Below are positions 1-64,000 of a stretch of DNA of 64,000 nt, piece by piece. Within the stretch, counting starts at the first letter, position 1. Every line of letters starts with the position of its first letter. The DNA comes from Campylobacter concisus UNSWCS (lineage in GTDB: Bacteria > Campylobacterota > Campylobacteria > Campylobacterales > Campylobacteraceae), in the NCBI RefSeq assembly GCF_000466685.1, contig NZ_ANNG01000019.1, positions 1-64,000 of the forward strand, read 5' to 3'. Both the position numbers and the translations under genes were made by a program. The notes beneath the pieces are model-generated. The model saw only the letters and a program-made list of their open reading frames with translations, ran no database searches and was not told where the DNA came from.

Positions 1-67
1 TAGCCACAAACGATATACATAGAGCAACTATTAGCATTAGTGCTATTTTATTGGTGATTGACTTCAC
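1..67 (-). CDS. N-terminus of a membrane protein, probably a chemoreceptor (partial)
   Basis: Only the first 22 codons lie in the window; the gene runs off the left edge on the minus strand. A GTG start at 67 is preceded by an AAAGGA ribosome binding site. The reading begins with a basic stretch (VKSITNKI) followed by a hydrophobic run (ALMLIVALCISFVA), the pattern of a signal-anchor first transmembrane helix. This basic-then-hydrophobic start is typical of methyl-accepting chemotaxis proteins of Campylobacter, but too little is visible to be sure. The 114 bases upstream to the next gene are AT-rich and presumably hold its promoter. Confidence 0.45.
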   Translation of the reverse strand, partial: MKSITNKIALMLIVALCISFVA

Positions 68-181
68 ACGAATTCCTTTACATAATGATTTGAATTTTAT
101 ATCGGTCAATTATAAAATAATTGAATATTAATTTTTAAGAAATTTAATGTTTTTGAAAATTTTAATTAAAAATAAATATTA

Positions 182-1378
182 TTACCTTATCTCATACCTT
201 TTTGAAACTATGTGGTAGTAAAAGGCTCCAACGAAAAAGAGGCTTCCCATAAAGGCTGCGATCATCTCCACGCTTAGTCCAAGCTCATATAAAAAGCCAA
301 TCGCAAATGAGATAAGTGCGCTAAATCCAAGAAAAACCATATCATTATACGCGATCACTCTGCCGTAAAACTCTTTTTGGCAGTTTTGCTGAAGTAGCGT
401 GTAGGTGTAACTCCAAAGGCTTGACGTGCAAAAGCCTGCAAAGATGATGCCAATGAGTGAGAGATAAAAATTTCGCAAAGAGAGCGCCCAGATGATGATG
501 CCAGCTCCTTGACCGATGTAGATGTAGATGAGCGTTTTTTTGTTCATAAATTTACTAAGCATGGCCGGTGCAAACATAAGCGAGATCGACCTTGAGGCGT
601 TTAATAGGCCAATAACTAGCGAGGTTGAGAGCAAATTTGCGTATCTATAGTCAGCCAAAAGCGCGATCAATGCATCATAAGCGGTAATACCAACAAAGGC
701 GTGCAAAAATATAAGATGCACGATGAGCCTATTTTCTTTTAGGTATTTAAGCCCATTTTTTAGCATTTTTAGAGGGCGTTCTATGAGCTCTGGCTTTAAG
801 CCTTGTAAATTTAAAAAGTATAAAAAGAAAAAACTAAAAATGTAGAGCATACCGTCAAGCAAAAAGGCGCTTTTGATGCCAAAAAAATGTATATAAACCC
901 CAGCAAGTCCCATGCCAGCGGTGTATGAGACTGCCCAGATGATCGAGTGGATCTCGTTTGCAAGCTTTAGGCTCTCTTTGCTTAAAATTTTTGGCAACAC
1001 GCTCATTTCTACTTGAAAATACATCCCGCCAACGCCGTTTCTAACAAAAATGATAAGCAAAAGTAGCCATAAAAAATCAAGTGAGTTTATAAAAAGCAGC
1101 ATAAAAACACTCACTGTCTCAACCGCCATCATGATCACAAGCATAGGTTTTGGGCTAAATTTATCCACCAAAATGCCACTAAATGGAGCGATGACAACAC
1201 CTGGGATAAATGCCATCGCCGCACTTAGCGTGAGCGCCCAAACAGGAGCGTCAAGCGAGATAAGTAGCGTAAAGATGCCTGTGTGCGAGAACCACACACC
1301 AAAGTAGCACATGAGCTGGACTGTGCTTAAAAGGCGGAAATTTCTCTCATCTCTTAAAAGCTTAAGATACTCTTTCAA
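182..1378 (-). CDS. MFS family transporter
   Basis: A 398-residue integral membrane protein with about twelve hydrophobic segments, the usual size and layout of the major facilitator superfamily. The loop GILVDKFSPKPMLV after the second helix matches the conserved MFS loop 2-3 signature (G-x3-D-x2-GR-like). The substrate cannot be read from the sequence; many such small MFS proteins are drug or metabolite exporters. The start is a TTG at 1378, one base after the TAG stop of the upstream lipoprotein, so the two genes are very likely co-transcribed and translationally coupled. Confidence 0.8.
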   Translation of the reverse strand: MKEYLKLLRDERNFRLLSTVQLMCYFGVWFSHTGIFTLLISLDAPVWALTLSAAMAFIPGVVIAPFSGILVDKFSPKPMLVIMMAVETVSVFMLLFINSLDFLWLLLLIIFVRNGVGGMYFQVEMSVLPKILSKESLKLANEIHSIIWAVSYTAGMGLAGVYIHFFGIKSAFLLDGMLYIFSFFFLYFLNLQGLKPELIERPLKMLKNGLKYLKENRLIVHLIFLHAFVGITAYDALIALLADYRYANLLSTSLVIGLLNASRSISLMFAPAMLSKFMNKKTLIYIYIGQGAGIIIWALSLRNFYLSLIGIIFAGFCTSSLWSYTYTLLQQNCQKEFYGRVIAYNDMVFLGFSALISFAIGFLYELGLSVEMIAAFMGSLFFVGAFYYHIVSKRYEIR

Positions 1379-1379
1379 A

Positions 1380-2585
1380 CTACTGGTTCCACATCAGAGT
1401 TATTTGCTCTATTTGCGCCTCGTCTGGTATCTGGCTTAAGTTTGTTATCTCTTGTGCGAGTGGATTTTTAAGCTTTATGAGCATATCGTGGCTGTTTATT
1501 TTTAGATAGATATTGTTTGCGTCGCTTTGAAATTTAGAGATGACAAGTGCGTTTTTTATATCTTTGAAATTTGATTTTAGGCTGATGTTTTCTGGAGTTT
1601 TAAACTCATTTGAGTAAATTTCGATGCTTGTAATGATGCCGTTTAGCAAGGTGTATTCAAAAATTCTCTCGTTTTTATTTGTGATGATGTAGCTATTTTC
1701 TTTTTTGGTATTGTCTCTTTTTATGTTTTTTGCGCCATAAAATTTCATCACATCAGCGTTTGCTGACTCGTTTGTAAGTTTAGCAAAAAAGCCCTTGCCA
1801 AAGAGGCTAGATCTGCCTTTTTCTCTTTTGTAGTGTCCGCTTATGTGAGCATTTTTGCAAATTTTATCATTTGCGATTATGAAGATGTCGTTAGCGGTTT
1901 TATGCACGCTTAAAGCCACGCCTTTTTCGTCTAAAAGGTAAAAAATGCCCTTGCCATAAAGCAGCTCTGAGTTAAATTTACAAAGTGGTGAGCCATCTTT
2001 TAGCGATGAGTAAAAGCTTATCTTTGCGCCATTTTTACTAGGCACGAGCACAAGCTCTAAAAAGCCATTTTTGTCTTTAAATTTAGAAAATCTAGCAAAA
2101 AAACTATCTTTATATGCCTTATTTACCGGCTCGTAATTATAAATTTGAGCCAGCACGCCAACTCGCTTATTTTTCTTATCATCAAGCTGAAGAAGTGAGT
2201 TTTTGTTTGGCACAAAGTAGCTAAGTGCGCCGCTTTCATCTTTTAGCACGATAGCGCTCTCATCGACATCAAATGTGCCGCCTTTTTCTACCAAAGTAGC
2301 AGCCTTATCCATCGTAAGCATAGTTTTTGTGTAGGTTTTGTCTTTATTTAGAGTTAGGATGGTCTTCACGCCCTCGCAGTTTGAGCATGGCAAGGTGGTA
2401 TAGTAGCTCGTGTAGATAGAGTTTGAAAGTATTAGTTTTTCTGGTTTTTTGGGTTTTTCATCTCTAAGAAGAGGTTTTTCTTCTTTTGATTTTTGTGTTT
2501 GCTCTTGATTTTGTGGCTTTAAATTTTCATTTTTCGCGCAGCCGATGATAAAAAATGAGATAAGTATGGCAAAAAGATATTTCAT
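1380..2585 (-). CDS. NlpE-like lipoprotein with long C-terminal extension
   Basis: A 401-residue lipoprotein. The ATG at 2585 is chosen over a TTG two codons earlier because AAGGAG sits about seven bases before it. The N-terminus has a lipobox (FIIGC) and then a Lys/Glu/Pro-rich linker. Roughly residues 50-140 match the N-terminal fold of NlpE: a CxxC motif in LPCSNCEGV, then TLNKDKTYT and a GGTFDVDE strand. NlpE in E. coli senses copper and surface contact through the Cpx system, which Campylobacter lacks, so the role here is unknown. The C-terminal 250 residues show no family I recognise. It precedes the MFS gene by one base. Confidence 0.7.
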   Translation of the reverse strand: MKYLFAILISFFIIGCAKNENLKPQNQEQTQKSKEEKPLLRDEKPKKPEKLILSNSIYTSYYTTLPCSNCEGVKTILTLNKDKTYTKTMLTMDKAATLVEKGGTFDVDESAIVLKDESGALSYFVPNKNSLLQLDDKKNKRVGVLAQIYNYEPVNKAYKDSFFARFSKFKDKNGFLELVLVPSKNGAKISFYSSLKDGSPLCKFNSELLYGKGIFYLLDEKGVALSVHKTANDIFIIANDKICKNAHISGHYKREKGRSSLFGKGFFAKLTNESANADVMKFYGAKNIKRDNTKKENSYIITNKNERIFEYTLLNGIITSIEIYSNEFKTPENISLKSNFKDIKNALVISKFQSDANNIYLKINSHDMLIKLKNPLAQEITNLSQIPDEAQIEQITLMWNQ

Positions 2586-2633
2586 TTGCAACTCCTTAAA
2601 AATTGCAAAATTATATCATTTTGCCTTTAAAAT

Positions 2634-3062
2634 TTATTTTACGCGTTTAAAGATGTATTTGTCTTTTAGCTCGCCAGTGACCTCTTTTTGATCCATGTCA
2701 AGCATCTTTAGGTTCTCGCCATCGACCTTATAAAAGCTCTTCTCTTTATACTCATCAACGGTTGTGATAACGCCATTTTTAACTGAGTATTTGCCCTTGC
2801 TAACGGCTTTGTAGTTGTCTTTTGACTTGTAGTTCATCACACTTTCAAATGTGCCGTCTTTTTTAAGCGTAAGGGTTGAGTCTATGCCCATGCAGCTAGC
2901 GCAAGGTAAAAACGCCTTGTAAGTGCCCTCGATGCTGCTTACTGGAGCCATGCAGCTACCTTTTACTTCACATTTGCCTTGTGGGACGCTCGCGCTTTGG
3001 TTTGACGTAGCGCAACCTGCTAAAAGTAGAGCCGCACTTAGTGCAAAGATAAAATTTTTCAT
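2634..3062 (-). CDS. small NlpE-like lipoprotein
   Basis: A 142-residue lipoprotein with signal peptide and lipobox (LLAGC). The mature part is essentially one NlpE N-terminal domain: a CxxC motif in LPCASCMGID, the TLTLKKDGTFE strand and a KGKYSVKNGVI strand. It is a stand-alone paralogue of the N-terminal domain of the next gene downstream on the same strand, so the two probably arose by duplication. An AAAGGATC ribosome binding site precedes ATG 3062. The promoter probably shares the palindromic -10 at 3094-3105 with the divergent band-7 gene. Confidence 0.75.
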   Translation of the reverse strand: MKNFIFALSAALLLAGCATSNQSASVPQGKCEVKGSCMAPVSSIEGTYKAFLPCASCMGIDSTLTLKKDGTFESVMNYKSKDNYKAVSKGKYSVKNGVITTVDEYKEKSFYKVDGENLKMLDMDQKEVTGELKDKYIFKRVK

Positions 3063-3093
3063 GCTGATCCTTTTTGAAAATAAAATTTAAAAT

Positions 3094-3105
3094 GTATTAT
3101 AATAC
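3094..3105. promoter_or_regulatory. shared palindromic -10 for divergent genes
   Basis: GTATTATAATAC is a perfect 12-base palindrome in the 80-base gap between two divergent genes. It contains TATAAT on the plus strand (3098-3103) and on the minus strand (3101-3096), so one element can serve as -10 box for both. Read from sequence; activity is inferred. Confidence 0.55.
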
Positions 3106-3142
3106 TTAAGAAAATAACAAATTATAAATTAAAGGAGAGAAG

Positions 3143-4057
3143 ATGCAAGTTGAGACATTTGGCGTTTTAGTCGTTGTTTTGGTCATTTTTGCATTTTTGT
3201 TTTTAAAAGCTGGCATCAAGATCGTATCGCAAGCAGATAACTTGCTGATCGAGCGACTTGGTAAATTTCACAAGGTGCTTGACGGGGGATTTCACATCAT
3301 AATCCCATTTGTCGATCAGATAAGGGCGATCATAACTATAAAAGAGCAGCTTGTTGATATCACAAAACAGCAAGTCATCACAAAAGATAATGTTAATATT
3401 AGCGTCGATGGCATCGTCTTTTTAAAGGTATTTGACGCAAAAATGGCGGTTTATAACGTAGATAACTACAAGCGCGCCATTGCAAATTTAGCCATGACAA
3501 CGCTTCGTGGCGAGATAGGAGCGATGAATCTTGACGATACACTAAGCTCACGTGACCGCCTAAATGCCGCACTTCAAGTGGCTCTTGGTGATGCAGCTGG
3601 CAACTGGGGCGTAAAGATCATGAGGGTTGAAATTTCTGAAATTTCTGTCCCACTTGGTATAGAAGAGGCGATGAATATGCAGATGAAAGCTGAGCGCGAA
3701 AAACGTGCGATCGAGCTAAAGGCCTTGGCTGAAAAAGAGGCGCTAATACGCAACGCAGAGGCGCTAAAACAAGAAAAGGTGCTTCAAGCAGAGGCGATCG
3801 AGCGTATGGCTGATGCGAAAAAATATGAGCAAATCGCCATCGCAACGGCTCAAAAAGAGGCTATGGATATGATAAATGACAGCATGAGCAAAAACGCAAA
3901 TGCGGCTGAATTTCTGCTAGCACGTGACAGGGTCGGGGCATTTAGTGAGCTAGCTAAAAACAGCTCAAAAGATAAAATTTTAGTTCCTTACGAGGCGACT
4001 GAGCTAATTGGCTCGCTTAGCGTTTTAAAAAATTTCTTAGCTAAGGATAAGGCGTGA
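3143..4057 (+). CDS. SPFH/band-7 membrane protein (stomatin/QmcA-like)
   Basis: A 304-residue protein with one N-terminal membrane helix (residues 7-27) followed by a band-7 domain (about 30-190: ERLGKFHKVLDGGFHIIIPFVD, the TKDNVNISVDG strand, the Y-x-V-x-N-Y-x-AI-x-NLAMTTLR segment) and a coiled coil rich in Glu, Ala and Lys (about 190-260). This is the architecture of bacterial QmcA/stomatin proteins that form membrane microdomain scaffolds. The NfeD-like gene directly downstream overlaps it by four bases, the classic SPFH-NfeD pairing. AAAGGAGAG precedes the ATG. Confidence 0.88.
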   Translation: MQVETFGVLVVVLVIFAFLFLKAGIKIVSQADNLLIERLGKFHKVLDGGFHIIIPFVDQIRAIITIKEQLVDITKQQVITKDNVNISVDGIVFLKVFDAKMAVYNVDNYKRAIANLAMTTLRGEIGAMNLDDTLSSRDRLNAALQVALGDAAGNWGVKIMRVEISEISVPLGIEEAMNMQMKAEREKRAIELKALAEKEALIRNAEALKQEKVLQAEAIERMADAKKYEQIAIATAQKEAMDMINDSMSKNANAAEFLLARDRVGAFSELAKNSSKDKILVPYEATELIGSLSVLKNFLAKDKA

Positions 4058-4446
4058 TAAGTCCTTTTATAATGATAGCTATCGGCGCGCTCTTGTGCGT
4101 GGCTGAGCTTATGCTATTTTCGTTTTATCTGCTCTTTTTTGGCGTCGCTTTTATCATCGTTGGAGCGGTAAATTTTGGCTTTAGTTTTGAGTGGAGCTTT
4201 CAAATTTTAGCCGTCTTAGTGCTTGCCTTTATCTTGCTTGCGCTCTTAAAGGCGCCGTTAAAGAGTAAATTTATGGCTAAAAAAGAGAGCTATAACGAGG
4301 AGTTTTTAGATGAGCCTGGAGTTGGCGAGATCAGAGAAAATATGGTCTATTTTAAAGGCACTCTTTGGAAGTATGACGGAGCGCTAAAAAACGGCGAGAA
4401 AGTGCAGGTTTTAGGCACTAAAGGCGACAAGGTTATATTAAAATAA
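4054..4446 (+). CDS. NfeD-like membrane protein
   Basis: A 130-residue protein with two or three N-terminal membrane segments (about residues 1-70) and a C-terminal OB-like domain ending in GEKVQVLGTKGDKVILK, the typical NfeD short form (NfeD1b). It overlaps the band-7 gene by ATGA, which implies translational coupling. Known NfeD partners bind or stabilise the cognate stomatin-like protein; that role here is inferred from the pairing. Confidence 0.82.
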   Translation: MISPFIMIAIGALLCVAELMLFSFYLLFFGVAFIIVGAVNFGFSFEWSFQILAVLVLAFILLALLKAPLKSKFMAKKESYNEEFLDEPGVGEIRENMVYFKGTLWKYDGALKNGEKVQVLGTKGDKVILK

Positions 4447-4466
4447 AGTGCCATTTGGCACTTTAT
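4443..4466. terminator. bidirectional hairpin terminator
   Basis: ATAAAGTGCC (4443-4452) pairs perfectly with GGCACTTTAT (4457-4466) around an ATTT loop, between two convergent genes. It can act in both directions. Confidence 0.7.
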
Positions 4467-4679
4467 CTATTTTGCGTGGGCTGGGCAGCCTGCTGGCATT
4501 TGCTCATGCATCGCACCTTGCATGCCATGATGTGGGCAGCTTGGCATATTTTCTTGCATCATTTTTTGATGATGAGCACATCCACAACTTGCACCTTGAG
4601 GCCCAGCTGGCTTTGGCTCATTTTTGGCACAACCAACTAAAAATAGCCCGCAGATAACGGCAAATATCACCTTTTTCAT
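4467..4679 (-). CDS. tiny Cys/His/Met-rich lipoprotein
   Basis: A 70-residue lipoprotein. ATG 4679 is preceded by AAAGGAG, which settles the start. After a signal peptide and lipobox (LFLVGC) and a short KNEPKPAGP linker, the mature part is dominated by potential metal ligands: CGCAHHQKMM, CPHHGM, HEQM and CPAH. Clusters of Cys, His and Met at this density are seen in periplasmic copper or silver handling proteins, so a metal-binding role is plausible but inferred. I do not recognise a named family. It lies convergent to the band-7/NfeD pair. Confidence 0.7.
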   Translation of the reverse strand: MKKVIFAVICGLFLVGCAKNEPKPAGPQGASCGCAHHQKMMQENMPSCPHHGMQGAMHEQMPAGCPAHAK

Positions 4680-4811
4680 AACTCGCTCCTTTAAAGAATT
4701 TCTCACATTTTAGCCTTTAAAAATTAATTTTTCATAACGCCTGATTTATCATATTTAAAAGCATTTTTGGCTAAACTTTCGCCCAAAAATAAGCAAAATA
4801 AAAGGTTAAAT

Positions 4812-5858
4812 TTGAAAAGACTTAGTGTAAATGAAGCCATCGATCTTATAGAAAATGCACCGCTTCACGAGCTTGGCAAGATGGCGCTAGCTAGAAAAAA
4901 AGAGCTTCATCCAGAAGGCATTACTACCTTCATCGTAGATCGCAACATCAACTATACAAATGTCTGCTGGGTGGATTGTAAATTTTGCGCATTTTACCGC
5001 CACGCAAAAGAAGAGGACGCTTACGTGCTAAGTTTTGAGGAGATCGGCAAGAAGATCGAGGAGCTTATCGCCATTGGCGGCACGCAAATTTTATTTCAAG
5101 GTGGCGTTCATCCAAAGCTAAAGATCGAGTGGTACGAGGAGCTTGTAAGCTACATCAACAAGCACTATCCAAGCATCACGATACATGGCTTCTCAGCCGT
5201 TGAGATCGACTACATAGCAAGAGTTTCAAAAATTTCTACAAAAGAGGTCCTAAGACGCCTAAACGAAAAGGGCTTATACTCGATGCCAGGGGCTGGAGCG
5301 GAAATATTAAGCGACCGCGTTCGTGACATCATCGCCCCTAAAAAGTGCGACACCGCAGACTGGCTTCGCATACATAAAGAGGCGCACGAGCTTGGTATAA
5401 AAACGACTGCTACGATGATGTTTGGCACGGTTGAGAGCACTCGTGAGATCGTGGAGCACTGGGAGCACATCAGAAATTTACAAGATGAAACGGCTGGATT
5501 TAGGGCATTTATACTTTGGAGCTTTCAAGGGCTAAATACAAAGCTTATGCAAGAATTCCCAGAGATCAAAAAGCAAAGCTCAAACGTCTATCTAAGGCTT
5601 CTTGCGGTCTCAAGGCTCTTTTTGGATAACTTTAAAAATATCCAAAGTAGCTGGGTCACGCAGGGCAGCTACGTAGGCCAGCTAGCACTTCTTTTTGGCG
5701 CAAACGACCTTGGTAGCACGATGATGGAAGAAAACGTCGTAAAGGCCGCAGGTGCAAGCTTTAGGATGAATCAAGATCAGATGATCGAGCTTATAAAAGA
5801 TGTCGGAGAAATTCCAGCTAAGCGCAACACAAACTACGATATTTTGGAGAAATTTTAG
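4812..5858 (+). CDS. mqnC: cyclic dehypoxanthinyl futalosine synthase
   Basis: A radical SAM enzyme of the futalosine route to menaquinone, the quinone pathway of Campylobacter and Helicobacter. MqnC cyclises dehypoxanthinyl futalosine. The [4Fe-4S] motif is visible as C-x3-C-x2-C in CWVDCKFCAF, followed by the family signatures GGTQILFQGG, YSMPGAGAEIL and TTATMMFGT. I prefer the TTG at 4812 (348 codons) because AAAAGG precedes it at ordinary spacing; another in-frame TTG lies at 4767 without a clear binding site. The M16-like gene begins one base after the stop, so these are co-transcribed. Confidence 0.88.
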   Translation: MKRLSVNEAIDLIENAPLHELGKMALARKKELHPEGITTFIVDRNINYTNVCWVDCKFCAFYRHAKEEDAYVLSFEEIGKKIEELIAIGGTQILFQGGVHPKLKIEWYEELVSYINKHYPSITIHGFSAVEIDYIARVSKISTKEVLRRLNEKGLYSMPGAGAEILSDRVRDIIAPKKCDTADWLRIHKEAHELGIKTTATMMFGTVESTREIVEHWEHIRNLQDETAGFRAFILWSFQGLNTKLMQEFPEIKKQSSNVYLRLLAVSRLFLDNFKNIQSSWVTQGSYVGQLALLFGANDLGSTMMEENVVKAAGASFRMNQDQMIELIKDVGEIPAKRNTNYDILEKF

Positions 5859-7088
5859 ATGAAAATTTTAGATATCAATGTAAAAAATGTAAAAATCCCA
5901 GTCGTTTTTGAAAGCTCAAAAGCGATGCCAGTAGTGAGCCTAAAGCTAGTTTTCAAAGCAGCTGGTAGCTCGCAAAATGGCAAGCTTGCAGGCCTTGCAA
6001 GACTAAGTGCAAATTTGCTAAACGAGGGTGATATGAAGCTAGGCTCAGCTAAATTTGCCAAAGAGCTTGAAGTGCGGGCGATTAGCCTAAATGCAAGCTG
6101 CGGCTTTGAGACATTTTGCATAGACCTAAACTGCCTAAAAGAGCACTTTGCCTTTGCGTGCGGCAAGCTAAAAGAGCTACTACTTGCTCCAAATTTAACA
6201 GAAGAAATTCTAAATAGGTGCAAGACCGTCACTCTTGGCGAGATCGCAGCAAATGAAAACGACTTTGACTACGTGGCAAGGCAGGGGCTTTTTGAGCTTT
6301 TATACCCAAAAAGCGTGCTTGCACAGCCTAGTATCGGCACGAAAAAGAGCGTAAAAGCGATCACGCTTGAAGATGTGAGGAAATTTTTAAACGAGCACTT
6401 AGACCTTTCAAACCTGCTTTGCGTGCTTGGTGGCGACATCGACGAGAAGCAGACAAAAGAGCTTGCTAGCGTTTTAGAAATCCTAAAACCTGGCAAGGTG
6501 CGAAAACTAGAGCGCTTTAGTCCAAGCAACAAGTGCGAAAGCAGCGAGATCATCAGGCAAAGCGAGCAGGCCTACATCTACTTTGGTGCGCCATTTAACG
6601 TAAAACCTGAAGAAAAATACAAGGCCGCAGTGGCGACATTTATTTTAGGCGAGGGTGGCTTTGGCTCGAGGCTCATGGAGGAGATCCGCGTGAAAAGAGG
6701 GCTTGCATACAGCGCCTACGCTAGAAATTTGCTAAATCTCTCTTACAGCCAGTTTTACGGCTACATGCAGACAAAAAATGAGAAAAAAGATGAGGCGATC
6801 GCCGTTATAAAAGAGGAAATTTTAAAATTTAGCAAAAAAGGCGTTAGCAAGGCCGAGCTTGAGCAGGCGAAGAAATTTTTACTTGGCTCGTTGCCACTTA
6901 GACTTGAGACGCTATTTAAGCGCCTTGACATCGCGCAGGGTGAGTTTTATGAGCATGGCGAGCTTGGGGCATTTTTAAAGGACTTGGATAAAATTTCAGC
7001 CCTTTCGCTAAACGAGCTAAATAGCTTCATAAAAGCCCACGCAGAGATAAACGAGCTAAGTTTTTGCGTCCTAAAAAATGAAATTTGA
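5859..7088 (+). CDS. M16 peptidase-fold protein without the zinc motif
   Basis: A 409-residue protein with the two-lobed insulinase/processing-peptidase (M16) fold. The N-terminal lobe has the family opening PVVSLKLVFKAAGSS and GLARLSANLLNEG, but the place where active members have H-x2-E-H holds L-x-x-N-L, so the zinc ligands are missing. The C-terminal lobe keeps the conserved EIRVKRGLAYSAYA segment. No signal peptide is obvious. By analogy with paired M16 proteins it may be a non-catalytic subunit or chaperone. It lies between mqnC (zero gap) and recG (11-base overlap). Confidence 0.78.
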   Translation: MKILDINVKNVKIPVVFESSKAMPVVSLKLVFKAAGSSQNGKLAGLARLSANLLNEGDMKLGSAKFAKELEVRAISLNASCGFETFCIDLNCLKEHFAFACGKLKELLLAPNLTEEILNRCKTVTLGEIAANENDFDYVARQGLFELLYPKSVLAQPSIGTKKSVKAITLEDVRKFLNEHLDLSNLLCVLGGDIDEKQTKELASVLEILKPGKVRKLERFSPSNKCESSEIIRQSEQAYIYFGAPFNVKPEEKYKAAVATFILGEGGFGSRLMEEIRVKRGLAYSAYARNLLNLSYSQFYGYMQTKNEKKDEAIAVIKEEILKFSKKGVSKAELEQAKKFLLGSLPLRLETLFKRLDIAQGEFYEHGELGAFLKDLDKISALSLNELNSFIKAHAEINELSFCVLKNEI

Positions 7089-8892
7089 AACAAGCGACAG
7101 AGCAAAACTTCTAAAAATAGGCGTGCTTAGCCTGCTCGACCTTGCTCTAGTGCTACCAAAGGGCTTTGAGGATACGACGATCGCTAAGAGCCCAAGAGAA
7201 GGGCAGGTTTGCATAAATGTAAAGATCACCTCGCTCGCCTCGCGCCCTGGCATGCTGACAGCACTTGCCTTTTGCGAGCAGTGGCAAAGTAGCGTAAAGA
7301 TCGTCATTTTTAACGCAAAGTCTTGGCACTACGGCGCTTTTAAGGTCGGCAAAGAGATGGCGATATATGGGCTTTGCTCCTACGCCTTTGGCTCGTGGCA
7401 GATAGTAAATCCAAAAATCACCACAAAAATAGGCCAGATCGTGCCTAAATTTAAGACCGAGTTAAAAGACGAAGAGCTAAAAAAACTCATCTTAAAATAT
7501 CTAAATTTACAAAATTTACTAGCCGAGGGCTTAAATGAAAAAGAGGCTAAATTTCTAGCTGATCTGCAGCGGCTAGATGAGCAAAGTGTGCAAATTTTAT
7601 ACCGCCTAAAAAATGATAATGATGGCGTGGAAATCTTAAAATTTGTAGAAATTTTTAACTACATAAAAAAGCTAAGTGCGAAAAAAACCTACTTTAAAAG
7701 TCCAAAAATCAAGCTTTTTGACATAAGCTCTTGGCTTAAGAGCTTGCCATTTACGCCGACAAATGATCAGCTAAATGCGATAAATGACATCAGAGACGAC
7801 CTTAGTGCCGTGCAGGCAAAAAGGCGCGTCATAATGGGCGACGTGGGAAGTGGCAAGACGCTAGTTATCCTTGCAGCAGCGCTTAGCGTCTATCCGCAAA
7901 GTGCCATTTTGATGGCACCAACAAGCATCTTAAGCGAGCAAATTTATAACGAAGCAAAGAGGCTGCTACCGCCTTTTATGAATGTGATGTTGGTGCGAAG
8001 CGGGGAGAAAAAGATAGACTTTAGCGGGGTAAATTTGATCGTTGGCACGCATGCGCTGCTCTTTCACGAGCTACCAAATTCGCCCCTTGTCATGGTCGAT
8101 GAGCAGCACCGCTTTGGCTCAAATCAGCGCAAAAAGATAGAAGAGCTTGCCTCAAACGAGGACGAGCGAGCAAATTTCGTGCAGTTTTCAGCTACGCCCA
8201 TACCAAGGACGCTAAGTTTAATTCAGTCTGAGATCGTAAATTTTAGCTTTTTAAAGCAGATGCCGTTTAAGAAAAATATAATGAGCCAAATTTTAGGCGC
8301 AAGCGAGTTTGGCTACCTGCTAGCTCACATCAAAAAGCAGCTTGAGAGTGGCTTTCAAGTAGCCATCATCTATCCGCTAGTTGAGAGTAGCGAGAGCTCA
8401 AACTATCAAAGCCTAAATGAGGCGCAGGGCTTTTGGCTAAAGAATTTCAAAAATGTTTTTGTTACACACGGCAAGGACAAAGAAAAAGAGGAAATTTTAA
8501 GACGGTTTAGAGAAGAGGGCGAAATTTTGCTCTCAACGACAGTTGTTGAGGTTGGGATCTCGCTACCAAGGCTAAATACGATAGTGATCGTGGGTGCTGA
8601 GAGGCTTGGGCTTGCCACGCTTCATCAGCTGCGCGGTAGAGTGGGGCGAAACGGCGGCGATGGATACTGCTTTTTATTTACCAAGCTAAAAGAGGCGCCA
8701 GCTAGACTAAAAGAATTTTGCGCGACAAATGACGGCTTTAAGGTGGCCGAACTTGATCTGAAAAACCGCCAAAGCGGCGATATACTAAACGGCTTTTTTC
8801 AGCACGGAGCGACCTTTAACTTCTACGACTATGAGGATGATATCACGCAGGCTGCAAAGGCCAGAGTGGCGGAATTTAAAAATAAAGTTTAA
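7078..8892 (+). CDS. recG: ATP-dependent DNA helicase RecG
   Basis: A 604-residue superfamily 2 helicase that remodels stalled replication forks and branch-migrates Holliday junctions. Seen in sequence: wedge-type OB region (about residues 55-130), Walker A GDVGSGKT, motif II DEQH (DEQHRFG), SATPIPRTL, and motif VI QLRGRVGRNG followed by the RecG tail. It is shorter than the roughly 690 residues of E. coli RecG, as is usual in epsilonproteobacteria. The ATG at 7078 lies inside the end of the M16-like gene. Confidence 0.93.
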   Translation: MKFETSDRAKLLKIGVLSLLDLALVLPKGFEDTTIAKSPREGQVCINVKITSLASRPGMLTALAFCEQWQSSVKIVIFNAKSWHYGAFKVGKEMAIYGLCSYAFGSWQIVNPKITTKIGQIVPKFKTELKDEELKKLILKYLNLQNLLAEGLNEKEAKFLADLQRLDEQSVQILYRLKNDNDGVEILKFVEIFNYIKKLSAKKTYFKSPKIKLFDISSWLKSLPFTPTNDQLNAINDIRDDLSAVQAKRRVIMGDVGSGKTLVILAAALSVYPQSAILMAPTSILSEQIYNEAKRLLPPFMNVMLVRSGEKKIDFSGVNLIVGTHALLFHELPNSPLVMVDEQHRFGSNQRKKIEELASNEDERANFVQFSATPIPRTLSLIQSEIVNFSFLKQMPFKKNIMSQILGASEFGYLLAHIKKQLESGFQVAIIYPLVESSESSNYQSLNEAQGFWLKNFKNVFVTHGKDKEKEEILRRFREEGEILLSTTVVEVGISLPRLNTIVIVGAERLGLATLHQLRGRVGRNGGDGYCFLFTKLKEAPARLKEFCATNDGFKVAELDLKNRQSGDILNGFFQHGATFNFYDYEDDITQAAKARVAEFKNKV

Positions 8893-9235
8893 ATTTGATC
8901 TTGTGGGTTGCGTGAAATTTAAGGCAGATGATCGCTTTTGACAAATTTGCGTTAAATTTAAGATGATGGTGCAAGCTTTTATGGCTAGCTTTAAATTTGA
9001 TAGAAAATGGCAACTGTTACGCGGGTTGATTTAGCTTTATCGCGACTTTTTAATATTGCTGTTAAAAAGGTTGCTAGCAAACCAGTCTGGTTCTCTGTGA
9101 CAAAATGGCTCAGGGTTTTAGAGCACTTTTATTTTTGCGCTATATCTAAATTTGTCTTACCTAGCGAAATCTAATCTCTCGCAGACTATTTTTAAAATTT
9201 ACATGAAAATTTGATATGGCGAGATTTTTTATCGC
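8893..9235. other. 343-base gap with no recognised gene
   Basis: Between the recG stop and the small minus-strand gene I see no convincing open reading frame, no tRNA-like fold and no strong hairpin. It contains several AAATTT/TAAATTT motifs common all over this genome. In a window where most gaps are under 100 bases this is long; it may be a decayed gene or hold a small RNA, but nothing visible supports either. Confidence 0.4.
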
Positions 9236-9559
9236 TCACTCCCAAACTCCCATTTTCTCTCTTTTAAACCTTGCTATCATATCCTCATTTCCACTTCGCT
9301 CGCTAATGCAAATCCACTCTTTTATATTCTTTGTCAGCCATTCGTTCTCTACCGCGTATCTACACATAAACATACCCAAATTTGCCAAATCATTTTCATT
9401 ACCCTTTGCGTGAAAGGTATTTTTATCAATCTTGATCAAGTCGCACTGCTTGGCAAGTTTGTCTAAATATTCATAGATCACATCTAGCTTATACTTTTTC
9501 TCTCTTATAACCTTTTCTTCATCGATCACGATCTTTGTGCCTAGTAGTGGGTAAGCCAT
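9236..9559 (-). CDS. hypothetical protein
   Basis: A 107-residue soluble protein of unknown family. ATG 9559 is chosen because AAAAGGAT lies just upstream; an in-frame start nine codons earlier lacks one. It begins MAYPLLGTKIVIDEEKVIREKKYKLDVIYEYLDKLA (given here only as description of a strand followed by a charged helix) and is rich in Lys, Glu and Asp, with three Cys. There is no signal peptide or membrane segment. It stands alone between recG and the importer operon. Confidence 0.55.
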   Translation of the reverse strand: MAYPLLGTKIVIDEEKVIREKKYKLDVIYEYLDKLAKQCDLIKIDKNTFHAKGNENDLANLGMFMCRYAVENEWLTKNIKEWICISERSGNEDMIARFKREKMGVWE

Positions 9560-9670
9560 TGTTATCCTTTTAAATTTATTTTGCATTTTAGCATTTATGA
9601 TTAGTAAATTTAAGTAGAAATTTTTAGATAAAACGAGTGATCTGCCCTTAAAAATTAAGAGCAGATAAAT

Positions 9671-10444
9671 TTAGAGTGGATAAGTGAGGCAGCAGTTTCT
9701 TTTTACTTCGTCGATGTAGCTTACGTTTAAATTTAGTCCGTAAAGCTTACTTAAATTTTCGCTTCTAATGATCTCATCAACCGTGCCAAATCCAACCTCG
9801 CCATCACCTTTTACAAGAGCGACATATCCGCCAAGAAGCACGGCAAAGTCAGGGTTGTGAGTGGTTAGCACGACCGAGTAGCCAAGCTCTTTTAGCCATT
9901 TGACGGTGCGTAGAAATTTATACTGGTTGCCAAAATCAAGCGCGCTCGTTGGCTCGTCAAATATGATCATCTTTGGCTGCGCAGCCATCGCACGAGCGAT
10001 CATACACATCTGCTTTTGACCGCCACTCATCTGTGTGATGAAGCGATCCTCAAGATACTCGATCTCAAGCTTTTTGGTGTAAATTCTAGCGATCTCTTCG
10101 TCCTCTTTGCTAGGTCTTGCAAAGATACCAAGGTGCGCCGCACGACCCATCGTGATAAACTCAAGCCCTGTGTAGTCATACTCAGTAACCTCGCTTTGAG
10201 CGACATACGCCATGATCTTAGCGCGCTCTTTGTTGCTTAGGCTATCTACGTTTTTGCCATCAAGGAAAATTTCTCCAGAAACTGGCTTTAGTGAGCCGCT
10301 GATGAGCCCTAGAGTGGTTGATTTGCCAGCTCCATTTCGACCAAGAATGGTTAAAATTTCCCCAGCGCCTATCTTTAAATTTACATTTTCTAGTTTGCCA
10401 GCCCCGTTTGGGTAGCTAAAGTTTAAATTTCTAACTTCAAGCAT
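9671..10444 (-). CDS. iron/metal-chelate ABC transporter ATPase (FecE-type)
   Basis: A 257-residue ABC ATPase that powers the adjacent FecCD-type permease. Walker A GRNGAGKST (about residues 36-44), signature MSGGQKQM, Walker B MIIFDEPTSALD and the switch histidine in LTTHNPD are all present. The permease stop and this ATG share a base (TGATG at 10446-10442), so ATG 10444 is preferred over the GTG one codon earlier. Family members import siderophores, haem, cobalamin or nickel chelates; the closest Helicobacter proteins (FecD/FecE with CeuE) have been linked to nickel. Confidence 0.88.
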   Translation of the reverse strand: MLEVRNLNFSYPNGAGKLENVNLKIGAGEILTILGRNGAGKSTTLGLISGSLKPVSGEIFLDGKNVDSLSNKERAKIMAYVAQSEVTEYDYTGLEFITMGRAAHLGIFARPSKEDEEIARIYTKKLEIEYLEDRFITQMSGGQKQMCMIARAMAAQPKMIIFDEPTSALDFGNQYKFLRTVKWLKELGYSVVLTTHNPDFAVLLGGYVALVKGDGEVGFGTVDEIIRSENLSKLYGLNLNVSYIDEVKRNCCLTYPL

Positions 10445-11451
10445 CACGCAACCTTTTTATTTCGCCATAAAACCCAGACGAAAAATACCGTGCCGATAAA
10501 GCCAGTAAGTACGCCAAGAGGCACTTCGCTCACGCTTATGCTGCGCGCTAAGGTATCAACAAATAGCAAAAATATCGCACCCATAAATATACTTGCAGGC
10601 ATGCTTTTTATGTTATTTGCGCCAACTAGCATGCGCGCTAAGTGAGGCATGAGAAGTCCCACCCAAGCGACTATACCGCTTATGCAGACGCTGCACGCTG
10701 TAAGAAGCGTAGCGCAGATGATGATGACAGCGCGCTCAAAAGCCACATTTACACCTAGTCTTGCCGCACTCTCGTCGCCAAGAGAGAGCAAATTTATACG
10801 CCAGCTCATGGCGATAAGTAAAATGGCGCAGATGATCATCACTGGGGCGATGTATATTAAGTTATCGCTATCAAGCTTAGCAAGGCTACCAAGCTGCCAA
10901 TAAACGATGTCAGGTAGCTTTGTCTCAGGGTCTGCGACATATTTTAAAAAGCCGATTATTGAACCCATGAGGCCACTTACTATGATACCAGAAAGAACCA
11001 ACATAAGCGTGCTCGTGCGTCCCATCATCTTAGGTATGGCTAGAGTGATAGCAACGGCTGCTAGGCCAAAGCCAAATGCAAAAATTTGTATCCAAAATAG
11101 CGATAGATCAAAGATGATCGCAGTTGCAGCTCCCACGCAAGCACCTGCTGATACGCCTAGAAGGTCAGGGCTTACTAGCTGGTTTTTAAAGACACCTTGA
11201 TAGGCTGCACCGCTCACGCTAAGAGCGGCACCGACTAAGATAGCGGCTATAATGCGAGGTATGCGTAAATTTTCTATCACGTTTGTGATGTTGCTAGCTG
11301 CGCCATCTCCAAAACCAAAGCTGTGAGCTAGCACGCTAAAGACGTCGTTAAAAGGTATGTAAAATCTACCAACGCCAAGTGCGACAAAGGCGCAAACAAG
11401 CGTTAGTAGAGCTAAAAAGATAACAACTATTGAAAAATTTGTGTTTTTCAT
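10444..11451 (-). CDS. FecCD-family ABC permease
   Basis: A 335-residue inner-membrane permease with about ten hydrophobic helices and the conserved FecCD features: NLRIPRIIAAILVGAALSVSGAAYQG near the N-terminus, LLGVSAGA, and the EAA-like cytoplasmic loop GIVAWVGLLMPHLARMLVG that contacts the ATPase. It probably forms a homodimer with the downstream ATPase, since only one permease gene is present. It lies three bases after the binding-protein stop and overlaps the ATPase by one base. Confidence 0.88.
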   Translation of the reverse strand: MKNTNFSIVVIFLALLTLVCAFVALGVGRFYIPFNDVFSVLAHSFGFGDGAASNITNVIENLRIPRIIAAILVGAALSVSGAAYQGVFKNQLVSPDLLGVSAGACVGAATAIIFDLSLFWIQIFAFGFGLAAVAITLAIPKMMGRTSTLMLVLSGIIVSGLMGSIIGFLKYVADPETKLPDIVYWQLGSLAKLDSDNLIYIAPVMIICAILLIAMSWRINLLSLGDESAARLGVNVAFERAVIIICATLLTACSVCISGIVAWVGLLMPHLARMLVGANNIKSMPASIFMGAIFLLFVDTLARSISVSEVPLGVLTGFIGTVFFVWVLWRNKKVA

Positions 11452-11454
11452 ATC

Positions 11455-12510
11455 TTACTTGCTGCTACCGTCAGGGTTTAGGCCTTTTAAGATATAGCCA
11501 TACTCTTTGTCACTAAGATCGTGATTTAAAAACTCTTTATAAAACTCTTTTGTTTTTACTTTCATATCGACATCTTTAAATAGATCTGGTTGGATAGTTT
11601 TTGCTGCCCATAAAATTTGAAGTACGTTTTCAGCACCATATCTATCCCAGCTAAATACACCTTTTGGGTTACCATAAACTTTGCCGTTTTTAACAGCGTT
11701 TGAGCCAGAGAATGCAGGGTGCTCTTTTATCTTTTTGATCTGTGCGTCTGTGTCATTGCCGCCAACGATGATGATATCAGGGTTTGCATTGATGATCTCT
11801 TCAGCGCTAACTTCGATCATTGAACCCTCAGTATTGATAGCATTTACACCGCCACCTAGCTTGATCCAAGTGTTTTGGATGGTGTTTGTACCATCAACTT
11901 TTAGCAAATTTGCACCACCAAGAAGGTGAAGTACTTTTGGACGTTTAGCATCAGGGATGCTTTTTGTTCTTGTTGTTACAAACTCAGAGTTATCGTGGAT
12001 TTTACTAGCAAGTTTTTCAGCTTTTTTTCTAGCATCATCAGTGCCTATGACTTCAGCTGTTGCGTAGATGCTTTTCTCCATATCTGGATAGTCTCTAAAG
12101 ATCAAATTTACCGCGCTAAAGCCGTTTTTGATAAGTTCATCTTGGTAGTTTTTGCTTGAGACTATAACAACATCAGGCGCGAGCTTAACTAGCTCTTCGA
12201 TCTGAAGGTCTTTGCCGTTTAGCGCAGCTGGTAAATTTTTAAGTTTTGGATAGACGTGCTCAAACCACTTGTTGTTTTTGATCAGATCAGTTGTGGCTAC
12301 AACCTTATCCATACCGCCAAGTGCTAGGATGATCTCGTTGTTTGCATTCCACAGTGCTGCGATCTTCTCAACCTTCTCAGGCACGCTTACTTTGACACCT
12401 TGCATATCGGTTATGCTTCTTGCAGACTCAGCAGCACTTAGACTAAGAGCTGTAAAAAGTGAAGCAACAAGGCCTATTTTAGCCACTTTGTGCATGAAAT
12501 TCATTTGCAT
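11455..12510 (-). CDS. periplasmic metal-chelate binding protein (FecB/BtuF type)
   Basis: A 351-residue cluster A-2/class III substrate-binding protein. ATG 12510 is chosen because an AAAAAAGGA site precedes it and it gives a normal signal peptide (HKVAKIGLVASLFTALSLSAA). The mature protein has the two-lobe helical-backbone layout: ARSITDMQGVKVSVPEKVEKIAAL, EELVKLAPDVVIV, and in the second lobe SAEEIINANPDIIIVGG. It is not an obvious lipoprotein. The ligand cannot be read from sequence; iron siderophore, haem or nickel chelate are all possible. Confidence 0.85.
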   Translation of the reverse strand: MQMNFMHKVAKIGLVASLFTALSLSAAESARSITDMQGVKVSVPEKVEKIAALWNANNEIILALGGMDKVVATTDLIKNNKWFEHVYPKLKNLPAALNGKDLQIEELVKLAPDVVIVSSKNYQDELIKNGFSAVNLIFRDYPDMEKSIYATAEVIGTDDARKKAEKLASKIHDNSEFVTTRTKSIPDAKRPKVLHLLGGANLLKVDGTNTIQNTWIKLGGGVNAINTEGSMIEVSAEEIINANPDIIIVGGNDTDAQIKKIKEHPAFSGSNAVKNGKVYGNPKGVFSWDRYGAENVLQILWAAKTIQPDLFKDVDMKVKTKEFYKEFLNHDLSDKEYGYILKGLNPDGSSK

Positions 12511-12559
12511 ATTTTTTCCTTTTTTCGTGTGAAATAATTTGGTTGATATGTTACCGCTA

Positions 12560-12580
12560 TTTACATTAATGTTATGTAAA
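12560..12580. promoter_or_regulatory. inverted repeat upstream of the importer operon
   Basis: TTTACAT (12560-12566) and ATGTAAA (12574-12580) form a perfect 7-base inverted repeat with a 7-base spacer, 50 bases upstream of the binding-protein start. Position and symmetry suit an operator for a metal-responsive repressor. It matches neither the Campylobacter Fur box nor the Helicobacter NikR site as I know them. Confidence 0.45.
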
Positions 12581-12657
12581 ATTTGCATGTTCATTGTGAA
12601 AAAATTGCATATTTTGTAAATTCATATAAAGCTAATAGGATAAATATTCTCTTTTTA

Positions 12658-12671
12658 TTGACATATGTCAT
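12658..12671 (+). promoter_or_regulatory. Crp/Fnr-type box upstream of qNOR
   Basis: TTGAC-ATAT-GTCAT, with a perfect 12-base palindrome at its core (12659-12670). It resembles the TTGAT-N4-ATCAA site of FNR/DNR-like regulators. A -10-like GATAAA lies at 12692-12697, which puts the box centre near -40, the class II activator position. The box centre is 64 bases before the norZ ATG. Confidence 0.6.
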
Positions 12672-12728
12672 TAGTCACTATTTTGAAATGAGATAAACTT
12701 TCTCCTAAATTTTAAAAAAGGAGAGTTA

Positions 12729-14960
12729 ATGCGTGAATACAAGAGATACTGGCTCGCACTTGTTGCTGTGCTGGTAGTTTGCTTTAGTATTTTAGGCTAC
12801 TACGGCGTTGAGGTTTATAGAAATTCGCCTCCAGTTGTAAATTTCACTGACGAAAATGGCAAGGTCGTGATCGATAAAGAGAGTATCTACAAAGGTCAAG
12901 AGGCTTGGCAAAGCATAGGCGGTATGCAAGTTGGCTCTGTTTGGGGGCACGGGGCATATCAAGCGCCTGATTGGAGTGCGGACTGGCTTCACAAAGAGCT
13001 AGTTGCCTTTTTAGAGATCAAAGCTGATGAAATTTATCATCTAAAATACGCCGATCTAAACGACGAACAAAAGGCAAATTTAAAGGTTTTACTTAAAAAA
13101 GAGTATAGAGAAAATAGCGTAAAGGACGATAAATTTGTGCTAAGCGCTGATAGGCTAAAGGCAATAAGTCAAGTAGCTAGCGAGTATGCCGCTCTTTTTG
13201 GAGATGATCCTAAATTTAAACCTTTAAGAGAAGCTTATGCGATGAAAGAAAATACGCTCCCAGGTGCAAGCGACAGAGCCGATCTAAACAACTTCTTCTT
13301 CTGGTCAGCCTGGGCGACAGCGACAAACAGACCTGGCAGCGAGGCAACATACACAAACAACTGGCCTCACGAACCGCTAATCGATAACGTGCCAACAAGT
13401 GAGAATATCTTTTGGTCGATCGCAAGCGTCGTGATACTTCTAACTGGCGTTGGACTTCTTGTTTGGTTTAGCTCATTTTATGGCAAAAAAGATGATGAAA
13501 AACTTGAGCCAATTAGCGAAGATCCGCTTAAAAAGCTAAATTTAACACCATCACAAAAGGCGCTTAAAAAGTATCTCTTTGTCACGCTAGCTCTATTTGC
13601 GTTTCAAATTTTAATAGGCGGCTTTACAGCTCACTACACAGTCGAAGGGCAAGAATTTTATGGCATAAATTTATCAGCCTACATCCCTTATTCGCTTGCT
13701 AGAACGTGGCATATACAAGCTAGCATATTTTGGATAGCGACTGGATTTTTAGCGGCTGGACTATTTTTAGCTCCGATCATAAATGGCGGCAAGGATCCAA
13801 AATATCAAAAGCTTGGTGTTGATCTGCTATTTTACGCGCTACTTATCCTTGTAGTTGGCAGTTTTGTGGGTGAGTATCTAGCTATCGCAAACATCATGCC
13901 TATAAATTTAAGCTTCTGGCTTGGACATCAAGGATATGAATACATCGATCTTGGACGTGTTTGGCAGATCATTTTGTTTGTCGGTCTTGTCATCTGGATG
14001 TTGCTTTTACTTCGTGGATTTGCAGGTGGCTTTAAAAACAAAGGCGATAAAAATTTACTTGCTATCTTTGCTATGTCGGCGGTTGCAGTTGGCTTATTTT
14101 ACGGAGCAGGGCTATTTTATGGACAAAGAAGTCCATTGCCAGTGATGGAGTACTGGCGCTGGTGGGTCGTGCATCTTTGGGTTGAGGGCTTTTTTGAAGT
14201 GTTTGCGACGGCTTCGCTCGCCTTTGTCTTTGTCTCGCTGGGTCTTGTCTCAAAAAGATTTGCGACATTTTCAACGCTTGCAAGCGCGTCACTCTTTATG
14301 ATAGGCGGCATCCCAGGCACATTTCACCACCTCTACTTTGCAGGCACCACAACGCCTATAATGGCTATTGGTGCAAGCTTTTCAGCGCTTGAGGTCGTGC
14401 CTTTAGTTTTACTTGGCGCTGAAGCGTATGAGCACTACAAACTTCAGTTTGCTCAAAGCTGGGCTAAAACGCTTAAATGGCCACTTTACTGCTTCATTGC
14501 AGTTGCCTTTTGGAATATGCTAGGCGCTGGTGTCTTTGGATTTTTGATAAATCCTCCGATCTCACTATTTTACATCCAAGGGTTAAATACAACGCCAGTT
14601 CATGGACACGCAGCGCTATTTGGCGTTTATGGATTTTTGGCACTTGGCTTTGTCTGGCTCGTGGCTACTTATCTATTTAAAGGGCAAGAATTTGATGAAA
14701 ATTTGATGAAAGTTGGCTTTTGGGGGCTAAATGCAGGACTTATGCTAATGATCGTGCTTTCACTACTTCCAATAGGCATCTATCAGGCATTTGCAAGCCT
14801 AGATCAAGGTATGTGGTATGCTAGAAGTGCTGAGCTTTTACAGCAGTCACACTTGCAAAATTTAAGATGGCTAAGGATGCTAGGCGACACGATCTTGATA
14901 ATCGGTGGCATCTGCTTCTTTGCACAGCTTTTAAAATTTATGCTTAATAAAAAGGCTTAA
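12729..14960 (+). CDS. norZ: quinol-dependent nitric oxide reductase (qNOR)
   Basis: A 743-residue single-subunit nitric oxide reductase that reduces two NO to N2O with electrons from menaquinol in the inner membrane. It has the qNOR layout: a first helix, a periplasmic cytochrome-c-like domain without a haem-binding CxxCH (about residues 30-220), and about thirteen further helices. Metal ligands of the haem-copper superfamily are visible: ARTWHIQAS (near 327), VVHLWVEGFFE (near 480), FHHLYFAG (near 532) and PVHGHAAL (near 623). GGAGAG precedes the ATG. Expected role: NO detoxification during nitrite respiration. Regulation is suggested by the box at 12658-12671. Confidence 0.93.
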   Translation: MREYKRYWLALVAVLVVCFSILGYYGVEVYRNSPPVVNFTDENGKVVIDKESIYKGQEAWQSIGGMQVGSVWGHGAYQAPDWSADWLHKELVAFLEIKADEIYHLKYADLNDEQKANLKVLLKKEYRENSVKDDKFVLSADRLKAISQVASEYAALFGDDPKFKPLREAYAMKENTLPGASDRADLNNFFFWSAWATATNRPGSEATYTNNWPHEPLIDNVPTSENIFWSIASVVILLTGVGLLVWFSSFYGKKDDEKLEPISEDPLKKLNLTPSQKALKKYLFVTLALFAFQILIGGFTAHYTVEGQEFYGINLSAYIPYSLARTWHIQASIFWIATGFLAAGLFLAPIINGGKDPKYQKLGVDLLFYALLILVVGSFVGEYLAIANIMPINLSFWLGHQGYEYIDLGRVWQIILFVGLVIWMLLLLRGFAGGFKNKGDKNLLAIFAMSAVAVGLFYGAGLFYGQRSPLPVMEYWRWWVVHLWVEGFFEVFATASLAFVFVSLGLVSKRFATFSTLASASLFMIGGIPGTFHHLYFAGTTTPIMAIGASFSALEVVPLVLLGAEAYEHYKLQFAQSWAKTLKWPLYCFIAVAFWNMLGAGVFGFLINPPISLFYIQGLNTTPVHGHAALFGVYGFLALGFVWLVATYLFKGQEFDENLMKVGFWGLNAGLMLMIVLSLLPIGIYQAFASLDQGMWYARSAELLQQSHLQNLRWLRMLGDTILIIGGICFFAQLLKFMLNKKA

Positions 14961-14967
14961 ATTTATG

Positions 14968-14982
14968 GGGGCGCTTTGCCCC
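14968..14982 (+). terminator. weak hairpin after qNOR
   Basis: GGGGC (14968-14972) pairs with GCCCC (14978-14982) around GCTTT, followed by TTTG. A short GC-rich stem with a weak T run; probably partial termination before the DUF1523 gene. Confidence 0.45.
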
Positions 14983-15031
14983 TTTGTTTAAGCTATCTTT
15001 TCATAAAATAGCGCAAATTTAAAGGATAGAA

Positions 15032-15586
15032 ATGATCAAATTTATAAAAAGAATTTGCGTTAGTTTTGTAGTGCTTTTGCACCTATTTTTGGCTCTTGTG
15101 GTCGATTATTCATTCCCGCACTACGCAAGCGTGCAGATAACTGGTGGTGACGTAAAACGCATGGACAAAGATGGCATAATAGACGCTAAAAACCCAGCAG
15201 ATGGGCCTGTTAGAGATGTCTATTTTATCTACGCAAAAGATGCGCAAAATGACCAAAAGGTGATGGCTTATAGAAATGAAGATACGGCGTGGGGCTTTCC
15301 ATTTTATTTTAAATTTAACTCAGCCGACATCCAAGCCAAGGCTCAAGGCTTTGCAAATAGCGACAACAACGTCACTATCAAGTACTACGGATATAGAATT
15401 TCTATGCTAAATGAGTTTAGAAACGTGATCTCGATAAAAGATAGTGGCACAAACACCAGCTGGCCTATCGCTAGCTACGTGCTTTACTTCATCTTGTTTA
15501 TCTCGCTTGTTATCTGGATAAGAAAGATAAATAAGGCTTTTGCACCAAAAACTGAAAATTTAGATACGAAAAAAGAGGCTGTATAA
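15032..15586 (+). CDS. DUF1523 family membrane protein
   Basis: A 184-residue protein with a helix near each end (about residues 8-28 and 148-165) and a soluble part between. The segments VQITGGDVKRM and RDVYFIYAKD match the DUF1523 family as I know it. Function is unknown. AAAGGATAG precedes the ATG. It follows norZ on the same strand with a weak hairpin between them, so co-expression with NO reductase is possible but not shown. Confidence 0.7.
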   Translation: MIKFIKRICVSFVVLLHLFLALVVDYSFPHYASVQITGGDVKRMDKDGIIDAKNPADGPVRDVYFIYAKDAQNDQKVMAYRNEDTAWGFPFYFKFNSADIQAKAQGFANSDNNVTIKYYGYRISMLNEFRNVISIKDSGTNTSWPIASYVLYFILFISLVIWIRKINKAFAPKTENLDTKKEAV

Positions 15587-15591
15587 ATCAG

Positions 15592-15611
15592 GGGCTTTAT
15601 TAGCCCTTTTT
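15592..15611. terminator. terminator between convergent genes
   Basis: GGGCT (15592-15596) pairs with AGCCC (15602-15606) and is followed by TTTTT. It lies between the DUF1523 stop and the ybeY stop. Confidence 0.65.
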
Positions 15612-16037
15612 GTTTATAAGATCAATAAGCCTAACGTCCTCGCTTCTTACGATTAGGCTCTTTGGCAGGTTAAATTTAGCTATCACTTCGCACTCTTTCT
15701 CCCTCATCTGCCCGTCATCCTTTTCGTGATCATATCCCAAGATATGCAGCAAGCCATGTGTAAAAAGTAGCGCAGTTTCAGCTTCTTCGCTGTGATTTAG
15801 CTCGGCAGCTTTTTCTTTTACCATATCTTTGTTTATGACTACCGAGCCAAGTGGGGCGTGGATGACAAGCTCAAGGGGGAAGCTTAAGACGTCAGTGGTT
15901 TTATCTATACCGCGCTCAGATCTGTTTAGCTCTCTCATCTCATCTTTATTGATAAATAAAAGCTCAACTTCTCCAGGCGTTAGATATGAGCAAATTTGAT
16001 CTAAAATTTCTGGATAACTCTCTTCGCAAAGTATCAT
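15600..16037 (-). CDS. ybeY: endoribonuclease / 16S rRNA maturation factor YbeY
   Basis: A 145-residue zinc-dependent protein of the UPF0054 family, needed for 16S rRNA 3' end maturation and ribosome quality control. The metal motif H-x3-H-x5-H is visible in [20 protein letters not shown], the other family hallmark, is also present. ATG 16037 is chosen over an upstream start because AAGGAC precedes it and the extra 56 residues would be non-conserved. It is divergent from queC, with 57 bases between the starts. Confidence 0.9.
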
Positions 16038-16064
16038 TTTTGGCTTGTCCTTAGTAAATTTTTG

Positions 16065-16070
16065 TATAAT
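16065..16070 (+). promoter_or_regulatory. queC -10 box
   Basis: TATAAT preceded by TTTG (extended -10 style), 25 bases upstream of the queC ATG. Campylobacter sigma-70 promoters typically rely on such a -10 with AT-rich DNA instead of a -35. Confidence 0.6.
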
Positions 16071-16094
16071 TTTAGCAAATTTAAAGGGCAAAAT

Positions 16095-16760
16095 ATGAAA
16101 AAAGCAGTTTGTATAATGAGCGGTGGCATGGATAGCACGCTTTGCGCTGTGATGGCAAAGAGGGCTGGATATGATGTGGTCGCACTTCATTTTGACTATA
16201 ATCAAAGAACAATGAAGCGAGAAAAGCGCGCGTTTGACGAGATCTGTGAGCGACTTGGCGTGGTCAAAAAGATAAATTTAGACGTTAGCTTCATCGCTCA
16301 AATAGGCGGAAATTCGCTAACGGATAAGAGCCTGCAGATAAGAAAAGATGGCGTTAGCAAGGACGTGCCAAACACCTACGTGCCGTTTAGAAATGGCGTA
16401 TTTATCTCAATCGCCGCAGCACTTGCTGAAAAAGAAGGAGCGCAGGCGATCTACATAGGCGTGGTCGAGGAGGATAGCTCTGGGTATCCTGACTGCAAAG
16501 AGAGCTTTATAAAAAGCATAAATGAGGCGATAAATTTAGGCACGTCGGCTGATTTTTCTTGCGAGATCGTCACACCGCTTGTAAATTTAAGCAAGGCTGA
16601 TATCGTCTCAAAGTCGCTTGAGCTTAATTCACCAATAGAGCTTACATGGAGCTGCTACGAGAGCGAGGACGAGGCGTGCGGGCTTTGTGATAGCTGTAGG
16701 CTAAGGCTAAATGGCTTTAAAAAAGCAAACGCCGTTGATAAAATCCCTTATAAAAAGTGA
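16095..16760 (+). CDS. queC: 7-cyano-7-deazaguanine synthase
   Basis: A 221-residue enzyme of queuosine biosynthesis that converts 7-carboxy-7-deazaguanine to preQ0 with ATP and ammonia. The PP-loop SGGMDSTLC lies at the N-terminus, and the zinc-binding cysteines appear in [18 protein letters not shown] near the C-terminus. AAAGGG precedes ATG 16095; a longer frame starts 11 codons earlier, upstream of the -10 box, and can be discarded. Confidence 0.92.
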
Positions 16761-16781
16761 AATTTGCCTTGAAATTTAAAA

Positions 16782-16809
16782 GCTAACTACTATAAATTTA
16801 GTAGCTAGC
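16782..16809. terminator. bidirectional terminator after queC
   Basis: GCTAACTACTA (16782-16792) pairs with TAGTAGCTAGC (16799-16809) with one mismatch, loop TAAATT. It separates two convergent genes. Confidence 0.6.
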
Positions 16810-16816
16810 CTAAAAT

Positions 16817-17467
16817 TTACTCTAAATTTAGCTCGCTTATCTGTTTTGCAAGCTTCTCTTTGTATTCAGCCAAAGAGCTTTTGATGATATTTGCATAGTC
16901 GTTTTGATTTACTAAAAGATACTCCTCTTTGCGTTTTACAACCGTGCTTAGCTCCTTGTTATTTACGCTTAAAGTGGTGCTTATATCGGTATTTAGACCA
17001 ACTTTTACCGCACCAAGCGTTAAGTAAGTCCAAAGTTTTTCTATCTTTGCATTGACGCTTATCGTATCCTTATCTACTTCGTTTTCATTTTTTATGACCT
17101 GGTAGCCGTTGCTTCTAAAGGCATCCTCGATGCGCGCCCTTACTACGCTAGTTGTTCTTTGCTTATTTTCTAAAATGACGTTCCATAGCCCCTTGCCATA
17201 GCTGCTTCTGGTTCTGCCGATGTATTTTTGCTTATCTTTTGCGCTAACTTCATTTACATTGTGCTTATATAAAGATGGGGTGCTTGCTTGTTTTGGGTCG
17301 TTTTCAAAGGCTCTCACATCCTTGACGCTTTCGATGTAAATTTTTGTCTTTTTGCTAATGCTTGAAGGTGCTTGCTCGTCTGGTAAACTCACAAATATCC
17401 CCTTTGGAGCGCAGCCGCAAAGCATAAAAGCGGCAAATACCACTAGTAATAAATTTTTTATTTTCAT
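16817..17467 (-). CDS. hypothetical lipoprotein
   Basis: A 216-residue lipoprotein with signal peptide and lipobox (MLCGC). The mature part begins APKGIFVSLPDEQ and contains KIYIESVKDVRAF, VVRARIEDAFRSNGYQVI and NAKIEKLWTYL. The pattern of a variable strand pair followed by an amphipathic helix (RIEDAFRSNGY) recalls the YajG-type lipoproteins, which is a weak match. Function unknown. An AAGGATG-type site precedes the ATG. Confidence 0.6.
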   Translation of the reverse strand: MKIKNLLLVVFAAFMLCGCAPKGIFVSLPDEQAPSSISKKTKIYIESVKDVRAFENDPKQASTPSLYKHNVNEVSAKDKQKYIGRTRSSYGKGLWNVILENKQRTTSVVRARIEDAFRSNGYQVIKNENEVDKDTISVNAKIEKLWTYLTLGAVKVGLNTDISTTLSVNNKELSTVVKRKEEYLLVNQNDYANIIKSSLAEYKEKLAKQISELNLE

Positions 17468-17605
17468 CCTTTTAAATAAATTTCAAATGTAAATCGTTTT
17501 TTTGTAAATTTTATTAACTCTTTGTGCTAGATTTCAAATTTATATTTTGATATCCATAATCATAAAATCTTAAATTTAATAACTAAAATTTAAATTTAAC
17601 TTTTC

Positions 17606-17619
17606 TTGACTGCTATCAA
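17606..17619 (+). promoter_or_regulatory. Crp/Fnr-type box upstream of hcp
   Basis: TTGAC-TGCT-ATCAA differs by one base from the FNR-type consensus TTGAT-N4-ATCAA. A -10-like TAGAAT lies at 17643-17648, so the box centre is near -42, class II activator spacing, as at norZ. Confidence 0.65.
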
Positions 17620-17681
17620 CCAAAATGGCTAGCCACCTAGGATAGAATCCGCTTAAATTTTTAAATTTAAAAGGAGAGACG

Positions 17682-19010
17682 ATGAAAGATATGAAGATGT
17701 TTTGCCATCAGTGCGAGATGAGCGCTGAGGATGGATGCGGTGCAAAGGGTCAGCCTATGGGTACCTGTGGCAAGAGTGACACGCTAGCGCTTTTGCAAGA
17801 TACGATGGTTTTTGGCTTAAAAGGCCTTAGCGCATACCGCCACCACGCACACGAGCTTGGCGCTGATACTAGCAACGTTGATCGCGTTATGGCTGATACG
17901 CTTTATTTCACGCTTACAAACTCAAATTTCAACTTCGACGAGCACATCAAGCAGCTTCTTGAAGTAGGCGGTGCTGGCGTTGAGGTGATGAACCTGCTAA
18001 GCGAGGCTCACACAGCTAAATTTGGCATCCCAACACCAGTTAGAGTGAGCCAAAACAAGGTCGAGGGCAAGGCGATCTTAGTAAGTGGCCACAACTTGCA
18101 CGCTCTAAAAGCGCTACTTGAGGCGACAAAAGATAAAGGCATCAACATCTACACTCACTCAGAGATGCTTCCAGCTCACGGATACCCAGAACTACGCAAG
18201 TATAGCCACCTAAAAGGCAACGTCGGCAAGGCGTGGTTTGACCAAACTAAGCTATTTAACGAATTTAAGGGCGCGATACTAATGACAACAAACTGCATCG
18301 TGCCACTACGCTCAAACTGCACATACGCTGACAGGCTATTTGGCTACTCGATTGCAGGCACAAACGGCGTAAAACACATCGAAAACGACGACTTCACACC
18401 ACTTATCGAGTGCGCACTAGCTTGTGGCGACGTTAGCGGCTTTGATAGCGACGAGAGCCTAGTAACTGGCGGCCACTACAAGACTATCTTAACTTTAGCC
18501 CCACAAATTTTAGACGCGATAAACACTGGCAAGATCCGCAGATTTTTCGTGATCGCCGGCTGTGACGCGCCTGGCAAGGGACGTGAGTACTATAGAGAGC
18601 TAGCTGCTAGCCTTCCAAAAGACTGCGTGATACTTACTTCAAGCTGTGGCAAATTTAGATTTAACGACATCGACTTTGGCAACGTCCCAGGCACCGAGTT
18701 ACCACGCTACATCGACCTTGGCCAGTGCAACGACAGCAACGGCGCGGTTAAGATCGCTCTAGCACTAAGCGAGGCAACAGGCATCGCAGTAAATGACCTA
18801 CCAGTTTCTATCGTGCTAATGTGGATGGAGCAAAAAGCGGTCATCATCTTGCTAGCGCTATTTAGCCTTGGTATCAAAAATATCAATGTAGGACCTAGCT
18901 TGCCTAAATTTTTCAATGAAGAGATCATAAATTTCTTAGTAGATAAATTTAACGTTAGACCAATTAGCGGCGACGCGCAGGCTGATCTAAAATACTTCTT
19001 AGGTGAGTAA
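17682..19010 (+). CDS. hcp: hybrid-cluster protein (short form; NO/hydroxylamine reductase)
   Basis: A 442-residue hybrid-cluster protein. Such proteins were first called hydroxylamine reductases and are now best known as NO reductases or S-nitrosylases in nitrosative stress. The N-terminal cluster cysteines are C8, C11, C19 and C29, and hybrid-cluster ligands are seen in GCDAPGKGREYY, the SSCGKFRFND segment and VLMWMEQKAV. It is about 100 residues shorter than class I and II Hcp (about 540-550), and so resembles the compact class III that lacks one helical bundle. The C19-C29 spacing is longer than in class I. AAAGGAGAGACG precedes the ATG. Probably part of the same response as norZ. Confidence 0.9.
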   Translation: MKDMKMFCHQCEMSAEDGCGAKGQPMGTCGKSDTLALLQDTMVFGLKGLSAYRHHAHELGADTSNVDRVMADTLYFTLTNSNFNFDEHIKQLLEVGGAGVEVMNLLSEAHTAKFGIPTPVRVSQNKVEGKAILVSGHNLHALKALLEATKDKGINIYTHSEMLPAHGYPELRKYSHLKGNVGKAWFDQTKLFNEFKGAILMTTNCIVPLRSNCTYADRLFGYSIAGTNGVKHIENDDFTPLIECALACGDVSGFDSDESLVTGGHYKTILTLAPQILDAINTGKIRRFFVIAGCDAPGKGREYYRELAASLPKDCVILTSSCGKFRFNDIDFGNVPGTELPRYIDLGQCNDSNGAVKIALALSEATGIAVNDLPVSIVLMWMEQKAVIILLALFSLGIKNINVGPSLPKFFNEEIINFLVDKFNVRPISGDAQADLKYFLGE

Positions 19011-19016
19011 AAAACT

Positions 19017-19036
19017 GCCAGGGCTTAGGCTCTGGC
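19017..19036. terminator. hairpin after hcp
   Basis: GCCAGGGC (19017-19024) pairs with GCTCTGGC (19029-19036) with one G-T wobble and a TTAG loop, between convergent hcp and the MurF-N-like gene. Confidence 0.6.
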
Positions 19037-19043
19037 TCTAAAT

Positions 19044-20021
19044 TTAAAAGAGTCCGCCTTGCTCTTTGCTTTGGCTAAGGCTATCAAGTAGTTCTTCTTT
19101 TTTGCAAAGCACGAGGGCGTAGACGAAATTTTGTAGCTTCTTTATCTCGTCTAAATTTTCATAAAAAATAGCGTTTTCAACCTTTAGCGTGCTATCTTTT
19201 GGCAGGCAAAATTTAAGCTCGCTCTCGCTGAAATTTCGCCTTAGAAATATACTTTCAGTCAAAAAAAGCTCCTCGTCTTCTTCAGCTATCACCGCTCTAA
19301 AACTGCTACCAAAGCCAACTGGCTTAAAGTCTTTGTCGATAAAGACTGGGTCAAAGTGCGATGAAATCCTGTTCTCTGTCACTTTAAAGCCGATATTGTT
19401 TTTCTTAAGATAGCCAAGAAGTCCGCAAAACATACCAGCAAAAACTCTAGGGATTGATAAATTTTGATAGTATTTGTCATCGTAAATGAGCGTTGTAAAG
19501 AAGATCGAACTTGGATTTAGCACGCTTATGTTTGTGTCAGTCCAGGCTGTCTCGTAAAGTAGCGAGAGCCTTTGAAGTATCCTCGTATCGTCGCTAAAAA
19601 ATGTGTCAAACAAATTTGCATGAAAAATTTTATAAAAAAGCTCGGTTAAATTTTCAGGTATGACGTGGGCGTTTTTTTCGAGGTGCGACTTCTCTAAAAG
19701 CGCTTTTATGAAGGGATTGACCGCGCAAAATTTGATATTTTTGTGGATCGCTTCAAAGCGCATGAGCTTGATGATAGCCGTTTGCAGGCTTGCTACCTTG
19801 ATAAAGGCTATCTCATCGTCGCTTGGCGTGATATCTTCTTCGCTAATGATAGCGTAGGCGCCTTGCTTTATCGCAGATGCGATCTGATCGCTTTGCGTGG
19901 CGATGAGAGCGTAGCCTCGTTTTATATTTTTGGCCTCAAACGCGAAGCTAGTCACGCTTGAGATGCTTGGGTTGTTTAAAATTTGCCCATTTATTATGTG
20001 GGTTAAATTTTCTATCGTCAT
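19044..20021 (-). CDS. hypothetical protein with MurE/MurF N-terminal-like fold
   Basis: A 325-residue cytoplasmic protein. The first 80 residues (INGQIL, FEAKNIKRGYALIA, AIKQGAYAIISEED) resemble the N-terminal substrate domain of MurE/MurF ligases, where a released stretch precedes the sentence-like motif with GA-x-A. No ATP-binding GTNGKT-type loop is present, so it is not a ligase. The rest matches no family I know. It starts directly after the metG stop with no gap, an arrangement I recall also from C. jejuni, which suggests a conserved but unknown role. Confidence 0.55.
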   Translation of the reverse strand: MTIENLTHIINGQILNNPSISSVTSFAFEAKNIKRGYALIATQSDQIASAIKQGAYAIISEEDITPSDDEIAFIKVASLQTAIIKLMRFEAIHKNIKFCAVNPFIKALLEKSHLEKNAHVIPENLTELFYKIFHANLFDTFFSDDTRILQRLSLLYETAWTDTNISVLNPSSIFFTTLIYDDKYYQNLSIPRVFAGMFCGLLGYLKKNNIGFKVTENRISSHFDPVFIDKDFKPVGFGSSFRAVIAEEDEELFLTESIFLRRNFSESELKFCLPKDSTLKVENAIFYENLDEIKKLQNFVYALVLCKKEELLDSLSQSKEQGGLF

Positions 20022-21944
20022 TTAGCCAACGATCGCGCCGTTTTTGACCTTGCCCTGCGTGCCAAGAAGCATTAGTGAGCCGTCTGATGCGCTTAGGATC
20101 ATGCCTTGTGAGACATATTTTTTCATCATTGTTCGCTCTTTTAAATTTGCTAAAACGCAAACTTGCTTGCCCACAAGCGAGCTAGGCTCGTAGTATTTGG
20201 CGATGCCTGATAAAATTTGACGTGGCTGCTCCTCGCCAAGATCTATCTTAAATTTAAGTAGCTTCTCACTGCCCTCAACCCTCTCGCACTCGAGCACTTC
20301 GCCCACTTTTATCACTATTTTGGCAAAGTCATCGATACTAATGATACCTTCTTCTTTTTTCTCCTCTTTTGGCTCAGCTTTTGCCTCTACTTTTGGCTCG
20401 CTTGCCTCGCCCATTAGCTCTTTTTCTATCCTTGGGAAAAGTGGCTCAGTAGCTTTTGCCACAAAATTTGAAATTTCATTTTTCAAAACAAGACCTTCGT
20501 AAGAAGCCGTATCTATGCTAAAGCCAAGCGTATCAGCTATCTTAGCGCAAGTTTTTGGCATAGCTGGGCTAAGCAGTATCGCCACTTTTGCAAGTAAATT
20601 TGCGCAAAGCGCCACAAGTGCGTTTGCTTCGTCACTTTTGCCAGCTTTTACAAGCGACCATGGCTCATACTTCGCAACGGCTGCGTTTGCCAGAGTTACA
20701 ACCTTCCAAAGATCTTCTAAATAGCGGTTTGTAGCTAAATTTTCTAAATTTTTTATAGCCTCATCAAGATAGCCTTTTGCCTCATCAAGCTCGGCTTTGT
20801 GAAATTTGACCACGTCTTTTGAGTCGATCTTATAGTCGCTATACTTTGCACTCATGCCCACTATGCGGCTTAGCAGGTTGCCAAGTCCGTTGCCAAGCTC
20901 TGAGTTTATGCGCTCGATCAAAGCCTTTTGGCTGTAGTCGCCATCTTGTCCAAACGGCACCTCTCTAAGCAAAAAGTATCTGAAATTTTCAAGCCCATAA
21001 GCGTTTGCGACCTCTCTTGGGTTTATGACGTTGCCCTTGCTTTTGCTCATCTTTTCGCCATCTATCGTCCACCAGCCGTGCGCTGCGACGTGTTTTGGCA
21101 GTGGCAAGCCAAGGCTCATCAAAAATGCTGGCCAATAAACTGCGTGAAAGCGCAAGATATCCTTACCGACGATATGCGTCGTATGCGGCCAAAGGTCCAT
21201 TCTAGCGTTATCTCTTGAGTATCCTAGAGTTGTTAGGTAGTTTATGAGTGCGTCAAGCCAGACGTACATAACGTGCTTGTCGTCATTTGCACTCTTTGGT
21301 AGCTTTATACCCCAGTCAAAGCTCGTTCTTGTGACTGAGAGATCTTTTAGTCCGCCTTTTACAAAGCTTACGACCTCGTTTTTCTTGCCCTTTGGGATGA
21401 CGCAAAGCTCGTCGTTTTCATACCATTTTAAAAGTGCGTCTTCATATTTTGAAAGCTTGAAAAAGTAGCTCTCTTCTTTAACCAAAGATGTTACACGGCC
21501 GCAGTCTGGACAGCGGTTGTCCTCAAGCAGGTCTCTTTGGTTGAAAAATGTCTCGCAGCTAACGCAGTAAAAGCCCTCGTACTCGCCCTTGTAGATGTCG
21601 CCGTTTGCTTGCATCTTTTCAAAGACATTTTGCACGGTTTGCTTGTGCTCTTCGTCGGTTGTTCTTATGAAGTGGTCGTAGCTTATCTCAAATTCGTCCC
21701 AAAGAGATCTAAATTTCGCACTGATCTCATCAGCGTATTCTTTTGGCGTTTTGCCTCTAGCGCGAGCTGCTTGCTCGATCTTTTGACCATGCTCGTCTGT
21801 GCCAGTCATGAAGTAGGTCTCTTTGCCTTGCAAGCGGTTAAATCTAGCAAGTGTGTCAGCGATGATAGTCGTGTAGGCGTGACCGATGTGTGGCACGTCA
21901 TTTACGTAATAAATCGGAGTAGTTATATAAGCTTTTTCTTTCAT
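20022..21944 (-). CDS. metG: methionyl-tRNA synthetase
   Basis: A 640-residue class I synthetase. The HIGH motif appears as PHIGHAYT near residue 18, a zinc knuckle as CVSCETF and CPDC (about 125-148), and the KMSKS loop as EKMSKSKGNV (near 300). A C-terminal tRNA-binding OB domain follows (about 535-640: IVIKVGEVLECERV, QILSGIAKYY) after a Glu/Lys-rich linker. Length and layout fit the family. AAAGGAAAAAT precedes the ATG. Confidence 0.95.
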   Translation of the reverse strand: MKEKAYITTPIYYVNDVPHIGHAYTTIIADTLARFNRLQGKETYFMTGTDEHGQKIEQAARARGKTPKEYADEISAKFRSLWDEFEISYDHFIRTTDEEHKQTVQNVFEKMQANGDIYKGEYEGFYCVSCETFFNQRDLLEDNRCPDCGRVTSLVKEESYFFKLSKYEDALLKWYENDELCVIPKGKKNEVVSFVKGGLKDLSVTRTSFDWGIKLPKSANDDKHVMYVWLDALINYLTTLGYSRDNARMDLWPHTTHIVGKDILRFHAVYWPAFLMSLGLPLPKHVAAHGWWTIDGEKMSKSKGNVINPREVANAYGLENFRYFLLREVPFGQDGDYSQKALIERINSELGNGLGNLLSRIVGMSAKYSDYKIDSKDVVKFHKAELDEAKGYLDEAIKNLENLATNRYLEDLWKVVTLANAAVAKYEPWSLVKAGKSDEANALVALCANLLAKVAILLSPAMPKTCAKIADTLGFSIDTASYEGLVLKNEISNFVAKATEPLFPRIEKELMGEASEPKVEAKAEPKEEKKEEGIISIDDFAKIVIKVGEVLECERVEGSEKLLKFKIDLGEEQPRQILSGIAKYYEPSSLVGKQVCVLANLKERTMMKKYVSQGMILSASDGSLMLLGTQGKVKNGAIVG

Positions 21945-21959
21945 ATTTTTCCTTTAAAT

Positions 21960-22178
21960 TTAAAAATCAAATCCGCCGTCACTGCCGGTGTTGCCTTTTG
22001 ACATCGAGTTGTAGCAGCTATTTACATACTCTATCCTCGTCTCGCAGTCAAAAAATGCCTCGCAGTTAAAACAGCTTTTGCGACCTTTTTGCTCTTGGCA
22101 CTCTTGCATGATTTTAGCCTTTTGTTTTAGGGCTAGTTCAAATGCGTCAAGTGGCTCGTTTGCTTGTGCTTCTTGCAT
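21960..22178 (-). CDS. small cysteine-containing hypothetical protein
   Basis: A 72-residue protein with an N-terminal helix (FELALKQKAKIMQECQEQKG) and a C-x2-C...C segment (SCFNCEAFFDCETRIEYVNSC), possibly a small zinc or disulfide motif. The C-terminus is Gly/Ser-rich. Its ATG shares one base with the fbp stop (TAATG), so translation is coupled. A gene of this size lies in the same place in C. jejuni. Function unknown. Confidence 0.65.
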   Translation of the reverse strand: MQEAQANEPLDAFELALKQKAKIMQECQEQKGRKSCFNCEAFFDCETRIEYVNSCYNSMSKGNTGSDGGFDF

Positions 22179-23041
22179 TATTTTTGCTCGTAAAATTTAT
22201 GCAAAAGTGAAATTTCATCACGTGAGCCAAAGAAGCATGGCGTAGTTTGGTGAATTTTTTCTATTTTTATATCAAAAAGTGTTTGATTTTTGCCGTTTGA
22301 GGTTGCGCCCTTTGCGTTTTCATATATAAAGGCAAATGGCAACACCTCAAAGACAACCCTTAGCTTGCCATTTGGATGATCGCTCGTTGCTGGGTAGCTA
22401 AAAAGACCGCCGCCTTTTAGTAAAATTTGATGCAAGTCGCTTACCATCGCACCTGAGTATCTTAGCCTGTAGCCCTCGTTAAATAGCTCGTTTATAAAAT
22501 TTCTATGCGTTTGGCTCCAGCCTTTTTGCGTAGCTCCTGTGGCGTTTAGCTTGCCTTTTTCTTTTAGCTCAAGCTCTTTTACAAATTTAAACTCGCCATT
22601 TTTGCCAAGCCTATAAAATTTAGGCAAAGCGCCTTTTTTCTCAGCAATTACTAGCTCAAGTCTTGGACCATAGATGCTGTAAGCTGCGGCTATTAAATTT
22701 TCTGGTTTTACCTCGTCTTCGTAGATACCAAAGATCGAGCCAACGGCGAAATTTACATCAACTAAGCTTGAGCCATCAAGTGGATCGTAAGCGATGATAA
22801 ATTTAGCATTTTTATTTATCTCAAGCTCGTCCTCTTTCTCTTCGCTAATTAGCGCTTTTACGCATGAAAGCTGCTTAAATTTAGCCGTGATGATCTCGTC
22901 GCTTTTTACATCAAGCTTTAGCTGGGTGTCGCCAGTTGCGTTTTCGTGAGTTGTGTAGCCAAGATCGGCGTATTTTATGACCTCGCTTATCTCTTTTGCG
23001 ATATCTTTTATGGTGTTAAAAATTTGGTTTAGTTCTTGCAT
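22178..23041 (-). CDS. fbp: class I fructose-1,6-bisphosphatase
   Basis: A 287-residue gluconeogenic phosphatase that dephosphorylates fructose 1,6-bisphosphate in the cytoplasm. The metal and substrate site is visible in [20 protein letters not shown] and the [14 protein letters not shown] segment. ATG 23041 shares one base with the mobB stop, which is why it is preferred over a start 12 codons upstream. Campylobacter cannot run full glycolysis, so this enzyme is central to its sugar synthesis. Confidence 0.93.
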
Positions 23042-23520
23042 TATACAGCCTTTGTATTTTTGATTATCCACGCACAAATGGCGTCTATATCGTCTAAATT
23101 TATATTTGTGATCTCGTAGGGGATCTGCTCTTTATAAGTGGCGATCGCGTCTGAAAAGCTAAGATATGCTTCATCGATCTCGCCTCTAAAGACGCTTAGT
23201 CTTGGCAGTGGTAGCGTCTTTAGCCCCTCGACTAGGAGCATATCAAACTCGCCGATCATCCTTATGACCTCGTCTATGCCTTGCGAGCTTTGTGAAAAAT
23301 AAGTCGTTCTAGTCGGACTCATCACAACTACGTCAGCTCCTGCCTGAGAAAATTTAAAGCTATCCTTGCCTTCAACGTCAAATTTGGCCTTGTCGCCTGG
23401 GTCGTGCTTGACCACAACGACCTTTAGCCCGTCATCTATAAATTTTTTTGCGACTTTTAAGATAAGCGTCGTTTTTCCGCTATTTGAAGGGCCAGAAAAA
23501 GCAATGGCAAGTCTTTTCAT
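23041..23520 (-). CDS. mobB: molybdopterin-guanine dinucleotide biosynthesis adaptor MobB
   Basis: A 159-residue P-loop GTPase that aids guanylation of molybdenum cofactor. Walker A is GPSNSGKTT (residues 9-17), followed by [11 protein letters not shown] and [18 protein letters not shown], both MobB hallmarks. Molybdenum cofactor with guanine dinucleotide serves enzymes such as periplasmic nitrate reductase and formate dehydrogenase. It is coupled to fbp by a TAATG overlap. Confidence 0.9.
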
Positions 23521-23640
23521 AAGAGCCTTTTTGGTTAAAATTTCTTGCGATTATAGCTCATATTGGCTTTAAAATTTATGAGTGAAATTTAAAAAATAAA
23601 ATGCTAAAATGCGAGAAAATTTAATGTTTTAAGAGTTTTT

Positions 23641-24120
23641 ATGAGAAAATTTACACTATTTTTTATATTTGTTTTGATGATATTTGGTTGTGCTGATCAA
23701 AAAGTGATCGTGCATGAGCCACTAAAAAATGAGCTTTTAGCCTACACAAGCAAGAGTGAGATCATAGATGGCACCGATAGAACGCTCATAATCGCAACCT
23801 ATCTAAATCCTATATATAACTCAAATTTAGACGAGAACAAAGAGCACTTTTTAGTAGCCATAAACCCAAAAGAGCATGCGCAAAATTTGAGCAATATAAA
23901 GGTAAATGGTGACTCAAATGCCACAAATGCAAGGCTGCTTGATGAAAGTGACGAGATGCTTAAATTTGCTGGATTTTCTATGCCTTGGGCGGTCTATTAT
24001 GAAGTGACCGCACCAAGTAAGCAAAGCGACGATCTCGCGCTTAGTTTCGAAATTTATCAGTCAAAGCCGGTTTTGTTAAATTTTCGAAAAGTTGCGAAAT
24101 CTTTATACTGGAACCATTAA
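23641..24120 (+). CDS. hypothetical lipoprotein
   Basis: A 159-residue lipoprotein with signal peptide and lipobox (IFGC). The mature part (KVIVHEPLKNELLAYTSKSE, RTLIIATYLNPIYN, DDLALSFEIYQSKPVLLNFRKV) looks like a single beta-rich domain of unknown family. Its last 26 codons overlap the 3' end of the convergent slt gene by 80 bases. The same convergent pair is present in C. jejuni as I recall it, so the overlap is probably ancestral. Confidence 0.7.
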   Translation: MRKFTLFFIFVLMIFGCADQKVIVHEPLKNELLAYTSKSEIIDGTDRTLIIATYLNPIYNSNLDENKEHFLVAINPKEHAQNLSNIKVNGDSNATNARLLDESDEMLKFAGFSMPWAVYYEVTAPSKQSDDLALSFEIYQSKPVLLNFRKVAKSLYWNH

Positions 24121-25678
24121 GCGCCATATAGATCACGTAGTTTGCAAGCACCTTCTTGCCGTAGTTTCTAGTCTCAGCCACTGGGACTAGCTCGATCGAT
24201 AAAAATGGCTCAAATTTACCTTCTTTAAACATATCATCTCTTGTGATGACTTTTTTGGTAAAGCCGATACCGCCGTTATACGCGTAGGCTGTAAAGAGCG
24301 GATGGTAAAGAAATTTATCAAGGTAGTTTAGGTGGTGATTTGCAAATTTAAAGGCGACATCGGTTTTAAAAAGATCGTCTTGGTCAAAATTTGGAATTTT
24401 TAGCTCTTTTTTACCGATCGCATTTGCAAGAAATGGCATAAACTGCATCATACCAAGGGCGTATGAGGTAGAAACCACGCTTGGGATAAAGAGGCTCTCT
24501 TGTCTAGCAAGTGCGTAGATCATCGACTTTCGCTCAGTGCTGATGCCCTCAAGCTCTGGTGAGCTTGGCATCAAAAAGTACTGCTTCTCCCAGCCATGCG
24601 CCTTTTGCATGAAGTATGCGTATGCGCCGATGCTCTCGTTTGTGTAAAATTTCATCGCAAATTCGCTTGCTTGTGTGGCGTTCATATCCTTTGCAAGAGC
24701 AGCGGTTTTGTTCCATAAAAATGGATCGCTCACATCAAAATTTTCGATATTTTGCTTGCTAGGTCTTGGCACGATCACCTCAAGTGGCTCACCACCGACC
24801 AAATCTCTTGCGTAAAGTGAGTAGATATTTGCATCTTTGCTAGCACTTAGCTCTTTTAAAAAACTCTCATCGCCGCTTAGTTCATACTGCCAAAATGTGG
24901 CATTGTCTCTTTGCCAAGCCCTATCAAAGGTGTTTTTAGCTCTTGTGAAAAAGCTAAAAGCAACGTCATTTTGACCAAGCAAGATGGCGTTTAGTCCAAG
25001 TGTAAATGCGTCGCTTTTTTCAGTTACAGCTGGATCTATGCTAAGTAAATTTCTTCTAAAGCCTTCATATTTTTTATTAAAAACTACATCGTTTAGTAAA
25101 TTTGTAAAGCCCTTTTGCAAGTAGAGCTTGTTCATAAAATTTGCTTCAAAATTTGTGCTAAAAAGAGCGCTTTTGCTTTGCGGGTTTGAGGCATTAAAAA
25201 GCTCTAAAAAGCTCTTTGTATCATTTACATTTGCAAAGCTTAGAGCCGGGTTTGGCTCGTTTAAAGTGCGTAAAATCCTAGCTTTTTCTGGATTTGTGCT
25301 TGCAAGATTTGCCGCTAAAATTTCACGAGTTTTGCTATCAAGCTTTAGAGAAAAGCTCATCGTTGTTAGTAAATTTTGGCAAGCCAAGCTAGCAGTTGTG
25401 ATATTGCTTGCGTTTATGCCAGGGCATTTGCTAGGAGCTGATTTTGGCGGCAAAATTTTATTGATTGATTTTTGAACTAAGCCACTTTTTCTAAAAACGT
25501 CGCGTGAAAGCTCAACTATCTGCTCCTTTGTGTAGCTACCTTCGTTTATGAGGCGGTTTATGTAGTAGTCTTTTGCAAGGCTTTTTGGCTCGTTTTTTAG
25601 CTCTTCGTAGGTATAAATTTTAGCTAAAAGAGCGACGCAGGCTAAAGAGATGATACTAAAGAGACGCAGCAAAAACAA
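24041..25678 (-). CDS. slt: soluble lytic murein transglycosylase
   Basis: A 545-residue periplasmic lytic transglycosylase that cuts peptidoglycan glycan strands to 1,6-anhydromuropeptides. The N-terminal two thirds is a helical solenoid; the SLT domain lies at about residues 385-520, with the catalytic Glu in ALARQESLF, then YALGMMQFMP and YNGGIGFTKK. A short signal peptide (LFSIISLACVALLA) follows a TTG start at 25678, preceded by TAAGG. The start lies 23 bases inside the upstream yggT gene. Confidence 0.9.
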   Translation of the reverse strand: MFLLRLFSIISLACVALLAKIYTYEELKNEPKSLAKDYYINRLINEGSYTKEQIVELSRDVFRKSGLVQKSINKILPPKSAPSKCPGINASNITTASLACQNLLTTMSFSLKLDSKTREILAANLASTNPEKARILRTLNEPNPALSFANVNDTKSFLELFNASNPQSKSALFSTNFEANFMNKLYLQKGFTNLLNDVVFNKKYEGFRRNLLSIDPAVTEKSDAFTLGLNAILLGQNDVAFSFFTRAKNTFDRAWQRDNATFWQYELSGDESFLKELSASKDANIYSLYARDLVGGEPLEVIVPRPSKQNIENFDVSDPFLWNKTAALAKDMNATQASEFAMKFYTNESIGAYAYFMQKAHGWEKQYFLMPSSPELEGISTERKSMIYALARQESLFIPSVVSTSYALGMMQFMPFLANAIGKKELKIPNFDQDDLFKTDVAFKFANHHLNYLDKFLYHPLFTAYAYNGGIGFTKKVITRDDMFKEGKFEPFLSIELVPVAETRNYGKKVLANYVIYMALNGSSIKISQLFENLTKPALTDKFRN

Positions 25679-25949
25679 ACAAAAGCCTTATTAGAAATTG
25701 ACTTAAAAATTGAAGTGCCAAAAGCACGATGAGCGGGGCAAAGTCGATGCCGTTAAATTCTGTTTTGATGTAGCGTCTGATGAAGCTATAAACAGGATCA
25801 GTAAGCCTATAAAGTAGCTGCACGACCGGCGAGCTAGGATCAGGCTTAACCCAGCTAACAAGCGCTGCTGCGATGATGATCCACGTATAGACAGTGACTA
25901 TGATGTTTAAGATGTTTGCGATCGCTGTAAATAGTGTCGAAAGTATCAT
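25656..25949 (-). CDS. YggT family membrane protein
   Basis: A 97-residue protein with two hydrophobic blocks and the family signature between them: ALVSWVKPDPSSPVVQLLYRLTDPVYSFIRR. YggT proteins are linked to osmotic protection or, in other lineages, to cell division and photosystem assembly; the role here is unknown. Overlaps slt by 23 bases and lies eight bases after gltX, so the three are one transcription unit. Confidence 0.85.
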   Translation of the reverse strand: MILSTLFTAIANILNIIVTVYTWIIIAAALVSWVKPDPSSPVVQLLYRLTDPVYSFIRRYIKTEFNGIDFAPLIVLLALQFLSQFLIRLLFVFAASL

Positions 25950-25957
25950 TTTTGCTC

Positions 25958-27253
25958 CTAGATTAAAATTTTCGCTAGATCATCTTTGATGAGCGGGTAG
26001 AGCTCGCTTAGCTCAGGGCCGTGAAGGTCGTTTGTAAGCAGCGCACGTAGCGGCATAAAAAAGTTTTTGCCTTTTAAATTTGTAGCAGCCATAAGCTCTT
26101 TTTTAAACTCATCAAATGTTTCGCATGCTTTTAAAGTACGAGCTGCTTCTTTTATGATCTCAAATTCGCTCTTGTACTCATCTGGAGCTATTTTTGGCGA
26201 ATATATAGCCTCTACTTTTGCCTTTATCTCAGGCACTAGTGAGCTCTCTTGAGTATAAAATTTAACTAACTCAACCTTGCTCTCATCCACGCCAAATATC
26301 TCTTTTATGCGCTCTTTTGAAGCAAGCTTGATGTGTTCTCTATTTATCTGCTCAAGTTTTTTCACGTCAAATCTAGCAGGTGAGCGTGAAATTTTGGTTA
26401 TATCAAACCACTTCACTGCATCTTCGATCGTAAAAATTTCAGTTGGAGTTTTGTTGCCAAGAAGTATCAGATAGTTTGCGATCGCCTCAGGTAAAAATCC
26501 CTGCTCAAAGAGCCATTTTACGCTTGATTCGTTCTCGCGTTTGCTCATTTTTTTACCCTCTATATTTAAAAGGATAGGCAAATGTGCGTAGTTCATCTTG
26601 CCAGTGTAGCCAAGGCCCTCGCGTATGAGGTCTTGCTTAGGCGTGTTGCTCACGTGATCCTCGCCGCGTATGACAAAGGTCACGCCCTCAAGCATATCAT
26701 CAACCGCGCAGGCGAAGTTGTAAGTTGGTGTTTTGTCTGCTCTCATGATGACAAAGCTATCAATAGCGTCTGGCTCGAAGCTTAGCTCGCCTTTGATCGC
26801 ATCTGTAAAGCTCATCGTGCATGTTGGTTTTTTCATGCGGATGACAAATGGCTTTTCGCAGTTTAAAACTTCAGCGTCGCTTAGTCTCTCGCAGGTGCCG
26901 TCATATCTATATGCCACGCCTTGCTCTTTTGCTTTTTGTTTTTTTGCTTCAAGCTCTTCTTCGGTGCAAAAGCAAGCAAAGGCCTTTTTATCGATGAGAA
27001 GCTTTGATGCAAGCTGTCTGTGGAATTTTAAATTTTCACTTTGGATGTAAATTTGCTCTGGTTTTATGCCAAATTTGCTCAAAATTTCTAAGATATCTTT
27101 CTCTTTTCCCTCGATATTTCGCTCTTTGTCGGTATCTTCTATGCGTAAAATAAAGCCACTTTTATCTTGCAAAGAACAAATATAGTTGAAAATAGCAGCA
27201 CGTAAATTTCCTATGTGCATATCTCCTGTTGGAGAGGGTGCAAAACGATACAT
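25958..27253 (-). CDS. gltX: glutamyl-tRNA synthetase
   Basis: A 431-residue class I synthetase. The HIGH motif reads MHIGN (residues 13-17, last His replaced by Asn) and the KMSKS loop reads KMSKR followed by ENESS. Epsilonproteobacteria usually have two GltX enzymes, one charging tRNA-Glu and one charging tRNA-Gln before amidation by GatCAB; I cannot say from this sequence alone which one this is. By gene order it matches the copy next to yggT-slt in C. jejuni. Confidence 0.92.
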
Positions 27254-27357
27254 AAGCTCATTCCTTACGTTAAATTTGAAGTTTGGATTATAACACTAGC
27301 TTGATAAATTTAAAGTTATGTAATTTTAAATTTTTAGGCTAAGCAAAGCATAGTTTT

Positions 27358-27363
27358 TATAAA
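27358..27363 (+). promoter_or_regulatory. mscL -10 box
   Basis: TATAAA in TTTTTATAAAATCC, 42 bases before the mscL start, within AT-rich DNA; the only promoter-like element in the gap. Confidence 0.45.
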
Positions 27364-27399
27364 ATCCGCACGAAAATTTAACTATTTATAGGAGAAAGA

Positions 27400-27807
27400 A
27401 TGAGTTTTATCAGCGAATTTAAAGAATTTGCGATGCGCGGAAATGTCATAGATATGGCAGTTGGTGTTGTTATCGGTGGAGCATTTGGAAAGATTGTCTC
27501 ATCACTAGTTGGTGATATTATCATGCCAGTTGTTGGCGCTATAACAGGCGGTGTAAATTTCACTGATCTTAAGCTAACGCTAAAAGAAGCAGCAGAGGGT
27601 GCGCCAGCTGTTACGATAAACTATGGCTCATTTATACAAACAATGGTTGATTTCTTAATCATTGCGTTTTGTATCTTTTGCGTCATCAAAGCTTTAAATA
27701 CACTTAAAAATAAACTACCAAAAAAAGAAGAGGCAGCTCCTGCAGAGCCTGAAACTCCAGCTGATATAGCACTTCTTACTGAGATCAGAGATCTTCTAAA
27801 AAAATAA
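27400..27807 (+). CDS. mscL: large-conductance mechanosensitive channel
   Basis: A 135-residue homopentameric channel that opens under hypo-osmotic membrane tension. The first helix carries the family pore sequence [21 protein letters not shown], then [17 protein letters not shown] and the second helix [23 protein letters not shown], with a charged helical tail. GGAGAAAG precedes the ATG. Single gene, followed by a short hairpin. Confidence 0.96.
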
Positions 27808-27820
27808 ATTTTTTAATCAT

Positions 27821-27838
27821 AAGGGAGAAAGCTCCCTT
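27821..27838 (+). terminator. hairpin after mscL
   Basis: AAGGGAG (27821-27827) pairs with CTCCCTT (27832-27838) around AAAG; followed by TG, so the T run is poor. Confidence 0.45.
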
Positions 27839-27872
27839 TGAAATCCGTTAAATTTTGTCCTATTTTTTATGC

Positions 27873-27878
27873 TAAAAT
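27873..27878 (+). promoter_or_regulatory. -10 box of the Crp/Fnr regulator gene
   Basis: TAAAAT in ATGCTAAAATGC, an extended -10 (TGC) 29 bases before the regulator start. No Crp/Fnr box is visible nearby, so obvious autoregulation is not seen. Confidence 0.45.
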
Positions 27879-27906
27879 GCTTTTTCATCTTAAAAGCGAG
27901 TAAAAT

Positions 27907-28545
27907 ATGATAGAACAAATCCCATTTTTTCAAGGCCTTGACGCAGAGGACCTAGCCAAACTTGAAGCAATAAGCGTTGTTAAAAAATACAAAAAAGGCG
28001 AGTTTTTATTTATAGAGGGCGAGGAGCCAAAGTGGCTTACGTTTTTGATAACTGGCTCAGTTAAGCTTTATAAAACTACGGCAAATGGCAAGGAAATTTT
28101 TATCCATCAGCTTGCACCTATGAATTTTGTAGCTGAAGTTGTAAATTTTGAAAATATCCCTTATCCAGCAAGTGCCATTTTTACGATCTCTGGCGAGGTT
28201 TTAAAGATAAATTATGAAAAATTTGAAGCACAATTTTTAACAAAGCCAGAAATTTGCATGAAATTTCTAAAATCAATGGCTCAAAAGATAAGAATAACTA
28301 CAAATTTACTCCACCAAGAACTAATACTAAGCTCCGAAGAGAAGGTGGCTAGGTTCATTTTAAATCATGAAGATCTATTTAATGAGCTAAAGCATACAAA
28401 AATTTCATCAATACTCAATATGACTCCAGAAACTTTTTCGAGAATTTTAAATAAATTTAAAACAAATGGTTTAGTCAAACTTGATGAGAAGAACCAAATT
28501 TTGGAAAAAAATGTAGGTGGGCTACAAGAAATTTATTCTTATTGA
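27907..28545 (+). CDS. Crp/Fnr superfamily transcription regulator
   Basis: A 212-residue regulator. Residues 1-120 form the cyclic-nucleotide-like beta roll (YKKGEFLFIEGEEPKWLTFLITG), followed by the dimer helix and a winged HTH (about 145-205). The recognition helix NMTPETFSRILNKF places Glu175, Ser178 and Arg179 where FNR has its TTGAT-reading residues, so an FNR-like site is predicted. There is only one cysteine (Cys117), so it cannot hold an FNR [4Fe-4S] cluster and does not bind cAMP in a recognisable way. By analogy with NssA/B/C of Wolinella and NssR of C. jejuni it may answer nitrate, nitrite or NO. It lies just upstream of haoC-haoA. Confidence 0.85.
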   Translation: MIEQIPFFQGLDAEDLAKLEAISVVKKYKKGEFLFIEGEEPKWLTFLITGSVKLYKTTANGKEIFIHQLAPMNFVAEVVNFENIPYPASAIFTISGEVLKINYEKFEAQFLTKPEICMKFLKSMAQKIRITTNLLHQELILSSEEKVARFILNHEDLFNELKHTKISSILNMTPETFSRILNKFKTNGLVKLDEKNQILEKNVGGLQEIYSY

Positions 28546-28602
28546 AAGTTAATATCAAATAAATATATTCATTTACTTAAAGAAAAAATTTATATATTTT
28601 TG

Positions 28603-28639
28603 GATAATATTCGTCTAAAATTTTCGTAAAAATTTACGA
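28603..28639 (+). promoter_or_regulatory. putative promoter and inverted repeat upstream of haoC
   Basis: GATAAT at 28603-28608 could be the -10. Downstream, TCGTAAA (28624-28630) and TTTACGA (28633-28639) form a perfect 7-base inverted repeat separated by two bases, close to the expected transcription start. It may be an operator or an mRNA structure. It is not an FNR-type site. Confidence 0.4.
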
Positions 28640-28665
28640 TATATTGATAAATTCAGGAGGAAATT

Positions 28666-29238
28666 TTGGCTGAAGTTAAGAAGAAATTTTTTGTTTGGTC
28701 ATCTGTGATAATAGGCATCGTAATCGGCCTTATCGCTTCTATGGGCATAGCTGATGCACTTCACGCGACTGGTAGTGGCTACATCTGTACCATTTGTCAC
28801 ACGATGGATCCTATGAATGCTGCATATCATGAAGATGTACACGGCGGCAATAACAAGCTTGGCATAAAAGCTGAATGTTCAGCCTGTCACCTAAACCATA
28901 CAAGTGCCTATACCTATGTACTTACAAAACTTAAAGTATCGATAAATGATGGCTATAAGACATTTTTTACAGATACAGACAAGATCGACTGGCGTAAAAA
29001 ACGCGAGCACGCATCTCACTTTGTCTATGATAGTGGGTGTTTAACTTGTCACTCAAATTTAAAAAATGTTATTCAAGCTGGTAAATCATTCTTGCCACAT
29101 AGAGATTATTTCGTTCTTGGAAATCCTAATAAGAAATCATGTGTTGACTGCCACGAGCATGTTGGTCACAAGAATTTAGGACTACAAATCGATAAATTTG
29201 AAGCAATTAAAAAACAAGAAAACAATAAAACCAAGTAA
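28666..29238 (+). CDS. haoC: NapC/NrfH-type tetrahaem quinol dehydrogenase (HaoC)
   Basis: A 190-residue membrane-anchored cytochrome c that passes electrons from menaquinol to a periplasmic reductase. One N-terminal helix (about residues 12-30) is followed by four CxxCH haem motifs at 41, 71, 125 and 159. Family and size fit NrfH/NapC. Because its partner has eight haems instead of five, it corresponds to HaoC of the Campylobacter hao cluster and is not a canonical NrfH. The start is TTG 28666, with a strong CAGGAGGAAA site. Confidence 0.88.
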   Translation: MAEVKKKFFVWSSVIIGIVIGLIASMGIADALHATGSGYICTICHTMDPMNAAYHEDVHGGNNKLGIKAECSACHLNHTSAYTYVLTKLKVSINDGYKTFFTDTDKIDWRKKREHASHFVYDSGCLTCHSNLKNVIQAGKSFLPHRDYFVLGNPNKKSCVDCHEHVGHKNLGLQIDKFEAIKKQENNKTK

Positions 29239-29247
29239 GGAGGAGAG

Positions 29248-30615
29248 ATGTTTAAAAAGTCGCTAATGTTATTAGCCTGTCTAATGTCTTTTGGCTTTGC
29301 CGCAAACATGGATGCAAATAAATCTGACGCTTTAAACCTTAATGTTGTAAAAAACATTAAAGTTGCTCACAAAATGTCAGACTTATCAAAAAGCTGTGTT
29401 GAGTGCCACGCTAAAGAGACACCCGGCATAGTTGCCGATTGGAAAAATAGTCGCCACGCTCACGTTGGCGTAAGTTGTATGGATTGCCACTCTGTAAATG
29501 CAGATAATCCTATGGCTTCAGTTAAGGTGCATCCAAAAGATTCTAACAACCATGTTTCAATGCTAGTTAGCCCAAAAACTTGTGCTAAGTGCCACGAAAA
29601 CGAAGTTGATGAACTAGTAAAGAGCGGTCACGCAAGAGCTGCTATGCAAATGTATGCTAATCCTGCAATGGTGAAACTAATGTATCACTATGAGGGAGCA
29701 GATCATCCTGACTTTAAAATGGCTCCAGATGCCACTGGTTGTTCTCAGTGCCACGGAACCGTCATCAAACTAGACGCTGATCACAAACCTACAAAAGAGA
29801 CTTGGCCAAACTATGGTATAGGCAATGTTTATCCAGATGGTGGCGTAGGTAACTGTAAATCATGTCACAGCGCGCACACATTTAGCGTAGCTGAAGCTAG
29901 AAAACCAGCTGCTTGTGCATCTTGCCACCTTGGACCTGATCACCCAGATATTGAGATCTTTAACAACTCAATGCACGGACATATCTATAACAGTGAAGCT
30001 CACAAATGGAACTTTGATGCTGCTCCTGATACATGGGATGTACCAGACTTTAGAGCTCCAACTTGTGCAGCTTGCCACATGAGTGGTGTTGGTGAAACAA
30101 CAACAACTCACAACGTTTCAAGAAGACTAAAATGGAACCTATGGGGCATCAGCAGTAAGCTAAGAACAGCTGGTGATGAACAAGCTGCTGTTGTTTACGA
30201 AAAAACTGGCAAACTAACCATAGGAACGCCACTTGCAGGTCATCCAAATGGACCAGAAGCAGCAAGAGCTGAGATGAAACTAGTTTGTAAAGCTTGCCAC
30301 TCTACAACTCACACAGATAACTTCTTCATTATGGGTGATAAACAAGTAGAGCTTTATAACGTTTATAGCGCTGAAGCAACTAAGATGCTTGAAGAGTTGA
30401 AAGCTAAAAACCTACTACTAGAAGATGCTTGGTCAGATGAATTCCAAGATGTCTACTATCATATGTGGCACCATGAAGGTCGTCGTATGAGACAAGGCGC
30501 TCTAATGGGTGGTCCTGACTACTCACACTGGCACGGTGTATTCGAAGTTAAGAACGACATTAGAAAACTTCGCAAAATCTATAAAGAAAGAATTGAATCT
30601 GGCAAAGTCCAGTAA
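29248..30615 (+). CDS. haoA: octahaem hydroxylamine oxidoreductase-like nitrite/hydroxylamine reductase (epsilon-Hao)
   Basis: A 455-residue periplasmic multihaem protein with a signal peptide (MFKKSLMLLACLMSFGFAA). Eight CxxCH motifs are visible at residues 50, 77, 112, 165, 203, 223, 273 and 347. This excludes NrfA, which has five haems, and fits the Hao family. The C-terminal segment (YHMWHHEGRRMRQGALMGG, then PDYSHWHG) is the conserved Hao tail. Published work on Campylobacter epsilon-Hao describes a reductive enzyme giving ammonium from nitrite via hydroxylamine, lacking the tyrosine cross-link of nitrifier HAO; whether that holds here needs alignment. AAGGAGGAGAG precedes the ATG; haoC ends nine bases earlier. 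Confidence 0.92.
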   Translation: MFKKSLMLLACLMSFGFAANMDANKSDALNLNVVKNIKVAHKMSDLSKSCVECHAKETPGIVADWKNSRHAHVGVSCMDCHSVNADNPMASVKVHPKDSNNHVSMLVSPKTCAKCHENEVDELVKSGHARAAMQMYANPAMVKLMYHYEGADHPDFKMAPDATGCSQCHGTVIKLDADHKPTKETWPNYGIGNVYPDGGVGNCKSCHSAHTFSVAEARKPAACASCHLGPDHPDIEIFNNSMHGHIYNSEAHKWNFDAAPDTWDVPDFRAPTCAACHMSGVGETTTTHNVSRRLKWNLWGISSKLRTAGDEQAAVVYEKTGKLTIGTPLAGHPNGPEAARAEMKLVCKACHSTTHTDNFFIMGDKQVELYNVYSAEATKMLEELKAKNLLLEDAWSDEFQDVYYHMWHHEGRRMRQGALMGGPDYSHWHGVFEVKNDIRKLRKIYKERIESGKVQ

Positions 30616-30623
30616 TCTTTTTT

Positions 30624-30648
30624 AAGGTGGGAGTTTTCCCACCTTTTT
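30624..30648 (+). terminator. Rho-independent terminator after haoA
   Basis: AAGGTGGGA (30624-30632) pairs perfectly with TCCCACCTT (30637-30645) around GTTT and is followed by more T. It is the strongest textbook terminator in the window. Confidence 0.88.
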
Positions 30649-30807
30649 ATTTTTAAATTCCAAATTTTATCTTTTAGTTATTATCCTAAGGCAAATATCT
30701 TTTAATAATTATTTTTGTAAATTTAAATTATAAAATCATACGGCTTAGCACTACAAATTGTTCTAAATAATTAATAAAATTTATAATGTAAATTTAAAAA
30801 TATAAAA

Positions 30808-30813
30808 TATAAT
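30808..30813 (+). promoter_or_regulatory. -10 box of the metallophosphoesterase operon
   Basis: TATAAT in AAATATAATCC, 22 bases before the TTG start, within a strongly AT-rich 190-base gap after the haoA terminator. Confidence 0.55.
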
Positions 30814-30834
30814 CCTTGTTTTCAAGGAGATATT

Positions 30835-31947
30835 TTGGGACTTTTTCGGATTATTATTGGGGCATTTATCTTTAGTGTTTTTACAAATTTATACTCATAT
30901 AAACGTTTTATAAAAAAGGTATCTTTTTTTACTCCACATCTTAAAAAAATTCGCATATTCTTATACATTATTAGTGTGCTTGAGTTTGTATTTGTTCTTC
31001 AACTAAGGTTTTCTTTCTTAAATATAGAGCTATATCTGATAGCAGGGACGCTCATTGGTTTTTCACTATTTTTATTTGGCGTTAGTTTGTTTTATGATGT
31101 TGTTAGATCCATTTGTTCAAAAGCGCATTTTAATCCCACAAGACGAAAATTTATTAAATTTTGCTTTGATGTGACATTTGTTGTTTTTATAGTTGCTTGC
31201 TTTTTAAAAGGAATTTTTAACGCACTTACTCCGCCAAAAATTAGACAAATTGGTATAAAAATAAAAAATTTACAAAATGATCTAAAAATAGCCATGATAA
31301 CAGATGTGCATATTGGTGAGTTTTTGCAAAAGGACTTTGTGGCTGAGCTTGTAAAAGAGATAAATTTAGCTAGACCAGACCTAGTGGTGATAGTTGGCGA
31401 CTTAGTTGATATGAGAGCTGAGCTTGTAGGCGATTTTTTAGATCCATTAAAAAACCTTAAAAGCACCTATGGCACCTTTTATGTCCCCGGCAATCACGAA
31501 TACTACCACGGAGTTGATGGGATATTAGAAAAAATTCGCGCTCTAGGCATTAGGGTGCTTGGCAATAAAAATGAAAAAATAGCTGGTATAAATTTAGCAG
31601 GGGTCTATGATCTAGCTGGCATAAGATTTAAAAATCTAGAGCCAAATTTAGATGAAGCGCTAGCAGGATGCGACCCAGATCTACCGACCATCCTACTCTC
31701 TCATCAGCCAAAATTTATAAAAACTATGCAAAAAGATGTCGATCTAGTCCTTTGTGGTCACACGCATGCTGGACAAATTTTCCCTTTTAGTATCCTAGTT
31801 TTGCTGGATCAAGGTTTTTTACATGGGCTTTATAAGATTAATGATAAAATGCAAGCTTATGTTAGTAGCGGCGCAGGATTTTGGGGGCCTCCAGTTAGGA
31901 TATTTGCTCCTAGTGAGATCGCTATTTTAAATTTAAGCAAGGACTAA
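30835..31947 (+). CDS. membrane-anchored metallophosphoesterase
   Basis: A 370-residue protein. About the first 130 residues hold three to four membrane helices; the rest is a calcineurin-like phosphoesterase with all metal motifs visible: TDVHIGEF (near 156), GDLVDM, GNHEYY, LLSHQP and GHTHAG. This is the YaeI-like layout of membrane phosphoesterases; the substrate is unknown, and a lipid or pyrophosphate is possible. The start is TTG 30835 behind AAGGAGA. It is one base from psd, so phospholipid metabolism is a reasonable guess. The N-terminal part is more AT-rich than its neighbours. Confidence 0.83.
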   Translation: MGLFRIIIGAFIFSVFTNLYSYKRFIKKVSFFTPHLKKIRIFLYIISVLEFVFVLQLRFSFLNIELYLIAGTLIGFSLFLFGVSLFYDVVRSICSKAHFNPTRRKFIKFCFDVTFVVFIVACFLKGIFNALTPPKIRQIGIKIKNLQNDLKIAMITDVHIGEFLQKDFVAELVKEINLARPDLVVIVGDLVDMRAELVGDFLDPLKNLKSTYGTFYVPGNHEYYHGVDGILEKIRALGIRVLGNKNEKIAGINLAGVYDLAGIRFKNLEPNLDEALAGCDPDLPTILLSHQPKFIKTMQKDVDLVLCGHTHAGQIFPFSILVLLDQGFLHGLYKINDKMQAYVSSGAGFWGPPVRIFAPSEIAILNLSKD

Positions 31948-31948
31948 A

Positions 31949-32746
31949 ATGAACAAGGACAATCTCTTTTCTCAAATTTTTGGCAAGGTTGCAAAAATAA
32001 ACTTTTTCAAACCGCTTCAAGAGCTTATCAACTCCTTTTATGTAAAGCTATTTAAGATCGACATGAGCGAGTTTAAGCCATCAAATGAGTATAAAAATTT
32101 AAACGAACTTTTCACCAGAGAGCTTTTGAAGCCAAGAGAATTTGACGCAGCAGATGAGATATTTATAAGTCCGGTTGATGGCACTTGCCTTAGCTTTGGC
32201 ACTACAAAAGAGCTAGAAGCTTTTAGCATAAAAGGCATGAACTACGGTGTGAAGGAGCTTTTGGGGCAGGGCGAGCTTGATGGCGAGTTTGACTTTGCCA
32301 ACATCTATCTTAGCCCAAAAGACTACCACCACTATCATGCACCTTGCGACATTATGATAAAAAAAGCGGTCTATATCCCTGGTAAGCTTTACAGTGTGGC
32401 AGTAAAATGGCTTGGTAAGGTCGATAGCCTTTATACTAAAAACGAGCGTGTGGCGCTACTTTGTGAGATGAAAAATGGTAAAAAACTTTGGCTAGTCTTT
32501 GTAGGTGCCTTAAACGTTGGCAAGATAAAATTTAGCTTTGATGAGCGCATTCAAACAAATGCTATGGCAAATTTTACGCAAATTTATGAGTATGAAAATT
32601 TATATATCAAAAAGGGTGAGCGCCTCGGAAATTTCGAGCTTGGCTCAACCATTGTCATACTTAGCGAAAAAGATGCGATCGAGTACAACCTCTTTGAAAA
32701 CAAAGAGCTAAAATTTGCTGAAGCTATCGGTAGGATAAAAGAGTAA
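31949..32746 (+). CDS. psd: phosphatidylserine decarboxylase proenzyme
   Basis: A 265-residue enzyme that makes phosphatidylethanolamine at the inner membrane. The self-cleavage motif appears as LGST in NFELGSTIVIL (near residue 232); cleavage before the Ser makes the pyruvoyl group. YLSPKDYHHYHAPCD contains the conserved catalytic His, and ISPVDG lies earlier. It follows the metallophosphoesterase stop by one base. Confidence 0.93.
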   Translation: MNKDNLFSQIFGKVAKINFFKPLQELINSFYVKLFKIDMSEFKPSNEYKNLNELFTRELLKPREFDAADEIFISPVDGTCLSFGTTKELEAFSIKGMNYGVKELLGQGELDGEFDFANIYLSPKDYHHYHAPCDIMIKKAVYIPGKLYSVAVKWLGKVDSLYTKNERVALLCEMKNGKKLWLVFVGALNVGKIKFSFDERIQTNAMANFTQIYEYENLYIKKGERLGNFELGSTIVILSEKDAIEYNLFENKELKFAEAIGRIKE

Positions 32747-32753
32747 TTAGAAG

Positions 32754-32783
32754 AATTCTACAAGGTAAAAACCTTGTAGAATT
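32754..32783. terminator. bidirectional terminator between psd and ychF
   Basis: AATTCTACAAGGT (32754-32766) pairs perfectly over 13 bases with ACCTTGTAGAATT (32771-32783), loop AAAA, between convergent genes. Confidence 0.85.
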
Positions 32784-33886
32784 TAGACATTAAACCTAAA
32801 GTGCATCACGTCGCCATCTTGCACGATGTAGTCTTTGCCCTCAAGTCTCATCTTGCCAGCCTCTTTAGCTCCGTTTTCGCCGCCATGTGCGATGTAGTCG
32901 TCATAGCTTATCACTTCAGCTCTGATAAAGCCTCTCTCAAAATCGTTGTGGATGACGCTTGCTGCTTTTGGCGCTTTCCAGCCTTTTGTGATCGTCCAAG
33001 CCCTTACTTCTACGACGCCAGCAGTGAAATAGCTTATCAAATTTAGCTTAGCAAAAGACGTTTTGATGATCTTTTCAAGGCCGCTCTCACTCGTGCCAAG
33101 AGATGCCAAAAACTCGTGAGCCTCCTCATCGCTTAGGCCTATTAGCTCCTCTTCGACCTTGGCGCAAAGCTTGATCACCTCGTGGTCTGAGGCCTTAGCA
33201 TACTCTTTTAGCGCTTTTACAAATTTATTATCTTCGCTAAGCCCCTCTTCATCGACGTTTGCGCCATAAACTACCTCTTTTGCGCTTAGAAGTCTTAGCT
33301 CTTTGTTTAGCGCCAAAAATGCCTCACTATCTCTTTGCTCAAAGCTGCTTGCACTTTTGCCCTCATTTAGGTGAGCCAGAAGCAAATTTGCTATCTCAAG
33401 CGCTTCTTTTGCGCCTTTTGCATTTGCTTTTGCCTCTCTTGTGAGCTTTTCTATCTTTTTGTTTAGCTGCTCGATGTCAGCTAGTATCAGCTCGGTTTGG
33501 ATGATCTCGATGTCTCTTACTGGATCGACGCTGCCCTCGACGTGAGTGATGTTCTCATCCTCAAAGCAGCGAACGATATGCAAAATAAGCTCGGTCTCTC
33601 TGATGTTTGATAAAAATTTATTGCCAAGTCCCTCGCCAGAGCTTGCCCCTTTTACAAGGCCTGCGATATCGACGAATTCGATGGTTGAGTATTGAATTTT
33701 ATTAGGACTAACTATCTTTGCAAGCTCATTTAGGCGTTTATCAGGCACTGGCACGATGGCTTTGTTTGGCTCGATAGTGCAAAACGGATAGTTCGCGCTC
33801 TCGGCATTTTGCGCCTTTGTAAGTGCGTTAAATGTCGTTGATTTGCCCACATTTGGTAGGCCTACTATTCCAACTGAAAGTCCCAT
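32783..33886 (-). CDS. ychF: redox-regulated ATPase YchF (Obg family)
   Basis: A 367-residue Obg-like P-loop protein of the OLA1/YchF group, which prefers ATP over GTP and associates with ribosomes. G1 is [11 protein letters not shown] (residues 7-17), then [13 protein letters not shown]3 [10 protein letters not shown], a central coiled coil and the C-terminal TGS domain. ATG 33886 shares one base with the pepA stop (TGATG), so translation is coupled. Confidence 0.94.
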
Positions 33887-35337
33887 CAATTCTCCTTGCT
33901 AAGTGCTTGTAAAAAGTATAAATTCATTCTCACGCCAGCCCCACTCGCACCTGCTTGGTTGTATCCCCAAGCCTTTTCACGGTATGCTGGGCCTGCGATA
34001 TCAAGGTGTAGCCACTTATCTTTATACTCATCTTTGATAAATTTAGCCAAAAACATGCCAGCTGTGATCGCGCCGCCATATCTGCTTGAGGCGCAGTTGC
34101 TAACGTCTGCGATCTGGCTTTTGATAAGCTCGCTAAGATAAGGGTTAAAATCAAGCGTAGTCGCTAGCTCGCCGCTATCTTTTATCTTGTTTTTAAACTC
34201 ACTTTTTAAGCTCTCGCTGTTGCCCATGATGCCTGTTGTGTATTCGCCAAGTCCCACGACGCAAGCGCCAGTTAGGGTTGCCATGTCGATTAGGATGTCT
34301 GGTTTAAAGTCCTGCGCGTAGCTTAGGCAGTCAGCCAGCACCAAACGTCCCTCTGCGTCGGTGTTTCTAACCTCTATGCTAACGCCGCTTCTTGAAATTA
34401 GCACGTCGTCTGGCTTATAAGCGTTGCCGCCGATCATATTTTCAGTAGCACCCAAAATGGCGTGAATTTCAAATGGTAAATTTAGCTCTGCTGCACCTTT
34501 TATGATGCCAAGTGCTGCTGCTGCACCGCTTTTGTCTGATTTCATAGTTAGCATATAATCAGCCGGCTTTAAGCTAAGGCCACCGCTATCGTATGTTAGG
34601 CCTTTACCAACAAAGATGATGCGTTTTTTAGACTTTTTAGGCTTATAGGTTAGGTGGATGAGCCTTGGTTTATGCACGCTTGCGCGGTTCACCGCCAAAA
34701 ATGCGTTCATATTCTCTTTAGCTAGAAATTTCTCGTCATAGACCTCGCACTTTATGCTGGCGATGTTTTTGGCTAAATTTAAAGCGTCCTGCGCCATCTT
34801 TTGCGGTGTGTAAATTTCTGGGATTTCATTTACGATATCTTTTGTGAAATTTGTAGCACTTGCTATTATCTCCGCCTCTTTAAAGCCCTCGTTTGCTGCC
34901 TTTAGATCGACCTTTTTGCCAGCAAATTCTTCAGTGGCAAAGATGACCTCTTTAATGGTGTATTTCTCTTTTTTCTCTTTATATTTGTTAAATTCATAGC
35001 TCCCAAGTAAAAAGCCCTCGGCTAGCGCTTCAAAACTTAGTTTTTGACACTCCGCTACGTAAGAAGCTAGCTTTATGCTCTTGATGTTAAGTGACTTTAG
35101 TGCGTTGTAAGCTTTAGCTGCCGCAACTCTAAGCTCATCAAGATCAAGCTTAGAAAGTGGCACGTAAGCTCTTTTTGCCTCGCTTAGGATGAGGACGCTA
35201 TCGCCTTTGTAATTGTTAAATTTAATAGCCTCTTTATCGCCTATAAATTTATGTTTTAAGTCCTTATCTACTACGAAAATTAGTTCAATATCAGCTTTTA
35301 TATCTTTTAATTTTTTATCAACTATTTGAAACTGCAT
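33886..35337 (-). CDS. pepA: leucyl aminopeptidase
   Basis: A 483-residue dizinc M17 aminopeptidase. The family signature NTDAEGRLVLAD is visible together with GKGLTYDSGGLSLKP, MKSDKSGAAAA and the catalytic Lys and Arg within them. The N-terminal third is the variable domain; PepA in some bacteria also binds DNA. It starts 20 bases inside the dedA-like gene and ends in a TGATG overlap with ychF, the middle of a minus-strand operon running from rpiB to ychF. Confidence 0.94.
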   Translation of the reverse strand: MQFQIVDKKLKDIKADIELIFVVDKDLKHKFIGDKEAIKFNNYKGDSVLILSEAKRAYVPLSKLDLDELRVAAAKAYNALKSLNIKSIKLASYVAECQKLSFEALAEGFLLGSYEFNKYKEKKEKYTIKEVIFATEEFAGKKVDLKAANEGFKEAEIIASATNFTKDIVNEIPEIYTPQKMAQDALNLAKNIASIKCEVYDEKFLAKENMNAFLAVNRASVHKPRLIHLTYKPKKSKKRIIFVGKGLTYDSGGLSLKPADYMLTMKSDKSGAAAALGIIKGAAELNLPFEIHAILGATENMIGGNAYKPDDVLISRSGVSIEVRNTDAEGRLVLADCLSYAQDFKPDILIDMATLTGACVVGLGEYTTGIMGNSESLKSEFKNKIKDSGELATTLDFNPYLSELIKSQIADVSNCASSRYGGAITAGMFLAKFIKDEYKDKWLHLDIAGPAYREKAWGYNQAGASGAGVRMNLYFLQALSKEN

Positions 35338-35923
35338 GTCTTCTATCTCTCCTTTCGTTTAAAATTTTATTTTCGATGCGCTTAAATGTATATATCAAAA
35401 GTCCCATAAATATGGCAACCACTGGGATAGCGACGTACCAGTGCTCTTTTGCTTTTTGAAGCAGCACTAATATATGCTCGCCAAGTATCCAAGCAGGTAT
35501 GGTGGTGATCGCCGCCCAGCACCAAGCGCTGATTAAATTTATAAAGGCGTATTTTTTGGCGTCATAGCCGGTAAGCCCTATGCAAAGCGGTATGATGACA
35601 CGAAAACCATACATATAGCGTTGCAAAAAGATGATCGGCCAGCCGTATTTTTTCAGCATTATGTGCGCCACTGCAAATTTTCTCCGCTGCGTGTGAAGCC
35701 TTTTTGCGATGTATTTTTTATTATAACGGCCAAGGTAGAAGTAAATTTGATCTCCCACAAAGCCTCCAAGTCCAGCCACAAAAATAGCAAGTGCGATGTG
35801 TATGTGCGTGGTGTGAGCAAGAATTCCAGCCATTATTAAGGCCATTTCGCCCTCCATGATACACCAGACAAAAAGTATGATGTAGCCGTACTCTTTAAGC
35901 AGTTCTATAAAAAACTCTTCCAT
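35318..35923 (-). CDS. DedA family membrane protein
   Basis: A 201-residue polytopic membrane protein of the DedA/SNARE-associated family; recent work links DedA proteins to polyprenyl phosphate or phospholipid flipping. Hallmarks seen: GDQIYFYLGRY, the helix-break F-x-x-R-Y-M-Y-G-x-R (IFLQRYMYGFRVIIP) and W-x-x-x-x-x-x-G-x-x-x-G (AITTIPAWILGEHI). It starts two bases from the apt stop. Confidence 0.88.
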   Translation of the reverse strand: MEEFFIELLKEYGYIILFVWCIMEGEMALIMAGILAHTTHIHIALAIFVAGLGGFVGDQIYFYLGRYNKKYIAKRLHTQRRKFAVAHIMLKKYGWPIIFLQRYMYGFRVIIPLCIGLTGYDAKKYAFINLISAWCWAAITTIPAWILGEHILVLLQKAKEHWYVAIPVVAIFMGLLIYTFKRIENKILNERRDRRHAVSNS

Positions 35924-35924
35924 A

Positions 35925-36473
35925 CTAAACCTCTAAAACGCTGTAAATTTTAGTAAGCGACTTTAGCTTTTCGCTACCTTTTAGATCGACTAGATCTACG
36001 ATAAAGCACGCCTCTACGCAGGTTGCGTTAGTTTGATTGATAAGCTCAACTGAAGCCTTTGCAGTACCTCCAGTGGCTATGAGATCGTCCATCAAAAGCA
36101 CTCTAGCGCCTGCTTTTTCTCCAAAAGCATCGATGTGAATTTGCACTTCATCAACGCCGTATTCTAGGCTATATTTTTGAGAAAGTGTGATAAAAGGTAG
36201 TTTTTTTGGCTTGCGAATAGGTACAAAAGGCAGCCTTAGCCTTGCTGCAAGCGCCGCACCAAAGATGAAGCCACGAGACTCGATGCCAGCGATGTAGTCG
36301 ATACTAGCACCCTCATATCTATCAGCCAAATGGTCTATCAAAAAGTTAAAAGCCTCTTTGTTATTTAGTAGCGTCGTGATGTCGCGAAAGACTATGCCAG
36401 GCTTTGGAAAATCGTTTATGCAGCGAATAGAGTTTAGTAAAAATTCTTTGCCTTTTTGATCTAAAATTTTCAT
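35925..36473 (-). CDS. apt: adenine phosphoribosyltransferase
   Basis: A 182-residue purine-salvage enzyme that makes AMP from adenine and PRPP. The PRPP-binding loop is [32 protein letters not shown] and [14 protein letters not shown] are typical of Apt. It sits in the rpiB-to-ychF operon, 20 bases after the coiled-coil membrane protein. Confidence 0.95.
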
Positions 36474-36493
36474 AAATTTCCTTAAATTTGAGG

Positions 36494-36826
36494 TTATAGT
36501 AGCGCTTCGATCTTGCCTTCAAGCTCACGTATGCGTTGTCTTAGCTTGTCGTTTTCTAGACGGTACTGAGAATTTCTTGTGCGAAGTGAGGTTACGTCGT
36601 TTTTAGTTTTGTTTAGCTCGTCTGTCAAGATGTCGATGTTGCCTAGACTTCGTTGAAGTTGGATCTGAAATTTTCTTATGACGACCTCGGTATCTTGGAG
36701 GTTATTTTTCATAAAATCTTTTGTCGCACGCTCTTTTTTCAGAAGCGTTTTGAAGTAAAAAACCATGACGGTTAGGTAGATCGCAGCACAAACAAGAGCG
36801 GTAAAAACGATCCACTCGCCTATCAT
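36494..36826 (-). CDS. membrane-anchored coiled-coil protein
   Basis: A 110-residue protein with one N-terminal helix (residues 5-27) followed by a charged coiled coil through the C-terminus ([51 protein letters not shown]). The layout recalls small division or envelope scaffolding proteins, but I recognise no family. Its ATG overlaps the rpiB stop by four bases. Confidence 0.7.
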
Positions 36827-37266
36827 TTGCTTGCCTCAAGCTCTATTTTTTTGACTCTTCTTTCGTGTCTGCCGCCTGCAAACTCAGTCTTTAAAAACGC
36901 TTCAATCGCCGAGATAGCCACGCCTGCGCCAATAACCCTTGCGCCAAAAGCGATCACGTTTGCGTCGTTGTGCTCTCTAGCAAGTCTAGCGGTAAATTCG
37001 TCGTGGCAAAGGGCGCACCTTACGTTTTCGTGCCTGTTTGCAGCTATTGATATGCCTATGCCAGTGCCACAAACTAGCACGCCGTAGCAGTTAGGCTCAA
37101 GCTTGCTTGCTAGCAAATGCGCATAATCAGGGTAATCAACGCTATTTTTATCATTTGTGCCAAGATCAACTACTTCGTATCCAAGCCCTTTAATAGCCTC
37201 TTTAAGCTCGTTTTTTAGCTCAAAACCAGCGTGATCGCTAGCTAAGAAAACTTTGTCTATCTTCAT
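36823..37266 (-). CDS. rpiB: ribose-5-phosphate isomerase B
   Basis: A 147-residue RpiB/LacAB family isomerase of the pentose phosphate pathway. ASDHAGFELK at the N-terminus and VLVCGTGIGISIAANR with the catalytic Cys are diagnostic. ATG 37266 is chosen because it begins the conserved MKIDKVFLASDHAG; a start 12 codons upstream adds a non-conserved tail. First gene of the minus-strand operon. Confidence 0.93.
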   Translation of the reverse strand: MKIDKVFLASDHAGFELKNELKEAIKGLGYEVVDLGTNDKNSVDYPDYAHLLASKLEPNCYGVLVCGTGIGISIAANRHENVRCALCHDEFTARLAREHNDANVIAFGARVIGAGVAISAIEAFLKTEFAGGRHERRVKKIELEASK

Positions 37267-37375
37267 GAAAAGTCCGTTAAATTTTTTGTTGATTATAGTC
37301 AAAGTTGCATTAAAATAAAATTTTACTCTCAGCCAAAATGAAGCTATAATTTACCAAAAATTTAAAGGAGAAAAT

Positions 37376-38761
37376 GTGAAAAAAGCACTCTTTTTAGTGG
37401 CTTCTACGCTAGCCTTTGCAAATGAAAATTTGATAGAGTTCTACACAGATCAAACCATCATCACTCAAAAATTTAGTGATGCAAATAGCTCTTTTAGTGC
37501 CTTTGTGCCAGAGGGTGTGCAGAGTGAGAACATCACTATAAATGGGGATTGTGACGCGAATGCTTATCTAAAAAAGATCAGCGAAGAAAATAGCCCAAGT
37601 TACATAAAATGGAAGCAAGAAGTTGCAAATTTAAGTAACAAGCTTGAGGCACTAAATGCAAGAGGTAGGTTTATAGAGCAAGCTTTAGTAGAAGAAAACA
37701 AAAGTAACGATGTGACAAAAAGAGCTGATGAGTTTTATAAATTTAGCCTAGAAAATATCGAGAAAATTTCAGCTGCTAAAAGTGAGCTTGAAGCGCTTAA
37801 AGAAAACGAGCCAAAGAGCGAGATGGCTGGATTTTTGCAGCTTGATATGAAATTTGCTTGCGACCCAAAAGAGGCGACGCTTTCATATATGGATGATGAG
37901 GCGCCAAAGACGCTAAATGAAATTTACGCAGACACAAAAAACAAAAACATCTTGATAAAACAAGAAATTTTACTCACAAACCCATTTGCCAGTGATGTTA
38001 AAAATTTAAAGCTCGCCATCTATCCGACCAGATATCAAAAGGCGCTTGCTCCAAGCAAGTTTTACCCTTGGTACGAGGAGAGTGAGGCGGAGGCTGATGG
38101 TTACGGCGCTTCGAAAAATATGCTAAGAGCTGCGAAAGTCGCCGCTGAGGTCGCTGATATGCGTGTGCAAAGAGATGAGAATGAGTTTGCTAAAATTTGG
38201 AAGATAGATGGGATAAATTTAGCAAAAGGTGAGAGCAAATATATAACTTACGACACGCAAAAAATGGATGCAAATTTTAGCGTTTTTGCTGATTTTTACG
38301 GCTCGCTAAAGGCATATAACGTAGCTAGCTTTAAGCTAAATGATGATCTAACACCAGCTAAAACGCAGTTTTACGTTAATGGCGTGAGTGTTGGTAGTCC
38401 TAGTGAGTTTGAGATGAAAGCAAAAGATGAGCCAGTGCAGCTATTTTTAGGACAAAACGAGCTAATCGAGCTTAAAAAAGAGCGCTTAAATAAATTTAAA
38501 AAGAGCTCGCTTCTTGGCAAAGAGCGAATAAGCGAAGAGGGCTATGAGATAAGTGTCAAAAATAACTCAAGCAAGAGTGTCGATGTCACTTTGGTGGAGC
38601 GTGTGCCAGTATCTGCTGACGAGGCGGTAAAGGTCGAGATAAAGGGCTTTGATAAAAAAGATATCAGCAAAGATGGCAAGGTAGAGCTTAAATTTAGCCT
38701 TGCACCAAAAGAGGAATTTAAAAAAGAGTACTCTTATAAGATCACAAAGCCAAAAATTTAG
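37376..38761 (+). CDS. DUF4139 domain protein (mucoidy-inhibitor A-like)
   Basis: A 461-residue exported protein with a signal peptide (KKALFLVASTLAFA). A coiled-coil segment (about residues 80-145) separates the N-terminal beta domain (IEFYTDQTIITQKF, FVPEGVQSENITINGD) from a C-terminal DUF4139 beta domain, recognised by SKFYPWYEESEAE, LAKGESKYITYDT and YEISVKNNSSKSVDVTLVERVP. Family function is unknown. The start is GTG 37376 with AAAGGAGAAAAT; it is divergent from rpiB. Confidence 0.75.
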   Translation: MKKALFLVASTLAFANENLIEFYTDQTIITQKFSDANSSFSAFVPEGVQSENITINGDCDANAYLKKISEENSPSYIKWKQEVANLSNKLEALNARGRFIEQALVEENKSNDVTKRADEFYKFSLENIEKISAAKSELEALKENEPKSEMAGFLQLDMKFACDPKEATLSYMDDEAPKTLNEIYADTKNKNILIKQEILLTNPFASDVKNLKLAIYPTRYQKALAPSKFYPWYEESEAEADGYGASKNMLRAAKVAAEVADMRVQRDENEFAKIWKIDGINLAKGESKYITYDTQKMDANFSVFADFYGSLKAYNVASFKLNDDLTPAKTQFYVNGVSVGSPSEFEMKAKDEPVQLFLGQNELIELKKERLNKFKKSSLLGKERISEEGYEISVKNNSSKSVDVTLVERVPVSADEAVKVEIKGFDKKDISKDGKVELKFSLAPKEEFKKEYSYKITKPKI

Positions 38762-38781
38762 AGCAAATTTGCTCTAAATTT
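38754..38781. terminator. bidirectional palindromic terminator
   Basis: A perfect 28-base palindrome with arms AAATTTAGAGCAAA and TTTGCTCTAAATTT, spanning the stop of the DUF4139 gene and reaching the stop of the convergent site-2 protease. Confidence 0.75.
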
Positions 38782-39436
38782 AGCCGTTTATAAATGCACT
38801 TGCGATATCTAAAACGTATCTTGTCGGATAAAAGATAGTATTTTTTAAAGGCGAGACGAGGATGATGATAAGGATGACAAAGCCATATCGCGAGATGCTC
38901 TCAAGCTTCTCTGCCAGTGCGTGAAAGCCAAAATTTCTAAGAGCATACTCGAGCGCGTGAAAGCCATCAAGTGGCGGGATCGGATAGAGGTTAAATATAG
39001 CTAACATCAAATTTAAAAGCGCAAGCGTAAATAAAAACTGAAGTAAAATTTCAAAGGTTTCTATGTTTAATAGAGCCTTTAGCACAAAAAGCGATAAGAT
39101 GCCTAAGATGACGTTGTAGCAAATACCAGCTAGACTTACGTAGATAGCTGCCTTGTAGCCGCCATTTCGCACGACTGTGTAGGTATTTACAGGCACTGGT
39201 TTTGCCCAGCCAAACATCATACCAGTGCTTAGATAAAGCACCAGTGGCACGATGATAGTGCCAACAAGATCGATGTGTTTTATAGGATTTATGCTAAGTC
39301 TGCCAAGGTTTTTTGCTGTGTTGTCGCCAAATTTATAAGCGACATATCCGTGAGCGATCTCGTGGCCGACGATGGCGATTATTAAAGAGAGGACGATAGT
39401 GGCGACTTTTATGGGGTCAAAATTAGTGAAGTCCAT
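38780..39436 (-). CDS. site-2 protease family (M50) membrane protein
   Basis: A 218-residue intramembrane metalloprotease of the short M50B type. The zinc motif HEIAHG lies in the first helix (about residues 25-30) and the third ligand in NLYPIPPLDGFHAL. No PDZ domain is present, as in many stand-alone members. ATG 39436 is preferred over a TTG one codon earlier. It overlaps lepB by 14 bases; the pairing of signal peptidase and S2P suggests joint membrane-protein turnover. Confidence 0.9.
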   Translation of the reverse strand: MDFTNFDPIKVATIVLSLIIAIVGHEIAHGYVAYKFGDNTAKNLGRLSINPIKHIDLVGTIIVPLVLYLSTGMMFGWAKPVPVNTYTVVRNGGYKAAIYVSLAGICYNVILGILSLFVLKALLNIETFEILLQFLFTLALLNLMLAIFNLYPIPPLDGFHALEYALRNFGFHALAEKLESISRYGFVILIIILVSPLKNTIFYPTRYVLDIASAFING

Positions 39437-40328
39437 CAACTTCTCCTTCTTTTAAAGCTTGTTTTGTGAAAAACTCATCGTTTTCTATCGTATCTACAAA
39501 GCGTCCAATACGCTCCCAGCGCACATTGTAGTTATTGTCCCAGCTAAAATATATAAACCAAGGCTGTCCAACTATATCTTTGTAAGCCACGCTTCCCCAA
39601 AAACGGCTATCGTTTGAGTGGTCGCGGTTGTCACCTATCATAAAGTATTCATCTTTTGGCACTTTGACGTAAAAAGCGTTAAAGTTAAAATTTGGATTTT
39701 GCGGTAGTGAGCTAATGAGCGCTGGCTTCATAAAAACGTTTGATTTGTTTGTATTTAGCATGAAAACCATCTGCTCAAATAAATTTACATTTTCGTCGTA
39801 ATGGATGCCGCTAAATCTATATGGCTCTTTTATGAAAAGCTTGCCATCAAGTTCGGCTATATCGCTACACGAGTAGCCAAATTTACTATCTTTGCCGTTT
39901 AAATTTTCACGGCAGTTTGCCTTTATGAAGCTATCTCCCTCTTTTGGGCGTAGATAGAGGGCTTTTTCAGTAAAAACGATCTCGTCCTCGCTGGTTGCAA
40001 AGCAGCGCTTTACAAAGTGAGTTTTCTCATCGTTTGGATAGCGAAATACGACTATATCGCCCCTGGCAGGACCATCGCCAGTGATGAGGTGACCATTGTC
40101 ATTTAGCTCAGGTAAAATTTTCATCTCAAGCCAAGGAATTCTTGGTGTTGGTATGCCATAAACATACTTTTTAGCAAATAAAAAATCCCCAACCAAAAGC
40201 GTGTTTTTCATCGAACCAGACGGGATCACAAAGGCTTGAGCCACAAAGAAAATGACAAGCAAAACGATGATAACCGTGCCTGTCCAGCTCGAGCAAAAGT
40301 CATAAAATTTAGTAAAAGCTCTCTTCAT
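39423..40328 (-). CDS. lepB: signal peptidase I
   Basis: A 301-residue type I signal peptidase. One N-terminal helix precedes the catalytic Ser in IPSGSMKNTL; the catalytic Lys lies in FVKRC, then GDNRDHSNDSRFWG near the end. ATG 40328 lies five bases before the folD stop in this strand's order, and a longer frame starting at 40364 would overlap folD more and adds only a basic tail. The protein has an insertion of about 70 residues between the Lys box and GDNRD, in the usual non-conserved region. Confidence 0.93.
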   Translation of the reverse strand: MKRAFTKFYDFCSSWTGTVIIVLLVIFFVAQAFVIPSGSMKNTLLVGDFLFAKKYVYGIPTPRIPWLEMKILPELNDNGHLITGDGPARGDIVVFRYPNDEKTHFVKRCFATSEDEIVFTEKALYLRPKEGDSFIKANCRENLNGKDSKFGYSCSDIAELDGKLFIKEPYRFSGIHYDENVNLFEQMVFMLNTNKSNVFMKPALISSLPQNPNFNFNAFYVKVPKDEYFMIGDNRDHSNDSRFWGSVAYKDIVGQPWFIYFSWDNNYNVRWERIGRFVDTIENDEFFTKQALKEGEVDGLH

Positions 40329-40332
40329 TATC

Positions 40333-41184
40333 TCACTCTTTAATTTTTTTTGCCTGTGCAGCAAGGATTGTGTTGTTTAAAAGCATGGCTATGGTCATAG
40401 GTCCAACGCCGCCAGGAACAGGCGTGATATATGAGCATTTTGGTGCGACCTCGTCAAAATCCACATCGCCCACAAGCCTGCCATCATCAAGTCTATTTAT
40501 GCCCACATCAATGACTACCGCGCCATCTTTTACCATATCAGCCTTTAAGAAAAATGGCTTGCCAATGGCTGCAACGATGAGGTCAGCATTTTTGCAAATT
40601 TCTTTTAAATTTTTAGTCTTGCTGTGTGTCACTGTAACCGTTGCAGAGGCATTTAGGAGTAAATTTGCCATAGGTTTGCCAACGATGTTGCTTCTGCCGA
40701 TCACCACCGCATTTAGCCCAGCTACTTCTATGCCATACTCTTTTAAAATCTCCATCACGCCAAGCGGTGTGCAAGGCACGAAGCCATCAAGCCCGCTAAC
40801 AAGCTTGCCAACATTTACAGCGTGAAAGCCATCTACATCTTTTCGTGGATCGATCGCTGCGAGCACGACGTTTGTATCGATGTGCTTTGGCAGTGGTAGC
40901 TGAACCAAGATGCCATGGATGCTATCGTCTAAATTTAGCACGTTTATAAGGGCAAGTAGCTCGTTTTGGGTTGTATTTTCACTTAGACGGTGAGCTACGC
41001 TTTTTATGCCGTATTCGTTGCAGGCTTTCTCTTTGGCTCTAACGTATGTTTGAGATGCCTTATCTTCGCCGACCAAGACGACGGCTAAGGTTGGCTCGAC
41101 ACCAAATTTCTTTAGCTCATCAGCTCTTACTTTTACGCTTTCTTTGACCTTTAAAGATACGGCTTTTCCGTCTAAAATTTTCAT
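40333..41184 (-). CDS. folD: methylenetetrahydrofolate dehydrogenase / cyclohydrolase
   Basis: A 283-residue bifunctional folate enzyme. The signatures [43 protein letters not shown] and [16 protein letters not shown] are all visible. It lies first in a minus-strand folD-lepB-S2P operon. ATG 41184 begins the conserved MKILDGKAV. Confidence 0.95.
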
Positions 41185-41267
41185 ATTCGATCCTTACTTA
41201 AAAGCTTTTTTAATCACAAGGGTGGTATCATACCTAAAAATAAATTAAATTTTTAAAAGAGAGGTTT

Positions 41268-41888
41268 ATGAGGTCTGTTTTTTTGATTTTGCTTTTTTGC
41301 GTGGCGATTTTTGGTGCTGATTTTATCACAAAGACCGAATACGCCAAGATGCTCTACCTAAATCCACGTGGCATAGGCTGTGATAAATGTCACGGCGCAA
41401 AGGGCGAGGGCAGCCTAATCTCTAAATACAAGCACTTTGACAAAAAAGCAAACAAAACGGTCGATGATGAGCTTAGAGCGCCAAAGATAAACGATATAGA
41501 TTTTGAAAGCTTTAAAGCAGCTCTTACAAAGCCAAAAGGCGTCATGCCAAGCTATTTTTTGACAGACGAGGAGACGACTATACTTTATGAATACATCACA
41601 AATCAGATGAAAACTCCTGCAAAAGCGGCAAAAGTAGCACCCAAAAATTTAGCTAAGCCAGCCACTCCTGCTGCTACGCAAAAACAGCCTGAACCTGCCA
41701 AAGCCGCCCCAAGCGCAAAAGCAGTAGAGCCAGCCACCGCGCAGGCACAAAAGGCCCCAGTAAAACCAGCTGATCCCGCAAAGTCAGCCACTGCGCAGGC
41801 ACCAAAGTCACCAGCAAAGCCAGTAATAAATCAAAAAGATAATCAAAAGACAAATTTAAAAACACAAAATCAAAAGGATAAAAAATGA
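41268..41888 (+). CDS. monohaem c-type cytochrome with Ala/Pro/Lys tail
   Basis: A 206-residue exported protein. After a signal peptide ([15 protein letters not shown]) comes a class I cytochrome c domain of about 85 residues with one haem motif, CDKCH (residues 38-42), and a likely axial Met in [12 protein letters not shown]. About residues 110-206 form a low-complexity tail with imperfect repeats of the type [10 protein letters not shown] / [10 protein letters not shown], ending in a Lys/Gln/Asn-rich stretch. Such tails often span peptidoglycan or interact with the wall. It overlaps hemL by four bases (ATGA). Confidence 0.8.
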
Positions 41889-43168
41889 CAAATAAAGAGG
41901 CATTTAGTGAAGCTAAAAAATATATCCCAGGCGGCGTAAATTCACCTGTTCGTGCATTTGGTAGCGTTGGAGGCGAGCCTGTGATGATAGATCACGCAAA
42001 GGGCGCTTATCTATACGACGTTGAGGGCAAAAAGTACCTTGACTTTATCCAAAGCTGGGGTCCGCTCATCTTTGGTCACTGCGACAAAGATATCGAAGAG
42101 GCGATCATCTCTGCTGTAAAACAAGGCGTATCTTACGGCGCTCCCTCACCAAAAGAGACCGCTCTAGCAAAGCTAATATGTGATGAGTTTAAACAAATAG
42201 ATAAAATTCGCTTCGTTAGCTCTGGCACGGAGGCTACCATGAGCGCTATCAGAGTGGCTAGAGGATATGCCAAAAAAGATGGACTTATCAAATTTGAAGG
42301 CTGCTACCACGGGCACAGCGACGCACTTCTTATCAAGGCAGGAAGTGGCGCTACGACATACGGCAACGCTTCGAGCGGCGGCGTGCCACAAGATGTTGTG
42401 AAAAATACATTTTTGGCTATCTACAACGATATAGAGAGCGTAAAAGCCATTTTTGAGAACAACAAAGACAAAATAGGCGTCGTCATAATCGAGCCAATCG
42501 CTGGAAATATGGGGCTTGTGCCAGCTGATAAGAAATTTTTACATGAGCTTAGAGAGCTTTGCGATAAATTTGGCGCTGTGCTCATTCTTGATGAGGTTAT
42601 GAGCGGCTTTAGGGCTTCTTGCCTTGGCTCATATCCATTTCACGAGGTGGATGCCGATCTTGTCACATTTGGCAAGGTTATAGGCGGAGGCATGAACGTC
42701 GCTGCATTTGGTGGCAAAGCTGAAATCATGGACTGCCTAAGCCCAGAAGGCGCTGTCTATCAAGCAGGCACGCTAAGTGGTAACCCAGTGGCGATGAGCG
42801 CTGGTATAGCGGCAATTTCAAAGATAAATAGCGATGTAAATTTATATGCTAGACTTGAAAAACTTGCACTAAAACTAATGGACGGCTTCAAAGAGGCAGC
42901 AAAAAGCGCTGGCATCACTATCCAAACCGAGGTTCGTGGCTCGATGTTTGGCTACTTTTTTACAGAGCATGCAGTAAAAAACTACGATGATGCGCTAAAA
43001 AGCGATACAAAACTCTTTGCTAAATTTCACCAAGCGATGCTTAAGCGTGGAATTTATCTTGCACCTAGCCAGTTTGAGACTGGATTTATCTGTGATGCGA
43101 TGAGTGAAGCTGATATCGATCTAGCGGTAAACGCAGCTAAAGAGGCATTTATGGAGATAAAAGCTTAA
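41885..43168 (+). CDS. hemL: glutamate-1-semialdehyde 2,1-aminomutase
   Basis: A 427-residue PLP enzyme of the C5 pathway to 5-aminolevulinate and haem. The PLP lysine lies in [44 protein letters not shown] and LDEVMSGFR are family signatures. Start and stop overlap both neighbours (ATGA upstream, TAATG downstream), so it is embedded in an operon with the cytochrome and the AtpZ-like protein. Confidence 0.95.
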
Positions 43169-43449
43169 TGGCAAAATTTAAGATAAAAGATATCGTAGCA
43201 GGGGCTGAGCAGCTAAGCCTCGGCGTTTCAATCGTAGTTGCGATCTTGCTTGGCACTGGGCTAGGATATCTTGTAAAAAAGGCTACAAATTTCACGCCAG
43301 CGCTTTGGATAGGCTTTGCTATTGGCATCGCAGCTGCCATTTTAAATGTCTATAAAGCCTATAAAGCACAGGTTAAAAGCCTAGATGAGCTAAAGGACGA
43401 GACTAGATATAAAGGCTACACAAAAGACGATGATGACGAGGACGATTAG
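43168..43449 (+). CDS. AtpZ/AtpI family membrane protein
   Basis: A 93-residue protein with two membrane helices separated by a short loop (SIVVAILLGTGLGYLVKK and PALWIGFAIGIAAAILNVYKAY), the AtpZ/AtpI pattern; such proteins assist F-type ATPase c-ring assembly or Mg uptake. The acidic tail ends in DDDDEDD. Coupled to hemL by a TAATG overlap. Confidence 0.8.
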   Translation: MAKFKIKDIVAGAEQLSLGVSIVVAILLGTGLGYLVKKATNFTPALWIGFAIGIAAAILNVYKAYKAQVKSLDELKDETRYKGYTKDDDDEDD

Positions 43450-43951
43450 CAGGCTTTTTATTTGCTACTTTGCGCTTTGGCTAGCCTTTAGCGCGGTTGG
43501 CAAATTTATATCAAATCAATTTTTTATAAGCTCGCAAATTTCATTTTTTGCCTCGCTTATCATCCTAACGGCTAGCTTTTTTGCCTATAAAAATCGCATA
43601 AACTCAAGGCTAGAAAATGCAAGAGATGAAATTTTAGCCAAGATAGAAGAAGAGGACGAAGAGGATGAAGAAATTTTGCCCCAAAATGAGGCAAAAGAGC
43701 TTAGCCTAAAAGATGAAAAGGCAAGGCTAAAAAAGCAGAAATTTTCATTTAAAGATAGAAGCTTTGTGGCGGCATTTATGCCTTATCGTTTGGTCGCTTA
43801 CGCGATACTTTTTTTTGGATTTATATTTTTAAAAAATGAAAATTTACTAAACGTGCCTGGCTTTTTAGTGGGGCTTGCTCCGATGCCTATTGGAGCTTTT
43901 ATCTTTGGGATAATGCAAAATAATTTGAGAAAGGACGCAGATGGCAAGTAG
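43430..43951 (+). CDS. hypothetical membrane protein
   Basis: A 173-residue protein with two helices near the N-terminus (about 8-25 and 32-52), a strongly charged middle (EEEDEEDEEILPQNEAKEL) and two helices at the C-terminus. It overlaps the AtpZ-like gene by 20 bases and the MFS gene by 11. A T8 run inside the gene encodes Leu-Phe-Phe and is in frame. Function unknown. Confidence 0.7.
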   Translation: MMTRTISRLFICYFALWLAFSAVGKFISNQFFISSQISFFASLIILTASFFAYKNRINSRLENARDEILAKIEEEDEEDEEILPQNEAKELSLKDEKARLKKQKFSFKDRSFVAAFMPYRLVAYAILFFGFIFLKNENLLNVPGFLVGLAPMPIGAFIFGIMQNNLRKDADGK

Positions 43952-45185
43952 CTTTAGGATCATTCGCTCGATGGGGCCGCTATTTTTAGGTATGAGCCTA
44001 CTTTTTATAGGTAATGGCCTAGTCATCGCATCTTGTAGTGCGCTTCTTAAGCAAAATGGCGTAGGCGAGCTTGCGATTGGACTAATTAACACTGGATTTT
44101 TTATAGGAGCGTTAATTAGCACGATCACAGCGCACAGGATCATCTCAACCACCGGCCACATCAGAGCTTTTGCTATCTTTTCAGCTATCTTTGCAGTCTC
44201 AGCCATGCTTCACGCCATAAGTGAAAATTTGATATTTTGGGCGATTTTGCGAGCCTTTTTGGGATATTGCTACTACGCACTTTTGATGGTTATAGAGAGC
44301 TGGCTAAACGCTAAGATCCCAAACAAGATAAGATCGCGCGTCATCGCCTTTTACGAGTGCGTTTTCTACACGAGCTTTGGACTTGGAATTTTGATCTTAG
44401 CGCTTGATCTTAGCGCATTTGAAATTTTCATCATCAGCGCAGCCTTTATCATGCTCTCAAGCATACCTTTAAATTTAATCCGTATCAACCAGCCTCAAAT
44501 CCCGCAGCGCCAACCCATAAACATCCCAAAAATTTTTGGTATCGTCCCACTTGCCCTTGTGGGAGCGCTAGTTGCAGGACTTGCGATAAATGGCTTTTTT
44601 TCGATGGCAAGCCTCTTTGTCTTGCTTCAAGGATATAGCGCAAAAGAGGCGTCATTTTTTATGACCATAGCGATGGCTGGGGGCTTTTTGGCTCAAACAT
44701 TTATCGGAGGCTTTTCAGATAAATACGGCAGACGCCCAGCGCTCTTGCTTTGTAGCGCCGTGGCATTAGTTAGTGCGGCACTCTTTTTGCTAAATGGCTC
44801 AAATTTGATCATTCAATACATACTTTCATTTTTCTTTGGCGGTGGCATTTTTTGCACATACGGACTTTCGCTCGCTAGGGCAAATGACGAGATCACAGAC
44901 AAGACAAAGAGCGTCCAAGTGGCGCGTGCGCTGCTTTTTAGCTACTCTTTTGCCTCGCTTTTCTCGCCACTTCTTATGAGCTATGCGATGAAAATTTTTG
45001 GCGCATTTGGCTTTATCTATGTCTATTTGGTGCTTTATGTTGGGCTTATTTTATTTGCACTAACGCAAAAGACCATACCACAGCACATGAGAAAAGAGTA
45101 CAACGACAGGCTCGTTGCAAGGACGGCTGGCATAGCTACTATTCAGCAAAATGGCAATTTTGCCGATAGAGAAAATAAAAAGTAG
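43941..45185 (+). CDS. MFS family transporter
   Basis: A 414-residue protein with about twelve helices. The central loop holds GGFSDKYGRRPALLLCSA, the conserved MFS motif A (G-x-x-x-D-x-x-GRR). It resembles the YcaD-type branch of small MFS transporters. The substrate is unknown. It lies in the hemL operon and is followed after three bases by the FliK-like gene. Confidence 0.85.
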   Translation: MASSFRIIRSMGPLFLGMSLLFIGNGLVIASCSALLKQNGVGELAIGLINTGFFIGALISTITAHRIISTTGHIRAFAIFSAIFAVSAMLHAISENLIFWAILRAFLGYCYYALLMVIESWLNAKIPNKIRSRVIAFYECVFYTSFGLGILILALDLSAFEIFIISAAFIMLSSIPLNLIRINQPQIPQRQPINIPKIFGIVPLALVGALVAGLAINGFFSMASLFVLLQGYSAKEASFFMTIAMAGGFLAQTFIGGFSDKYGRRPALLLCSAVALVSAALFLLNGSNLIIQYILSFFFGGGIFCTYGLSLARANDEITDKTKSVQVARALLFSYSFASLFSPLLMSYAMKIFGAFGFIYVYLVLYVGLILFALTQKTIPQHMRKEYNDRLVARTAGIATIQQNGNFADRENKK

Positions 45186-45188
45186 AAA

Positions 45189-46835
45189 ATGGACGTAGCA
45201 AATTCTCTAAATATATCAAACACCTCGGTTCAAACTGGGCAAAACGCCACCCAAAACGTGCCTGTCCGTAAAAACGAGGGTTCGCTTTTTAAAAATCAGC
45301 CAGCTGGGACGCCAAGCGAGCAGACCGTCTCAAACGCCCTTGATAACGTTGGCAAGCTAGTTGCAAGGGTGCTTGATGATCTAAAAAGCGCTTCAAGTCT
45401 TAGCAAAGCTGAGCAAATTTTATCTCAGGCAAAAGACACCAAGATCGCTCCAAATTTAGCAAGTGAGCTCTCAGATCTTGCCAAAAGCTTAGAGGCAGAA
45501 GCTGCGCAAAATGAAAGCCCTGAGATAAAGAGCCTTGCACTAAAACTAAAAGAATTTCTAAAGCCAATAGCCGATCTTAAAGCTGGCTCGCTAAATGATC
45601 AGATCAAAAACTCTGGCGTCATGCTTGAAGCAAATTTAAAAGATGCACTTACTCCAGAGAAGCTGCCAAGCTCGATACAAAAGCTACTAAGCGATATAAA
45701 AAATCTCTCAAATCAAAATTTGCTTAGTCAAATTTTAACCCTAAATGATGAGAGCTTGGATAATCAAAACTCATTTATGAAGCTTACTTCTATGCTTGAA
45801 AAAGCGAGCGGTGATGCTAAAAACATCCTTGATAACTCAAGCATAAAAACGCTTTTAAAAGATGTGGATAAGCTTGATAATGTGGCTAAATTTCTAGATA
45901 AAAACTTCTCAAAAGAGCAAAGCGCAGACGCTGTTAAAAGCCAGATAGTCAAGATGGAGAATTTCATCTCAAATTTAAGCGAGAAGGTAGCAAATTTAGC
46001 GAGTGAAAAGCTAAATCAAAACTTTGGCTTTACACAAAATCACAAAGAGCTAAAAGCTATCCTTGAGAGCCTAAAAAACGATCTAAAAATGCTAAATAAC
46101 ATAGGTGATGAAGCTGGGCTTGTAAAGGCATTTAATGAGCTTAGCGACGTCTCAAAAGAGGGCAGCTTGCAAGATAAGCTCCAAAGTGCAGCAAGACGCC
46201 TAGCTCACAGCCTAAGCTTGGCAGACCCAGAAGCAAGCACAGCCAAAAGCGAGCTATCTGAGAGCAAGGCGCTTTTAAAGCAGCTAAAACTAGCCACTAA
46301 TGACATAAACAACATCACGACAAAGAGTGGCAGTGAAATTTCAAAGGTGCTAAATCAAGATGTAAAAAGCACGCTTTTAAATATCAGTGAAAAGAGCCAA
46401 AACGCCCAGACCGTCAATGCTGCAAACAAGATGATCTCGCAAATAGAAATGCACCAGATGGTCTCAAGCTTGCAAGGAGGCATACAAACCTATATGCCTT
46501 ATATCTGGGACGGCGTGGAGGGCGGAAATGTCGCGTTTAAGCAGGGCAAAAAGGATAAATTTTATGCCCAGATCGATCTAAATTTTAAAAAATTTGGCCA
46601 GATAAATGTGATGGTAGGGCTTGTGGATAAACGCTATATAGATCTATCGGTGGCAACGCAGACAAATGAGTTTAAAGAGCTTATCTTAGGAAATTCAAGC
46701 GAGCTAAAGCAGGCTATCTCAAAGCTTGGACTAATCGTTTCAAATTTTAACATCAAAACCTTGCCAAAGGTGAAGCTAAACGATAGATTTAAAAATTTTG
46801 GCGGCCTTGATGTGGGCTTTGATAAGAAAATTTGA
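45189..46835 (+). CDS. FliK-like (flagellar hook-length control C-terminal domain) protein
   Basis: A 548-residue protein. The first 420 residues are low-complexity, helical and Ser/Lys/Leu/Asn-rich (repeated LLKQLK, NLSEKVANL, LKSASSLSKAEQ patterns), like the long ruler part of FliK. The C-terminal 110 residues (KKDKFYAQIDLNFKKFGQINVMVGLVDKRYIDLSV, ELKQAISKLGLIV) match the Flg_hook fold of FliK. A second FliK is expected elsewhere in Campylobacter. It is coupled to the FlhX gene by TGATG, which strengthens a secretion-apparatus role. Confidence 0.65.
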   Translation: MDVANSLNISNTSVQTGQNATQNVPVRKNEGSLFKNQPAGTPSEQTVSNALDNVGKLVARVLDDLKSASSLSKAEQILSQAKDTKIAPNLASELSDLAKSLEAEAAQNESPEIKSLALKLKEFLKPIADLKAGSLNDQIKNSGVMLEANLKDALTPEKLPSSIQKLLSDIKNLSNQNLLSQILTLNDESLDNQNSFMKLTSMLEKASGDAKNILDNSSIKTLLKDVDKLDNVAKFLDKNFSKEQSADAVKSQIVKMENFISNLSEKVANLASEKLNQNFGFTQNHKELKAILESLKNDLKMLNNIGDEAGLVKAFNELSDVSKEGSLQDKLQSAARRLAHSLSLADPEASTAKSELSESKALLKQLKLATNDINNITTKSGSEISKVLNQDVKSTLLNISEKSQNAQTVNAANKMISQIEMHQMVSSLQGGIQTYMPYIWDGVEGGNVAFKQGKKDKFYAQIDLNFKKFGQINVMVGLVDKRYIDLSVATQTNEFKELILGNSSELKQAISKLGLIVSNFNIKTLPKVKLNDRFKNFGGLDVGFDKKI

Positions 46836-47098
46836 TGCAAGTAAATAAGAAAAAAGCCGTCGCTCTTGGCTACAACAGATCGCAAGATAACGCTCCAAAG
46901 GTGCTTGCAAGCGGTGCTGGCGAGATAGCAAATAAGATAATAAGCCTTGCAAAAGAGCATGACATACCGATCAAAGAGGATCCTGATCTCATTGAAATTT
47001 TAAGCAAGGTCGAGGTCGATCAAGAGATACCGCCAAATTTATATAAGGCGGTGGCTGAGATATTTAGCTTTTTATATAAGATCACAAATAAAAAGTAA
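46835..47098 (+). CDS. flhX: FlhX (FlhB C-terminal domain paralogue)
   Basis: An 87-residue cytoplasmic protein equal to the C-terminal part of the flagellar export switch FlhB: KKAVALGYNRSQDNAPKVLASGAGEIANKIISLAKEHDIPIKEDPDL. The membrane domain and the NPTH cleavage motif are absent. In epsilonproteobacteria such stand-alone proteins can substitute for the cleaved FlhB fragment. ATG 46835 shares one base with the preceding stop (TGATG). Confidence 0.85.
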   Translation: MQVNKKKAVALGYNRSQDNAPKVLASGAGEIANKIISLAKEHDIPIKEDPDLIEILSKVEVDQEIPPNLYKAVAEIFSFLYKITNKK

Positions 47099-47118
47099 AT
47101 ATTTCACTTTAATAGTGC

Positions 47119-47124
47119 TATAAT
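47119..47124 (+). promoter_or_regulatory. -10 box of the chemoreceptor operon
   Basis: TATAAT in GTGCTATAATCTC, an extended -10, 42 bases before the chemoreceptor start. Confidence 0.6.
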
Positions 47125-47165
47125 CTCAAAATTAAGGAAATTTAAACATTAAAAAAGGAGGTATT

Positions 47166-48866
47166 ATGAAAATTTCATCAAAAGTGACGATGATGATCGT
47201 CTCGTCCCTGCTGGTGCTTGGAGCCATTTTAGTCTTTCTAAACATTTACGAGCAAAACAAAGCGATAGAATTTTCTACCAAGCAGCTGACTGAAACGGTC
47301 TTAGCCAATAAAAGGGCAGCTTTAAGTGAAGAGATGGATATCGTTTCAAACATTTTGCTAAAAATTCAAGAGGTCTATGACGACGCAAACGAGACCATAG
47401 AAGATCAAAAAGAAGATATCATCGACTATCTCTCAAAGGCTAGATTTGGCGATGATAAAAAGGGATACTTTAGTATCTACACTACAAAAGGTGTGGTTAT
47501 CTCTAGTCCTGGAGTGCCTGAGTATAACGGTCTTGATAGACTTGAAGCAACTGACGCAGATGGCTATAAATACATAAAAGATCTCATGCAAAAAGCCTCA
47601 GAAAATAGCGAGGGCGCTTTTGTAAATTTTGTAGCTAAAGCAAAAGATGGCTCAACGACTAGAAAGATAGGAAAAGGGCTAAAACTAAACCTCTTTCATG
47701 AAGATGTAGTGCTGATGTCTGTTGTTAATCTTGAGGGTATGTATAAAGAGATAGATAAAATTTCAGCCACTATGCAAAATGATGCTAAGGCAAACACTAC
47801 AAATTTTGTTGTTATAGCCGTAGTAGTTTTAATCATCTCACTAATAGTTGCCATGCTTTATTCTAAAATTTCTATCACAAAACCGCTAAATGAGCTAATC
47901 TTGCGAGCTACAAACCTCTCAAGCGGCGATGGCGACTTAACTAGAAAACTAGAAGTTGTAGGCAAAGATGAGATAGCAAAGGCAAGCGAGGCTATAAATA
48001 AATTTATAGAAAAAGTAAGGGTTTTAATCTCGGAGGCAAAAGATATCTCAAATGAAAACAGCTCCATCGCAAATGAGCTTAGCTCAACCTCAGTCCAAAC
48101 TGGTCGCGGGGTAGAAAACTCAAGCAAGATAGTTGAGGACGCTGGGAAGGATTGCACTGAGATACAATCATATATGAAAGAGTCAATCGAAGTTGCAAAA
48201 GGCGGCAAAGATGATCTTCAAAAGGCGCTAAGCTACGTTGATGAGACGCTAAATACTATCTCAAATTTATCTTCAGAGATCGCTCAGACATCAGATATAG
48301 AAAATCAAATGGCTGGCAAGATCGAGCAGCTTAGCCGAGATGCCGAGCAGGTAAAGTCAGTCCTTGTGGTTATCAATGACATCGCTGATCAGACAAATTT
48401 ACTAGCTCTTAATGCAGCCATCGAAGCAGCACGTGCAGGCGAGCATGGACGTGGCTTTGCAGTCGTTGCCGATGAGGTTAGAAAGCTAGCTGAGCGCACT
48501 CAAAAGAGCCTCACTGAGATAAACGCAACTATCAACGTCATCGTTCAAGCGATAAATGAAAGTAGCGAGCAAATGAGTATAAATTCTAAACAAATAAGCG
48601 AGCTAACAGGCGTGGCAAACAACGCGCAAAACACCATAAGAGATATGAGTGGTATCATGAGATCAGCCATAGGACTATCTGATAAAACTATCGAGGACTA
48701 TATAAAGACTGGCAAGGATATTGACGATATAGTAAAAAGCATGGAGGGCATAAGTCAAATTTCATCTCAAAGTGCAAGAAGCGTAGAAGAGATAGCTTCA
48801 GCTGCTGAGCATCTAAACAAGATGACAGATACGCTAAATGCAAAACTTGGCGAATTTAGAACTTGA
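47166..48866 (+). CDS. methyl-accepting chemotaxis protein with Cache domain
   Basis: A 566-residue receptor. A membrane helix (about 8-27) is followed by a periplasmic single Cache domain (about 50-190; [23 protein letters not shown]), a second helix (about 213-235), HAMP (ISKPL-like [12 protein letters not shown]) and the MCP signalling coiled coil with the conserved tip ([42 protein letters not shown]). Ligand unknown; sCache_2 sensors often bind small carboxylates. AAAGGAGGT precedes the ATG, and cheB and cheR follow. Confidence 0.92.
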
Positions 48867-48900
48867 TTTGTGTGGTAAATTTTAAATTTAAAGGCAATTA

Positions 48901-49467
48901 GTGGCTCAAAAACTGGTCTTAATAGGGGCTTCTACAGGAGGCCCAGGTCATATAAAAAAACTATTAAAAGATATAAATTTAAATGGTGCGATGGTCGTCA
49001 TAGCTCAGCATATGAATAAGATGTTTATAAACTCATTTGTCACGCAAATGGGCAGGGAGTGCAACATAAATGTTGAAATTCTAAGCGAAAAGACAAATTT
49101 AAGAGAAAATATCGTCTATATCTGTGATCAAAATTTTGAAATTTCAGCGACTTTGCCAGTTAGTGCAAAGCCACAACCTGAGATAAAAACGATATATACG
49201 CCAAATGTTGATGTGCTTTTTAACTCAGGCACGCAGATCTCCAAAAATGTAAATTTACTCGCGATCTTGCTAACTGGCATCGGCGATGATGGCGCAGCTG
49301 GGCTTGATAAGCTCTATAAAGCAGGTGCAAAATGCATAGCTGAAAACGAAGAGAGCGCGATAGTTTATGGCATGCCAAAGCGTGCTAAAGAGCTAAATCA
49401 AAATTTAAAATCGTTAAATTTAATGATGATAAGAAAAGAGCTTGAGGAGTTTTTAAATGCTTTTTAA
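48901..49467 (+). CDS. cheB: chemotaxis methylesterase without receiver domain
   Basis: A 188-residue CheB methylesterase domain that removes methyl groups from chemoreceptors. The catalytic triad is visible: Ser in GASTGGPGHIKK, His in AQHMNKMF and Asp in TGIGDDGAAG. The N-terminal receiver domain of classic CheB is absent, as known in C. jejuni, so phosphorylation control is missing. The start is GTG 48901. It overlaps cheR by 11 bases. Confidence 0.92.
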   Translation: MAQKLVLIGASTGGPGHIKKLLKDINLNGAMVVIAQHMNKMFINSFVTQMGRECNINVEILSEKTNLRENIVYICDQNFEISATLPVSAKPQPEIKTIYTPNVDVLFNSGTQISKNVNLLAILLTGIGDDGAAGLDKLYKAGAKCIAENEESAIVYGMPKRAKELNQNLKSLNLMMIRKELEEFLNAF

Positions 49468-50281
49468 CAAAGTGGATAAACAAAGCGAAGTTTTAGAGGC
49501 AAAAGCACCAAGCGATATGGATGGATTTAACGAATTTATGAGCACTATAAAGACGCTTTGCGGGGTTGATCTAGAGCCAAAGAGAGATATCACTCTGCAA
49601 AGAGTTAGTATATTTGCCAAAAATCGCCAGATAAAAAGCTTTAAAGAGTTAGTTTCGATGATAAGATTTGACACGCTGCTTAGGCAAGATCTTTTAAATT
49701 TAGTCACCGTAAATGAGACATATTTTTATAGAGAGCTAGCCCAGCTAAAAGACGTGATCTACTACGCAAAAGAGCTTGGGGAGGCTAGAATTTTATGCGC
49801 ACCTTGCTCGACCGGCGATGAGGTCTATTCTCTTGCTATGCTTGCTTATGAATTTGGCCTTAAACAAAGTGATATCCAGCTAACTGGCATCGACATAAAC
49901 TCAGAAGCCATACAAGCTTGTAGTGTGGGATGCTACGGCGAGAGGAGCTTGCACAGACTAAGCGAGTTTCAAAAAGAGAGATTTTTTACAAAAAAAGATG
50001 ATAAATTTTTCATCAAAAAAGAAATTTTACCAAGGTGTGAGTTTAAAATTTTAAATGTCTTTGACGATGCGATGTTTAATCTTGGTAAATTTGACATCGT
50101 CCTTTCAAGAAATATGATGATATATTTTGACGATACATTTAGGCTAAAGTGCGTAGAAAGGCTGCACAAACTACTTAAACCAGAGGGCAGGCTCTACGCA
50201 GGACACGCTGATCTTGTGCCATACACCCCACTTTACACAAAGCGTTTTTCAAACGGAGCTACATATTACGAGCGCGCTTAA
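49457..50281 (+). CDS. cheR: chemotaxis methyltransferase
   Basis: A 274-residue S-adenosylmethionine-dependent enzyme that methylates receptor glutamates. TVNETYFYRE, ILCAPCSTGDEVYSLAML, GIDINSEAI and VLSRNMMIYFDD are the CheR signatures. The first 35 residues (LFNKVDKQSEVLEAKAPSDM) form a charged leader. It overlaps cheB and is followed by a short palindromic stretch before gyrA. Confidence 0.93.
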   Translation: MLFNKVDKQSEVLEAKAPSDMDGFNEFMSTIKTLCGVDLEPKRDITLQRVSIFAKNRQIKSFKELVSMIRFDTLLRQDLLNLVTVNETYFYRELAQLKDVIYYAKELGEARILCAPCSTGDEVYSLAMLAYEFGLKQSDIQLTGIDINSEAIQACSVGCYGERSLHRLSEFQKERFFTKKDDKFFIKKEILPRCEFKILNVFDDAMFNLGKFDIVLSRNMMIYFDDTFRLKCVERLHKLLKPEGRLYAGHADLVPYTPLYTKRFSNGATYYERA

Positions 50282-50297
50282 GGGTTAAATTTAACCC
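50282..50297. repeat. palindrome GGGTTAAATTTAACCC
   Basis: A perfect 16-base palindrome directly after the cheR stop. It may be a weak termination hairpin or simply an AAATTT-centred palindrome of the kind common in this genome. Confidence 0.4.
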
Positions 50298-50337
50298 AGG
50301 CCGCTTTGCCCTTAGCAAGTTTTTATCAATTTTTGGC

Positions 50338-50343
50338 TAAAAT
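50338..50343 (+). promoter_or_regulatory. gyrA -10 box
   Basis: TAAAAT in TTTTGGCTAAAATCCC, 27 bases before the gyrA ATG, matching the common Campylobacter -10 form. Confidence 0.45.
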
Positions 50344-50369
50344 CCCACAAGCTAAATTTAAGGATAAAA

Positions 50370-52991
50370 ATGAAAGACAATCTACTTGAATTAACTCAAG
50401 ATATCGCTTCAGTTGATATCGAAGATTCTATAAAAAATAGCTATCTTGACTACTCTATGAGCGTCATCGTCGGACGTGCTTTGCCTGACGCTAGAGACGG
50501 ACTAAAGCCAGTTCATAGAAGAATTTTATACGCTATGGATAATCTTGGCGTTGGCAGCAGAAGTGCCTATATGAAGTCAGCTCGTATCGTCGGTGAAGTC
50601 ATCGGTAAGTACCACCCACACGGCGACACAGCGGTTTATGACGCACTTGTTCGTATGGCTCAGAAATTTTCTATGCGTTATCCAGTCGTTGATGGACAAG
50701 GAAACTTTGGCTCGATTGACGGCGACGGCGCAGCTGCGATGCGTTATACTGAAGCTAGAATGACCATGCTTACTGAAGAGCTTTTAAAAGATATCGACAA
50801 AGATACGGTTGATTTTGTACCAAACTACGACGATAGAGAGGTCGAGCCAGATGTTTTGCCTAGCCGTGTGCCAAATTTATTATTAAACGGCTCAAGCGGT
50901 ATCGCTGTTGGTATGGCGACAAACATCCCACCACACAGCCTTGATGAGCTAATAGACGGTCTTTTGCTCCTTCTTGAAAACAAAGAGGCGACACTTGAAG
51001 AGGTGATGGAATTTATAAAAGGCCCAGACTTCCCAACTGGCGGTATCATCTTTGGCAAAAAAGGTATCATAGAGGCCTACCGCACAGGTCGTGGCAGGGT
51101 CAAACTAAGAGCCAAAACTCACATAGAAAAAAAGCCAAACAAAGATGTCATCGTTATCGACGAGCTACCTTATCAGACAAACAAAGCAAGGCTCATCGAG
51201 CAGATCGCCGAGCTTGTAAAAGATAAGCAGATAGATGGCATTAGCGAGGTTAGAGATGAGTCTGATAAAGACGGTATCCGTGTAGTCATCGAGCTAAAAC
51301 GCGACGCTATGAGCGACATCGTGCTAAATAACCTCTTTAAATCAACCACGATGGAGAGCACTTTTGGCGTTATTATGCTTGCTATTAATAACAAAGAGCC
51401 AAAGGTATTTAACCTTATCGAGCTACTTAAGCTATTTTTAAATCATAGAAAAACCGTTATCATTAGAAGAACGATATTTGAGCTTGAAAAAGCGCGCGCA
51501 AGAGCCCATATCTTAGAGGGTCTAAAGATCGCACTTGATAACATCGACGAGGTTATTGAGCTTATTAGAAATAGTGCCGATACATCCGTTGCTAGAGAAG
51601 GCTTGATGAGTAAATTTAATCTCTCAGAGCTTCAAGCAAACGCTATCCTTGATATGCGTCTAAGCAAGCTTACAGGCCTAGAGAGAGAAAAACTAGAGGC
51701 CGAGCTAGCCGAGCTTATGGCCGAGATCGCAAGACTTGATGAAATTTTAAAGAGCGAGACATTGCTTGAAAATTTGATCAAAGAAGAGCTTCTTGAGATC
51801 AAAAATAAATTTAAAGTACCAAGAGTTACTGAGATCGTTGATGACTACGATGATATCGACATTGAGGACCTCATACCAAATGAAAATATGGTCGTAACCA
51901 TAACACACCGCGGCTACATCAAGCGTGTGCCAAGCAAACAGTATGAGAAGCAAAAACGCGGCGGCAAGGGCAAAGTAGCGGTTACTACATACGATGATGA
52001 TTTTATAGAGAGCTTCTTTACTTCAAATACCCACGATACGCTTATGTTTGTGACAGACCGCGGACAGCTCTACTGGCTAAAAGTCTATAAGATCCCAGAG
52101 GGAAGCCGCACAGCAAAGGGCAAAGCAGTTGTAAATTTGATCCAGTTGCAGCCTGATGAGAAGATCAAAGCGATCATCCCAACGACTGACTTTGACGAGA
52201 GCAAATCTCTAGCATTCTTTACTAAAAACGGCATCGTAAAACGCACAAATTTAAGTGAGTTTAAAAACATCCGCTCAGTTGGCGTAAGAGCTATAAGCCT
52301 CGATGAGAATGACGAGCTAGTAACTGCACTCATCGCTCAAACATACGATGATATGCCAGTGACTGACCCTGAAAATGAGTTAAGTGTTGAGACAGAGGTG
52401 CTTGAAGTTGAAGAGCTTCAAAACGAGATCGATGAAGATAGTGCAAATGCCGAAGAGGACGCAAACTCAGGCGATGAGACAATGCTATTTGTCGTTACCA
52501 AAAAGGGCATGTGTCTTAAATTTAAGATCAGCAAGGTTCGCCAAATGGGAAGAACAGCACGCGGCGTAACTGGTATCAAATTTAAAGAGCCAGGCGATGA
52601 GGTCGTAGGCGCTGCAGTCATCGAAAGCAATGACCAAGAAATTTTAAGCATATCTCAAAAAGGTATCGGCAAGCGCACAACCGCTGATGAGTACCGCTTG
52701 ACAAATCGCGGTGGCAAAGGCGTCATCTGCATGAAGCTAACAAGCAGAACAGGCGATCTTGTTGGCGTTGTGATGGTTGATGAAGAGCAAGACCTTATGG
52801 CTCTAACATCAAGCGGCAAGATGATCAGAGTCGATATGCAAAGTATCCGCAAAGCAGGACGTAACACAAGCGGCGTGATCGTCGTAAATGTCGATGGCGA
52901 CGATGTTGTAAGTATCGCAAGATGCCCTAAGGCTGAAGACGGCGAGGACGAGGATGAAGCACCAAGCGAAGATATGGGGCTTTTGGAATAG
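50370..52991 (+). CDS. gyrA: DNA gyrase subunit A
   Basis: An 873-residue type II topoisomerase subunit. The active Tyr lies in [10 protein letters not shown] (near 126). In the quinolone region, [12 protein letters not shown] has Thr87 and Asp91, corresponding to the quinolone-sensitive Thr86 and Asp90 of C. jejuni, so no classic resistance substitution is seen. The GyrA box appears as QKRGGKGK (near 528), and six beta-pinwheel repeats follow, with an acidic insertion ([19 protein letters not shown], then [10 protein letters not shown]) between two blades. The C-terminus is also acidic. Confidence 0.97.
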
Positions 52992-53035
52992 ATTTTGCTG
53001 TTAAATTTTAAATAAAAGCATAAAAAAGGTTGTTT

Positions 53036-53536
53036 ATGAAGGTTAAAATTTTATCTTTTGCTTTGATGGTTGCTATTTTTGGCGGTTGCTCATTTAACGG
53101 CTTTATGGGCGAGCCAACTAGCACATCAAACCGCAACGTAGTCATCCAAAAGGTCGATAAAGACGATCTTAGAGAGGTGATGAAAAAAGAGAAGATGATA
53201 TATGATAGCGCTCCAAGAGAGACTACATTTAGAGCCACAGGCGAGGGGATAGCTCCGCTAAATTCGCTCTCGTACGCTCAGTCGGTTACTCTTGCAAAAA
53301 GAGCGGCGATGGCTGATGCTTATTCGCAGCTTGCTGGCAAGCTTTATGGCGTAAAGATCAACGCTGAAGACACCGTAAGAGACGCGATGCTAAACGACTC
53401 ATCTATCACTTCAAAGGTTCAAGGCCTTGTCAAAAACGCAAGGATCGTAAGTGAAAATTTCAAAGACGGGCTTTATAAGGTAAATATGGAGCTTAAGATA
53501 GACGAAGATAAGTGGCGAGAAGTCTTTTCTTACTAA
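53036..53536 (+). CDS. flgP: flagellar motility lipoprotein FlgP (LPP20 family)
   Basis: A 166-residue lipoprotein with lipobox (FGGC) and the LPP20 domain (FRATGEGIAP, SYAQSVTLAKRAAMADAYSQLAGKLYGVKIN). FlgP of C. jejuni forms the basal disk of the flagellar motor and is needed for motility. Identification rests on this domain plus the gene order gyrA-flgP-flgQ-flgR-asd. ATG 53036 is preferred over a TTG two codons earlier because AAAAAAGG lies at the right distance. Confidence 0.88.
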   Translation: MKVKILSFALMVAIFGGCSFNGFMGEPTSTSNRNVVIQKVDKDDLREVMKKEKMIYDSAPRETTFRATGEGIAPLNSLSYAQSVTLAKRAAMADAYSQLAGKLYGVKINAEDTVRDAMLNDSSITSKVQGLVKNARIVSENFKDGLYKVNMELKIDEDKWREVFSY

Positions 53537-53904
53537 CGATACTTTTAAATTTCGCCTTTTGCCTGGAGGAGTTTATCTTCTGGGCAAAGGTCGATACGAC
53601 AAATCATATTATCGCTCATGAGGAAATTTCATTTTCAAAGGCGATGACCCTTTCGCCAAATCCAAAACCAAAATTTCTTTGCCAGATAGACGCTTTTAAA
53701 GACGAAAACACCACAACACTTGGCTTTTTATATTTACATAAAGATGAGATATTTGACTGCTTTGCCTTAAAAAAAGTTATGATAAAAAATGAGCTTCATG
53801 TCAAAAATGCACAGATCTCAAACGCTTCAAATTTGAAAATTTTACCAGTTAGATTTATGGTGGAATTTAAGCCAAAATCCGCTATCATCGGTACACTTCA
53901 ATAA
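53512..53904 (+). CDS. flgQ: flagellar protein FlgQ-like
   Basis: A 130-residue exported protein with signal peptide (SLFLLTILLNFAFC). It starts with GTG 53512, overlapping flgP by 25 bases. FlgQ of C. jejuni stabilises FlgP and supports the motor's periplasmic disks. I assign it by position and size; the sequence itself has no motif I can name. Confidence 0.72.
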   Translation: MARSLFLLTILLNFAFCLEEFIFWAKVDTTNHIIAHEEISFSKAMTLSPNPKPKFLCQIDAFKDENTTTLGFLYLHKDEIFDCFALKKVMIKNELHVKNAQISNASNLKILPVRFMVEFKPKSAIIGTLQ

Positions 53905-53916
53905 AAAAGAGATCAA

Positions 53917-55071
53917 ATGAATATCGTCATAGTAGAAGATGACATCAATATGCGAAAGTCGCTTGAGATCGCACTTGGCGAGTACAACGAGCTAAATATC
54001 AAAAGCTACAAGAGCGCAGTTGAGGCTCTAAAAAAGCTAGGCGACGACACTGATCTAATAATCACCGATATAAACATGCCAAAGATGGACGGGCTCGAGT
54101 TCATTAAAGAGCTAAATGGCAAATTTGACGTCATCATAATGACTGGAAACGCGACACTTAACAAGGCGATCGAGAGCGTTAGGCTTGGCGTGAAGGACTT
54201 TTTAACAAAGCCATTTGACGTCTCGACTCTTTACGAGGCGATAAAAAGGGTAGAAGCGCTAAAGCAAAAGACTCCAAAAAGCATAAAAAAAGTTGAAAGC
54301 AAAAGCGAAAATAACGGCTTTTTAGCGACCTCAAAGGCGCTTGAAACCACGCTAAATATCGCACTAAAAGCCGCAAGAACCGACGCTTCTGTTATGCTTA
54401 GTGGCGAAAGCGGCGTTGGCAAGGAGGTCTTTGCTAAATTTATCCACGCAAACTCACCTAGAAAAGATGCTGCATTTGTCGCTTTAAATATGGCAGCGAT
54501 CCCTGAAAATTTGATAGAAAGTGAGCTTTTTGGCTTCGAAAAGGGCGCATTTACCGACGCAGCTACTACCAAAAAAGGGCAGTTTGAGCTGGCAAATGGC
54601 GGAACGCTATTTTTAGATGAGATCGGCGAGATGCCTATAAATTTACAGCCAAAGCTGCTTCGTGCGCTTCAAGAGCGTGAGATAACAAGGCTTGGCGCCA
54701 CAAAGAGCGAAAAGATAGACGTTCGCATCATCTGCGCTACAAATGCAAATTTAGAGCTTGCGATGAAAGAGGGCAGGTTTAGAGAAGATCTTTTCTACCG
54801 CCTAAATACGATCCCACTTTTTATACCGCCACTTCGCGAGCGAAAAGATGAAATTTTGCCTATCGCACAAGATGCTTTAGAAAAATGCTGCAAAGAGTAT
54901 GACTTTGAGGCTAAAAATTTCTCAAAAGCAGCCAAAGAGGAGCTTTTGAGCTATGACTATCCAGGCAACATAAGAGAGCTCATCTCAGTTGTGCAGCGTG
55001 CAGCGATACTAAGCGAGGGTGATGAAATTTTGCCAAAAGATCTATTTTTGCAGGCGAGAAGTAAAAAATAG
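53917..55071 (+). CDS. flgR: NtrC-family flagellar response regulator FlgR, no DNA-binding domain
   Basis: A 384-residue regulator of sigma-54-dependent hook-basal body genes. Receiver domain at residues 1-115 with acceptor Asp51 (TDINMPKMDG); AAA+ domain at about 135-370 with Walker A GESGVGKE (163-170), GAFTDA (210-215; the usual GAFTGA with one change) and Walker B LDEIGE (233-238). The protein stops shortly after the AAA+ lid, so a Fis-type DNA-binding domain is absent, as reported for H. pylori FlgR. It is phosphorylated by the sensor FlgS, not in this window. Confidence 0.92.
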   Translation: MNIVIVEDDINMRKSLEIALGEYNELNIKSYKSAVEALKKLGDDTDLIITDINMPKMDGLEFIKELNGKFDVIIMTGNATLNKAIESVRLGVKDFLTKPFDVSTLYEAIKRVEALKQKTPKSIKKVESKSENNGFLATSKALETTLNIALKAARTDASVMLSGESGVGKEVFAKFIHANSPRKDAAFVALNMAAIPENLIESELFGFEKGAFTDAATTKKGQFELANGGTLFLDEIGEMPINLQPKLLRALQEREITRLGATKSEKIDVRIICATNANLELAMKEGRFREDLFYRLNTIPLFIPPLRERKDEILPIAQDALEKCCKEYDFEAKNFSKAAKEELLSYDYPGNIRELISVVQRAAILSEGDEILPKDLFLQARSKK

Positions 55072-55141
55072 GTAAAAATTTAAGTTTTTGGCTAGTAAAA
55101 TTATGCAAATTAAGAAAATTAAAAGAAAACAAGGAGAGCAG

Positions 55142-56167
55142 ATGAGAAAATTTAACGTAGCAGTCGTTGGTGCGACAGGAGCGGTCGGCGAAGAGCTTTT
55201 TAGAGTTATGGAAGAGGTTGATTTCCCAGTTGGCGAGCTTTTGCCGCTTGCAAGTGCCAAAAGTGCTGGCAGTGAGATAGAATTTAAAGGCAAAAACTAC
55301 AAAGTAAAAGAGCTAACAGAGAAAGTTTTTAGCGAGCATGAGATCGATATCGCATTTTTTAGCGCAGGCGGCTCAGTTTCAGAGAAATTTGCTAAATTTG
55401 CAGCTGATAGCGGTGCAGTAGTCATCGATAACACCAGCCATTTTAGGATGGATAAAGATATCCCACTAGTCGTACCTGAGTGTAACCCAAGCGACATCGC
55501 TATGTGGAAAAACCGCGGCATCATCGCAAATCCAAACTGCTCAACCATCCAAATGGTGCAAATTTTAAAGCCACTAAACGACGCTTTTGGTATCAACAGG
55601 GTTGATGTTTCTACCTATCAAGCAGCAAGCGGTGCTGGTAAAGAGGGCATGGAAGAGCTTGTTGTGCAGATGCAAAAGTTTTTTGAATTTAAGCTTGATG
55701 AGTGCGAGCCAAAGGTCTTTGCGCACCGCCTAGCGCTAAATGTAATCCCTCACATCGATATTTTTTTGGATAACGACTACACAAAAGAAGAGATGAAAAT
55801 GGTCAATGAAACGCAAAAAATCCTTCACAAAGATATCGAAGTGAGCGCTACTTGCGTGCGTGTGCCGGTGCTTAGAAGTCACTCTGAGGCGATCACTATC
55901 CACTTTGATAAGGACGTGAGCGCAGATGCGGCAAGAGAGGTTTTAAGCAAAGCTCCAAGCGTCGTTGTAGTCGATAATCCAGCTAAAAAAGAGTATCCGA
56001 TGCCTACTATCTCAAGCGATACAAACGAGACTTATGTTGGCAGGATCAGGGTTGATAACTTTAGATCAAATGTGCTTCACCTTTGGTGCAGTGCCGATCA
56101 GATCCGCGTGGGAGCTGCGACAAATGCCGTCAGGATCGCACAAAAATGGATCACGATGCAAGAGTAG
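55142..56167 (+). CDS. asd: aspartate-semialdehyde dehydrogenase
   Basis: A 342-residue enzyme of lysine, methionine and threonine synthesis. The Rossmann start is FNVAVVGATGAVGEEL, the catalytic Cys lies in NPNCSTIQMV, and VRVPVLRSHSEAITIHF is also typical. ATG 55142 is chosen because AAGGAGAGCAG precedes it; a longer frame begins 18 codons earlier without a site. Confidence 0.95.
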   Translation: MRKFNVAVVGATGAVGEELFRVMEEVDFPVGELLPLASAKSAGSEIEFKGKNYKVKELTEKVFSEHEIDIAFFSAGGSVSEKFAKFAADSGAVVIDNTSHFRMDKDIPLVVPECNPSDIAMWKNRGIIANPNCSTIQMVQILKPLNDAFGINRVDVSTYQAASGAGKEGMEELVVQMQKFFEFKLDECEPKVFAHRLALNVIPHIDIFLDNDYTKEEMKMVNETQKILHKDIEVSATCVRVPVLRSHSEAITIHFDKDVSADAAREVLSKAPSVVVVDNPAKKEYPMPTISSDTNETYVGRIRVDNFRSNVLHLWCSADQIRVGAATNAVRIAQKWITMQE

Positions 56168-56180
56168 TTTGTAAATTTAT

Positions 56181-56213
56181 TTTAGGCTAGAAAGGATCAA
56201 GCTCTAGCCTAAA
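56181..56213. terminator. bidirectional terminator after asd
   Basis: TTTAGGCTAGA (56181-56191) pairs perfectly with TCTAGCCTAAA (56203-56213), between asd and the convergent Rrf2 gene. Confidence 0.8.
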
Positions 56214-56214
56214 T

Positions 56215-56628
56215 TTATCTTGCAAGCTCGTCTAATAAATCTTGCAAAGTAACACTTTTTAGCTCATTTTCTAGGGCAGTTTGTGCTCTTAAAAAGTGCC
56301 CAGACAAAAGCTCCTCTATCCTGCCGCCAACTGGGCAGGCTTTTGGTGAGTCAGAGTGAATTTTAAAAAGTTTTTCTTTCTCATTTACTGCGTTAAAAAT
56401 TTCAAGTAAATTTATGTCCTTTGGCTCTTTTGCAAGGCTAACTCCACCAACTCCAGCTACTACATTTACGAGCCCTGCGGCCTTTAGAGTGCCAAGCAGG
56501 CGCCTAACGATAACTGGGTTTGTGTTTATGCTGCCAGCTATAAATTCGCTTGTAACCTTCTCGTTTTCAAAAAATTTAGCACATAAAAGTGCGTGTATCG
56601 CAGTTGAAAATTTAATGCCAACTTGCAT
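56215..56628 (-). CDS. Rrf2 family transcription regulator
   Basis: A 137-residue winged-helix regulator. QVGIKFSTAIHALLCAKFF starts the conserved helix and INTNPVIVRRLLGTLKAAGLV is the recognition segment, followed by the wing VAGVGGVSLAKEP. The three clustered Cys of Fe-S members (IscR, NsrR) are absent; only Cys15 or so and one in KACPVGG remain, as in thiol- or ligand-sensing members such as YwnA/HypR. ATG 56628 begins the family start. It is last in the cupin-oxidoreductase-Rrf2 gene string and may bind the twin operators upstream of the cupin gene. Confidence 0.85.
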   Translation of the reverse strand: MQVGIKFSTAIHALLCAKFFENEKVTSEFIAGSINTNPVIVRRLLGTLKAAGLVNVVAGVGGVSLAKEPKDINLLEIFNAVNEKEKLFKIHSDSPKACPVGGRIEELLSGHFLRAQTALENELKSVTLQDLLDELAR

Positions 56629-56728
56629 GATCGTCCTTAAATTTTTCGTGATTATACTTAAATTTTCTGCCAAAGACAGCCAGCTAAATTTGACTTACGA
56701 GCCTTTGCTAGCTGTCAAATTTATAAAC

Positions 56729-57362
56729 TCACGCTCTCTCGCCAACTGCAGTGAAGCGCTTTTGGATAAATTTCTTATTTTTTAGCTCATCAATGATCGC
56801 AAGCGCAAGGTCTGCGTAGCTTATGTAGCTCTCATTTTTTTGAGTTTAGTATGAGATTATCCCCGCCAAGCACGTATTTGCCCGTGCGAGCGCCGTTTGC
56901 GTCGTAGTCACCTGCTGGACTTACATACATCCAAAGCACATTTGTGCTACCTTTTAGCTCAAAATATGACTCCGCCGTAGCCTTTGCCACGCCCATATAT
57001 GCCGATGGGAAGTCTGGCGTATCCATGAGCATAGTGCCTTTGCTATCAACAAATAATGTGCCAGCGCCAAGAGCTACGATGAGCCTTGTGTTAGTGCCTT
57101 CTAGTAAATTTACTAGGTGAGCGGCCACTTTTTTGTTAGAAAAGAAGGTTTATAACAACCAAACGGCAAATGCGCTGATAACCGTATCAAAGCCTGTTAG
57201 ATCAGCTTTTGTAGGCTCAAAAATATCTTTATAAATGACCTTTATGCTCGTATTTTTATACTCTTTGTTTCTAACGATCGCTGTGACGTCGTAACCTTGT
57301 TTTAGCGCCTCATTTACTAAATTTACGCCGCTTTTGCCGTTTGTGCCTAAGATTGCTATTTA
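56729..57362 (-). pseudogene. broken NAD(P)-binding oxidoreductase (NmrA/YwnB-like)
   Basis: On the minus strand the reading from about 57362 to 56729 gives an atypical SDR of about 210 residues: IAILGTNGKSGVNLVNEAL (nucleotide loop), NTRLIVALGAGTLFVDSKG, MYVSPAGDYDANGARTGKY and YISYADLALAIIDEL. It carries three lesions: the expected start reads ATTTAA instead of ATGAAA; an in-frame TAA follows AFAVWLL near 57150; and a run of seven A (T7 at 56835-56841) shifts the frame just before the last 36 residues, where six A would restore it. The middle part alone is an open frame of 98 codons. Each lesion is visible directly; loss of function is inferred. Confidence 0.8.
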
Positions 57363-57379
57363 AATTTTGCTTTTTAAAT

Positions 57380-57754
57380 TTACAGCCAGCTTGGCTTTAC
57401 GTCATCAACTATCACGCCGTCAGTCATTGTGTATTGCTCTAGGCTACCGCGTTTTGTCTGGATGCAGATCATTTTGATGCCATTTTTGCCAGCTTTAAAG
57501 CACCTTTTACCATCTGGATCTATGCGCACCGCGTCGCCTTTGCCTACTTTTATCACTTCGCCGTCGATGAAAAGCTCGCCATCGCCATCAGTGATGATGT
57601 AAAGCTCCTCGTTTTGCTTGTGCGCATGGACAAATGGCACGCTCACATTTGCTGGAAGTTCGTTTATAGATACCTCACAGCCAGTTAAATTTAAAGCCTC
57701 TTTTAGCTCTACTCTTGGCGCATTTGCGATCTTTGCAACCTGATAATTTTTCAT
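57380..57754 (-). CDS. cupin domain protein
   Basis: A 124-residue single-domain cupin. The metal-binding motif is HAHKQNEELYIITDGDGELFID (first cupin box with two His and Glu), then KGDAVRIDPDGKRCFKAG in the second box, where the usual last His is Arg or Lys. Such small cupins often accompany oxidoreductase genes and may act on reactive carbonyls or quinones; substrate unknown. AAGGAGAATAAA precedes ATG 57754. It is transcribed from the promoter at 57809-57837. Confidence 0.82.
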   Translation of the reverse strand: MKNYQVAKIANAPRVELKEALNLTGCEVSINELPANVSVPFVHAHKQNEELYIITDGDGELFIDGEVIKVGKGDAVRIDPDGKRCFKAGKNGIKMICIQTKRGSLEQYTMTDGVIVDDVKPSWL

Positions 57755-57775
57755 TTTATTCTCCTTGTTTTTTGT

Positions 57776-57798
57776 GTTGTAATATTTTTATTTACAAC
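57776..57798. promoter_or_regulatory. operator 1: GTTGTAA-N9-TTACAAC
   Basis: Perfect 7-base inverted repeat, GTTGTAA (57776-57782) and TTACAAC (57792-57798), with a 9-base spacer. It lies just downstream of the predicted start of transcription of the cupin gene. Confidence 0.75.
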
Positions 57799-57808
57799 CG
57801 ATGAGCGA

Positions 57809-57837
57809 AGTATAGTGATTTTTTGTTGTAATGTCAA
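57809..57837 (-). promoter_or_regulatory. consensus sigma-70 promoter of the cupin operon
   Basis: On the minus strand TTGACA (57837-57832) and TATACT (57814-57809) are separated by exactly 17 bases. A full -35 is unusual for Campylobacter. The -35 lies inside the spacer of operator 2. Confidence 0.75.
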
Positions 57838-57847
57838 GAGTTACAAC
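57825..57847. promoter_or_regulatory. operator 2: GTTGTAA-N9-TTACAAC
   Basis: A second copy of the same inverted repeat, GTTGTAA (57825-57831) and TTACAAC (57841-57847), with a 9-base spacer that contains the -35. It starts 49 bases from operator 1. Both arms are identical in the two copies while the spacers differ, which points to selection on the arms. Confidence 0.75.
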
Positions 57848-57917
57848 TAAAAATTATCAAAATTTGCAAATTTATGCTAAAATTTACGAAGAATTTATGA
57901 TAACTTGGAGTTAAAAT

Positions 57918-58790
57918 TTGCAAAATAACGCCTTTAAAACGCTAAAGAGCATAGCGACCGAGCATAACAAAAAGCTCATTTTGACCTTTGCTTTGGTGCT
58001 AGCAGAGAACGGACTTTTTCTTGCTTATCCGATATTTGCGGGCTTTGCGATCAACGCAATCATGCAAGGAAATACGTTAAATGCCCTCATTTACGCACTT
58101 TTTGTGCTCGTAGCGTGGCTTGTAGGAGCCATTAGGCGCCGCGTGGATACGCAAGTTTTTGCAAATATCTACGCAAAGCTTGCTGTAAATGTCATCATGA
58201 ATGAAAAACAAAATGCCAAAGACGACTCCGCCATCATCGCCAGAGTAGCGCTCTCGCGAGAGTTTGTAAATTTCTTTGAGACGCATTTTCCTATGTTTTT
58301 TACATCGGTCATTTCGATCATCGGCTCAGCGTTTATGCTCATCTTTGTCGAGCCAAAGGTCGCTGTGGCGTGCTTTGCCGTAATGACCTTTTTTCTTATA
58401 TTTTTACCAAGATATATCAAGAAAAATGACGACCTTTATCTTCGCTTAAATGACCGCCTAGAAAAAGAGGCAAAGGTGATAGGTGTTTTTAATAAAAGCA
58501 CGCTAAATAGGCACTACGACGTCGTTTCTAAATTTCGTATAGCGATCTCAAATAGGGAGGCGATGAGCTATTTTATCATTGGCATTAGCGCTTCGCTGCT
58601 CTTTTTGGTGGCGATAATAGTGCTAAGCTCGCAGCAGACAAATGCCGGCCGCATCTACTCTGTGATGACCTATATATGGAATTTCGTCATCAGCCTTGAC
58701 GACTCGCCAAAGCTCATCGAGGAATTTTCAAATTTAAAAGATATCGGCAAGAGGATCGACGCCCAAAAGAAGGATAATGATGCACAATAA
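57918..58790 (+). CDS. ABC transporter membrane domain without ATPase
   Basis: A 290-residue protein with six helices (about 18-40, 48-72, 130-150, 153-172, 222-245 and a weaker last one), matching a type IV ABC exporter transmembrane domain. The long cytoplasmic helices (RRRVDTQVFANIYAKLAVNVI, DDLYLRLNDRLEKEAKV) fit. No nucleotide-binding domain is fused, and none follows: the next gene is a cation exporter. It begins with TTG 57918 behind TTGGAG and is divergent from the cupin operon. Either a partner ATPase is encoded elsewhere or this is a non-transporting derivative. Confidence 0.7.
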   Translation: MQNNAFKTLKSIATEHNKKLILTFALVLAENGLFLAYPIFAGFAINAIMQGNTLNALIYALFVLVAWLVGAIRRRVDTQVFANIYAKLAVNVIMNEKQNAKDDSAIIARVALSREFVNFFETHFPMFFTSVISIIGSAFMLIFVEPKVAVACFAVMTFFLIFLPRYIKKNDDLYLRLNDRLEKEAKVIGVFNKSTLNRHYDVVSKFRIAISNREAMSYFIIGISASLLFLVAIIVLSSQQTNAGRIYSVMTYIWNFVISLDDSPKLIEEFSNLKDIGKRIDAQKKDNDAQ

Positions 58791-59700
58791 GAGCGTTCTT
58801 AGAAATTCGTTTTTTCTAATTTTCATGTTTATGATAGTTGAGGCCGTTTTTGGCTTCGTTTCAAACTCGCTTGCGCTTATTAGCGACGCATTTCACATGC
58901 TCTCAGACGCTGCCGCGCTATTTTTGTCGCTGGTTGCTTTTAAGATCGCAGAAAAAAGGGCAAATTTACAAAAGACCTTTGGCTACAAAAGGGTCGAGAT
59001 CATCGCCGCTTTCATAAACGCCATCGCTATTATCGCACTTGCTGTTTTTGTCGTAGTCGAAGCTGTCATAAGGCTTTTTAATGAGCCAGAGATAGAGGCT
59101 AGAACAATGCTTTTTGTTAGTATTTTGGGGCTTGTGGTAAATTTGATCGTAGCCATTTATATGCATAAAAGCGCTGATACAAAAGAAAATTTAAACATGA
59201 AAGGTGCTTATTTGCACGTGCTTGGCGATACACTTGGCTCAGTTGGCGCCATCGTCGCGGCGCTTCTTGTGATGAAATTTAACTTCACGCAGGCCGATAG
59301 CATCGCAAGTATCTTTGTCTCGCTACTCATCATAAAAAGTGGCGCTAGCTTGCTAAAAGATAGCTTTAATATCCTGATCGAAGCCGTGCCGCTTAAGCTT
59401 GATACGGATGAAATTTTAAGCGTTATAAAGGGCGTAGATGGCGTTAAAATCGTGCATGACCTGCATATCTGGGCGATAAATGCTGGCACAAATGCGCTCA
59501 TAGCCCACGTGGTGGTGGATGACGCGCTAAGCGTGGCTGAAATTTCAAAGATGATAAAGCACATCGAACACGAGCTTTCTCACGCAGGCATCGGTCACGT
59601 CACGCTTCAGTTTGAGAGCGAGAGCCTTGGACATAAAGACGATCTCATCTGCGAGCTAAAAAGCGCGCATAAAGACGAGCATTTTGGACATCATCACTAA
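58777..59700 (+). CDS. cation diffusion facilitator (zinc/cobalt efflux, CzcD-like)
   Basis: A 307-residue exporter. Six helices, with the metal site residues in SDAFHMLSDAAALF (helix II) and YLHVLGDTLGSVGA (helix V), then a cytoplasmic domain with VHDLHIWAINAGTNALIAHVVV and a His-rich end (EHFGHHH). Expected to export Zn or another divalent cation against protons. It overlaps the ABC membrane gene by 14 bases, hence one transcription unit, and ends in a 4-base convergent overlap with the restriction gene. Confidence 0.9.
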   Translation: MMHNKSVLRNSFFLIFMFMIVEAVFGFVSNSLALISDAFHMLSDAAALFLSLVAFKIAEKRANLQKTFGYKRVEIIAAFINAIAIIALAVFVVVEAVIRLFNEPEIEARTMLFVSILGLVVNLIVAIYMHKSADTKENLNMKGAYLHVLGDTLGSVGAIVAALLVMKFNFTQADSIASIFVSLLIIKSGASLLKDSFNILIEAVPLKLDTDEILSVIKGVDGVKIVHDLHIWAINAGTNALIAHVVVDDALSVAEISKMIKHIEHELSHAGIGHVTLQFESESLGHKDDLICELKSAHKDEHFGHHH

Positions 59701-62700
59701 CCTGCTTTATTAACGACCTTTTTGGTTGCTTCTATCTTTTTGTCAGCCCAAAGCACGACGTCTTTTATAACTAGCTTTTCGATAGCTTTTATGAAATCTT
59801 TTATAAATTTGTAGTTAATCTTACCATCTTCACTTATTGGAAGTAAAATTTTTGTCTCATTAAATAATCTTTCAAAGTCACGAACTAAGTGACTTTGATA
59901 AAAATTTTGTTTTTTATTAAGCCAACATATAAAATATTGAGCTATGTCTTTATTAAAATTATCAAATTTCGGATAAATTGTTTTCGTAAATTGACCTGCG
60001 TAAAAATCCTTTTTCATATAGAAAAATTGCATTCCAAGCATCCCAACAGCTAGCGAATTGCCGTTAATTTTGTGTTTTTCATCTAAATAATCAACATAAC
60101 CTGCTATTCCATTATTTAAAACTGTTCGCGTAAAATATGGGTATTCACCATTATCGCTAAAATGAAAACTTTCTTTGTTGAGTTGTGGGTTTGAAACAAC
60201 CAAAAACAAATCACCAATTTTAAATTTCTTCGCTACCCCCCCCCGTCGGCTAAATTCATCGAATTTTGTAAGGGCGGATTTTTCGGCATCAGTTAATTCA
60301 TAATTTTTAAGTCCAGTTACCGCAAGACACGCGTCAAATTTTTTTGTATATTTTTGCTCTTTTTCTTTAACATATTCTCGTTCAAGCTCTTCAATAAAAT
60401 TTTCCATAAATAAAAAATCTATCTTGTCGCCTTTTGTTGGTAAAATAACTTTTTCTTGTTTTAATGTTTCTTTTTTTGGATAATTAGAATAACCTCCATA
60501 ATTTAACGCATTTATAGCTGTAGCGATAAAAAGTTGAGCACGCTTAGACCAATTTGGCATAGGCATAGCTAAAATATTATTTGCTAAAACAAATTTTTCT
60601 GAATGATATGTTACAGTTCCAGAATATTCACCACGAGTTGAAATTGTTAAACATTCTTTAAATATCTCGTTTTGTGGCAACTTGTCATTTGTATAATAAT
60701 TTACACCATTATTTGTAGTAATTCCACTTATAACTGCAACTGAGTTAATATTTGGTTTGTCATATCGTGTTATATAATTTTTGTTTTTGCCATAAATCCA
60801 AGTTTTTTCAACATCAAATAAATCACCTATGCGATATTCTTTAAATTTTCCACCATGCGCTTTAAAATCATTTTCTAAATTTGCAATTCGTTGACTGATG
60901 ATAGTTCTTTTACTGGGACTTTCCTTTTTAAGAATTTGCAACACTTCCCAGCTTAGATAGTCACCTACGGTTCTTTTAAAATCTATTAAAGTTGGTATAG
61001 TATCGACTGGTCTAGATTTATTCCAGTCAGCACCGTTATTTGGATCAATAGTATCCTCATAGTATTCGTCTTCGCTAAAAATTATAAGTTTGCTTTTACC
61101 AAACCTCACCAAATTTACAAGCTCATCATAACGCTCTTTCGCATTGTCTGTATCTTTTAAATTATTACTCGCTTTTTTGCGATTCGAGCGTGTGTAGCCA
61201 TCCTTTGAAAAGTCGATAAATTTTACCATTTCGTCTTTTTCGTGTTTTTCACCAACTTTAAAAACATAGATGTTTGTTTGCACGTTTGATTTACCAAAGA
61301 AAAGGTCAGTTGGCATTTTAATACTTGCAACAAGGGTATTTCGTTCAAGAATTTTTTTATTTATCTCTTTTGCCTTACCATTACCTGCTGAATTTTGTAT
61401 AATGATTGCAGCATAACCCTTACTCATCATACTTAAAGCAGTCTCTACAAAGACCATGCCATTTCCAGGTGCAGAATAAGGTGGGTTTAGCACAAAAGCT
61501 GTTGCAGGAAATTTTTCTTTAACATTACCAAAACCATATTCGCCACTAAAATCACTTAAACTATCCTTGTTTAAGATGTTGGAGCTTCCATCGCCCATCA
61601 TTATCATGTTTAAGACTGCAAGCATATAAATAGATGGAAGAATTTCAAGTCCTAAAAGTTGTTCTGCCTTTATCTTTAGCTCTTTTTGCTTAAATTCTTC
61701 AGGTGATTTTATATTGTCTTTAGCATCTTTTATCATTTCGTTCATAGCAGCAACCAAAAGTCCAGCTGAGCCTGTGGCAAAATCCCAAACATAACTATCT
61801 TTATTTACTCGTGCAAGGCGTACTAAAAGCGTAGCAACATATGAAGGAGTGAGAACTACATCGTTTTGCTTGTCTTGAGAAAAACCAAGCCATGAATACA
61901 TTTGGTTAAATAGTTTTCCAGTAAAATCAGTCGTAAGTCCGATTTTATAGTAAATTCCTAGGTCATCTACTATTTTAGAAAATAATCGTTTTAACTGTGT
62001 CTCGCCGTTTGTTACTTTATTGATATTTTCAGATAAGATTGTGTTTGATAGTGTGCGAATAATGAGATCTTTTTTGTCTGTTGGAATATTTTTACAGTCC
62101 AAAAATGCTTTTATCTTTCTCGTTAAAATTTCACCATCAGTGTTGCCTTGCTCTGGTGAAGATTTTAGTTCATGTTTTTCAAGTGGAGCAACCTTACCAG
62201 GTATGCCAAGAGTAGCGATGATCGAAGCTGCAACAAGATAAACTCTGTCATTCTCACCAATTCCTTTTTCATAAATATCCTTATTTAGTTTTACTAAGCT
62301 GGCGTCAATCTCTTTTTCACGCTTTTGTTTTATCTTTTCAAGTTCATCGTATGATAAATTTAGATATTTTAGGCTTTTTGCAAATTCATCAAAATTTGAT
62401 ATTTTTAAAAATGAAAGGTCGCTAAAGTCACCAACTTTTTGACCTATACCTAAATTTGATTTTGAAACATAATAGACTCCGATTTTTGTTTGAAGTTTGC
62501 CTTTGTTGTCTTTAGAGCCAGTAACGCCAATGGCGATGATGTCAGTATAGCTTGTGTGGTGAAGCAGAGCATTTGCATAGTGGATCGCTCCATTTACAGC
62601 GTATTCTTTTATATTTTTAAAATTTGGTTCATTTTTGGTGGTGCGATTTTCTACATTGCCATCGGCGTCTAGTTTTTCTAACCTATCTTCATAGCCTTTG

Positions 62701-62924
62701 TATTCAATCAAGACAGGATAAAAATTTAAGCTCTTATCTTGTAAGAGTAGTTTAGCATCAGGTTTGTTGCCACCTTTGCCACCTCCCTTAGAGGCATATT
62801 CTTGTAAGGCATTATCTATCTCACTATTTAAGCTCTCTTGTTCCATTTTAATATCAAGTTTATATGATTTTAGCTCTGAATTTATCATATATGCCACATT
62901 TGGTTCTACGCTTTGGATTGCCAT
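59697..62924 (-). CDS. Type IIG restriction-modification enzyme, phase variable
   Basis: A 1075-residue fusion with nuclease, methylase and two specificity domains. PD-(D/E)xK nuclease: PD55-56 and EYK74-76. N6-adenine methylase: DFATGSAGLL (motif I, near 380) and NPPYS (motif IV, near 479). Two Type I S-like target-recognition domains: about 690-860 (EYRIGDLFDVEKTW) and about 900-1060 (KFKIGDLFLVVSN), so a split recognition sequence is expected. A run of nine G on the coding strand (C9 at 60236-60244, near residue 894) separates them; the present length keeps the frame open. The gene is more AT-rich than its neighbours, suggesting acquisition. Confidence 0.9.
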   Translation of the reverse strand: MAIQSVEPNVAYMINSELKSYKLDIKMEQESLNSEIDNALQEYASKGGGKGGNKPDAKLLLQDKSLNFYPVLIEYKGYEDRLEKLDADGNVENRTTKNEPNFKNIKEYAVNGAIHYANALLHHTSYTDIIAIGVTGSKDNKGKLQTKIGVYYVSKSNLGIGQKVGDFSDLSFLKISNFDEFAKSLKYLNLSYDELEKIKQKREKEIDASLVKLNKDIYEKGIGENDRVYLVAASIIATLGIPGKVAPLEKHELKSSPEQGNTDGEILTRKIKAFLDCKNIPTDKKDLIIRTLSNTILSENINKVTNGETQLKRLFSKIVDDLGIYYKIGLTTDFTGKLFNQMYSWLGFSQDKQNDVVLTPSYVATLLVRLARVNKDSYVWDFATGSAGLLVAAMNEMIKDAKDNIKSPEEFKQKELKIKAEQLLGLEILPSIYMLAVLNMIMMGDGSSNILNKDSLSDFSGEYGFGNVKEKFPATAFVLNPPYSAPGNGMVFVETALSMMSKGYAAIIIQNSAGNGKAKEINKKILERNTLVASIKMPTDLFFGKSNVQTNIYVFKVGEKHEKDEMVKFIDFSKDGYTRSNRKKASNNLKDTDNAKERYDELVNLVRFGKSKLIIFSEDEYYEDTIDPNNGADWNKSRPVDTIPTLIDFKRTVGDYLSWEVLQILKKESPSKRTIISQRIANLENDFKAHGGKFKEYRIGDLFDVEKTWIYGKNKNYITRYDKPNINSVAVISGITTNNGVNYYTNDKLPQNEIFKECLTISTRGEYSGTVTYHSEKFVLANNILAMPMPNWSKRAQLFIATAINALNYGGYSNYPKKETLKQEKVILPTKGDKIDFLFMENFIEELEREYVKEKEQKYTKKFDACLAVTGLKNYELTDAEKSALTKFDEFSRRGGVAKKFKIGDLFLVVSNPQLNKESFHFSDNGEYPYFTRTVLNNGIAGYVDYLDEKHKINGNSLAVGMLGMQFFYMKKDFYAGQFTKTIYPKFDNFNKDIAQYFICWLNKKQNFYQSHLVRDFERLFNETKILLPISEDGKINYKFIKDFIKAIEKLVIKDVVLWADKKIEATKKVVNKAG
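60236..60244 (-). repeat. G9 contingency tract
   Basis: Nine consecutive G on the coding strand within the restriction-modification gene, the only G/C run of eight or more I noticed in the window. Campylobacter G tracts of this length are known to slip. With eight G the next codon is TAG; with ten G a TAA follows within about six codons. Confidence 0.85.
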
Positions 62925-63059
62925 TTTTAACCTTCATGATTTTATTTTAAAATTGTTATTTTAGCTATTTTTTACTTAATGTTTAAAATTAGATTATGCA
63001 AATTTTAAATCAACTTTAGGCAAAATAAAGCCCAAATTCTCAGGAAAAGTAAAGCTTAT

Positions 63060-64000
63060 ATGAAAAACATTAGAAACTTTAGCATCATAGCTCACATCGA
63101 CCACGGCAAAAGCACGCTTGCTGATCGTCTCATTCAGGAGTGTGGCGCCGTAAGTGACCGTGAGATGAGCTCACAGATCATGGACACGATGGATATAGAA
63201 AAAGAGCGTGGCATCACGATCAAAGCCCAGTCTGTCCGCCTAAACTACGCACTAAATGGGCAAAATTTTGTTCTAAATTTGATAGACACCCCAGGACACG
63301 TTGATTTTAGCTACGAGGTGAGCCGTAGCCTAGCTAGCTGCGAGGGCGCTCTGCTTGTCGTGGATGCTAGCCAGGGTGTGGAAGCGCAAACCATCGCAAA
63401 CGTCTATATCGCGCTTGAAAACAACCTAGAGATCATCCCAGTCATCAACAAGATCGACCTACCAGCGGCTGACCCTGCTAGGGTAAAAGACGAGATCGAG
63501 CACATCATTGGACTTGACTGCTCAGGAGCGATCGAAGTGAGCGCAAAAACAGGCGTTGGCATAAAGGAGCTGCTTGAAGCGATCATTACGAGGATCCCTG
63601 CGCCAAATGGCGATGCAAGCAAGCCTACAAAGGCGCTAATCTACGATAGTTGGTTTGACAACTACCTTGGCGCGCTTGCTCTTGTGCGTGTTTATGATGG
63701 TGAAATTTCAAAAAATGATGAAATTTTGGTCATGGGCACGGGCAAAAAACATATCGTGCTAGACCTCATGTATCCAAATCCTATAGCACCGATCAAAACC
63801 AAAACGCTTAGCGCTGGTGAGGTTGGCATCGTGGTTTTGGGGCTTAAAAACGTTAGCGACGTGCAAGTTGGTGATACAATAACGCAGTCAAGAAATCCCC
63901 TAAAAGAGCCAGTTGGCGGCTTTGAGAGGGCTAAGCCGTTTGTTTTTGCGGGACTTTATCCTATTGAAACTGATAAATTTGAAGATCTGCGTGACGCGCT
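63060..64000 (+). CDS. lepA: elongation factor 4 (LepA), partial
   Basis: The first 313 codons of the ribosomal back-translocation GTPase; the gene runs off the right edge. G1 is AHIDHGKST (residues 11-19), the effector region is [12 protein letters not shown]3 is DTPGH, G4 is NKID, and G5 is in SAKTGVG. Domain II begins near residue 190 ([17 protein letters not shown]). ATG 63060 begins the conserved [19 protein letters not shown]. It is divergent from the restriction gene, with 135 bases between. Confidence 0.95.

What the first reader, a model, noticed from the sequence alone, without database searches (positions are those of the whole stretch)
60236..60244. Phase-variable switch between the two recognition domains of a Type IIG enzyme
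Seen: nine G on the coding strand lie exactly between the first and second S-like recognition domains. Eight G create an immediate TAG; ten G lead to a TAA about six codons later. Thus slippage would leave nuclease, methylase and the first recognition domain intact and remove the second. Inference: the switch could change the recognised sequence or turn the enzyme off, altering the methylome and phage restriction between cells.
Basis: partly seen in the sequence, partly recalled or inferred. Interest (0 to 1): 0.75.

Follow-up and report, generated by a model that had tools for sequence, protein, structure and literature searches.

The report
G-tract switch between DNA-recognition domains
A run of nine Gs sits exactly at the hinge between the two DNA-recognition domains of a bacterial restriction-modification enzyme, where copying slips would add or drop the second domain; related enzymes carry such repeats behind many of their recognition domains, so this looks like a real switch, probably of the DNA sequence the enzyme recognises.

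Summary
On the minus strand a 1075-aa gene (59697-62924) encodes PD-(D/E)xK nuclease, N6-adenine methylase and two TRD-CR specificity units in one chain (BcgI/BsaXI-like Type IIB, also called IIG). Nine G (60236-60244) encode the hinge between the CR1 helix and the first TRD2 strand. 8G gives TAG at once; 10G gives TAA five codons later. The next-longest G/C run in the window is 5; about 0.01 runs this long are expected.

Comparative data support a real switch. The same junction holds 9G (in frame), 8G (out of frame), 10G, interrupted tracts (in frame), or an unrelated GA repeat in other species. In 30 family loci, 20 of 21 repeats lie between TRD-CR units. In the 8G allele of G014, the out-of-frame TRD2 is still under purifying selection. 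Some relatives have three TRD-CR units with repeats between them; a slip at the second only adds or drops the third, so these cannot be simple on/off switches.

Whether the truncated enzyme is active is not shown. Published BsaXI and NgoAV truncations make a new-specificity switch slightly more likely than plain OFF. Known principle, new variant. Within-strain tract variation and methylomes are missing.

The parts
59697..62924 (-). Single-chain restriction-modification-specificity gene, 1075 aa
   Evidence: ORF; PADLOC REase_MTase_IIG 2-672 (E 1.3e-237) and Specificity_II 693-1073 (E 1.3e-37)
62697..62762 (-). PD-(D/E)xK nuclease motif, residues P55 D56 ... E74 Y75 K76
   Evidence: alignment A1; Pfam VRR_NUC only sub-threshold
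61137..61913 (-). N6-adenine methylase domain (residues 338-596; motif I DFATGS, motif IV NPPY)
   Evidence: Pfam N6_Mtase 2.3e-23; profile match to BsaXI RM 8w0p 8e-12
60417..60851 (-). TRD1 (residues 692-836)
   Evidence: S-unit HMM; AlphaFold2
60243..60416 (-). CR1 helices (residues 837-894), fully kept in 8G and 10G states
   Evidence: helices 837-870 and 879-894 in the model
60236..60244 (-). Poly-G tract, 9 G, in frame
60233..60235 (-). TAG that stops translation when the tract has 8 G
60220..60222 (-). TAA that stops translation when the tract has 10 G
59814..60233 (-). TRD2 (residues 898-1037), lost in 8G/10G states
   Evidence: Pfam Methylase_S 899-1052
59700..59813 (-). CR2 helix (residues 1038-1075)

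Best explanation
The G tract is a slipped-strand contingency repeat placed at the hinge between the modules RM-TRD1-CR1 and TRD2-CR2. With 9 G the full enzyme recognises a bipartite asymmetric site. With 8 or 10 G the chain ends cleanly after CR1; the truncated RM-TRD1-CR1 chains most likely pair through their CR1 helices, so that two TRD1 domains read a new, palindromic two-half-site target, which is methylated and restricted by the same chain. The tract also serves as a seam at which TRD units are exchanged. Shown: tract, frames, domain boundary, variation among species, conservation of an out-of-frame TRD2, recurrence of unrelated repeats at the same hinge. Inferred: slippage within the strain, activity and palindromic specificity of the truncated form, effect on phages and gene expression.
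For: Frames and hinge position. Same hinge holds 9G in frame in L002, L004, L006 and L055, 10G in frame in L070, and 8G out of frame in L005, L010 and L072; these out-of-frame alleles keep both halves open. G009 and G014 carry almost the same enzyme (RM 99.7%, TRD1-CR1 97.8%, TRD2 93.3% identity) but one has G5ATGG in frame and the other 8G out of frame; dN/dS of the out-of-frame TRD2 against three in-frame alleles is 0.07-0.14. GA/AG dinucleotide repeats at the same hinge in L071, L075, L078 and L068. 20 of 21 repeats in 30 family loci are in inter-unit gaps that make up 2.75% of the sequence. Three-unit arrays carry repeats between units; in L068, L069 and L073 the second tract is out of frame and leaves a normal two-TRD enzyme, which an on/off switch does not explain. 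BsaXI (RM)2S: deleting TRD2-CR2 gave an active enzyme with new palindromic specificity AC N5 GT (PMC9159934). NgoAV: poly-G slippage between the S halves swaps GCAN8TGC for GCAN7STCA (PMC9577141). H. pylori IIG enzymes JHP1272/HP1353 change specificity by homopolymer length (PMC3936762).
Against: No reads or second isolate of this species were available. BsaXI has separate RM and S chains; TstI/AloI-type single chains form tetramers (PMC4027205), so truncation may behave differently. In H. pylori JHP1422, TRD1 alone gave no palindromic methylation. The hinge may host G runs simply because TRD units start with a conserved W-G (TGG GGN) and a Gly linker is tolerated. Several alleles carry other lesions (L002, L004, and a G in the nuclease motif of L006), so loss of activity is tolerated.
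Confidence: 0.5

Rival explanations
1. Plain on/off phase variation: with 8 or 10 G the truncated enzyme is unstable or inactive, and cells lose this methylation and restriction until the tract slips back. The hinge is used because a Gly-rich linker tolerates the repeat.
For: C. jejuni Cj0031 works this way: 9G on, 10G off, tract ahead of the variable TRD regions (PMC4889913). Conserved W-G at unit starts supplies a seed for G runs, as in the KWGGV-type junctions. L002 and L004 carry other disabling lesions.
Against: On/off would tolerate a repeat anywhere, yet only 1 of 21 lies outside inter-unit gaps; in three-unit arrays the second repeat cannot switch the enzyme off; BsaXI TRD1-CR1 is active in vitro.
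Confidence: 0.37
2. The repeat is mainly a recombination seam for exchanging TRD units between genes and species; frame switching is a by-product.
For: L006 and L010 share 90% DNA identity from the end of RM to 15 nt past the tract, although the RM domain of L010 is only distantly related (33% to the window's, where L006 is 83%); L077 joins unit 1 of L067 to the leader of unit 3 at the tract. The window's TRD2 type occurs in positions 1, 2 and 3 elsewhere.
Against: The CR1 sequence alone gives homology; TRDs also change position among tract-less relatives; an out-of-frame allele is conserved.
Confidence: 0.08
3. Sequencing error, or a decaying gene with a chance G run.
For: Homopolymers are error-prone; the assembly is a draft of 177 contigs.
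Against: The window allele is in frame over 1075 aa; the same tract recurs in independent assemblies; a non-homopolymer GA repeat occupies the same place; dN/dS is low.
Confidence: 0.03

Closest known systems
NgoAV Type I system of Neisseria gonorrhoeae (PMC9577141)
   Same: Poly-G tract between the two halves of an HsdS-type specificity protein; slippage adds or drops the second half; both forms active with different motifs
   Different: Type I with separate HsdR, HsdM and HsdS; here nuclease, methylase and both TRDs are one chain; activity of the short form untested here
BsaXI / BcgI Type IIB enzymes (PMC9159934, PMC11997821)
   Same: Methylase fused to a PD-(D/E)xK nuclease, TRD1-CR1-TRD2-CR2 specificity part; engineered TRD1-CR1 is active on a palindromic site
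   Different: BsaXI S is a separate chain, truncation was artificial, no switch tract reported
H. pylori Type IIG JHP1272 / HP1353-HP1354 (PMC3936762)
   Same: Homopolymer length in a IIG enzyme alters specificity by adding a C-terminal domain
   Different: MmeI-like single TRD plus a small extra domain; not two HsdS-type TRDs
C. jejuni Cj0031 Type IIG (PMC4889913)
   Same: Poly-G phase variation of a IIG enzyme, 9G on; locked alleles with interrupted tract (4G-A-4G)
   Different: TaqI-like architecture; loss of both activities predicted when the frame shifts
cj1051c (CjeI) phase-variable group of PhasomeIt (PMC6321876)
   Same: Reported phase-variable RM group in C. jejuni, C. coli, C. concisus and C. 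fetus
   Different: Tract position not given in the passages read; sequence relation to the window gene not tested
DOMO domain movement and three-TRD JHP1422 (PMC3077401, PMC3936762)
   Same: TRDs move between positions 1 and 2; two or three TRDs per S subunit
   Different: No simple-sequence repeat behind each unit was found in the passages read

Membership tests
Type IIB / BcgI-BsaXI-like RM enzymes (IIG subclass) | N-terminal PD-(D/E)xK nuclease fused to an N6-adenine methylase | tested here: met
   PD55-56...E74xK76, NPPY480-483 in A1; N6_Mtase; PADLOC IIG; profile match to BsaXI RM
Type IIB / BcgI-BsaXI-like RM enzymes (IIG subclass) | Specificity part TRD1-CR1-TRD2-CR2 | tested here: met
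   two S units by HMM; AlphaFold2 and Foldseek to HsdS and BsaXI S chains
Type IIB / BcgI-BsaXI-like RM enzymes (IIG subclass) | Cuts on both sides of a bipartite site | not testable with these tools
   biochemistry needed
SSR-mediated phase-variable (contingency) locus | Repeat far longer than chance inside a reading frame, with frameshift on slippage | tested here: met
SSR-mediated phase-variable (contingency) locus | Repeat number varies among related genomes while the out-of-frame part stays conserved | tested here: met
   8-10 G and interrupted tracts between species; dN/dS 0.07-0.14 for the G014 allele
SSR-mediated phase-variable (contingency) locus | Repeat number varies within one strain | not testable with these tools
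   one assembly per species, no reads
NgoAV-type specificity switch | G tract between the two TRD-CR halves | tested here: met
NgoAV-type specificity switch | Type I architecture with separate HsdR/HsdM/HsdS | tested here: not met
   single 1075-aa chain, no translocase domain found
NgoAV-type specificity switch | Short form active on a palindromic motif | not testable with these tools
   methylome needed
cj1051c (CjeI) group | Orthology to Cj1051c | not tested
   no named C. jejuni record was compared

The most novel reading that the evidence does not exclude
In this family the TRD-CR units end in slippery repeats, so that a tandem array of recognition units is read out to a variable length: one, two or three TRDs, each giving a different target sequence, while the same repeats act as joints for shuffling the units. 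The window gene is the simplest, two-unit version.
Probability: 0.4. Interest if true: 0.72.

Novelty: new variant of a known kind. Interest (0 to 1): 0.52.

Why it matters
A restriction enzyme that changes, rather than loses, its target by a one-base slip would remodel the methylome and phage barrier of single cells reversibly without leaving them undefended. Because nuclease, methylase and recognition share one chain, both activities would switch together. The naturally arranged tract variants of this family make the question directly testable, and TRD-CR units with a repeat at the joint would be a natural parts list for enzyme engineering.

Tried and rejected
A single alignment of RM and S rows (A3) misplaced S rows into the RM region; the full-length model is therefore weaker (pLDDT 79.9), and a second model of the specificity part alone was used (pLDDT 90.7). 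Plasmid and phage collections gave only distant relatives or the RM part alone. A start codon for separate translation of TRD2 just after the tract was looked for and not seen in the 8G alleles; L003 has an ATG there, but in frame. Natural fixed one-TRD enzymes were looked for as support for an active short form; short S hits in L136, L134 and L113 look like broken or frameshifted genes rather than clean one-TRD enzymes, so no support either way. Fixed-offset sliding identity misled where CR1 lengths differ, and that script stopped with an error; it was replaced by BLAST. Two earlier scripts also stopped with errors and were rerun (redone in 24 and 41). No paper describing a repeat behind the TRD units of a Type IIB/IIG enzyme was found in the searches made, which cover open-access papers only.

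Full report
WHAT IS THERE. The minus-strand gene 59697-62924 encodes 1075 residues. Residues 2-672 match PADLOC's Type IIG nuclease-methylase model (E 1.3e-237) and 693-1073 its Type II specificity model (E 1.3e-37); Pfam finds N6_Mtase at 338-596 and Methylase_S twice. The RM half has PD...ExK (55-56, 74-76) and NPPY (480-483). A profile of its family matches the Type IIB enzyme BsaXI and Type I HsdM chains in the PDB. AlphaFold2 of the specificity half (mean pLDDT 90.7) gives TRD1 - CR1 helices - TRD2 - CR2 helix; Foldseek returns Type I S subunits and the BsaXI S chain (E-values significant, global TM-scores low, about 0.3-0.4, plausibly because the domains are oriented differently).

THE TRACT. 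Nine G encode the last two bases of codon 894, codons 895-896 and the first base of 897. In the model, helix 879-894 ends and strand 898-902 begins on either side of it. 8 G reads straight into TAG; 10 G reads a few codons into TAA. Either truncation keeps RM, TRD1 and all of CR1. In 64 kb the run-length spectrum of G/C is 1-5 and then this single 9; expectation for >=9 is 0.012, and only 6.6% of local Gly codons are GGG and 4 of 476 Arg codons are CGG.

THE SAME PLACE IN RELATIVES. Searching 48 genomes of the genus and 153 of the family gave loci with: 9G in frame (L001, L002, L004, L006, L055); 10G in frame (L070); 8G out of frame with both halves open (L005, L010, L072); interrupted tracts in frame (L003 G5ATGG, L009 G4AG4); GA/AG repeats (L071, L075, L078, L068); G6 out of frame (L008). 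Ten relatives of the family, nearly all with split RM and S genes, have no repeat. Among 30 family loci, 20 of 21 G/C>=8 or dinucleotide>=5 repeats lie between TRD-CR units, in 2.75% of the sequence (binomial 1e-30, which overstates significance because the loci are related; the G and GA types are at least two origins). In 80 further relatives, mostly from other phyla, the RM part is 70-77% identical, RM and S are nearly always in different, overlapping frames, and only one, from a Bacteroidota MAG (L114), has a G run of 8 or more; it is a G10 at the same junction, in frame.

NOT DECAY. G009 and G014 have nearly the same enzyme (RM 99.7%, TRD1-CR1 97.8%) but a locked in-frame and an 8G out-of-frame tract. 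The out-of-frame TRD2 of G014 has dN/dS 0.07-0.14 against in-frame alleles. It has therefore probably been translated through most of its history.

ARRAYS. L067, L068, L069 and L073 have three TRD-CR units. In L067 both tracts (G9, G10) are in frame over all three. In L068 and L069 (G12) and L073 (G8) the second tract is out of frame, so the protein stops right after unit 2 and is an ordinary two-TRD enzyme. In L069 the first GA repeat is shortened and in frame. L077 runs from unit 1 through its tract directly into the leader that stands before unit 3 in L067; BLAST confirms the join at the tract.

EXCHANGE. The window gene and L004 share TRD1-CR1 (85%) but not TRD2 (41%); the window gene and L005 share TRD2 (93%) but not TRD1 (41%). 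L006 and L010 share DNA at 90% from the end of RM to just past the tract although their RM domains belong to different branches (83% and 33% identical to the window's). The window's TRD2 type is found at position 1, 2 or 3 in other species. This is the domain movement (DOMO) known from H. pylori (PMC3077401).

MECHANISM. Three readings were weighed. Specificity switching is favoured because the repeats respect the TRD-CR unit boundary, because the second repeat in three-unit arrays cannot be an on/off switch, and because precedent exists at each level: BsaXI TRD1-CR1 without TRD2 cuts at AC N5 GT (PMC9159934), NgoAV does it by poly-G in nature (PMC9577141), and H. pylori IIG enzymes switch specificity through homopolymer length (PMC3936762). 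On/off switching as in Cj0031 (PMC4889913) remains close behind, because no activity of the short form has been measured and because a W-G start of each unit gives an easy seed for G runs. A pure recombination seam or an artefact is unlikely.

NOVELTY. Poly-G phase variation of a Campylobacter IIG enzyme is known, and PhasomeIt reports a cj1051c group that includes C. concisus (PMC6321876); poly-G between two TRDs is known in Type I. What appears new, within the open literature searched, is the repeated placement of repeats of different sequence behind the TRD-CR units of a Type IIB/IIG family, including three-unit arrays.

Noticed in passing
L067, L068, L069, L073 (genomes G080, G089, G117, G118): Specificity genes with three TRD-CR units and simple repeats (G9+G10, GA9+G12, G12, G9+G8) between the units
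   Followed up: partly
L077 3548-3591 against L067 5821 and 6511: Unit 1 joined to the leader of unit 3 exactly at the G tract, i.e. gain or loss of a whole TRD unit at the tract
   Followed up: partly
L114 4435-4444: In-frame G10 between TRD units of a Bacteroidota MAG (Saccharicrinis sp.), an apparently separate occurrence
   Followed up: partly
L002 (G027), coding-strand positions about 3616-3668: Two compensating one-base indels in A runs of TRD1 with an in-frame TAA between them, so this 9G allele is truncated elsewhere
   Followed up: no
L006 (G039), nuclease motif: ExK reads LIGYKG instead of LIEYKG; the nuclease is probably dead while methylase and TRDs are intact
   Followed up: no
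L004 (G030), coding-strand positions about 1500-1520: Frameshift near codon 36-40 ahead of the nuclease motif
   Followed up: no
L013 646-654 (G043): 9G tract near the N-terminus of another IIG relative, again followed by TAGCGAG
   Followed up: no
own genome C10, C18, C21, C31, C41, C44: Nine further G>=8 tracts, one splitting two open frames (C31:45564), one near the 3' end of an acyltransferase-like frame (C31:52848)
   Followed up: partly
own genome C28:5505-8786: Type I hsd-like locus with a two-TRD S gene and an extra S fragment of 201 aa
   Followed up: no
window 56830-57370, minus strand: NmrA/SDR-like NAD(P)-binding gene that looks broken by an internal stop
   Followed up: no
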